From the IMG/VR virus record IMGVR_UViG_3300022925_000143, positions 1 through 27,354 of that record: a stretch of DNA of 27,354 nt. One strand, 5' to 3'. Position numbers and translations under genes: made by a program. Under the pieces are notes generated by a model. The model was given only the letters and a program-made list of their open reading frames with translations, searched no databases and was not told the DNA's origin. Each line of letters begins with the position of its first letter. Within the stretch, counting starts at the first letter, position 1. Origin of the DNA: a virus. This document shows positions 1 to 27,354 of the stretch, piece by piece.

Positions 1-555
1 ATGGCATCGTTACAAGAAAGAAGTAGAAAAATGCGTGAAAAACGCGAAGCTAATAGGCTTAAAGCAAATAGAATTAAAGATTCTTTAAAAGTAGAAGAAC
101 TAAAAGCTAAAGATAAAACATCTAACGCGAGCACTTCTAATAAAAGAAAAGAAAGTGGTATTTCAAGAGTTAATAGAAAAAACCAAATTAAACAGATAGA
201 AAAAAGACTTAATGAAAATAAACCTAAACCAGCTCCTAAACCAGCTCCTAAACCGGCTCCTAAACCAAATAGAGCTACAGACAAAGGTGGTCGCAAAGCT
301 GCTCCAGGTTCTGAAGGATTTAAACCTATTAAAACAGATATAGGTCCTAACATGAATCAGGTTAATAAACCTGATGCTAAACCGGCACCTAAAAAAGAAG
401 AGTTTGATCGTATGCAAGCTGCAAGGGACCAAATGAAGCGAGCTAGAGAATCTATGGGTATGGGTTCTCGATTTGGATATAAAAAAGGTGGCGCAGTTAA
501 ACATCGTGGTGATGGATGCTGCATGAAAGGTCACACAAAAGGCAAGATGGTATGA
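1..555 (+). CDS. Lysine/arginine-rich phage protein with KKGG...KGHTKGKMV tail
   Basis: A 184-residue, strongly basic protein of unknown function. The first 70 residues are Lys/Arg/Glu-rich and probably helical. A KPAP repeat follows (about residues 76-89), then a linker. The C-terminus (about residues 156-184) carries a YKKGGAVK segment, a CC pair and KGHTKGKMV. I recall similar 'KKGG...DG...KG.TKG' tails at the ends of many small marine-phage proteins, with no established role. The ATG is the first base of the window, so the ribosome site is not visible and an upstream start cannot be excluded. The stop overlaps the next gene's ATG (ATGA at 552-555). High charge and low complexity would suit nucleic-acid binding or an internal virion role, but that is inference. 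Confidence 0.7.
   Translation: MASLQERSRKMREKREANRLKANRIKDSLKVEELKAKDKTSNASTSNKRKESGISRVNRKNQIKQIEKRLNENKPKPAPKPAPKPAPKPNRATDKGGRKAAPGSEGFKPIKTDIGPNMNQVNKPDAKPAPKKEEFDRMQAARDQMKRARESMGMGSRFGYKKGGAVKHRGDGCCMKGHTKGKMV
226..261 (+). repeat. KPAP tandem repeat (3 x 12 bp)
   Basis: Three head-to-tail copies of a 12-base unit (aaa-ccN-gct-cct) encode (Lys-Pro-Ala-Pro)3 and are followed by another Lys-Pro. It is a proline-rich, probably extended linker between the helical N-terminus and the KKGG-bearing C-terminus of the first gene. Copies differ only at one third-codon base. Confidence 0.85.
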
Positions 556-911
556 TGAAATGTAGAGGCATGGGCAAAGCCATGAAGAAGCCCATCGCTT
601 TTAAAAAAGGCGGACAAACCAAAGGCCATGCGGGAGAACACTCTCATGATGTCATGTCCAAAACGGTAGACACCTTGATAGAAATGGGGAAAGAAGTTAA
701 AAAACGTTTAACCCCTAAACGTACAGGTAGAAAACCTACACGACAAGAAATGTTAGAAGCATCAAAAACAGGCGGTAAACCAAAAGGTTTGAAAAAAGGT
801 GGCACCGTTAAAGATGCCTGCTACAAAAAAGTAAAAGCTCAGTATAAGGTATTTCCTAGCGCTTATGCTTCAGGAGCTATTGCTAAGTGTAGAAAAAACA
901 GAGGAAAATAA
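552..911 (+). CDS. Small Cys-containing KKGG protein with DUF6321-like C-terminus
   Basis: I choose the ATG at 552, in the ATGA overlap with the previous stop, rather than an earlier in-frame ATG at 516. This gives about 119 residues. The protein has two Lys-Lys-Gly-Gly motifs (FKKGGQTKG near the start, LKKGGTVKD near residue 83). It ends in a block with ACYKKVK, VFPSAYASG and AKCRK, the pattern I associate with DUF6321 (a cysteine on each side of a 'PSAYASG' core), found in phage and giant-virus proteins. It sits directly upstream of a DUF5872-like gene, and I recall these two domains occurring together. Function unknown; the basic charge and paired cysteines would fit a small virion or nucleic-acid-binding protein. 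Confidence 0.75.
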   Translation: MMKCRGMGKAMKKPIAFKKGGQTKGHAGEHSHDVMSKTVDTLIEMGKEVKKRLTPKRTGRKPTRQEMLEASKTGGKPKGLKKGGTVKDACYKKVKAQYKVFPSAYASGAIAKCRKNRGK

Positions 912-1189
912 TGGCAGTTCGCAAGACAGCTAAAGGCGCTGCACTTAAACGTTGGTTCAAAGAAGAATGGAAAGATGTAAGAACCGGTAAAGCCTGTGGT
1001 CGTAGCAAAGGAGAATCACGTGGTACTCCTTATTGCAGACCTAGCAAACGTGTGTCTAGTAAGACTCCTAAAACATCAGGAGAAATGACTACCGCAGAAA
1101 AACGCTCGCGAATAGCGCAAAAGAAAAGCTTAGGGCAACCTGCAGGTAAACCTCGTAGAGTTGCGTCTCTTAAACGAAAAAAGAAATAG
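911..1189 (+). CDS. DUF5872-like small basic protein
   Basis: A 92-residue, very basic protein whose ATG overlaps the preceding TAA (TAATG). The hallmarks of the DUF5872 pattern as I remember it are present: LKRWFKEEW near residues 12-20, then GKACGRSKGE, PYCRPSKRVSSKTPKT with the second cysteine, and a Lys/Arg-rich tail ending KRKKK. The family is known from phages and large DNA viruses without an assigned function. Together with the preceding DUF6321-like gene it forms a pair of cysteine-bearing cationic modules. An AGGAG just after its stop serves the next small ORF. Confidence 0.75.
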   Translation: MAVRKTAKGAALKRWFKEEWKDVRTGKACGRSKGESRGTPYCRPSKRVSSKTPKTSGEMTTAEKRSRIAQKKSLGQPAGKPRRVASLKRKKK

Positions 1190-1198
1190 GAGATAATT

Positions 1199-1315
1199 AT
1201 GGAATGGAATTGGGAACACTGGGCAGCGTTAGTTGTCTGGACATGGGTTTGGGAAAACTGGGTTTCTCATCATTGGCATGACATATGGGCATGGATGAAA
1301 AGCTGGCGGCACTAA
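1199..1315 (+). CDS. Tryptophan-rich 38-residue micro-protein
   Basis: A short ORF (38 codons plus TAA) with a clear Shine-Dalgarno AGGAG (1189-1193) six bases before its ATG. It fills an otherwise empty gap between 1189 and the next gene. Eleven of 38 residues are Trp, with four His as well. It begins MEWNWEHWAALVVW, continues TWVWENWVSHHWHDIW and ends in a short Lys/Arg/His tail. Trp residues often recur every two to four positions. I do not recognise a family. Length and Trp content suggest a membrane-interface peptide or a small virion component. The ribosome site and tidy spacing argue for real translation, but with no homologue known to me the call stays moderate. Confidence 0.6.
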   Translation: MEWNWEHWAALVVWTWVWENWVSHHWHDIWAWMKSWRH

Positions 1316-1328
1316 TTAAATAGTTTTA

Positions 1329-1523
1329 ATGAACAAGAAAGATTTTTTAACTTATTTAATTATTATTTTTATTACAGCAGTGCTTTGGTATGCTGTAGAA
1401 ACAAGAGCAAACGTTTTTTTAAAAAACGAACCTATATACATAACAGGTGATTCATGTGGTGGAAGAATGTATACAGACTGGCCCTGCATGAATCATACTG
1501 GATGTATAAAATTAGGAAAATAA
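1329..1523 (+). CDS. Small single-pass membrane protein
   Basis: A 64-residue protein with a short positive N-terminus (MNKKDF), one hydrophobic segment (about residues 7-22, rich in Ile/Leu/Phe) and a polar C-terminal part with cysteines near residues 43, 53 and 59. Positive-inside logic would place the cysteine-bearing tail outside the cytoplasm. Its stop at 1523 lies one base before the next ATG. No strong ribosome site is visible. The TM-plus-Cys layout resembles small phage membrane or lysis accessory proteins, but it lies far from the holin and lysin, so its function is not assigned. Confidence 0.6.
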   Translation: MNKKDFLTYLIIIFITAVLWYAVETRANVFLKNEPIYITGDSCGGRMYTDWPCMNHTGCIKLGK

Positions 1524-1524
1524 A

Positions 1525-2205
1525 ATGGCAACTTCAGGAACAACAACATTTAATCCAGATCTCAACGAGATTGTAGAAGAAGCATTTGAAAGATGTGGTG
1601 CTGAACTTAGAACTGGATATGACTTAAAAACTGCGAGACGTAGTTTAAACTTGCTTACAGCAGAGTGGGCAAACAGAGGCGTTAATCTTTGGACAATCGA
1701 AGAAGGTACAGTTAGTTTAGTCTCGGGTACTGCAAGTTATAATTTACCGACTGATACTATTGATATTATTGAACAGGTTATTAGGACAGGTTCAGGCACT
1801 ACTCAAAACGATATTAATATTAACCGGATCTCAGCTCCTACATGGGGATTAATACCTAATAAAAATAGTACAGGTAAACCAATACAAGTGTGGGTAAACA
1901 GACAAGTGACTCAACCTACTATTAATGTATGGCCTGTACCTGATACAAACGACTATACATTTGTATATTGGAAATTAAAAAGATTAGATGATGCGGGTAC
2001 TGGGGTTAATACTCAAGAAATACCATTTAGGTTTTTACCTTGTTTAGTTGCAGGATTAGCGTATTATTTAAGTTTAAAAATACCAAACGCTGGTGATAGA
2101 ACTCAGTTTTTGAAACAGGAATATGAAGAACAGTGGTTATTAGCATCTACTGAAGATAGAGAAAAAGCTGACTTAAGACTTGCACCCCGTTACCAGCATA
2201 TATAG
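1525..2205 (+). CDS. Head-tail adaptor-like protein (P22 gp4-like)
   Basis: A 226-residue protein. Its N-terminal half reads IVEEAFERCGAELRTGYDL followed by a helix with LNLLTAEWANRGVNLWTIEE. This is the helix-turn-helix pattern (a 'RCG/KLG' helix, then 'L...L..W...G...W') of head-tail adaptors such as P22 gp4 and the phage adaptor families that seal the portal. The middle (about residues 60-150) is beta-rich, with NVWPVPDTNDYTFVYW, and a C-terminal helical segment ends in QEYEEQWLLASTEDR. These features match podoviral adaptors in length and order. A second adaptor-like gene lies at 2771. Expected to bind the portal ring at the packaging vertex. The gp4 comparison rests on motif memory. Confidence 0.65.
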   Translation: MATSGTTTFNPDLNEIVEEAFERCGAELRTGYDLKTARRSLNLLTAEWANRGVNLWTIEEGTVSLVSGTASYNLPTDTIDIIEQVIRTGSGTTQNDININRISAPTWGLIPNKNSTGKPIQVWVNRQVTQPTINVWPVPDTNDYTFVYWKLKRLDDAGTGVNTQEIPFRFLPCLVAGLAYYLSLKIPNAGDRTQFLKQEYEEQWLLASTEDREKADLRLAPRYQHI

Positions 2206-2214
2206 GAATTAAAC

Positions 2215-2583
2215 ATGGGACGAAGGTATACGTCAGGTAAACACGCAATCGCAGATTGCGATAGATGTGGGTTTCAGTACAAACTAAAAGAGCTAAAGTC
2301 TTTATATGTTAGAACAACAGACACTCATATAAAAGTTTGTAAGAATTGTTGGGAACCAGACCACCCACAAAATATGCAGGGTATGTACCCTGTTGACGAT
2401 CCACAAGCTGTTCGAGATCCAAGACCTGATACAAGTTTTGGTGTTACAGGAGCTGAAAGTAGTCGTGTAATACAGTGGGGTTGGGACCCAGTAGGATTAA
2501 ATAATCCTTTACAACTAGAAGGGTTAGAAGATGATTTAGAAGCACAAGGACAGGTAGGAACTGTTACAGTAACAACAACTTAG
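2215..2583 (+). CDS. Cys4 zinc-ribbon-like phage protein
   Basis: A 122-residue protein starting at an ATG nine bases after the adaptor stop (weak GGAA ribosome site). Residues 15-45 contain CDRCGF and CKNCWE: two CxxC knuckles (C15/C18 and C42/C45) about 24 residues apart, the layout of a zinc ribbon. The motif then runs through DHPQNMQGMYPVDDPQAVRDPRPD, and the C-terminus is Gly/Thr/Val-rich. I recall this combination as a conserved small protein between adaptor genes in marine phages, usually left hypothetical. Zinc binding is inferred from the cysteines; a structural role at the neck is inferred from position. Confidence 0.7.
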   Translation: MGRRYTSGKHAIADCDRCGFQYKLKELKSLYVRTTDTHIKVCKNCWEPDHPQNMQGMYPVDDPQAVRDPRPDTSFGVTGAESSRVIQWGWDPVGLNNPLQLEGLEDDLEAQGQVGTVTVTTT

Positions 2584-2593
2584 GAGTATAATA

Positions 2594-2761
2594 ATGAACA
2601 AAGATAGAAAAGGATGTAAACCGAGCTATAAACAACCAGAAATGGTAGCTACACCAAACACAGCTGGCTATCCTGAAAAGGACGTTAAAACATCTGGTGT
2701 TAAAATCAGAGGTACAGGCGCTGCTACAAAAGGTACAATGGCTCGTGGCCCAATGGCATAA
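2594..2761 (+). CDS. 55-residue conserved phage protein (KTSG...RGTGAATKG)
   Basis: A short ORF between two well-supported genes, preceded by TAGGAG (2581-2586) eight bases from the ATG. It encodes 55 residues: a basic start (MNKDRKGCKPSYK), a proline-containing middle, and a Gly-rich end with DVKTSGVKIRGTGAATKG and ARGPMA. The 'TSG.KIRGTGAATKG..ARGPMA' ending matches, from memory, small proteins found beside neck genes in many tailed phages. Function unknown. Exact fit into the gap, the ribosome site and a recognisable tail make it a good real-gene call. Confidence 0.7.
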   Translation: MNKDRKGCKPSYKQPEMVATPNTAGYPEKDVKTSGVKIRGTGAATKGTMARGPMA

Positions 2762-2770
2762 GGATAGGTA

Positions 2771-3406
2771 ATGAACTATACAGAACTAGTAGCAGCAATT
2801 GAGTCATATACTGAAAACCAATATAGCACTACTGATATAAATACATTTATACAGAATGCGGAACAGCGTATTTATAATACTGTTCAACTGCCTGATTTGC
2901 GTAGAAATGTTACAGGTACTATGACTACAGGAAATAAATATTTTAGTCTTCCTAGTGATTGGCTATCTACATTTAGTATTGCTGTAATTAATAATGATAA
3001 TGAATATACTTATCTTTTGAATAAAGATGTTAACTTTATTAGAGAATCTTTTCCAGATACAGATTCTGGATTTTATGGGCAACCACAATATTATGCAATA
3101 TTTAGTGATACATCAATGATTTTAGGGCCAACACCAGATGCTGATTACAATTCCGAGCTACATTATTATTACTATCCTGAAAGCATTGTTACTGCTGGTA
3201 ATACTTGGCTTGGGGATAACTTTGATACTGCTCTTTTTTATGGATCATTACTTGAAGCAGCTGCTTTCATGAAAGAAGATTCAGATACAGTTACACAATA
3301 TACTGCAAGGTATTCAGAAGCTATGCAGTTATTACAAAACTTAGGTGAAGGTAAAAATAGACGAGATGCTTACAGAAGTGGGCAAGAAAGGATACCGGTT
3401 CGATGA
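2771..3406 (+). CDS. Second adaptor-like neck/tail protein
   Basis: A 211-residue protein, ATG preceded by AAGGATAGG. It begins MNYTELVAAIESYTENQY, then TTDINTFIQNAEQRIYNTVQLPDLRRN, a helical adaptor pattern. A beta-rich middle has FSLPSDWLSTFSI and GQPQYYAIF, then ILGPTPDADYNSELHYYYYPE. The C-terminal helix has AAAFMKEDSDTVTQYTARYSEAM. This arrangement (N-terminal helix pair, 'LP.DW' beta core, 'P.P...Y.....YY..P' strand, late helix) is shared by phage adaptor proteins such as the DUF6682-type group. It probably forms or caps the neck together with the gene at 1525. The stop overlaps the next start by four bases (ATGA). Confidence 0.65.
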   Translation: MNYTELVAAIESYTENQYSTTDINTFIQNAEQRIYNTVQLPDLRRNVTGTMTTGNKYFSLPSDWLSTFSIAVINNDNEYTYLLNKDVNFIRESFPDTDSGFYGQPQYYAIFSDTSMILGPTPDADYNSELHYYYYPESIVTAGNTWLGDNFDTALFYGSLLEAAAFMKEDSDTVTQYTARYSEAMQLLQNLGEGKNRRDAYRSGQERIPVR

Positions 3407-3690
3407 ATATGGAACAATTAGATTTAGGTAACATTAATTTTGAAGTACATACAACAAGTGGTCGAGGTCATACTCCAGAAGAGTTAGCTGATTTTGCACT
3501 AGATAAAATTATGTACGTCAGCAAGGATGCAAACCCTTTAATTAGGGATCAAGCGGAAGCTTTTAAGGGCTACATTAGACAAGTGCTAGTGAAGTACTTA
3601 AAACAAGCGGTAACATCTGACCGCACAACTTTAGCGAATAAACTGCGTCAAGCAGGGCATTCAGATTTAATTAAAATTTTGGAGATATAA
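3403..3690 (+). CDS. Conserved small alpha-helical phage protein
   Basis: A 95-residue protein whose ATG overlaps the stop of the neck gene. The first 20 residues contain INFEVHTTSGRGHTPEELAD. The rest is predicted helical: DKIMYVSKDANPLIRDQAEAF, then YIRQVLVKYLKQAVTSDRTT and LRQAGHSDLIKILE. I recall proteins of this type ('VHTTS.RG.TPEE... IRDQA.AF') next to adaptor genes across marine phages, always of unknown function. Tight coupling to structural genes suggests a virion assembly role. No catalytic motif is visible. Confidence 0.65.
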   Translation: MNMEQLDLGNINFEVHTTSGRGHTPEELADFALDKIMYVSKDANPLIRDQAEAFKGYIRQVLVKYLKQAVTSDRTTLANKLRQAGHSDLIKILEI

Positions 3691-3692
3691 AA

Positions 3693-4145
3693 ATGGCAAT
3701 TTCTCAAGCAATGTGTACGTCGTTTAAAGTTGAGTTGCTTAGTGGCGGTCACAACTTTAATACAACTAATTATGCACGAAGTGTAAATACAGCAGATACA
3801 TTTAAAATAGCTTTGTATACATCATCAGCAACATTAGGTGCATCTACAACAACATATTCAGCAACTAACGAAGTATCAGGTACAGGTTATACTGCAACTG
3901 GTAATACACTTACTATTTCACAAGTACCAACAAGCACTTCTACTACAGCGTGGTTAGACTTTGCAGATACTACATGGTCATCAGCTACAATCACTGCTAA
4001 TGGTGCTTTGATTTACAATGATACAAACGGTGATACTGCTGTTGCTGTGTTAGCTTTTGGTGGAGATAAGACTTCAACTGCTGGGGACTTTACAATCGTT
4101 TTCCCAACAGCTGATTCAACAAGCGCTATTATTAGAATCGCTTAA
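3693..4145 (+). CDS. Beta-rich virion-type protein
   Basis: A 150-residue, Thr/Ser/Ala-rich protein that begins MAISQAMCTSFKVELLSGGH and continues with short strands. It includes FKIALYTSSATLGASTTTYS, NEVSGTGYTATGNTL, WLDFADTTWSSATITANGAL and a C-terminal IVFPTADSTSAIIRIA. This is a conserved phage pattern that I associate with virion-structural or decoration-like proteins in siphoviruses and podoviruses; the exact role is not known to me. No signal peptide or membrane segment. It lies directly before the repeat protein at 4159, and both probably belong to the tail or surface of the particle. Confidence 0.65.
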   Translation: MAISQAMCTSFKVELLSGGHNFNTTNYARSVNTADTFKIALYTSSATLGASTTTYSATNEVSGTGYTATGNTLTISQVPTSTSTTAWLDFADTTWSSATITANGALIYNDTNGDTAVAVLAFGGDKTSTAGDFTIVFPTADSTSAIIRIA

Positions 4146-4158
4146 TTAGGAGCGGTTA

Positions 4159-5328
4159 ATGGCTTCGTCTACTAGCTACGTAGGGTGGGGTAGAAATACC
4201 TGGTCATCGGGTTCCTACGGTTCACCTATGATAGAGATCTTTGTAGACGCTGTGTCTGCAACTGCAACGCTGGGCGACGAAACTGTAACTGCAGATGCTA
4301 ATGTAACTTTAAGTGGAGTATCTGCAACTACTCAGTTAGGTACAGCAACTACTGTAAGCAATAATAACTTATCTGTTACGGGTGTTAGTGCTACTGGGGC
4401 TATAGGAAATTCGACTGTTACAGTTGTTTATAACGCAGAAGTTACTGGTGTTAGTGCTACTGGGGCTGTAGGCACTCAAAGTTTAATAACTAACAACAAT
4501 ATATCTGTTACTGGGTTAGCAGGTACTACACAACTTGGCACGGAAAGTGTAAATACAGATCAAAATATTTCTGTGTCAGGTGTATCCGCTACAGGTGAAA
4601 CAGGCACAGTTGGTATTGATGTAGCTTATATAGGTTGGGGTGCAGGTCCTTGGAGTGAAGGTCCGTGGGGCACAGATACAATATTTGTTCTTGTCAACGG
4701 AGTTAGTGCAACTGCAACATTAGGTGACGAAACTGTAACTGCAAATGCTGATGTAAGTGTAACCGGTCTTGCTGGCACAACACAACTCGGCACAGCATCT
4801 GTTGAAACAGATCAAGTTATATCCGTTACAGGCGTTAGTGCTACCGGGGCTGTTGGAGACGTTGATGTTACAATTGTCTTTAGTATAGATGTTACCGGTG
4901 TTAGTGCTACTGGAGCTTCGGGCACTGTAACAACGATAACTAACAACAATATATCTGTTACTGGGTTAGCAGGCACTATGCAGTTAGGTACTGCAACTGT
5001 TACAGGTGATGCTAATATAACCGTTACTGGAGATGTAGGAACCACAGCGTTAGGCACTATATCTGTTGAAACAGATCAAGTTATATCTGTAACGGGTGTT
5101 GTTGGTACGATGGCACTTGGTACCGCTACTGTTGATGCAAAAGCTAATGTAACAGTTACAGGCGTTCTCGGTACTATGCAGTTAGGTACTGCTACTGTAG
5201 ACGCTAAGGGTAATGTTTACCCAACAGGGGTTTCTGGCACAGGCGCTGTTGGAAACGGAAGATTTACTTTAGTGTGGGGCGATATAGATACCTCACAAAC
5301 ACCAAACTGGCTACCAATAGCCGCGTAA
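4159..5328 (+). CDS. WG-header and 22-residue-repeat structural protein
   Basis: A 389-residue protein built almost wholly from repeats. Two 23-residue 'header' segments, YVGWGRNTW.. (7-29) and YIGWGAGPW.. (157-179), each introduce a run of 22-residue units of the type TGVSATGAVGT..V......V. There are six units after the first header and nine after the second (about residues 30-161 and 180-377), followed by a 12-residue tail ending NWLPIAA. Regular Gly/Thr/Val-rich repeats of this length suggest stacked beta strands (fibre or solenoid). The WG header recurs in the gp10-like protein at 13075. Preceded by AGGAG. Probably a virion surface or fibre protein; exact role unknown. Confidence 0.7.
   Translation: MASSTSYVGWGRNTWSSGSYGSPMIEIFVDAVSATATLGDETVTADANVTLSGVSATTQLGTATTVSNNNLSVTGVSATGAIGNSTVTVVYNAEVTGVSATGAVGTQSLITNNNISVTGLAGTTQLGTESVNTDQNISVSGVSATGETGTVGIDVAYIGWGAGPWSEGPWGTDTIFVLVNGVSATATLGDETVTANADVSVTGLAGTTQLGTASVETDQVISVTGVSATGAVGDVDVTIVFSIDVTGVSATGASGTVTTITNNNISVTGLAGTMQLGTATVTGDANITVTGDVGTTALGTISVETDQVISVTGVVGTMALGTATVDAKANVTVTGVLGTMQLGTATVDAKGNVYPTGVSGTGAVGNGRFTLVWGDIDTSQTPNWLPIAA
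4246..5289 (+). repeat. 15 degenerate 66-bp (22-residue) repeats in two blocks
   Basis: Block A (4246-4641) holds six units and block B (4696-5289) nine. They are separated by the second WG header (4627-4695), which overlaps the last unit of block A. Segments such as gttagtgctactgg recur at the DNA level, while other units are kept only as protein patterns, so the array is old but still partly homogenised. The first header and first repeat are echoed 450 bp downstream by the second header and seventh repeat, indicating an internal duplication of a larger module. Confidence 0.8.
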
Positions 5329-5338
5329 AGGAATACAT

Positions 5339-5542
5339 ATGATAGTTGAAGCAAAAACATTAAAAGATGGTACAATAACAAATAAATATGAAACGCATTT
5401 AGAATGTGCAAATTGTGGCATGGAAGTTGATGCCGAAGAATATAATTCAGGAACCTGCTCTGATTGTGGTGCCGCGTGGAATGGTAAAAAACATACTTCT
5501 ATCCACGTTACAAGTGTACCTGCAAGCGGCCAAACATCATAA
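5339..5542 (+). CDS. Small zinc-ribbon protein
   Basis: A 67-residue protein with two CxxC pairs: CANC (C23, C26) and CSDC (C40, C43). The pairs are separated by 13 residues with acidic content (EVDAEEYN) and flanked by beta-prone sequence. This is a compact zinc-ribbon layout. The ATG at 5339 follows AAAGGA at the end of the previous gene. It sits between the repeat protein and the tail fibre. Zinc binding is inferred from the cysteines; the role is unknown (tail-fibre processing, folding or a small structural part are all possible). Confidence 0.7.
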   Translation: MIVEAKTLKDGTITNKYETHLECANCGMEVDAEEYNSGTCSDCGAAWNGKKHTSIHVTSVPASGQTS

Positions 5543-5557
5543 TAGGAGAAATTTAAA

Positions 5558-6715
5558 ATGCCAAGTACATATTCAGACTTGAAAATTGAGTTAATTGCTA
5601 CTGGCGAACAATCAGGAACTTGGGGTACCACAACAAATACAAACTTAGGTACTGCTCTTCAAGAGGCTATTACAGGCTCAGCTGATGTAACATTCGCAAG
5701 CGGACAAGTAACTCTAACACTAACAGATACAAACGCATCTCAGACTGCTCGTAACTTAAGACTAAATTTAACGGGTACTTCAGGTGGCGCACAAAACTTA
5801 GTTGTTCCGGCTATTGAAAAACTATATTTAGTTAATAATGGCTGTGCAGATACAATCACAGTTAAAAACTCAACTGGCACAGGTATTGGCGTTCCTGCCG
5901 GTAAATCTATGTTTGTATATAACGATGGCTCTAACGTTGTTGATGCAACAACTCATTTAAGCTCATTGACTTTAGGCACAGATTTAGCTGTAGCCGATGG
6001 TGGTACAGGTGCTTCTGATGCAGGCACTGCTAGAACTAATTTAAGTGCAGCGGCTTCAGGTGCTAACTCTGACATCACTTCTTTATCAGGTTTAACTACC
6101 CCATTATCTGTAGCACAAGGTGGTACAGGTGCTGCAACTCATACTGCAAATGCGGTATTAATTGGGGAGGGTACAGGAGCTATTACATCAGTGTCTCCAG
6201 GTACATCAGGTAATGTTTTAACGTCCAATGGTACAGATTGGACATCTGCAGCGGCAGCAGCTTTTGACTCAGGCACATTGATGTTATTCCAACAAACAGC
6301 AGCACCAACAGGCTGGACTAAATCATCAACACACAATAACAAAGCGTTACGAATAGTTTCTGGTACAGCAGGCACAGGTGGTACAGTAGCATTTACTACT
6401 GCGTTTGCTTCAAAAACACCAACAGGTAGTGTAACCATTACAAGTGTGACAGGTAGTGCTGGGGCAACAACTCTTTCAACACCTCAAATTCCATCTCACA
6501 GTCACTCATACACTAGCTACAATAATGACAACTCTCACGGCGGAAGCAAAAACGAAGGTGTTCGGAGTCCAACTGGCGCAAATACCGGTAACACAGGCGG
6601 CGGTGGTTCTCACACCCACCCATTTAGTTTTTCAACTGGTGCTGGTACATTTAGTGGTGATGCTATTGATTTAGCAGTACAATATGTAGATGTAATTATT
6701 GCTGCAAAAGATTAA
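5558..6715 (+). CDS. Tail fibre with collar-like tip domain
   Basis: A 385-residue fibre protein. The N-terminus (MPSTYSDLKIELIATGEQSG, then TWGTTTNTNLG) is a recurrent start of marine-phage tail fibres and probably the baseplate/tail attachment end. The middle is Thr/Ser/Gly-rich with two GGTGA repeats (VADGGTGASDAGTARTNLSA near 145-164 and VAQGGTGAATHTANAV near 185-200). The end has LMLFQQTAAPTGWTK, then NNKALRIVSG and a His-rich tip with SHSH (about 313-316) and SHTH (351-354), followed by DLAVQYVDVIIAAKD. This resembles the phage tail collar/short-tail-fibre tip. Likely binds the host surface as a trimer. AGGAG ribosome site upstream. Confidence 0.8.
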   Translation: MPSTYSDLKIELIATGEQSGTWGTTTNTNLGTALQEAITGSADVTFASGQVTLTLTDTNASQTARNLRLNLTGTSGGAQNLVVPAIEKLYLVNNGCADTITVKNSTGTGIGVPAGKSMFVYNDGSNVVDATTHLSSLTLGTDLAVADGGTGASDAGTARTNLSAAASGANSDITSLSGLTTPLSVAQGGTGAATHTANAVLIGEGTGAITSVSPGTSGNVLTSNGTDWTSAAAAAFDSGTLMLFQQTAAPTGWTKSSTHNNKALRIVSGTAGTGGTVAFTTAFASKTPTGSVTITSVTGSAGATTLSTPQIPSHSHSYTSYNNDNSHGGSKNEGVRSPTGANTGNTGGGGSHTHPFSFSTGAGTFSGDAIDLAVQYVDVIIAAKD

Positions 6716-6717
6716 TA

Positions 6718-7326
6718 TTGAATATTGAAGTTATAGATAATATTGTCCCTTCAAAATTGTTGTTGGAACTAAGTAAAATAAAATTTAACTATACACCAGA
6801 TAGATCAAATAATTTTGGAGTAGATAGATTTTTAACTTGTATAGAATATGGAAGCTACAATAATGTAGATAATCACGAGATAAGACGTGATAATTTTCAA
6901 CATTTAAAAGTTAAAAACATTTGGGATTGGTTTAAAAACAAGACTAACGTTAGTATAAATAATTTAGAGTCTTGTTATATAAATGCTATTTCTTTTGGAA
7001 TGGAAAGCTACATCCATACAGACGGAGTAGATATTATTACTTGTATAATTTATTTAAACTCTGACTGGCATAGTCAGTGGAGTGGTGAAACAGTATTTTA
7101 CAGCGGTAATTATACTAATAATTATAATGATATATGGTATTACACCCATGATGTTGTAAAGTCTGTTTTACCAAGGTGTAGAAGAATGGTGGTGTTTGAT
7201 GGAGAAATTCCTCATTCAGTAAGTCCATTATCTAAGAAATGTAGCGCACTAAGACAAACACTAATGTTTAAACTAAAAGATGTAGATATTAGTAGTATAA
7301 AAAAAGGATTATTAAGTGCAACTTGA
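6718..7326 (+). CDS. 2OG-Fe(II) oxygenase (prolyl-4-hydroxylase-like fold)
   Basis: A 202-residue protein using a TTG start two bases after the tail-fibre stop; no strong ribosome site, so coupling to the fibre gene is likely. Motifs of the double-stranded beta-helix dioxygenases are visible: H100-T-D102, distal H166 in DGEIPHS, and R179 in ALRQTLMFK, which would bind 2-oxoglutarate. WSGETVFYSG marks a core strand shared with the genes at 11010 and 11546. Expected chemistry is oxygen- and 2OG-dependent hydroxylation of a protein, lipid or small molecule; the substrate is unknown. Position directly behind the tail fibre makes modification of a virion protein an attractive inference. The end overlaps the next gene by 11 bases. 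Confidence 0.75.
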   Translation: MNIEVIDNIVPSKLLLELSKIKFNYTPDRSNNFGVDRFLTCIEYGSYNNVDNHEIRRDNFQHLKVKNIWDWFKNKTNVSINNLESCYINAISFGMESYIHTDGVDIITCIIYLNSDWHSQWSGETVFYSGNYTNNYNDIWYYTHDVVKSVLPRCRRMVVFDGEIPHSVSPLSKKCSALRQTLMFKLKDVDISSIKKGLLSAT

Positions 7327-7606
7327 AAAAGGGACATATTGTCCATTATTAAAAAAGAAATGTATTGGTTTAGAGTGCGCTTGGTTTACTAGAGTACAAG
7401 GATATGATGTGAATACAGGTAATCAAGTCGATGAATACCAATGTGCAATTAGTCTGCTGCCCATGCTGTTAGTAGAAAACTCTGGGCAACAAAGACAGAC
7501 TGGAGCGGCTGTAGAGTCGTTTAGAAATGAGATGGTCAAAGCTAATGAGAATAGTGTAAAATTATTAGCAGAAACCGCCAAAAAAAATTTACTAGGAGAC
7601 AAATAA
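7316..7606 (+). CDS. Conserved four-cysteine phage protein
   Basis: A 96-residue protein with a GTG start inside the end of the oxygenase gene. Four cysteines (C9, C16, C21, C43) are spread over YCPLLKKKCIGLECAWF and EYQCAISLLPMLL. The second half is helical with QRQTGAAVESFRNEMVKANE. I recall this motif ('CPL...C...CAW... CA....PMLL......RQTGAA.ESFRNE') in many marine phages near tail-fibre genes, with no function assigned. Four conserved cysteines could hold zinc or an Fe-S cluster, which would be notable beside several iron enzymes; that is inference only. Confidence 0.65.
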   Translation: MQLEKGTYCPLLKKKCIGLECAWFTRVQGYDVNTGNQVDEYQCAISLLPMLLVENSGQQRQTGAAVESFRNEMVKANENSVKLLAETAKKNLLGDK

Positions 7607-7607
7607 A

Positions 7608-8552
7608 ATGGCACACATAACAATTGTTACAGATGATAATGCTGTATACAAAAATCAAGGATGTTATTTAAATTTAGATTTATCTGCTTGTGGCATTCCT
7701 GAAAATGTACACGCATTACAATGGGATGGGGTAAATGGAGAAATAGAATATCGGGGTGATGTCCCAAATGAAGCTATAACATCTTTACCAGATTGGGTAG
7801 CTTCAGCTTTAGTTAAATGGGATGAAGCAGCAGCTGCCGAAGAATTAGCTAGTCAACAGCCAGCTATTACTGAGCAAGACAAAATAGATGCCGCTAATAG
7901 AGGAAAAGATTATGTTGATGAAGATTTTTGGGGTCAATATCCTGAAGCTAATTTAGATAGTGTAAATAAACTTCTTAATACAAAAATTGATGGTATTACA
8001 TTAGGCAAAGCTCATAAAAACTTATTAAAGTCTGGTAAATTATATGGTGTCTCAGTACAGTCTGTAACTTATGGATCATTAGGTTTAACAGGACTACAAA
8101 CGGTTTATGATTTAAGTAAAAAATATGGAGTTGCATCTTTTTCAGACAGAATGTATATGCCTACACAGGGCTTGCTTGACTATTTAACACAGACAGGTTG
8201 GAATATTTATACTGGTACTGACCATGAGGGAGACTATTGGATTGCTTATGTTACTTGGGAAGGTGAACTTATTTCTAATAAAGCTAAAGAAGATATTAAT
8301 TCTGCTAGAAACGAAACAATTAATCAAGGTTATAATGATGGAACTCATGTGTGGGATATTGATGCACAAAGTATGACTAACATGACATCAAGAGCATCAG
8401 TTGTTCAAGATACTGATTCGGTAGTGTGGAGAACAAAAGATAATAATAATATTACAATGACTGGCGCAGAATTTAAAACATTATTTGCTGGCTGTGTTGC
8501 TGCAGTAGATGCAATTTATCAAGGCGCTTGGACACAGAAAGATAATGTTTAA
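7608..8552 (+). CDS. Tail-fibre assembly-like protein with DUF4376 end
   Basis: A 314-residue protein. The N-terminus (HITIVTDDNAVYKNQGCYLN, then LSACGIPENVHALQWDGVNG with EIEY) resembles tail-fibre assembly proteins. The C-terminal part (about 260-310) has VVWRTKDNNNITMTGAEFK and LFAGCVAAVDAIYQGAWTQK, the DUF4376 pattern. Between them (about 90-215) is an extra segment with YVDEDFWGQYPE and a KIDGITLGKAHKNLLKSG helix that I do not recognise. Probably a chaperone or small tail component partnered with the fibre at 5558. ATG one base after the preceding stop; TAATG overlap into the desaturase gene. Confidence 0.65.
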   Translation: MAHITIVTDDNAVYKNQGCYLNLDLSACGIPENVHALQWDGVNGEIEYRGDVPNEAITSLPDWVASALVKWDEAAAAEELASQQPAITEQDKIDAANRGKDYVDEDFWGQYPEANLDSVNKLLNTKIDGITLGKAHKNLLKSGKLYGVSVQSVTYGSLGLTGLQTVYDLSKKYGVASFSDRMYMPTQGLLDYLTQTGWNIYTGTDHEGDYWIAYVTWEGELISNKAKEDINSARNETINQGYNDGTHVWDIDAQSMTNMTSRASVVQDTDSVVWRTKDNNNITMTGAEFKTLFAGCVAAVDAIYQGAWTQKDNV

Positions 8553-9328
8553 TGTTCAACTTCTGGAAACAAAACAGATATAGAATATTATTAGCAATAA
8601 TTTACATTGTAGGAATTGCCTCTTTCTTTTTAGGTGCTAGTATTTGGTGGTTTGTAAGTGCTTTATTATGGAATAAAATAATAGAACTAATAGGCCACAG
8701 TATAGGCATGCACAGATACTTTACTCACAAATCTTTTCAAACTACCCCATTTAAAGAAAAAGTAATAGCTTGGTTTAGTGTATTACTTGGTGTAGGAAGT
8801 CCTATAGCATACGTAAGAAATCATAGGCATCACCATGAAGTAACCGACCAAGAACGAGACGTTCATTCTCCGCATCAACACAATGTATTTAAAATAGCAC
8901 TAGGATTATGGGAGTTTTCAAGCATTAAGTATTTAGTACAACAAGGTGGAACAACTCCTCGTGATTGGATAAGTAATAAAGTAGTAAGATACATCCACGA
9001 CAACTATTATAAAATATGGGGAATTCTTACTATAATCACTCTATGTATTGATTGGAAGGTTACTGTTTATCTATTATATTTGCCCGCTTTTATTTATCAT
9101 TTACAGTTAGGTATCTTTATTAATTGGATAGGCCACACTTATGGTAATAGAAACTTTGAAACTAAAGATAAAAGCCGAAACAACAATTGGGTTCATTGGT
9201 GGTTATTAGGAGAAGGATTACACAATAATCATCACGCACAGCCTTGGCGGTACAATTGGAAAATAAAAAACACTGACGCTTTTGATGTTTCAGGATGGAC
9301 AATAGATAAGTTTTTTAAACACGGATAA
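8552..9328 (+). CDS. Membrane fatty acid desaturase (delta-9 / SCD-like)
   Basis: A 258-residue integral membrane di-iron desaturase. All histidine boxes are present: H49-SIGM-H54 with RYFTH59 (box 1), N90-H91-RH-H94-H95 (box 2) and H224-NN-H227-H228 (box 3), plus the extra H195 in NWIGHTYGNR typical of acyl-CoA/acyl-lipid delta-9 desaturases. Hydrophobic segments lie near 10-35, 68-88 and 155-192. The expected reaction is oxygen-dependent insertion of a cis double bond in a fatty acyl chain, drawing electrons from ferredoxin or cytochrome b5. Length is near the bacterial norm. It is an auxiliary metabolic gene inside the late operon. Start by TAATG overlap; overlaps the next start by one base. 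Intact and likely functional; the exact acyl substrate cannot be read. Confidence 0.9.
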   Translation: MFNFWKQNRYRILLAIIYIVGIASFFLGASIWWFVSALLWNKIIELIGHSIGMHRYFTHKSFQTTPFKEKVIAWFSVLLGVGSPIAYVRNHRHHHEVTDQERDVHSPHQHNVFKIALGLWEFSSIKYLVQQGGTTPRDWISNKVVRYIHDNYYKIWGILTIITLCIDWKVTVYLLYLPAFIYHLQLGIFINWIGHTYGNRNFETKDKSRNNNWVHWWLLGEGLHNNHHAQPWRYNWKIKNTDAFDVSGWTIDKFFKHG

Positions 9329-9885
9329 TGAATAATAAACTTAAACAAGATTATTATGTTTTTGTTGATAATTTTATTACGCCAAACAGAGCAGTTAGCT
9401 TATATAACAATTTCAAACAAGAAGTAAATAAATACCCGCAAGCATTTGTAAAAGATCCTCAATGTCCCTCTTCTTTTTCTGTATACAACTATAAACCCTT
9501 TTTAATTTTGTTATGCGAACAAACAAATTTTATGACAGAATTTATGGGGGAGCCTATGTTGCCATCATATTCATATGCACGTTTGTATCAAAAAAATGAA
9601 GTTTTAAAAAAACATAAAGATCGCCCTTCTTGTGAAATTAGTGTTTCATTACATCTAAACGGAGATAGTCCGTGGGATATATGGTTTACAAAACCGAACG
9701 GGGAAAAAATATCCTACAATTTAAAACCAGGACAAGCTGTTATTTATCAAGGTATGCTTTCAGAACATGGGCGTGACGTTTATCAAGGCAATAACTATGG
9801 GCAAGTGTTTCTTCACTACGTAAGAGCTGAAGGAGAACATTGGGAACATTTTTTTGATAGAATAAATAATGGATGCTCTAGATAA
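9328..9885 (+). CDS. 2OG-Fe(II) oxygenase, HKD type
   Basis: A 185-residue protein starting in the TAATG overlap after the desaturase. It contains YARLYQKNEVLKKHKDRPSC (H96-K-D98), CEISVSLHLNGDSPWDIWF, and LKPGQAVIYQGMLSEHGRDV (distal H147), then GQVFLHYVRAEG. This is a 2-oxoglutarate/iron dioxygenase arrangement that I recall in cyanophages and other marine phages ('HKDRPSCEIS... HGR... QVFLHY'). The 2OG-binding basic residue is probably R166 or nearby, farther from the distal His than in the P4H type. Substrate unknown. It overlaps the next gene by 17 bases. Confidence 0.75.
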   Translation: MNNKLKQDYYVFVDNFITPNRAVSLYNNFKQEVNKYPQAFVKDPQCPSSFSVYNYKPFLILLCEQTNFMTEFMGEPMLPSYSYARLYQKNEVLKKHKDRPSCEISVSLHLNGDSPWDIWFTKPNGEKISYNLKPGQAVIYQGMLSEHGRDVYQGNNYGQVFLHYVRAEGEHWEHFFDRINNGCSR

Positions 9886-10423
9886 ATACATAATTGTTTT
9901 AAAAAATATAGTTTCTTTTGAATTATGTAATGATATATTAAATGAATATTGTAGTTCTAATGAATGGCAACACACAGAAACTGGAAGTGGACTTGATAAA
10001 ACTGTTAGAAATTGTGACACTATACAAATTTCACAACCTTGGGTTATTAAAGAATCTAAAAAAAGATTTAATATTGATAAAGAATTATTTAAGTGTGCAA
10101 CGAAATGTATTGAAGAGTATAATAGAAAGTTTAAATATTCTAGAGTGCATGAAGATACTGGATACGAATTGTTAAGATATAAAAAACAACAGTTTTATAT
10201 TGAGCATACTGACTCATTTATACAGGCACCTAGATTAATTAGCTGTTCATTTCACTTAAACGATAATTATGAAGGTGGGGAGTTTGCGTTTTTTAATAGA
10301 GAACTAAAATATAAATTAAATAAAGGAGATGTTTTGATGTTTCCATCTACTTTTATGTACCCTCATGAAATCATGCCTGTTACAAAAGGCGAAAGGTATT
10401 CAATTATTACATGGTTCAGGTAA
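9869..10423 (+). CDS. 2OG-Fe(II) oxygenase, prolyl-4-hydroxylase type
   Basis: A 184-residue protein, ATG inside the end of the previous gene. The core reads YELLRYKKQQFYIEHTDSF (H113-T-D115), SCSFHLNDNYEGGEFAFF, KGDVLMFPSTFMYPHEIMP (H166) and VTKGERYSIITWF (R176). HxD, distal His and an Arg ten residues later form the complete P4H/PKHD-type metal and 2OG site. Predicted to hydroxylate a proline, lysine or other residue on a protein or peptide, or a small molecule; sequence alone does not decide. It overlaps the next gene by 13 bases and belongs to the translationally coupled oxygenase run. Confidence 0.8.
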   Translation: MDALDKYIIVLKNIVSFELCNDILNEYCSSNEWQHTETGSGLDKTVRNCDTIQISQPWVIKESKKRFNIDKELFKCATKCIEEYNRKFKYSRVHEDTGYELLRYKKQQFYIEHTDSFIQAPRLISCSFHLNDNYEGGEFAFFNRELKYKLNKGDVLMFPSTFMYPHEIMPVTKGERYSIITWFR

Positions 10424-11013
10424 ATAATATTCCTAATTTTATTGAAGTTTATAATGTGTATTCTAAAGATATTTGTGAAACACTAATACACTATTTTAAT
10501 GAATCGGAAAAGGCAGGTTTAGCCATAAATAGAAGGACAGAAACCGCCGATAAATTAACAAGAGATGATAATGCATGTTATCTAACGCCTATTGAAGTAA
10601 ATGCAAGATTTTTACCTAATGATATGACCAATGGCCAGCTAGTTAATAAAGTTAAAGATATTTTTTGGCAACAAGCTTATGTTAAATATGCTGAAAAATA
10701 TGACATATTAAAACAGTGCCATGAATTATTTATATTTACTTTAAAACTGCAAAAAACAATGCCAGGAGAAGGCTATCATGTATGGCATGCTGAAGCCATG
10801 AATCGGTTCGTAAACTCAAGAATATTAGTGTATACAGTATATTTAAATGATGACTTTGAAGCTGGAGAAACAGAATTTTTATATCAACAATATAGGTATG
10901 TTCCTAAACAAGGAGATGTAGTAATATTTCCTGGAGCTTTTACACACGTTCATAGAGGTAATCCGCCTATAGGCAATAGTAAATATATTTTAACTGGGTG
11001 GCTTGAGTTTTGA
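10411..11013 (+). CDS. 2OG-Fe(II) oxygenase, HxE variant
   Basis: A 200-residue protein starting at ATG 10411 inside the previous gene. Core motifs: GEGYHVWHAEAMNR (H126-A-E128), YTVYLNDDFEAGETEF, GDVVIFPGAFTHVHRGNPP (H179 and H181) and SKYILTGWLEF (K191). Glutamate replaces the usual aspartate of HxD, and a lysine takes the 2OG-binding role, ten residues after H181. HxE variants with 'WHxE' and 'THxHRGNPP' are, to my knowledge, a recognised phage/bacterial subgroup, so activity is plausible. Substrate unknown. It shares 'GETEF' strand features with its neighbours but differs enough to have a separate origin. It overlaps the next gene by four bases. Confidence 0.75.
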   Translation: MVQVNNIPNFIEVYNVYSKDICETLIHYFNESEKAGLAINRRTETADKLTRDDNACYLTPIEVNARFLPNDMTNGQLVNKVKDIFWQQAYVKYAEKYDILKQCHELFIFTLKLQKTMPGEGYHVWHAEAMNRFVNSRILVYTVYLNDDFEAGETEFLYQQYRYVPKQGDVVIFPGAFTHVHRGNPPIGNSKYILTGWLEF

Positions 11014-11549
11014 TAACTAAAAAAATTGATAACAAAGAGTTACACATTGAAGATAATTTTTTTGATTGGTCTTTTCATAATTGGCTGTATTCTTACGTGG
11101 CACAATTAAATAACTATGCAATAGGATTTGGTGACACTGATGTATTTGATAGAGCAGCACATCAATATATGACAGCTGATTTCGCAGTTCAACATTTAGA
11201 AGAAACTAACTTATTTGAACATATTTATAAAACTGAATTTGCAGATAAAATAAAAAATAGACAGTTAGTTAAAGCCACTATTAATACGACTACACCTGGT
11301 CAGGCTAACTTTCCTCACGCACATCATAATATGATGGTATTGTTATATTATATAAACTTAGATTGGAAACCAGAATGGGCTGGAGAAACCGTATTTTATA
11401 ATAACTCTATAGATGATATTGGATTTATGTCTATATATAAACCAAATAGAGGTATTTTATTTGATGGTGATTTACCCCACTCTATTAGGTGCCAATCTAA
11501 TATTGGGCCTACATATAGATTTAGTTTGTCTATGTTTTTTATTAAATGA
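11010..11549 (+). CDS. 2OG-Fe(II) oxygenase paralogue A, HAH in place of HxD
   Basis: A 179-residue protein with a TTG start overlapping the previous TGA. It aligns without gaps over its core to the next gene: KTEFADKIKNRQLVKATIN, ANFPH, NLDW then PEWAGETVFYN, SIYKPNRGILFDG, distal LPH157 and R170. At the iron site it reads FPH103-A-H105-H106, where the sister has FPH102-C-D104. The acidic iron ligand is therefore replaced by histidine. It may bind metal as an all-His site, use another acid, or have lost hydroxylase activity. The rest of the fold is intact and the frame is open, which argues against simple decay. Confidence 0.7.
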   Translation: MITKKIDNKELHIEDNFFDWSFHNWLYSYVAQLNNYAIGFGDTDVFDRAAHQYMTADFAVQHLEETNLFEHIYKTEFADKIKNRQLVKATINTTTPGQANFPHAHHNMMVLLYYINLDWKPEWAGETVFYNNSIDDIGFMSIYKPNRGILFDGDLPHSIRCQSNIGPTYRFSLSMFFIK

Positions 11550-11808
11550 TACATCACACTATAAACAACAAAGATTTATTTATTGCAGATAATTTTTTTC
11601 CAAAAGAATATCATGAACGGTTTTATATGTATTGTTCAAAACTGCCTTATCGTATTGGATATCCAGATACAGTAGCATATGAAAGATTAGCACACCAGTA
11701 CTATCACACTTCACTAGAAGTAAATGAACTACAAGAAATAGATCTTTTTAATTATCTATATAAAACTGAATTTGCAGATAAAATAAAAAATAGACAGTTA
11801 GTTAAAGC
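11226..11808 (+). repeat. 50-bp identical direct repeat in tandem oxygenase paralogues
   Basis: Bases 11226-11275 and 11759-11808 are identical over 50 positions by my reading. They are the same in-frame segment of the two paralogues (encoding YKTEFADKIKNRQLVKA), 533 bases apart. Similarity continues more weakly on both sides, then drops sharply at the iron-binding motif. This shows recent duplication or gene conversion of the conserved part while the active-site stretch diverged. Confidence 0.85.
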
Positions 11809-12082
11809 TACTATTAATTCGTCTACAGCGAGTCAAGCTAATTTTCCTCATTGTGACTGTGATTCTTTTACAATGATATACTATATGAACTTAGACTGGA
11901 AACCTGAATGGGCTGGGGAAACTGTATTTTTTAATGAAAATACAACAGAAATAGAGCTTGCCTCTATATATAAACCAAACCGAGCCATATTATTTGATGG
12001 GCATATACCTCATCAGCTTCGACCACAATCTATTTTATCACCTAATTTTAGGTTTAGTTTGGCCATGTTTTTTGAAAAATAA
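11546..12082 (+). CDS. 2OG-Fe(II) oxygenase paralogue B
   Basis: A 178-residue protein, ATG in an ATGA overlap with paralogue A. Complete site: FPH102-C-D104, HIPH156 and R169, with NLDW then PEWAGETVFF and SIYKPNRAILFDG as core strands. It is a close tandem duplicate of the preceding gene, with a 50-base identical DNA stretch shared, and more distantly related to the oxygenase at 6718 (W.GETVFY, DG.IPH). Likely an active 2-oxoglutarate-dependent hydroxylase of unknown substrate. It is the last gene of the oxygenase run; a 43-base gap with a TATAAT separates it from the holin. Confidence 0.75.
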   Translation: MIHHTINNKDLFIADNFFPKEYHERFYMYCSKLPYRIGYPDTVAYERLAHQYYHTSLEVNELQEIDLFNYLYKTEFADKIKNRQLVKATINSSTASQANFPHCDCDSFTMIYYMNLDWKPEWAGETVFFNENTTEIELASIYKPNRAILFDGHIPHQLRPQSILSPNFRFSLAMFFEK

Positions 12083-12084
12083 GG

Positions 12085-12090
12085 TATAAT
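12085..12090 (+). promoter_or_regulatory. Possible -10 element (TATAAT) before holin
   Basis: A perfect TATAAT lies at 12085-12090, immediately after the last oxygenase stop and 35 bases before the holin ATG, in one of the few intergenic gaps. A convincing -35 is missing: TTGAAA is only 7 bases upstream, and the hexamer at the ideal 17-base spacing is GCCATG. In such AT-rich DNA a chance TATAAT is common, so this is tentative. A promoter here would let lysis genes be expressed apart from the oxygenase island. Confidence 0.3.
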
Positions 12091-12125
12091 ATTCCGTGTA
12101 AAGTCAACACTTTTGGGGTATTTTT

Positions 12126-12611
12126 ATGTTATCAATATTATCAGCAATACTAGGCTTTGCAACATCAGGACTGCCTAGTGTCTTAGACTTTTTCAAACAA
12201 AAAGGCGATCAAAAACATGAACGCGAAATGGCACAAATTGAAATGCAAAGAGCTATGGAAATGGCTAAAGCAGGATATGCCTCGCAAGAAAGAATCGAAG
12301 AACTTAGAACAGACCAAGTTGAAATGCAAACTTACGCGGAAGAAAGAGCAGCGCTTTATAAGCATGATGAAAAACTCTCGGAAGGCGCGGCTGGTTGGGT
12401 TCTTACTCTCCGTGCTAGTGTTCGCCCCATTGTCACCTATATTTTTCTTTTTCTTCTACTATTTGTTGATATTACAGGAATGATATGGGCTATGAAATCA
12501 GGTGCTCATTTTGCAGAAGCGATGGATATAGTATTTAGTGACGAAGAGATGGCTATTGTAGCCTCTATTATTGGCTTCTGGTTTGGAAGCAGAACTTGGG
12601 AAAAGAAATAA
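12126..12611 (+). CDS. Holin (3-TM, gene-transfer-agent type)
   Basis: A 161-residue protein. It has an N-terminal hydrophobic helix (MLSILSAILGFATSGLPSVL), a long charged helical section with many Glu/Lys/Met (about 28-85), then LRASVRPIVTYIFLFLLLFV and ITGMIWAM (TM, about 98-123). A last hydrophobic segment AIVASIIGFWFG precedes a basic end, SRTWEKK. 'RPIVTY' followed by a TM and a final 'GFWFGSRT.EK' is the pattern of the 3-TM holin family known from gene transfer agents. It would form the membrane lesions that let the endolysin out. The ribosome site is weak (GGGG at 12115-12118). Ten bases separate its stop (12611) from the lysozyme start, forming a lysis pair. Confidence 0.8.
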   Translation: MLSILSAILGFATSGLPSVLDFFKQKGDQKHEREMAQIEMQRAMEMAKAGYASQERIEELRTDQVEMQTYAEERAALYKHDEKLSEGAAGWVLTLRASVRPIVTYIFLFLLLFVDITGMIWAMKSGAHFAEAMDIVFSDEEMAIVASIIGFWFGSRTWEKK

Positions 12612-12620
12612 GGATGACTC

Positions 12621-13073
12621 ATGAAAACATCGGAGGAAGGGATTGCCCTTATTAAAACATTTGAAGGCGTGGTTAAAAAACCTTATAAATGTCCTGCTGG
12701 ATACTGGACTGTGGGCGTTGGTCATCTTATCACTCGTTCTCCTGAGCTCCCTAGTGATTGGAATAGGACAATGGGAAATGATGAAATCGACGATTTATTA
12801 CGAAAGGATTTATTAAAGTTTGAAAATGGAGTACTTCGTTTGTTACATCCTGTGCAACCAAGTCAATCTGAGTTTGATGCTCTTGTCAGCTTTAGCTTTA
12901 ATCTTGGTTTGGGGACATTTCAGCGATCGACGGTGCGGTCAGCTTTTAAGCGTGGTGATAAAAAGAGGGCTGGAGAAGTTCTTTTAAAATACCGTAGAGC
13001 TGGTGGTCGCATACTAAAAGGTCTAGTTAGACGAAGATTTGCAGAACATGCATTATTAATGCGGAATAAATAA
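12621..13073 (+). CDS. Endolysin, GH24 T4/P22-type lysozyme
   Basis: A 150-residue muramidase. FEG (E15), then YKCPAGYWTVGVGH gives the E15-C24-T30 set with the 9 and 6 residue spacing of T4 lysozyme E11-D20-T26; Cys for Asp is frequent in phage lysozymes of the 'CPAG.WT.GYGH' kind. Further GH24 features: PSQSEFDALVSFSFNLG, TFQRSTV and a C-terminal GLVRRRFAEHALL. Hydrolyses the beta-1,4 bond between MurNAc and GlcNAc. There is no signal peptide, so it depends on the upstream holin. ATG preceded by AAGGATGACTC. High confidence in family and role. Confidence 0.92.
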   Translation: MKTSEEGIALIKTFEGVVKKPYKCPAGYWTVGVGHLITRSPELPSDWNRTMGNDEIDDLLRKDLLKFENGVLRLLHPVQPSQSEFDALVSFSFNLGLGTFQRSTVRSAFKRGDKKRAGEVLLKYRRAGGRILKGLVRRRFAEHALLMRNK

Positions 13074-13074
13074 T

Positions 13075-15231
13075 ATGCCATTAAAAAAAATTATATTCCA
13101 ACCTGGGGTAAACAGGGACAGAACTAATTACTCGTCAGAAGGAAGCTGGTATTCCTGCGACAAAATACGTTTTAGACAAGGCTACCCTGAAAAAATAGGT
13201 GGGTGGACTCCTATTAACTTCACTGCTTATTCTGGTGAAGCGAGTTCTATTATTCAATATGGTACGACAGATGATAATGAAATCATAGGTATTGGTACTA
13301 ATGAAAAAAATTATGTTGTATTAGGTACTACTTTATATGACATTACCCCTATACGCACAACTTTTACTACTCCAGCTACGGATAACTGCGTAGCAACTAC
13401 AGACACTTCAACTACCATAGTTATTACAATTACAGGACATGGTGGAGCTGATAATGACTATGTAACTATTAGCGGAGCTACTGCAGTAGGTGGAGTACCG
13501 GCAGGTGAAATTAATGCAGAGCATCAAATAAGTAATGTTACAAGTAATACGTTTGAAATCACTGTTACAACTGCGGCAACATCAACAGTAGCTTCGGGCG
13601 GTGGCACAGGAATAACTGCAGTATTTCAATATCCTGTAGGTTATGCTACTGTTACTTATGGTTATGGCTGGGGGGCAGGCACATACGGACGAGGAACATG
13701 GGGATCGGGCTCTACAACCCCTGTTGATTTTCCTCCTAGAGTTATATTCCAAGAAAAATTTAATAATGACATTATTTATAATATTAAAGACGGTGATATA
13801 TTTTATTGGGATTACACACCGACAATTACAAATAGAGCCGTAAAACTTAATTCTTTAACTAACTCAAGAGCTGTTCCTGAACAAGTAGGTAAAGTTATTT
13901 TTGCATCTAGTGGGCATTTACTAGCTTTATCTTGTACAGAATATCAAGCAGATTATACGGCAGGAGCTAATATTATTTCTATTACAAGGTCTGGTACTAC
14001 TGCAACAGTTACTACTGCAACATCACATAATTTAAGTGTAAATGACTGGGTAGTACTTGCGGGACAAGCTCCATCAGCTTATCAAGGTGAAGTGCAAGTT
14101 GCAAGCACGCCGACAGGAACTACGTTTACATATGTTTTGCCTTATGATCCAGGCTCTGATGCTACTACTGTAGGTACATATAAAGTGCCTGATTATTTAG
14201 GAGATTACGACCCACTACTTATTCGATGGTCAAATGTTGACCCTAATATAGGCCCTCAACCAGAAGAGTGGAAACCTGAAATTACTAATTCAGCAGGATT
14301 TTTACGAGTTAAACAAGGTTCTGGAATTGTTACAGGACACAGAACAAGACAAGAGGTATTAGTTTGGACAGACACAGCTTTATCTACTGTGCAGTTTCTA
14401 GGCACTGAAGAAGTATTTGCCCTACAAGAAATATCTGACTCTATTAACATTTTAGGTCCTAATGTAGTAGCTGAAGCTAATAACATTATATTCTGGATGG
14501 GTAGTGACAAATTCTTCATGTATGATGGTCGAGTAAATACACTGCCGTGCACACTAAAACAGTATGTTTTTGAAAATATGAATAAAGCAAATGGATGGCT
14601 TAACTTTGCTGGTGTTAATAGTGAGTTTAATGAAGTTATTTGGTTCTATTGCTCTGCCGCATCTGAATCTATTGATAGCTATGTTATCTTTAATTATCAA
14701 GATCAAATCTGGTATTATGGTTCTTTAAATAGAACTGCATGGGCTAATGCTGGAACTATTCAGTTTCCACTTGCCTCTGCTAACGGATATGTGTATAAAC
14801 ATGAAGATGGACACGATAATGTAACAAGTCCAGGAGCAACACCAACAGCAATTGATGCATTTATTCAGTCTGCTGATATGGGAATCGAAGATGGAGATCA
14901 ATTTGTTTTAACTAAAAGAGTCATACCTGATGTTAATTTTACAGCTTCAGATACTAAATCATCAACAGGAGCAACGCTAACGCCAGAAGTTCAAGTAACT
15001 GTAGGAGTTAGAAACTTTCCAGGTGCTGCAAACTCTACAACAGATGTAGCAGGTAATACTTTAACTCGTGATGTTGTAACTACTGCAACCATTGACCAAT
15101 ATACTAATCAAGTTTATGTAAGAGCTAGAGGTAGACAAATGAACTTTAAAATAGCATCAAGTGATGTAGGCGTTCAATGGCAACTAGGTACAACTCGAAT
15201 AGACTTCAGACCTGACGGAAGGAGGGGTTAA
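13075..15231 (+). CDS. P22 gp10-like DNA stabilisation / tail hub protein
   Basis: A 718-residue protein, one of the larger virion genes here. Residues 20-47 read SSEGSWYSCDKIRFRQGYPE then KIGGWTPI, the start of the phage stabilisation family (P22 gp10: a 'K.RF..G.P.KIGGW' motif). It continues with repeated propeller-like beta sequence, including IIQYGTTDDNEIIGIGTNEK and later FWMGSDKFFMYDGRVNTLP and FNEVIWFYCSAAS. In the 90-190 range there is an inserted Thr/Gly-rich beta domain. At 195-213 a YGYGWGAGTYGRGTWGSG motif matches the WG headers of the protein at 4159. It ends DFRPDGRRG. Expected in the tail tube/nozzle closing the portal channel. Confidence 0.75.
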   Translation: MPLKKIIFQPGVNRDRTNYSSEGSWYSCDKIRFRQGYPEKIGGWTPINFTAYSGEASSIIQYGTTDDNEIIGIGTNEKNYVVLGTTLYDITPIRTTFTTPATDNCVATTDTSTTIVITITGHGGADNDYVTISGATAVGGVPAGEINAEHQISNVTSNTFEITVTTAATSTVASGGGTGITAVFQYPVGYATVTYGYGWGAGTYGRGTWGSGSTTPVDFPPRVIFQEKFNNDIIYNIKDGDIFYWDYTPTITNRAVKLNSLTNSRAVPEQVGKVIFASSGHLLALSCTEYQADYTAGANIISITRSGTTATVTTATSHNLSVNDWVVLAGQAPSAYQGEVQVASTPTGTTFTYVLPYDPGSDATTVGTYKVPDYLGDYDPLLIRWSNVDPNIGPQPEEWKPEITNSAGFLRVKQGSGIVTGHRTRQEVLVWTDTALSTVQFLGTEEVFALQEISDSINILGPNVVAEANNIIFWMGSDKFFMYDGRVNTLPCTLKQYVFENMNKANGWLNFAGVNSEFNEVIWFYCSAASESIDSYVIFNYQDQIWYYGSLNRTAWANAGTIQFPLASANGYVYKHEDGHDNVTSPGATPTAIDAFIQSADMGIEDGDQFVLTKRVIPDVNFTASDTKSSTGATLTPEVQVTVGVRNFPGAANSTTDVAGNTLTRDVVTTATIDQYTNQVYVRARGRQMNFKIASSDVGVQWQLGTTRIDFRPDGRRG

Positions 15232-15416
15232 TGGCACATATAAAAGCAACTAAAGCGCCTAACTTAGCAAACCCATTACCTGAATACGACAGAGATCAAA
15301 CTTTACAGTTAATAAATCAGTTGCGTCTTTATTTTAATACTATTGATGGTAGTACTGGACAGATGAAAGCTAACTTAGATGGTCTTAATACTTTAACTTG
15401 GTTGGGGGATTTATAA
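15231..15416 (+). CDS. Small conserved virion-cluster protein
   Basis: A 61-residue protein, ATG in TAATG overlap with the gp10-like gene and preceded by GGAGGGG. It reads MAHIKATKAPNLANPLPEYD, then a helix TLQLINQLRLYFNTIDGSTG, and ends TWLGDL. The 'P.LP.P...Y.......L...LRLYFN..D' helix is a pattern I recall from short genes beside the tail hub in marine podoviruses. It is probably a small structural or assembly peptide; function not known. Confidence 0.6.
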   Translation: MAHIKATKAPNLANPLPEYDRDQTLQLINQLRLYFNTIDGSTGQMKANLDGLNTLTWLGDL

Positions 15417-15754
15417 TGGCATACCAATCAGTTGTACCCACTTTATTAGGGCAAGCAGAAATGACTACTGCTTATATTGCTATTTATACAGTACCCGATA
15501 ATACAAGAACTTATGTTAAAGATATTACTATTACTAATACAACAGGTTCTACAAAAAGAATTTATGTAAGTTTAGTCCCAAATGAAGGAACACCAGGGAC
15601 AGCTAATGCTCTTTTTTATAATACTCAAATACCTGCTTATACTACAGTTCAATGGACAGGAGCACAGATAATGAATGTCTCCGATACAATACAAGTTAAA
15701 GCTGATGCTGTAGGGTGCACAGTAAATGTTACAGGTGGGGAGGCTACTGAATAA
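15416..15754 (+). CDS. Beta-rich structural protein
   Basis: I choose ATG 15416, in TAATG overlap with the previous gene and preceded by GGGGGA, rather than an earlier in-frame start at 15398. This gives 112 residues: SVVPTLLGQAEMTTAYIAIY, VPDNTRTYVKDITITNTTGS, then KRIYVSLVPNEGTPG and a beta-rich end with VKADAVGCTVNVTGGEATE. The pattern 'YT.P....YVK.I...NT......V.' is typical of small virion surface proteins whose chain forms a beta sandwich. No enzyme motif. Coupled on both sides to other structural genes. Confidence 0.6.
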   Translation: MAYQSVVPTLLGQAEMTTAYIAIYTVPDNTRTYVKDITITNTTGSTKRIYVSLVPNEGTPGTANALFYNTQIPAYTTVQWTGAQIMNVSDTIQVKADAVGCTVNVTGGEATE

Positions 15755-16485
15755 TGACAATTACAGTCTATCCACCAATACCTACACCTTATAATATTCT
15801 TGTTTCTAGCGGTGAGTTATCTAATACAGAAGCTATACATAAATTTGGTGCCGTAGCTTCAATGAGTGTTAGTACAACAGGTACTATTTGGGATGTTGAT
15901 GACACTCTTTACCCTTGGGCAAGTTTAGCATCTGCACAAACTATTTATTGTATTTCAACAAGTGCATCAGATACAGGTAGTTTAGTCGTTTCAGGCCTTG
16001 ATGAAAACTATGCTCAACAGACAGAAACAGTCACTCTAACAGGGACATCTGCTGTGACTACAGCAAATACTTATATTAGGGTATTTAGAATGTATTACAC
16101 TTCAGGGGCTAATGTTGGGGATATAACTGCTAGGGTTACTTCAGGCGCAGGTACTGTTGTGGCTAAAATTTATGCAGGTAATGCTCAAACTTTGATGGCT
16201 GTATATACTATTCCAGCAGGTAAAACAGGGTATTTATATCAAGGGGTTATGTCAGCTCAAGCAGGTGCTGATGCTACAGGCAATATGTTTGTTAGATACT
16301 TTGGTGAATCTGCTTTTAGAATAGGGCATACTTTTGAAATTTCAGGGGACGGCGGCGAATATTTTTATCCGTTTGTTTTTCCTATAAAAATACCTGAGAA
16401 ATCAGATATAGATGTACGAGCAACAGTTAGGTCAAATAATGGTAGATATACTGCAGCTTTTGACCTTTTACTGGTTGATAACTAA
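15754..16485 (+). CDS. Virion structural protein, beta-rich
   Basis: A 243-residue, Thr/Ser/Ala/Gly-rich protein, ATG overlapping the prior stop (TAATG). It contains WDVDDTLYPWASLASAQTIY, then SGLDENYAQQTETVTLTGTS, an IPAGKTGYLYQGVMSAQAGA segment and a C-terminal VRSNNGRYTAAFDLLLVDN. I recall related proteins among cyanophage and marine-phage virion hypotheticals ('GLD.NY.....TV.LTG'). No TM or signal. Likely a capsid- or tail-associated component. It is the last gene before a 64-base intergenic gap with promoter-like sequence. Confidence 0.6.
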   Translation: MTITVYPPIPTPYNILVSSGELSNTEAIHKFGAVASMSVSTTGTIWDVDDTLYPWASLASAQTIYCISTSASDTGSLVVSGLDENYAQQTETVTLTGTSAVTTANTYIRVFRMYYTSGANVGDITARVTSGAGTVVAKIYAGNAQTLMAVYTIPAGKTGYLYQGVMSAQAGADATGNMFVRYFGESAFRIGHTFEISGDGGEYFYPFVFPIKIPEKSDIDVRATVRSNNGRYTAAFDLLLVDN

Positions 16486-16495
16486 GACAAAACGG

Positions 16496-16524
16496 TTTAT
16501 AGGTAACACATTTAATGGTATTAT
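16496..16524 (+). promoter_or_regulatory. Possible promoter before ejection module
   Basis: In the 16486-16549 gap, TTTATA (16496-16501, 4/6 to TTGACA) lies 17 bases from TATTAT (16519-16524, 5/6 to TATAAT), upstream of the ATG at 16550. An overlapping alternative is TTGATA (16475-16480) with TATAGG (16498-16503), also 17 bases apart. AT-rich DNA makes such matches frequent, but this is the largest gap in the second half of the window and the natural place for a promoter driving the internal virion genes. Confidence 0.35.
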
Positions 16525-16549
16525 ACAACTTATATTATAGGATCTTATT

Positions 16550-18313
16550 ATGGGTATTGGTAGAATATTAGGAGCGGCCGCTCCAATTGCTGCGGGGTAC
16601 TTTGCTCCATCCTCTATGTTTGGAGGTGCTCTAGGTGCTACGGGTAGTGCTATCGCTACTGGCGCATTGACAGGTGCTGGTATTGCCGCATTGACAGGAC
16701 AAGACGCTTTGATGGGCGGTATTACCGGTGGTCTTGGTGGTATGGGTGGTGGAGCATTCCGATCGGCAGCAGACGCAACTAAAGCGGCAGCCGCTGGAGT
16801 TGGTGGTGGAACCACGGCTGGTGTTAATTCTTTAATACAAAACCCAGAATTTATTAGCCCATTTACTCCCGCTGGTACTTTTGGTAGCCAAACTATGAAT
16901 GCTGGACTAACAGGCGCAAGTATGGGTGGCGGAGCTTTCATGCCTAATCAAGCATTAGCAATGCAAAATAATATAAATGCTACTAATAAGCTTATGGGAC
17001 CTAATCAACTAAACCCAGTATACAAAAATCAATTAGCTCCTAACTTAGCGTTTAAAGCTACTCCAGACGCAGTTGATCCAACAGCATTACAAGGTGGCTA
17101 TGAATCGTTAGGGACAAGTATGGGTAAAGGTGTTGAATCAGCCAAAGCAGCTTTTGACGAACCGGGCAAATTTTTAGAAAACTTAGGTGATGGTAATAAA
17201 ACTATCGGTGCTGCTAAAGCTGGAATTACAGCATCTGGTCCAATAATGGCTGCATTTGAACCTGAAGTACAAACATTTGATGAATTACGTACTGATAAAT
17301 ATGATCCAAACAAAGCATTAGACTTAAGTATGGATACCGGTATTGATGCTGCACTAAAACGCGATACTGGATTAAGATTATTAGCAGAAGGTGGTGAGGT
17401 TGAATCAAGCGGGTTTAGTGAGGTAGAATTAGGATATACACCAGAAGGATTCAAACCTACAACAGGTTTAGGTGAAGGGGAAACTCTAGGTGTTGATGCG
17501 TATGCTGCAGGATATAATGTTCCTCCAGGTACTGAACTTACAGCAGAAGGTAAATACATATACCCTATGATTCCTAGTTATTACTATTCTGCGTATCCTA
17601 GACGTGCATTTGAACCTTTACCTACCGGCGGTCTTGATAGCTTACAAAGAAAAGCAAAAGGTATGGCTGAAGGTGGCGAGATTACAGATGATATGAGATC
17701 AAGTTATGGCATAACACCTCAATATAAAAATGTAGGGTATGGTATGGGAGCAAGAACACAAGAAAGAGTTCCTGTTATGGGTATAGTTGATGTTGGTGGT
17801 AAGTTCGTATCAAATCCAAAAGGTGATATATCTGACGTTCAGTTTGAAGAAAAATACTTACAAAATCAAGTAGATGCAGAAAAAAATCAAAACCAACAAA
17901 GTGGTAATATGGGTCCTCAATTTGGTCCAGGAGTACCAGCTCAAATACCAGAGGCTGCTCAAAAGGCTTTAACAAACTTGGCTGGTGGTATAGCTTCAGC
18001 TCAAAAAAGTCAAGCTGCTAATCAAATAGGTAGACTAGGCGGTCTTGCTGGTGGCGGCTACTTAGAAACAGGTGGTCGTATCGGTGATGGTATGTCTGAT
18101 GATATAAAAGCTAAAATAAATAATAGTCAAGAAGCAAGATTATCAGATGGTGAATTTGTAGTTCCAGCAGATGTAGTTAGTCATTTAGGTAATGGCTCAT
18201 CAGATGCAGGCGCAAAGCGTTTATATTCTATGATGGATAAAGTAAGAAGAGCTAGAACAGGTACTAAACAACAAGGGAAAGAAATTAACCCAGAAAGGTA
18301 TATGCCCGCTTGA
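16550..18313 (+). CDS. Gly-rich internal virion protein
   Basis: A 587-residue protein, ATG preceded by TAGGATC. The N-terminus is hydrophobic and Gly/Ala-rich (about 1-100: GIGRILGAAAPIAAGYFAP, then MFGGALGATGSAIATGALTG), suggesting membrane-active or tightly packed helices. The middle holds two AEGGE[VI] motifs (279-284, 373-378). The C-terminus (about 529-570) has ARLSDGEFVVPADVVSHLGN, then GAKRLYSMMDKVRRAR, which I recall as a repeated tail of virion proteins in marine phages ('LSDGEF.VPADVVS.LG.GS..AGA'). Probably part of the ejection module packaged in the head. It overlaps the GNAT-like gene by four bases. Confidence 0.6.
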   Translation: MGIGRILGAAAPIAAGYFAPSSMFGGALGATGSAIATGALTGAGIAALTGQDALMGGITGGLGGMGGGAFRSAADATKAAAAGVGGGTTAGVNSLIQNPEFISPFTPAGTFGSQTMNAGLTGASMGGGAFMPNQALAMQNNINATNKLMGPNQLNPVYKNQLAPNLAFKATPDAVDPTALQGGYESLGTSMGKGVESAKAAFDEPGKFLENLGDGNKTIGAAKAGITASGPIMAAFEPEVQTFDELRTDKYDPNKALDLSMDTGIDAALKRDTGLRLLAEGGEVESSGFSEVELGYTPEGFKPTTGLGEGETLGVDAYAAGYNVPPGTELTAEGKYIYPMIPSYYYSAYPRRAFEPLPTGGLDSLQRKAKGMAEGGEITDDMRSSYGITPQYKNVGYGMGARTQERVPVMGIVDVGGKFVSNPKGDISDVQFEEKYLQNQVDAEKNQNQQSGNMGPQFGPGVPAQIPEAAQKALTNLAGGIASAQKSQAANQIGRLGGLAGGGYLETGGRIGDGMSDDIKAKINNSQEARLSDGEFVVPADVVSHLGNGSSDAGAKRLYSMMDKVRRARTGTKQQGKEINPERYMPA

Positions 18314-18732
18314 TAACAGCGACACTTGTTCCAAAAGAACATATAGAAAGTATTTGGCCTCAGATAGAAATATATGCTGCAAAGTGTGCCAAATACACGT
18401 ACGGTAGATATACCGCAAAAGATATGTTAGATCAGTTACTTACAATGGATCAACAGTTGTGGGTAGCATTTAATAATAAAACAAAAGAAATAATAGGGTT
18501 TTGGGTTACAGAAGTAGTTGAATACCCTCAAACAAAAGTACTAGTATTACATTTTGTAGGTGGCAAAGACTTTCACAGTTGGTTGCCAGATGGGTTTCCC
18601 AAACTACAAAAGTTTGCTAGAGAAAATGGCTGTAGTAAAATGGAATCATATGGCAGACCAGGTTGGGAAGTTATGTGGCAAGATTATGGATATAAAAAAA
18701 GATTCGTGTTTTACGAATTACCAGTGGAGTAA
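18310..18732 (+). CDS. GNAT-like protein of phage ejection module
   Basis: A 140-residue protein with a TTG start overlapping the preceding TGA. The order of elements fits a small GNAT fold: an N-terminal helix pair (PKEHIESIWPQIEIYAAKCA), a beta strand 'QQLWVAFNN..KEIIGFWV', then VLVLHFVGGKDFHSW and a final GRPGWEVMWQDYGYKKRFVF (typical 'GR.GW.......GY' end). The usual acetyl-CoA loop (Q/R-x-x-G-x-G/A) is not clear, so catalysis is uncertain. In T7-like phages a GNAT-like protein sits with the internal core proteins, and the location here agrees. Function probably structural/assembly rather than metabolic. Confidence 0.6.
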   Translation: MITATLVPKEHIESIWPQIEIYAAKCAKYTYGRYTAKDMLDQLLTMDQQLWVAFNNKTKEIIGFWVTEVVEYPQTKVLVLHFVGGKDFHSWLPDGFPKLQKFARENGCSKMESYGRPGWEVMWQDYGYKKRFVFYELPVE

Positions 18733-18738
18733 ACAATT

Positions 18739-20025
18739 ATGTGGCTAAAACTAATACCTACTAAATTAAAAGTATGGTTGATAAAACATCTATATGCGGA
18801 TATTGCAGGGATGGGTGACGGCGGCGATACAGAACTTGCGCACGTTAATTTAAAAGAAGTAGCTATATTAAAAGCTAATGGTGGTGCAGGTACTATCAAT
18901 TCACGCACAGGACTTGTTGAATTTAAAGGCAAAGGCGGCGGTGGCGGTGGCTCACAGCAAACCACTTCGTACTCTACAAACTTACCTGAATATGCAAAAC
19001 CATTCTATGAAGAGCTATTAAAACAATCTGGTAAACAAATCTATACTACAAACTCATCAGGCGCAGTAACTGGTGTCAAACCTTATACAAGCTATACAGG
19101 CGATAGAATCGCGGACTTTACTCCGGAACAAGAAGCTGTAAGAACTGAAGTACAGGGTATGACAACTCCTGGTCAGTTTGCTGACGCAGAAAAAGCAGTC
19201 GGTGACGTTACTACAATGGGTACAACAGCTGCAGCTTCCGGACTAAGTAAGGCTTTAGGTTACACACCAAGCGGCGTTACTTCGTTAGCTATGAAAACTC
19301 CAGCTGAATTTGATGCAGCGGCGGCAGCTAAATACATGAGTCCTTATGAGAGCGCAGTTACAGATGCTGCTATTAGAGAAGCTCAAAGACAAGGAGACAT
19401 TGAAAAAGTTAAATATTCTATGGGCTCTATTGGGCGTGGCACTTTTGGGGGTGGTCGTGAAGCCTTAATGAGTTCTGAAGCTGATGCAAGAACAAGAGCT
19501 TTGATTGCTGACTTACGTTCGAGAGGTAAAGAAGAAGCCTTTACAAGGGCACAAGAACAGTTTGAAAGAGATAGAACAGCTGGCATGTCTGCTGAAGCTA
19601 AAACTCTAGATGCGGCTCAACAACAAAGACAACTAGAACAACAAGCAGAACAGTTTGGAGCTGGATTACAAAAAGATTTAGGCCTTGCAGGACTTACAAC
19701 TACACTAGAAGCTGGTAGAGCTTCAGGGGCATTAGGTACAGCTGAACAAGTAGCAAATCTTGAAAGACTCAAAGCTCAAGCCGCAAGTGCTGCAGAAGAA
19801 CAAGCGTTAGATCAAGAGATAGCAAACTTAAAATATCAAGAGTTCATGGAACAGCAAGACTATCAACGCAAACTACTCGAATATCAATCAAACATTTTAC
19901 GTGGTACTGCAGGTGCATTAGGCTCTACACAAGTAGCTTACGCTCCTCAACCTTCTTTAGCATCGCAGATTGGTGGTTTAGGTTTAGCGGGTCTTGGCTT
20001 ATATAATGTATTAGGTAAGGGTTAA
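18739..20025 (+). CDS. Coiled-coil internal virion protein
   Basis: A 428-residue protein. N-terminal basic/hydrophobic helix (MWLKLIPTKLKVWLIKHLYA), then NGGAGTINSRTGLVEFKG and a run of six glycines. About 75-200 carries SYSTNLPEYAKPFYEELLKQ and DFTPEQEAVRTEV. From about 210 to 390 it is highly helical with many Gln/Glu/Ala/Arg (REAQRQGDIEKVKYSMGSIG, then EQFERDRTAGMSAEAKTLDA and further), expected to form coiled coils, and it ends in a Gly-rich hydrophobic tail (LASQIGGLGLAGLGLYNVLG). The layout matches podoviral internal core/ejection proteins. No enzymatic motif. Confidence 0.6.
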   Translation: MWLKLIPTKLKVWLIKHLYADIAGMGDGGDTELAHVNLKEVAILKANGGAGTINSRTGLVEFKGKGGGGGGSQQTTSYSTNLPEYAKPFYEELLKQSGKQIYTTNSSGAVTGVKPYTSYTGDRIADFTPEQEAVRTEVQGMTTPGQFADAEKAVGDVTTMGTTAAASGLSKALGYTPSGVTSLAMKTPAEFDAAAAAKYMSPYESAVTDAAIREAQRQGDIEKVKYSMGSIGRGTFGGGREALMSSEADARTRALIADLRSRGKEEAFTRAQEQFERDRTAGMSAEAKTLDAAQQQRQLEQQAEQFGAGLQKDLGLAGLTTTLEAGRASGALGTAEQVANLERLKAQAASAAEEQALDQEIANLKYQEFMEQQDYQRKLLEYQSNILRGTAGALGSTQVAYAPQPSLASQIGGLGLAGLGLYNVLGKG

Positions 20026-20027
20026 TT

Positions 20028-21569
20028 ATGAATATTATTCAGATACAAGATAGATTAAAAGGTGTGCCTGACCAGGCTTTAGTTGGTTATGTAGAAAACC
20101 CAACAGGCGACGTACCCACTTATTTAGCATTAGGTGAACTACAACGTCGCAAAGATATGCGTGAAAGATACCAAGCTGATGCGGCACCTGAACCTACTGT
20201 AGCTGAGCAATTAGTAGAAGAAACACAACCTCAAGGTATTGCTGGCCTAGCTCCAGAAGGCATGGATATGGCAACAGAAGGTATTGGAGCTCCTCCGATG
20301 CAACCAAAAATGACTCCTGATATGATGGCATCAAGCGGTGTTGGTGCATTACCTGCTGGTAACGTAGGTCAAAACTATGCTGGCGGCGGTATTGTTGCAT
20401 TTGAAGACGGCGGTGAAGTAGAAGAAGTTGAAATGAATGAAGAAGGTGAAGTTGAATATGGTCTTGGTGGTAAGATACTAGATTTTGGTAGAAAAATTAT
20501 TACTAAACCTCAACCAAGAATTCCAAATCCAGGTAATTTACCTATGTTACGTCCAGGCTTAATTAATAGAAACCCACTCAAATCAGGTGCACTTGGTGTA
20601 GCTGGTGCATACTATATGTTAAGTGATGATGGTGAAAAGATTCCTTTAACAGATGAACAAGCAGCCGCAATGAATCAAGGAGTAATACCTCCGGCATCTA
20701 CAACACCAGAAAAAGATAATAGAATAGTATATAATCCCCCTGCATTTCCTACTGAAGCATTCAAAGAGGAAGACCCTAGAGCTTATGGTGAAGAAAGAAT
20801 GAAAGCTTATAAAGAGTTTATTGGTGAAGATACTGTTTCACCAAGACTAGAAAAAAGATTAGCTGAATTAGAAGCAGGTTTAACAGAACAAAGAGATATT
20901 GCTCCATACATGGCATTAACAGAAGCAGGTCTAGCAATCGCTGCAGGCGAATCACCAAACGCAATGACTAATATTGCTCAAGGTGCTACTCGTGGTATTC
21001 AATCATATGCACAAGAACTTAAAGATATTAGGTCTCGCGAAGAGAAAATGTTTGACATTGATACTGAAATTCAAAAAGCTAAACGTGCAGAGCAAGTTGC
21101 AGCTGGTACTAAAGGATTTGATAGTATGGAAGCAGCAGAAGCTAGAAATAGAACTGCAGAGCTTGAACAGTTTAAAGCTGAACAAGATGCTGCTAAAACT
21201 CAATACCAAGGTGATGTGGATATTAGAGGCAAAGAAATCTCTGCTACTACTTATGGCTATAATACTAAGTCTGCATCTGCTGTGTTAGCACAAGCTAAAG
21301 CAATGGGATATGAACGTGAATCTATAACATTAAATAACTTAGAGGAAACATATAGGAGAAACCCTACGGAGGAAAATAAAAAAGTTTTAGATGCTCAACA
21401 AGCGAAAGTAGATAGAATTATGAGAAAGGCTGAAATAATGGTAACAGGTAGTCAAAGACAACCAATGCCTCCTCCCGTCCCTGGACAAAGAGTTCTATCA
21501 CAACAAGTTGAACAAGATGGAGTGAAATATAACATATATTCTGACGGATCAGTCGAACAAGTTCAATAA
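20028..21569 (+). CDS. Helical internal virion protein with YAGGGIVAF motif
   Basis: A 513-residue protein. N-terminal helix (IQDRLKGVPDQALVGYVENP, ALGELQRRKDMRERY) is a recurrent start of marine-phage internal proteins. At 117-131 it has YAGGGIVAFEDGGEV, a 'Gly-Gly-hydrophobic-then-acidic' motif recalled from many such proteins, followed by an acidic stretch (EEVEMNEEGEVE). From about 270 to 470 the sequence is helical with heptad-like Glu/Lys/Ala (RLEKRLAELEAGLTEQRDI, RSREEKMFDIDTEIQKAKRA). It ends with a short beta element (VEQDGVKYNIYSDGSVEQVQ). Likely a core/ejection partner of the flanking gene products. Confidence 0.6.
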   Translation: MNIIQIQDRLKGVPDQALVGYVENPTGDVPTYLALGELQRRKDMRERYQADAAPEPTVAEQLVEETQPQGIAGLAPEGMDMATEGIGAPPMQPKMTPDMMASSGVGALPAGNVGQNYAGGGIVAFEDGGEVEEVEMNEEGEVEYGLGGKILDFGRKIITKPQPRIPNPGNLPMLRPGLINRNPLKSGALGVAGAYYMLSDDGEKIPLTDEQAAAMNQGVIPPASTTPEKDNRIVYNPPAFPTEAFKEEDPRAYGEERMKAYKEFIGEDTVSPRLEKRLAELEAGLTEQRDIAPYMALTEAGLAIAAGESPNAMTNIAQGATRGIQSYAQELKDIRSREEKMFDIDTEIQKAKRAEQVAAGTKGFDSMEAAEARNRTAELEQFKAEQDAAKTQYQGDVDIRGKEISATTYGYNTKSASAVLAQAKAMGYERESITLNNLEETYRRNPTEENKKVLDAQQAKVDRIMRKAEIMVTGSQRQPMPPPVPGQRVLSQQVEQDGVKYNIYSDGSVEQVQ

Positions 21570-21578
21570 GGATAAACA

Positions 21579-24500
21579 ATGCCTTTTGACCCAAACAAAC
21601 CATTTGAAGTCATAAAGACTTACAAACAACCTCAAACAGGGTTTGACCCAAACAAACCGTTCACAGTAATAAAAGACTTTCAACAACCTCAACAACCTCA
21701 ACAACCCAAAGTACTTAAAGAAGGTGAAGGCAGCGACTTTGCTCGTGGCTTTGGTACATACTTTGACCAGTATGGCGGTATTTTAGGCGGCGCAAAAGTA
21801 TTAACAGGTAAAGCTATAGGTGATGACGAACTTGTAATGAGTGGTGTCGCAGATATGCAAGAGTCTGAAGCTAAAGTAGGTGCTCGTGGTGTAAAAGAAA
21901 CTGACGAATTTACCAAAGCTTGGGATAAAGGAATTAGCGAAGTACTTACAGAATTCCTGCCTTATATTGCGGGTCAAGGTGTAGGTATGATTGGTGAGGC
22001 TTTTATCACTTCTATTGCAGGAGGTATGATTGGTAGTGCTGTTGCACCAGGAGCGGGTACAGGAACTGGACTATTAACAGGATTTGTTGGTAAAGAGCTA
22101 GTTAAAAAAGGAATTATAGAAGCTGCTAAAGAAATGTCTGAAGTAGAAGCTCAGAAATATATAAGAAATGAAACGGCTAAACTTATACAATCCGAGGCCG
22201 GTAAACAAGCAATTAAAAATATTTATAAGAAAGCTGGTAGCAACATAGCTCTTACTGGTATGGCTGCTAAATTTGGCGCAGGTGAAGTTACAGGTAGAGC
22301 AGTTGATGAAGCTATTAAAGATATTGATGATCCTGAATTACAACTAGAAAAAATTAAAGAGCTTAGCACAGGTAAGCTAGCTACATTAAGTACTGCTCAT
22401 GCATTGGCTAACTTTATTAGCCTTAAAATTGGTCTTGGGTCTTTAGAAAAACTTGCAGCACCTACACAAAGCATGTTGCTTAATATAGCTAAAAATATAG
22501 GTATTACAGGTATTAAAGAAGCTCCTGTTGAAGCTATTCAATCTGGTATAGAGAGGTATGGTGCTGACTTACCACTTACTGATAGAGCAGCATTAGAAGA
22601 ATATATTAATGCCGCGGCTGCTGGTTTTGCAATGCCTATCATACCTGCTACTATTGGTGGTATAAGAACAACTACATCACCTACAACATCATCACCTGAA
22701 GGATCAACTGTAGATCCAGAGCCAGAATCAAAAGGCCCAGAGCCATCGGGACCGAAACAACCTAGTGATAGAAAAGGTTGGAATTTTGATGACAAAGAAG
22801 TAGAAAGACGTGATAATATAATAAAAGACCAAGAAATAATTAATTTAAATGAAGACCTAGTTGATGTTGATTTAGATGATGCAGATACTAGACCTAAACT
22901 CTTACAAGCTCCTGAAGAAAGTCCCGAAGACTATAAATTACCTCCAATCCAAGAAATAGAAAGAAAAATCAAGGAGAAAGCAGATGCTCAGCGACCTAGC
23001 CAACTTGACGACGAACCAGATAGAGGAAGCATTTCAATACCTCAATCTGAGTCTACTAAATCCAGAAAACAATTATCCCCTACCAAAGAGCTTGGAACAG
23101 TTGTCAGAAGCACAGTGGATAGCAATACAAGTGATGCTGGCGCAGCTGATGGACGAGAGGGAAAACCACTCAGTTCACTAAGTAGAATACCTGAAGAAGG
23201 GTTTGAAAGAATTCAAGTAGGTACGCAAGATATAATTACAGGCTATGATAAAGATGGTCAGCCTATTACTCAACAAGAAAAATTATTTGTTGATCGCCCT
23301 ATAAAAAATTTCCAACAAGAAGTTAATAAACAATTAAATCTACCTCTTGGTCAAACAGACGAACTTGCATTATACAAAAATCAAATAGAATCTTATATAA
23401 ACAAACGTCAATACCGAAATCAGCTAGGCGAAATAATAAGTGAATATGATAACGTTGGTATGCCTTATGCCGTTACACAAGAAGGCTTAGCTGAAGCAGA
23501 ATCAATCTATACAAGCATACTAAATTCAGAAGGTAAAGCTGCAGCGGATAGATATATACAGAACAAACGTGAGACTGATCCTTTATTTAATAAAACTAAG
23601 ATTGATACAGAGTCTGCTACTACAGAGACAGAAGGTATACTACCTATATATGCAACAAACAATTTAGAAAATGCTCAAGCTTATCTAGTAAAAAACAATT
23701 TAACTGACCACTATATTAATCCAGAAGAAGATGTTGCTGGTAGGACTCTTGCATATTCTGTAAGACCTAAAGTACTTCTTCCTAATACTCGCCCTATTAC
23801 AGTAGCTGATTTTTTAATTAGAGATAAAGGTAAGAACTTAAATAAAACATCTAATCCACTTAAATTCTCTACAACACCTAATGAAAGCGTAGTAAAAAAC
23901 ATACTGCAAACTAAGTTAGATACAGCTCAATTTAATCAGTTAAATGCTAACCCTAAAGTATTCAAGACTATCGCTAATGAGTTTGCTCAACGAAGCTCCG
24001 ACCAAGACGCAGGCTCAACTCCTTCACAAGAAATAAATACTCGTAAAGCTCGTGAATTAGAATTTGATGTAAGGTCAGAAACATTACCTGGTTTCCAAGA
24101 ATTTATGAAGCGTATGGCTTTAATGGGTATCAAAGAGTTACCAAGCTTCTTAAAGGCAGGAGCTGTATTTGGTTCAGCAAAAGCACCAATACAAGGGGCA
24201 TTCTCAGTAGATGAAGTTATAGAAAATGCGTTAGGAGATTATATCTTTGAAGAAGCCGCAGACTCACAATCTAAAGTAAAAGATTTTGGTTCAGGACAGA
24301 ACGTAGGCCCAGCTGACAAGGCTAGACGTAAAGCATTACGAGATGAGTTTATTAATTCACCTATCATACAAGAATACTATTTAAATAGAAAAGGTAGTAG
24401 ATATAACAGCCTAGAAGAAATACAAAAAGATATTAATAACTACAAAAATTATTTTGATACAGGCACTGAATACAATGACGGTAGAGAAATAATAAATGAA

Positions 24501-27354
24501 ATAGAAGATGCAGAGATCAAAGCATTAGCTCAAGCTGTACGAGACCAACAAGATAAAGCAGCTATAAAACGAGTTAAAAATAAAATAGCTGACCAAATAA
24601 AAGCTAAGTCTGACAAGTATAAAAAAGCAATTAAAAAAGAAGAAATAGATCTAGAAGATATACAAATAGATGAAGACATAGAGATAGCTATAGATGAGAT
24701 AATGGACTTACCAGCTCAAATAAACCCATTTGATGAAATGGTACAAAACTCTGATGACATACAAGGTGATTTACTTGAGATGTTAGACGATAGGTCAGAA
24801 GTTAATAGACTTATAGAGCAGTATAAAAATGACCCTATAGCTCTCTTAAATGATTTAGGTGAGAGACTTACAAGACAAGCAGAAGTAAATGCAGAACTAG
24901 GTGATACAAGAAAAGCATCTTACAGAGCTCAGCAAGCAGAGTTAATAAACCAAATTTTAAAAATACCTGGTATAGATAAAGTATCAGTAGTAAACGCTGA
25001 TCCTAAGACTATAAAAGGATATTTAGATGAGTTTGCAGATGCAGCGGGTAGACCTAGACCTAGATCTAGATCATCAGGTTTTTATACACCTGTTCAAAAC
25101 GTAAGACCAAGTCAGTCAGGTTTATCAAAAGCAATTAAAATAAAAGGTGCTGAATTTAAAGATGTTATTGTGATAGACGACACAATGTCCAGTGGCCAAG
25201 CATTAAAAACATTGTTACATGAATTTGCTCATGTCGGTACGGTAAATGCAATTCAGTTTGATATGTTAACTAATGTTGAGTTTGACGAATTAATAAATTT
25301 GTTTAATAAAGCTAAACGATATGCAAGACAACAAAGCAGAGGTAAAGTAGTAGGGCAAGACTATGAATATAATGATTATGGTTTTAGTAATATAAAAGAA
25401 TTTATTGCAGAAGCATTTTCTAATGCAGAGTTCCAACAGTTTTTAGCAAGTATTCCATCAGATTCTAATCTACCTAGCGAAACAGGGTTCTTTAGGTCAT
25501 TGTTTGATGACTTTATAAGTTTTATTTCTACTACACTTGGTCTAGAAAATATTGATAATACAGTATTAAAAGATACAATTCAGTTGTCAGCTCGTGCATT
25601 TCAAATAGGTACGCTACCACTAAAACTTGACAAGAACAGAACTAAATCTTGGTATAGAAAACAAGACTTCCGTAAAAAAATGGATGAAATTAAAGAAATA
25701 GAAGATGCTGAAGAACTAGGAGAGATTACTCCTGCAAGAGCTAGATATAGAAAATTAGTCAATAAAATTAAATACCCTGATTTTGCTGTTGATCCAATGG
25801 CTGATGAAAAACCACGTGAAAGACGTAATGTGGATATTATTAAATTTCCTAAACCTACTAAACACGATAGATCATTTAATGAACAAGTACGTGATAATAC
25901 TGAATTGTTTGAAAGAGAAGAAAGTACTTTCGGCAAAAGACTTAAAAATAGTTTCTTTAATGAAAAAGATGGCTTCTTTAAAAACGGGGATAAGCTTTTA
26001 ACAACTGCAATTAGAAATTATGCAAACCGTTCTATTGATATTAAGAAAGCTCAAGATAACTTAGAGCGTTCAGGTTTATTGTTAGTTGGTGTTGATGGAT
26101 TTAATAATGTATTTGACCAGCTAACTAGAGCGTTTGGTTTATCAGATTACTACATGAAAAAAATGCAGCCAGCATTTGATGCCTACTCAAGAGCTTTAGG
26201 TAATTATGTAGAGTTACAAAAACAAAACGGTATGTCTGAAGCAGAAGCTAAAGGGCTATTAAAAACTCTGTTCACAGGTATGCATGAATCTGAACGTAGA
26301 GAAATAAAATTCTTATTAGATGTTCCTTTGAGTAATGAGCAAATTATACGACGTAGAGATGGCACTGCAACAAGTCCTGCTGCTTTACGTGAAGATATAA
26401 TGAAACAAATCACTACTAAAGTATGGAAAGATAGTGAACAAAAGAAAAATGATTTACAAAAATATAAAGAGCAACTACGTAGATTAGCAAACGCTGAAAC
26501 TAAAGTATCAGGTAAAAACACAGTAGATTCTGTTGCAGGCACAAGTTACTTTAGCCCTGAGAAAAAAGGCGGCCCAGTAGATATTACAAGTAATAGATAT
26601 GATGTATCTGACATGAGTGCAACTCAAGCATCTATAGCTCAAAGTCAGTTAGCTAATCTTAAATATACTGACCCAGATGTATATCAAAGTATCACACAGC
26701 TTAGAGAAGCTATGACTCAACTCAATAAAGATACATTAGAATTGAATTCTGAAGCTAACTATGCTAGCCCACAAGCTATGAACGTTATTGAATTTTATGG
26801 CTGGGAAAATTATATACCTCTAAAACGTAGACAGCTTGATGCAGAAGAATCTTTCTACAATCCAACAGGTGGTAGGATGTCTAGAGAACTTAAGAAATTA
26901 GAAAGCTCATTTGAAGGTAATCAAGGCGAATCAGAAGACCCATTTACTCAAACTATTGTAGATGCATCAAGAGCTGCAGCACGAGCTGGAAGAATTAACT
27001 ACACACAATCTGTATATAATGCAGTTACACAAACAGTTAAATACAAAGACCGTACAACAGGAAAAGAAGTAAAAGGTAAAGCTATTGATGGTAAAGTCTT
27101 AAATACATATACTTACGAAGATCGTTATAGAAATAATCCAGAGTTACAAAAAGATTTAGCGAAGAAGAATACAGTATTACATTTCTTAGATGATGGAAGT
27201 ATTGCAGTTATAGAAATAAAAAATGATAATCTATTACAAGCTATACGAGGAGCATATGCAGAAAATCCTCAATGGGTAGCATTTTTAAATAGAATAACAG
27301 GGGGCTTAGGGCAATTACATACTAGATTTAACCCTCCATTTGCAACCTTAAACT
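21579..27354 (+). CDS. Giant polyvalent-type ejection protein, partial at 3' end
   Basis: An open frame of at least 1925 codons with no stop before the window end; start ATG 21579 with AAGGA upstream. The first 45 residues contain a duplicated FDPNKPF.VIK motif and a QQP run. Hydrophobic Gly/Ala-rich segments lie near 125-165 (LPYIAGQGVGMIGEAFITSI, GGMIGSAVAPGAG). Further on, H1214-E-F-A-H1218 with E1274-F-I-A-E1278-AF downstream matches a zinc metallopeptidase seen in large polyvalent phage proteins. The end (about 1740-1925) has GWENYIPLKRR and NPPFATLN, reminiscent of the LPD38 associated domain. Likely packaged in the head and ejected, where it may cut or remodel host targets. The LPD label is from memory. 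Confidence 0.7.
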   Translation, partial: MPFDPNKPFEVIKTYKQPQTGFDPNKPFTVIKDFQQPQQPQQPKVLKEGEGSDFARGFGTYFDQYGGILGGAKVLTGKAIGDDELVMSGVADMQESEAKVGARGVKETDEFTKAWDKGISEVLTEFLPYIAGQGVGMIGEAFITSIAGGMIGSAVAPGAGTGTGLLTGFVGKELVKKGIIEAAKEMSEVEAQKYIRNETAKLIQSEAGKQAIKNIYKKAGSNIALTGMAAKFGAGEVTGRAVDEAIKDIDDPELQLEKIKELSTGKLATLSTAHALANFISLKIGLGSLEKLAAPTQSMLLNIAKNIGITGIKEAPVEAIQSGIERYGADLPLTDRAALEEYINAAAAGFAMPIIPATIGGIRTTTSPTTSSPEGSTVDPEPESKGPEPSGPKQPSDRKGWNFDDKEVERRDNIIKDQEIINLNEDLVDVDLDDADTRPKLLQAPEESPEDYKLPPIQEIERKIKEKADAQRPSQLDDEPDRGSISIPQSESTKSRKQLSPTKELGTVVRSTVDSNTSDAGAADGREGKPLSSLSRIPEEGFERIQVGTQDIITGYDKDGQPITQQEKLFVDRPIKNFQQEVNKQLNLPLGQTDELALYKNQIESYINKRQYRNQLGEIISEYDNVGMPYAVTQEGLAEAESIYTSILNSEGKAAADRYIQNKRETDPLFNKTKIDTESATTETEGILPIYATNNLENAQAYLVKNNLTDHYINPEEDVAGRTLAYSVRPKVLLPNTRPITVADFLIRDKGKNLNKTSNPLKFSTTPNESVVKNILQTKLDTAQFNQLNANPKVFKTIANEFAQRSSDQDAGSTPSQEINTRKARELEFDVRSETLPGFQEFMKRMALMGIKELPSFLKAGAVFGSAKAPIQGAFSVDEVIENALGDYIFEEAADSQSKVKDFGSGQNVGPADKARRKALRDEFINSPIIQEYYLNRKGSRYNSLEEIQKDINNYKNYFDTGTEYNDGREIINEIEDAEIKALAQAVRDQQDKAAIKRVKNKIADQIKAKSDKYKKAIKKEEIDLEDIQIDEDIEIAIDEIMDLPAQINPFDEMVQNSDDIQGDLLEMLDDRSEVNRLIEQYKNDPIALLNDLGERLTRQAEVNAELGDTRKASYRAQQAELINQILKIPGIDKVSVVNADPKTIKGYLDEFADAAGRPRPRSRSSGFYTPVQNVRPSQSGLSKAIKIKGAEFKDVIVIDDTMSSGQALKTLLHEFAHVGTVNAIQFDMLTNVEFDELINLFNKAKRYARQQSRGKVVGQDYEYNDYGFSNIKEFIAEAFSNAEFQQFLASIPSDSNLPSETGFFRSLFDDFISFISTTLGLENIDNTVLKDTIQLSARAFQIGTLPLKLDKNRTKSWYRKQDFRKKMDEIKEIEDAEELGEITPARARYRKLVNKIKYPDFAVDPMADEKPRERRNVDIIKFPKPTKHDRSFNEQVRDNTELFEREESTFGKRLKNSFFNEKDGFFKNGDKLLTTAIRNYANRSIDIKKAQDNLERSGLLLVGVDGFNNVFDQLTRAFGLSDYYMKKMQPAFDAYSRALGNYVELQKQNGMSEAEAKGLLKTLFTGMHESERREIKFLLDVPLSNEQIIRRRDGTATSPAALREDIMKQITTKVWKDSEQKKNDLQKYKEQLRRLANAETKVSGKNTVDSVAGTSYFSPEKKGGPVDITSNRYDVSDMSATQASIAQSQLANLKYTDPDVYQSITQLREAMTQLNKDTLELNSEANYASPQAMNVIEFYGWENYIPLKRRQLDAEESFYNPTGGRMSRELKKLESSFEGNQGESEDPFTQTIVDASRAAARAGRINYTQSVYNAVTQTVKYKDRTTGKEVKGKAIDGKVLNTYTYEDRYRNNPELQKDLAKKNTVLHFLDDGSIAVIEIKNDNLLQAIRGAYAENPQWVAFLNRITGGLGQLHTRFNPPFATLN
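21585..21674 (+). repeat. Duplicated FDPNKPF.VIK motif
   Basis: Bases 21585-21617 and 21642-21674 encode the same 11-residue pattern FDPNKPF(E/T)VIK at the very start of the giant gene. The spacing is 57 bases (19 residues), and a QQPQQPQQP stretch follows. I recall 'FDP..PFEV' repeats at the N-terminus of similar giant phage proteins, where they may act as a packaging or docking signal (inference). Confidence 0.7.
22984..23181 (+). CDS. Nested 65-residue gene inside giant ORF, other frame
   Basis: An ORF in the +1 frame relative to the giant gene. A textbook AAGGAG (22971-22976) lies seven bases before its ATG. The product is 65 residues and looks like a genuine helical protein: LANLTTNQIEEAFQYLNLSL, PLPKSLEQLSEAQWIAIQVM, then LAQLMDERENHSVH. 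I recall short stand-alone phage proteins with this pattern ('L..QI..AF.YLNLSLL', 'L..LS...W......L..L..E...S.LH'). Over the same bases the giant frame reads as low-complexity Ser/Arg/Pro/Gly sequence, and local GC is higher (about 45% by hand count). Together these suggest a real overprinted gene. Function unknown. Confidence 0.6.
   Translation: MLSDLANLTTNQIEEAFQYLNLSLLNPENNYPLPKSLEQLSEAQWIAIQVMLAQLMDERENHSVH

Follow-up and report, generated by a model that had tools for sequence, protein, structure and literature searches.

Oxygenase-fold genes and a fatty-acid desaturase in a variable tail-to-lysis island of an aquatic phage group

Oxygenase genes of described phages

Few accessory genes are commoner in ocean phages than those for 2OG-type oxygenases. 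Lipid desaturases of cyanophages have reportedly been described by Roitman et al.; they have a phage-carried fatty-acid desaturase in common with the locus studied here, which differs in that its desaturase sits in an island of oxygenase genes. The HTVC023P-type pelagiphages carry, as a group, eight distinct non-orthologous 2OG genes (PMC9599517), and they resemble our locus in having several such genes, in a gene labelled 'ferrochelatase' that adjoins an oxygenase, in being podoviruses and in a related p10-type protein. However, their 2OG genes are described as nearby and non-adjacent, and the term 'desaturase' does not occur in PMC9599517. In HTVC027P (gp72-74) the same kinds of genes adjoin a tail-collar gene. 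Pelagibacter phage Mosig EXVC030M has six consecutive oxygenase-family genes by its tail fibres and also a fatty-acid desaturase gene (gp55-60, gp80), but it is a T4-like myovirus of 141 kb, and its desaturase, 27% identical to ours, lies ∼16 kb off in another cluster. In the cyanomyoviruses S-PM2, S-RIM32, Sf-CH3 and S-SCSM1, members of the same families adjoin tail-fibre genes, forming oxygenase runs there in S-PM2, S-RIM32 and S-SCSM1; in S-PM2 a tail assembly chaperone lies between two oxygenases. These four stretches differ from ours in having no annotated desaturase and in having replication-type genes (e.g. a helicase) nearby instead of lysis genes.

Oxygenase batteries have thus already been published for HTVC023P-type pelagiphages and cyanophages, and ours is not singular. 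An earlier note on this DNA had called a battery of this size unusual, a view that has to be corrected, since the HTVC023P-type pelagiphages, Mosig, S-PM2, S-RIM32 and S-SCSM1 also have several such genes and three is the most frequent number in fully covered islands of the clade.

The locus

The window, i.e. the whole stretch of 27,354 nucleotides that was analysed, contains a run of genes leading from tail to lysis functions, in which all seven genes of interest lie on the + strand, at the positions that the earlier note gave for them. Genes are named here by their first position.

5558..6715, +: tail-collar or tail-fibre type protein, upstream flank of the island (phrog tail fibre matches)
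6718..7326, +: 2OG-Fe(II) oxygenase, TTG start, apart from the main run (PF13640 1.1e-7; phrog_274 3.9e-14)
7316..7606, +: conserved Cys-containing 96-aa protein, function unknown, synteny anchor (75% identical in related locus L002)
7608..8552, +: DUF4376-domain tail-fibre type protein, final gene ahead of the island (PF14301 1.4e-13; phrog tail matches)
8552..9328, +: membrane fatty-acid desaturase, lineage C, complete di-iron (PF00487 FA_desaturase 7.2e-12)
9328..9885, +: oxygenase-fold protein of a family labelled 'ferrochelatase' (phrog_2954 1.7e-54)
9869..10423, +: 2OG-Fe(II) oxygenase, P4H/PKHD-like (PF13640 8e-17; HTD...H...R)
10411..11013, +: 2OG-Fe(II) oxygenase (PF13640 1.1e-9; phrog_61 2e-40; HAE...H...K)
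11010..11549, +: oxygenase-fold protein, HAH replacing HxD, TTG start (phrog_274 8e-13; AlphaFold pLDDT 93.0)
11546..12082, +: 2OG-Fe(II) oxygenase (PF13640 3.2e-6; HCD...H...R)
12126..12611, +: small membrane protein, possibly holin-like, downstream flank (phrog_6637, function unknown)
12621..13073, +: phage lysozyme (endolysin), downstream flank (PF00959 6.5e-33)

The location between tail-fibre and lysis genes given by the earlier note is borne out by the tail genes upstream and the phage lysozyme downstream, as is its succession of five oxygenases after the desaturase with overlaps of 1-17 bases: the measured values along 8552-9328-9869-10411-11010-11546 are 1, 17, 13, 4 and 4 bases. Gene 6718 starts 2 bases past tail gene 5558, and its last 11 bases are shared with 7316. 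From the gene overlap we infer that the run would be expressed jointly; a promoter scan returned 36 promoter-like sites for 35.7 expected, which is the chance level.

Six proteins of the oxygenase fold

Judged against the gathering score of PF13640 (Pfam 2OG-FeII_Oxy_3), 6718, 9869, 10411 and 11546 lie above it and 11010 lies below (0.0054). In the four former the iron triad HxD/E...H and the Arg or Lys that holds 2OG are present (6718 HTD/R, with HxD, distal H and R all kept; 9869 HTD/R; 10411 HAE/K; 11546 HCD/R). Most of the solved proteins that come closest in sequence to these clear 2OG members are enzymes that hydroxylate proteins (P4H, EGLN, OGFOD1, procollagen lysyl hydroxylase); 9869, for instance, matches a bacterial prolyl 4-hydroxylase at 5e-4 in a profile search of solved structures. 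Matches of 9869 to spike glycoproteins were marginal (E 0.02 and worse) and were judged to be due to chance. The best matches listed for 10411 are 38-44% identical in cyanophages, with 42% in HTVC027P. The NCBIfam 'FlmC family' assignment of 6718, 11010 and 11546 was rejected, with 62-80 bits, far under the 240-bit cut-off; a literature search found no paper on an FlmC oxygenase.

Gene 11010 is an adjacent paralog of 11546 (57% identical in the alignment), and its AlphaFold model (pLDDT 93.0) finds PHD/P4H prolyl hydroxylases as fold matches. In an alignment of 48 family members it lacks the 2-His-1-carboxylate triad, HAH replacing HxD; HxH occurs in 26 of the 48, with distal His and Arg kept, and we count this subfamily as new. 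For 9328 there was no Pfam match, and a profile search of the PDB found zero sequence relatives, so that a structure was needed. The AlphaFold model (pLDDT 94.6) retrieved 2OG/Fe oxygenases as all of the top 50 fold matches, AlkB included; those highest by Z are prolyl hydroxylases, with Z 17.3 over 164 residues at 2.7 Å for Pseudomonas P4H 4j25_E. The family's iron triad (H96, D98, H147) is invariant in 45 of 45 aligned sequences, and Gln159 and His163 are invariant where an Arg or Lys usually anchors 2OG; R99 and R149 are possible alternative anchors.

The six are thus almost certainly proteins of the double-stranded beta-helix iron-oxygenase fold, of the prolyl/lysyl-hydroxylase type. The six oxygenase-like cores proposed earlier are recovered, four by Pfam and 9328 and 11010 by fold (11010 also by paralogy), and a check of the set showed that most do not lack the beta-helix and iron site. 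That all seven genes, desaturase included, would use iron and oxygen was a fair statement, with the qualification that use of 2OG is uncertain for 9328, which has no usual Arg/Lys, and for 11010, whose fold is related but whose iron site is altered. With prolyl 4-hydroxylases (Pseudomonas P4H 4j25, PHD2, bacterial P4H 3itq) the proteins share the fold, the iron site and a compact single domain. Nevertheless, the fold matches are 8-18% identical, a resemblance to enzymes that hydroxylate peptidyl proline, and 11010 departs from these enzymes by its missing acidic iron ligand, 9328 by its missing usual 2OG anchor.

One use of such a set could be in host metabolism or 2OG signalling, where turnover of 2OG or of a host metabolite would aid infection. 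This was proposed for cyanomyovirus 2OG genes (PMC3037559), and a part as auxiliary metabolic genes was proposed for those of pelagiphages (PMC9599517) and of seasonal viruses (PMC11561400). However, bulk removal of 2OG would hardly call for six different enzymes in a run from tail to lysis genes, and sequences as diverse as theirs suggest specific substrates; we consider such a role improbable.

Database labels and the nucleic-acid reading

The phrog_2954 family is labelled 'ferrochelatase', yet the Pfam matches include no ferrochelatase family, either for 9328 (E≤1) or for five further phage members (E≤0.5). The reading of 9328 as a haem enzyme, which has no profile support, was rejected, the top 50 fold matches being oxygenases without exception. 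In 57 of 59 cases a member of the family lies next to an oxygenase, and in S-SCSM1 one is naturally fused to a 2OG domain. That the family has, as modelled, an oxygenase fold and iron site is new here, and databases appear to mislabel it. Where phage 'ferrochelatases' are read as haem or iron metabolism (e.g. PMC9599517; PMC11561400 for phrog_2954), the reading rests on an oxygenase-fold family.

A second label, 'DNA endonuclease V', is attached to phrog_274 in the database. PF13640 and not Pyr_excise was matched by 6718, 11010 and 11546 and by the 'endonuclease V' proteins of S-PM2 and S-RIM32, the latter two above the cut-off; for S-SM1 denV and the Mosig member there was no match. The assignment as DNA endonuclease V or pyrimidine dimer glycosylase is therefore unsupported where testable, and some phage 'DNA endonuclease V' proteins are oxygenases, which is new here. 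Modification or repair of nucleic acid could be suggested by this label, by AlkB among the fold matches of 9328 and by relatives of which some adjoin Dam or replication genes. But the label fails for the members in S-PM2 and S-RIM32, prolyl hydroxylases outrank AlkB by Z among the fold matches of 9328, and the genes of the window lie among tail and lysis genes; this explanation is very improbable.

The island in relatives

With 9328 as the only query, a search of viral contigs yielded a single, near-identical match (L003). A synteny search through 7316 was far more productive, 80 loci being kept from 201 relatives. The island, defined as the stretch from the DUF4376 tail gene to the lysis genes, was surveyed in 83 loci with a 7316 ortholog. 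The 5558 family also occurs upstream of the 7316 anchor in related loci, the 12126 gene is kept ahead of the lysozyme, and several relatives have an oxygenase where the window has 6718, between the tail gene and 7316. Among the 37 fully covered islands, 36 have at least one oxygenase, the commonest count being three, and the six of the window make its island the largest. Related phages do keep more than one of these genes together. Since homologs are found at the same place in dozens of other contigs, the seven-gene arrangement is far beyond chance. The tail-to-lysis stretch is a variable gene island with swapping contents, conserved across a large group of aquatic phages.

The desaturase and the acyl carrier protein

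Three histidine boxes (H49xxxxH54, H91RHHH95, H224NNHH228), set in an alignment of four phage desaturase lineages, together with the FA_desaturase match, confirm the full di-iron set ascribed earlier to 8552, which also matches a profile of acyl-CoA desaturase 1 (1.3e-14). Among isolate phages, Mosig alone is matched at 1e-5, and a single scan of genome contigs gave one weak cellular relative (Devosia, 27%).

In the 83 related loci, an acyl carrier protein is encoded in 17 of the 22 that have a desaturase, versus none of the 61 others, a pairing that is new here and that hints at an acyl group as substrate of this portion of the island. The desaturase and some oxygenases could act one after the other on a fatty acyl group, either bound to a carrier protein or part of a lipid, and the product could end up in a lipid of the host envelope, in a glycan or in a virion protein. 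The carrier matches PP-binding PF00550 (2.5e-14 and 2.8e-14) with the DSL serine in all 19 copies, its two lineages (35% identical) each go with their own desaturase arrangement, and in five further viral contigs a lineage-C desaturase adjoins a putative acyltransferase, these looking similar to one another (three tested, all matching Pfam Hexapep). But the carrier is missing beside every lineage-C desaturase found, the window's included, whose frames were all found free of an acyl-carrier-like motif; in sequence, the clear 2OG members are similar to protein hydroxylases; and most oxygenase islands (61 of 83 loci) have no desaturase, and the oxygenases are therefore independent of it. Such acyl tailoring seems unlikely. 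We find doubtful to a greater degree its fuller form, a late swappable module in which the desaturase would act on a carrier-bound acyl chain, the oxygenases, including enzymes with a putative three-histidine iron site, would then hydroxylate it and the product would decorate tail fibres or the host surface. If true, this would be a previously undescribed phage-encoded pathway of post-translational or envelope modification.

A tentative role in tail-protein hydroxylation

The explanation that we favour, though tentatively and at less than an even chance, is that the oxygenases hydroxylate tail-fibre proteins and the desaturase has a separate task, on acyl chains. What is least certain in this is the tail-protein substrate, which sets the confidence of the whole. 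The island would be transcribed late, along with the tail genes, and the oxygenases would hydroxylate side chains of freshly made tail-fibre or other adhesin proteins, which would stabilise these or alter their binding. Differing island contents would give differing patterns of modification, hence, it is proposed, the free swapping of the set at one place. Gene 9328 and the following oxygenase may act as a pair, which is proposed because the two kinds nearly always lie side by side and, in some cyanophages, form one fused protein; the desaturase would act apart, on acyl chains of a host lipid or a carrier protein.

In support of a tail substrate, oxygenases adjoin tail genes in relatives and in phages of other backbones. 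Against it, tail adjacency is non-exclusive: Mosig also has oxygenases among its replication genes, and one 9328 relative in Syn30 adjoins Dam and clamp-loader genes. The place of the island may be a tolerated insertion site and not a sign of function. No collagen-like Gly-X-Pro run was seen by eye in the tail genes of the window. On the side of the tail substrate, there is a precedent in Chlorella virus PBCV-1, for which PMC9301287, citing Eriksson 1999, reports a P4H encoded by the virus and viral proteins that contain hydroxyproline. A fixed site by the tail genes, with contents that are swapped, makes virion modification a testable question in this group of phages.

Gene order and composition

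Every gene of the window, an IMG/VR virus record of 27,354 bases, from 5558 rightward through 12621 lies on the + strand (genes are named by start coordinate):

5558, +, tail protein
6718, +, oxygenase
7316, +, 96-aa protein
7608, +, DUF4376 tail protein
8552, +, desaturase
9328, 9869, 10411, 11010 and 11546, +, oxygenases
12126, +, small protein
12621, +, phage lysozyme

The overlaps of 1-17 bases described in the earlier note along the desaturase-oxygenase run were borne out by measurement (1, 17, 13, 4 and 4 bases). The genes for the oxygenases and desaturase (8552-12082) have a G+C of 0.28-0.33, below the 0.40-0.43 of the tail gene (5558) and of the lysis genes, and the lower values suit imported genes. 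Phages, among them the Pelagibacter phages HTVC027P and HTVC023P, encode p10-type relatives of the window's long protein 13075, with identities of about 30-34%. Elsewhere, a 389-aa protein with repeated 'TGVSATGAVGT'-like units (4159-5328), a possible adhesin, gave no match in the PHROG comparison, and a very large reading frame of at least 1,925 aa (21579-27353), which continues past the window end, showed no clear family for the portion searched.

Six oxygenases and the 'ferrochelatase' label

The same note had counted six oxygenase-like genes, and the number holds: four genes pass Pfam's own cut-off, 11010 is assigned by paralogy and model, and 9328 by structure prediction. Gene 11010 falls under the cut-off, yet it shares 57% identity with 11546 next to it, and its predicted model is a high-confidence fold with the same barrel as the other oxygenases. 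These adjacent paralogs (11010-12082) differ at the iron ligand position, HAH in 11010 versus HCD in 11546. Across the family of 6718, 11010 and 11546, HxH replaces HxD/E in 26 of 48 aligned members, the distal His and Arg being kept, which may reflect a three-histidine iron site or altered activity.

Gene 9328 has no Pfam match, and its PHROGs family (phrog_2954) is named 'ferrochelatase'. Its AlphaFold model, built from 45 relatives, has a mean pLDDT of 94.6 and finds its best solved-structure matches in Pseudomonas prolyl hydroxylase (Z 17.3), PHD2 and SnoN. H96, D98 and H147 are invariant in 45/45 aligned relatives, and Gln159 and His163 occupy the usual position of the Arg/Lys holding 2OG, which leaves 2OG as only a possible co-substrate. 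Cyanophage S-SCSM1 has a 9328-type domain fused, in one protein, with a C-terminal part assigned by Pfam to 2OG-FeII_Oxy_3 (1.3e-14), and phrog_3531 matches 9328 in its first half and 9869 in its second. Because of this predicted structure, the fold matches, the invariant ligands, the S-SCSM1 fusion and the phrog_3531 match, we conclude that the phage 'ferrochelatase' family has an oxygenase fold and iron site. The label 'DNA endonuclease V' of phrog_274 is likewise unsupported for those members to which Pfam gives any match, since they match the oxygenase family.

Such 2OG genes with 'ferrochelatase' partners have been published for pelagiphages (PMC9599517), as has their seasonality in coastal viruses (PMC11561400); cyanomyoviruses carry several 2OG genes (PMC3037559), and phage 2OG proteins resembling human EGLN3 have been reported (PMC12774648). 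Our search of open-access papers found none correcting the phage ferrochelatase label and none describing a desaturase-carrier-oxygenase island.

Islands in related viruses

The variable stretch between the DUF4376 and lysis genes (the island) was compared in 83 distinct loci anchored on the 7316 ortholog, and was fully covered, i.e. up to lysis or p10 genes, in 37 of them. Oxygenases numbered 0 in 1 of these 37 islands, 1 in 2, 2 in 7, 3 in 14, 4 in 10 and 5 in 2, the one six-oxygenase island being that of the window; these counts depend on our judgement in assigning oxygenases (iterated profiles from the window genes plus three more clusters picked by motif) and, the 83 loci being mutually related, do not represent independent events. 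An oxygenase neighbours 57 of the 59 occurrences of the 9328 family. Island contents vary, and also include cupin-like proteins and a likely methyltransferase and acetyltransferase, the last two named from inspecting sequence only:

L057 5788-6501, L008 2678-3100, L072 2772-3218, L071 3023-3445 (related contigs): likely methyltransferase, likely acetyltransferase, two cupin-like families

A 149-aa cupin-like family is restricted to desaturase islands (16/22).

Desaturase and acyl carrier protein

The desaturase occurs in 22 of the 83 loci, immediately 3′ of the DUF4376 gene. The phage desaturase sequences comprise four lineages that are 31-47% identical, with His boxes in all. An acyl carrier protein accompanies it in 17 of these 22 loci versus none of the 61 without desaturase (Fisher p about 1e-13, a value inflated by the relatedness of the loci). 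The carriers form two lineages, 35% identical: the first accompanies desaturase A1, and the second is encoded between A2 and B, a pattern in favour of repeated pairing. No acyl carrier protein stands alongside the window's lineage-C desaturase. Lineage C adjoins a putative hexapeptide sugar-acyltransferase in five further viral contigs, and the three tested (L085, L088 and L089) all match bacterial hexapeptide transferases:

L085 9240-13155, L086 9229-12926, L087 9231-13190, L088 7580-9110, L089 9977-11510: lineage-C desaturase and putative acyltransferase

Some of these regions add a radical SAM, carbamoyltransferase or second desaturase-like gene. The desaturase cluster of Pelagibacter phage Mosig (L005 16702-28001) resembles a biosynthetic cluster: it also has genes for Asp/Arg hydroxylases, a TauD-like dioxygenase, a nitroreductase, enzymes of the molybdenum-cofactor type and aminotransferases.

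Possible function

For the clear 2OG members, most sequence relatives of known structure are protein hydroxylases, and the same gene kinds adjoin tail-fibre genes in differing phage backbones (HTVC027P, Mosig, S-PM2, S-RIM32, Sf-CH3 and S-SCSM1). A virus prolyl hydroxylase is known from PBCV-1, with hydroxyproline in virus proteins, as cited in PMC9301287. Against an exclusive link to the tail, Mosig has additional oxygenases, and Syn30 a 9328 relative, among replication genes. Because of the hydroxylase relatives, the tail-fibre adjacency and the PBCV-1 precedent, the reading that we favour, though only tentatively, is that the oxygenases would hydroxylate tail proteins, the desaturase having a separate function on acyl groups.

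Follow-up and report, generated by a model that had tools for sequence, protein, structure and literature searches.

The question raised by this locus is whether a short ORF lying inside a giant phage gene, and read in another frame, encodes a protein of its own. The sequence analysed, hereafter the window, is the viral record IMGVR_UViG_3300022925_000143 with a length of 27,354 bases. The first-pass annotation had described a 65-codon alternative-frame ORF with AAGGAG seven bases before its ATG, both of which are borne out by the sequence (Table 1), and had considered it either a real nested gene or the trace of a once-separate gene absorbed by the giant one, naming homologues, free-standing copies in relatives and synonymous variation in the overlap as the points to be checked. 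The codons richer in G and C that it mentioned were found as well, with the nested gene having a G+C content of 0.46 and a GC3 of 0.57 versus 0.37 for the contig. The evidence given below strongly supports the ORF being a real, previously unannotated gene and not a chance open frame, although its translation is inferred, there being no expression data.

Table 1 Features of the window relevant to the nested gene and its genomic context.
Feature	Coordinates	Strand	Description
Virion structural protein, 718 aa	13075..15231	+	phrog_3287; relatives annotated as P22-type stabilization protein
428-aa gene	18739..20025	+	DNA ejection protein family phrog_4287, E 3.6e-9
513-aa gene	20028..21569	+	Second gene of the ejection module, directly 5' of the giant gene
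Giant host gene	21579..27353	+	1925 codons up to the contig end, which truncates it; polyvalent-protein type, last in the ejection module
Shine-Dalgarno (SD) sequence AAGGAG	22971..22976	+	7-nt spacer to the nested ATG
Nested gene	22984..23181	+	65 aa, ATG to TAA, +1 frame of the giant ORF 21579-27353

Taken alone, the length of the ORF is weak evidence, and the reading of it as a chance open frame or a shadow of the giant's coding sequence draws on the fact that +1-frame runs of at least 60 codons are common, another one being present in 81 of 115 giants. It is conservation, not length, that places the nested ORF above chance. A TBLASTN search with the 65-aa product against related loci returned a dozen relatives with approximately 27–44% identity (best E = 1e-7), matching 12 of the 81 loci without a single internal stop, and a C-terminal histidine is common to nearly all of them. 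The same search with 34 other alternative-frame ORFs of the window gave nothing, a few close loci, or shadow matches to conserved genes which were mostly interrupted by stops. An SD match of at least 5 nt to the anti-SD reference precedes 77% of 115 unique nested members and only 4% of 16,020 control starts in the +1 frame of these giants, the former figure being inflated because the member starts were partly chosen by their SD sequence.

No relatives were found when viral contigs were queried with the window ORF or with the first third of the giant, so the relatives were reached via the 718-aa protein and the last part of the giant. Viral contigs and genomes were also scanned at the DNA level for the pattern P..L..L...QW followed by 19 residues, histidine and a stop, and two further alignment-based scans were added. 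This homologue search yielded family members at 221 loci, one at each, which represent 149 distinct sequences carried nearly exclusively by metagenomic viral contigs; 144 of them are nested in a giant ORF, all in one relative frame, and five are free-standing. The DNA pattern required the terminal histidine, but in a later scan without this requirement 64 of 65 members still ended in it. When whole records were searched, exactly one copy was present in each of the 26 positive records. A profile built from 74 other members, every one less than 50% identical to the window product, recovers the window member at E = 6e-19, with the next-best match in the window at 0.25, and each of the 13 members tested in this way, that of the window included, was the top match of its profile (built from members below 50% identity). 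At each of 13 loci inspected, as in the window, a long ORF encloses the match, the frame relation between the two is the same, and an SD sequence precedes the start. The bacterial and archaeal genomes (257 Gb) gave 45 pattern matches with only one true member among them, and the family is therefore essentially viral. The sole member from these genome contigs is located on a 32-kb contig of an alphaproteobacterial MAG, which is probably a binned phage contig.

No credible counterpart of the family was found in the resources consulted. There was no match in a TBLASTN search of five members against 50,697 phage records, which is insensitive to distant members, nor for 76 members against PHROGs and NCBIfam at E ≤ 0.01; 13 members gave nothing below E 0.09 against Pfam, and a PDB sequence search found nothing credible for the small product. 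The family profile, which finds 26 of 35 other records, did not match any of 19 named phages (P22, T7, P-SSP7, HMO-2011 and 15 others). The best Foldseek E values were 4 in PDB and 1.6 in BFVD, and the best VIA match had a Z of 4.5; small helical models commonly give weak helical matches of this kind (Z up to 4.5). No earlier description of the nested gene was found in the literature, limited to open-licence papers. Gene callers which allow one frame per locus would miss such a gene, and it is absent from every library searched.

Selection on the two frames can be separated since the third codon position of the giant corresponds to the second position of the small gene, and the first position of the giant to the small gene's wobble position. 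Among 31 disjoint pairs of nested members, the substitutions per site at giant codon positions 1/2/3 amount to.276/.232/.429 upstream of the overlap,.218/.119/.064 within it and.261/.212/.394 downstream, with position 1 exceeding position 3 in the overlap of every pair listed. The site class that is normally the freest in the giant is the most constrained one in the overlap, and the highest rate passes to the small gene's wobble position, which is just what selection on the small protein should produce. The pairs were chosen by overlap identity, which lowers the overlap total but does not of itself alter how the positions rank. In a profile of 38 pairs in 10-codon bins, the rate at giant position 3 falls from about 0.4 to less than 0.1 inside the small ORF and is 0.41 again directly 3' of its stop, giving sharp edges at both the start and the stop, with 36 of the 38 pairs in agreement. 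The same holds for the window and its nearest relative, L329, which differ at giant codon positions 1, 2 and 3 by 34/16/10 bases in the overlap and by 107/60/199 in the upstream domain; their small frames are identical at 45 of 65 residues, and the giant frames read from the same bases only at 25 of 64. Synonymous variation of the giant frame thus collapses exactly in the overlap, and together with the homologues this supports the first-pass suggestion of a real nested gene. Its other suggestion, the trace of an absorbed gene, does not find support, for the small frame is under strong purifying selection today and therefore belongs to a living gene and not to a mere remnant of fusion.

The reading as chance or shadow is refuted by the reversal of codon positions together with the free-standing copies, and may for practical purposes be dismissed: selection tracks the codon periodicity of the small frame, which moreover is conserved at distances where the giant frame can no longer be aligned. 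Elsewhere in the window, positions 12126-12611 are occupied by a conserved 161-aa holin-like gene (40–91% identity in relatives), and the 88-aa +1-frame ORF contained in it (12217-12483), which served as a control, looks like a mere shadow frame, no codon-position reversal being observed in the closest full-length relatives.

The conserved bases might instead constitute an RNA or translation-control element with the peptide as a by-product, and internal SD-like sites can indeed slow ribosomes. Such an element would not produce constraint with the codon periodicity of the small frame, the amino acid motifs are kept while the wobble positions vary, and the gene is also found outside the giant, which leaves this explanation with hardly any credibility. 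It is likewise very improbable, if slightly less so, that ribosomes translating the giant shift into the +1 frame, so that the small frame encodes the C-terminus of the resulting product and no protein of its own. The unvarying relative frame speaks for a frameshift, but most members have a start codon and an SD sequence, the free copies possess an SD and a start of their own, and in 30 of 110 cases an in-frame stop lies no more than three codons upstream of the start and so leaves almost no room for a shift. We regard it as nearly certain that the nested ORF is a real translated gene, even in the absence of expression, ribosome-profiling or proteomic data.

In the overlap the giant frame is preserved too: under random synonymous recoding of the small genes it would stay open in only 2.4% of cases on average (an expectation of 2.7 in 110), yet an open giant frame surrounds 144 of the 149 distinct members. 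Its disorder-like character, noticed in the first-pass annotation, extends to the whole family, the overlaps having a fraction of 0.85 disorder-promoting and 0.15 hydrophobic residues compared to 0.71 and 0.28 in the rest of the giants. In low-GC phages, GC3 is about 0.4–0.8 for nested small genes and 0.14–0.37 for free ones, i.e. the free genes have genome-like codons and the nested genes bear the imprint of the second frame. Homology of the members, selection specific to the small frame and maintenance of the giant frame have thereby been demonstrated.

The host gene is complete in L329, where it encodes 2574 aa and contains an LPD38 domain above the Pfam cut-off; LPD38 or LPD39 is above the cut-off in all 12 complete giants tested. 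The giant of the window has no LPD match, its contig ending before that part. Both are domains of phage polyvalent proteins, LPD38 being listed as phage-specific (PMC5512222). From its position in the ejection module, the giant is inferred to be packaged and injected with the DNA. At positions 25100-25600 of the window (giant residues ~1190-1340) there is an HExxH-like motif, LLHEFAHVG, in a stretch that matches phrog_37402 and hypothetical proteins of crAss-like phages with approximately 31% identity and is possibly a metallopeptidase-like domain. Another giant hosting the nested gene, that of L110, has a HATPase (gyrase/HSP90-like) domain at residues 562-663. The small gene is absent, in the sequence covered, from relatives with a short last ejection gene (~670–1440 aa), as well as from L022, L025/L029, L030, L046, L057 and L085, in which the third ejection gene is long, and therefore the giant does not always need it. 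The long gene of L085 (Synechococcus phage MinM2), located at 15886-24297 and annotated as RelA/SpoT, encodes 2803 aa and is the last of its ejection module.

The five distinct free-standing sequences all have an SD sequence of AGGAG or longer and are 46–60% identical to their nearest nested relatives. The free copy is located directly 3' of the giant's end in L260/L275 and L290 and about 50 nt past it in L165, while in L117 it lies between homologues of the 428-aa and 513-aa ejection genes (65% over 106 aa for the latter), and in L103/L311 it is found upstream of the terminase large-subunit gene, not by a giant. Where others carry the small gene, the giants of L260 and L165 have a +1 frame full of stops, and there is no second copy in either record, so the gene has moved without being duplicated. 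On the tree of the small protein, the free state appears at several separate places inside nested clades, with four changes by parsimony, at least three of which are forced by supported branches, and both branches of the deepest supported split contain nested members. This tree has only 68 columns and a midpoint root and is hence not decisive, so that a nested ancestral state with at least three escapes is favoured but not proven.

The opposite course, in which a once-free and still functional gene was overrun as the upstream frame extended into the giant, would be consistent with the free homologues adjoining ejection genes and with the giant frame in the overlap looking like the conceding, disorder-rich one. 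However, the positions of nested and free members in the tree, the single shared frame, which suggests one nesting event, and the stops in the giants of L260 and L165, as expected after a move out, all run counter to it. We consider this course rather unlikely, yet a formerly free, absorbed ancestor cannot be excluded. Going beyond ancestral nesting, one may tentatively propose an unrecognised, widespread phage family whose nested state in ejection/polyvalent giants is itself selected and which escaped to free loci at least three times. If this were true, nesting could, for example, yield a partner in cis at a fixed ratio to the giant, and the family would be a natural series for watching genes enter and leave overlap.

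As to expression, the small gene is overprinted, in the +1 frame, on the linker of the giant ejection/polyvalent gene. Some ribosomes would start internally on the giant's mRNA at the small gene's own SD sequence and synthesise a separate product, an acidic helical protein of roughly 55–90 aa, while others would pass over these bases in the giant frame and produce the giant. Such internal starts are an inference drawn from the pattern of SD sequences and start codons and from the existence of free-standing homologues. An overprinted functional gene translated in this manner is very probable; this judgement covers the gene and its mode of expression and not its biochemical role.

The AlphaFold2 model of the 65-aa product agrees with the helical, protein-like sequence noted in the first-pass annotation, containing helices at residues 4-7, 10-25, 35-39 and 42-61, three of them main ones, with a pLDDT of 83.7. 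The family has a median pI of 4.6 and a median net charge of −6, invariant L37, L40 and W45, near-invariant A16, P34, Q44, L52 and L55, and a C-terminal motif S-x-[VIL]-H. Cysteine is absent from the window product and accounts for 0.5% of residues across nested members. With neither a fold nor a family to name, the biochemical role can only be guessed at from where the gene lies and from the charge and size of its product. The product may be a late-expressed cytoplasmic partner in virion assembly, and a chaperone or loading factor for ejection proteins would be the most likely form of it, a function inferred with no more than limited confidence. A late regulator, or a small ejected protein for host takeover or anti-defence, for which the virion gene is merely a location, is also possible, though doubtful. 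Small acidic phage proteins often have such functions, and one copy (L103/L311) lies near the terminase gene. The giants also carry polyvalent-protein domains linked to host conflict (PMC5512222). Against a regulator or host-directed protein, all copies with identifiable neighbours are in a late structural, packaging or ejection module, and the gene is missing where the third ejection gene is short.

Several known systems are comparable in part. In the P22-type module (gp7, gp20 and gp16 after gp10), as in the window, there are a stabilization-type protein, ejection genes including a phrog_4287 DNA ejection protein, and a long last gene. The last ejection gene of the window type is several times longer than that of P22. 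The host giants, with their LPD38 or LPD39, resemble phage polyvalent proteins (Iyer et al. 2017, PMC5512222), but the nested gene has its own product, encoded in a different frame, and no counterpart of it was found in their paper, from the text of which the word "overlapping" is absent.

The lambda Rz/Rz1 spanins are similar in that a small +1-frame gene is placed over the flexible linker of a longer gene and proteins of this kind are also encoded by separate genes, spanin architectures being embedded, overlapped or separated (PMC6139136). Nevertheless, no single spanin family joins the embedded with the overlapped or separated forms (PMC6139136), whereas the present one comprises nested and free members, and its host is a gene of roughly 2000 aa of the ejection/polyvalent type. 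An Rz1-type o-spanin was rejected as the identity of the product, which lacks a lipobox cysteine and whose gene lies in the last ejection-module gene and not by an i-spanin in a lysis cassette. The direction and cost of gene overlap are an open question for spanins also (PMC6139136), and with nested and free members in one family they become open to comparative study.

PhiX174 E in D and other overprinted viral genes (PMC8227390) likewise lie wholly inside another gene in a second frame; unlike PhiX174, the carriers described here are tailed dsDNA phages with genomes of ~45–65 kb, and the family also exists free-standing. For a conserved nested gene in tailed phages with non-minimal genomes, shortage of space is a weak explanation, and its presence points to a component of the ejection/polyvalent-protein module that had so far gone unseen.
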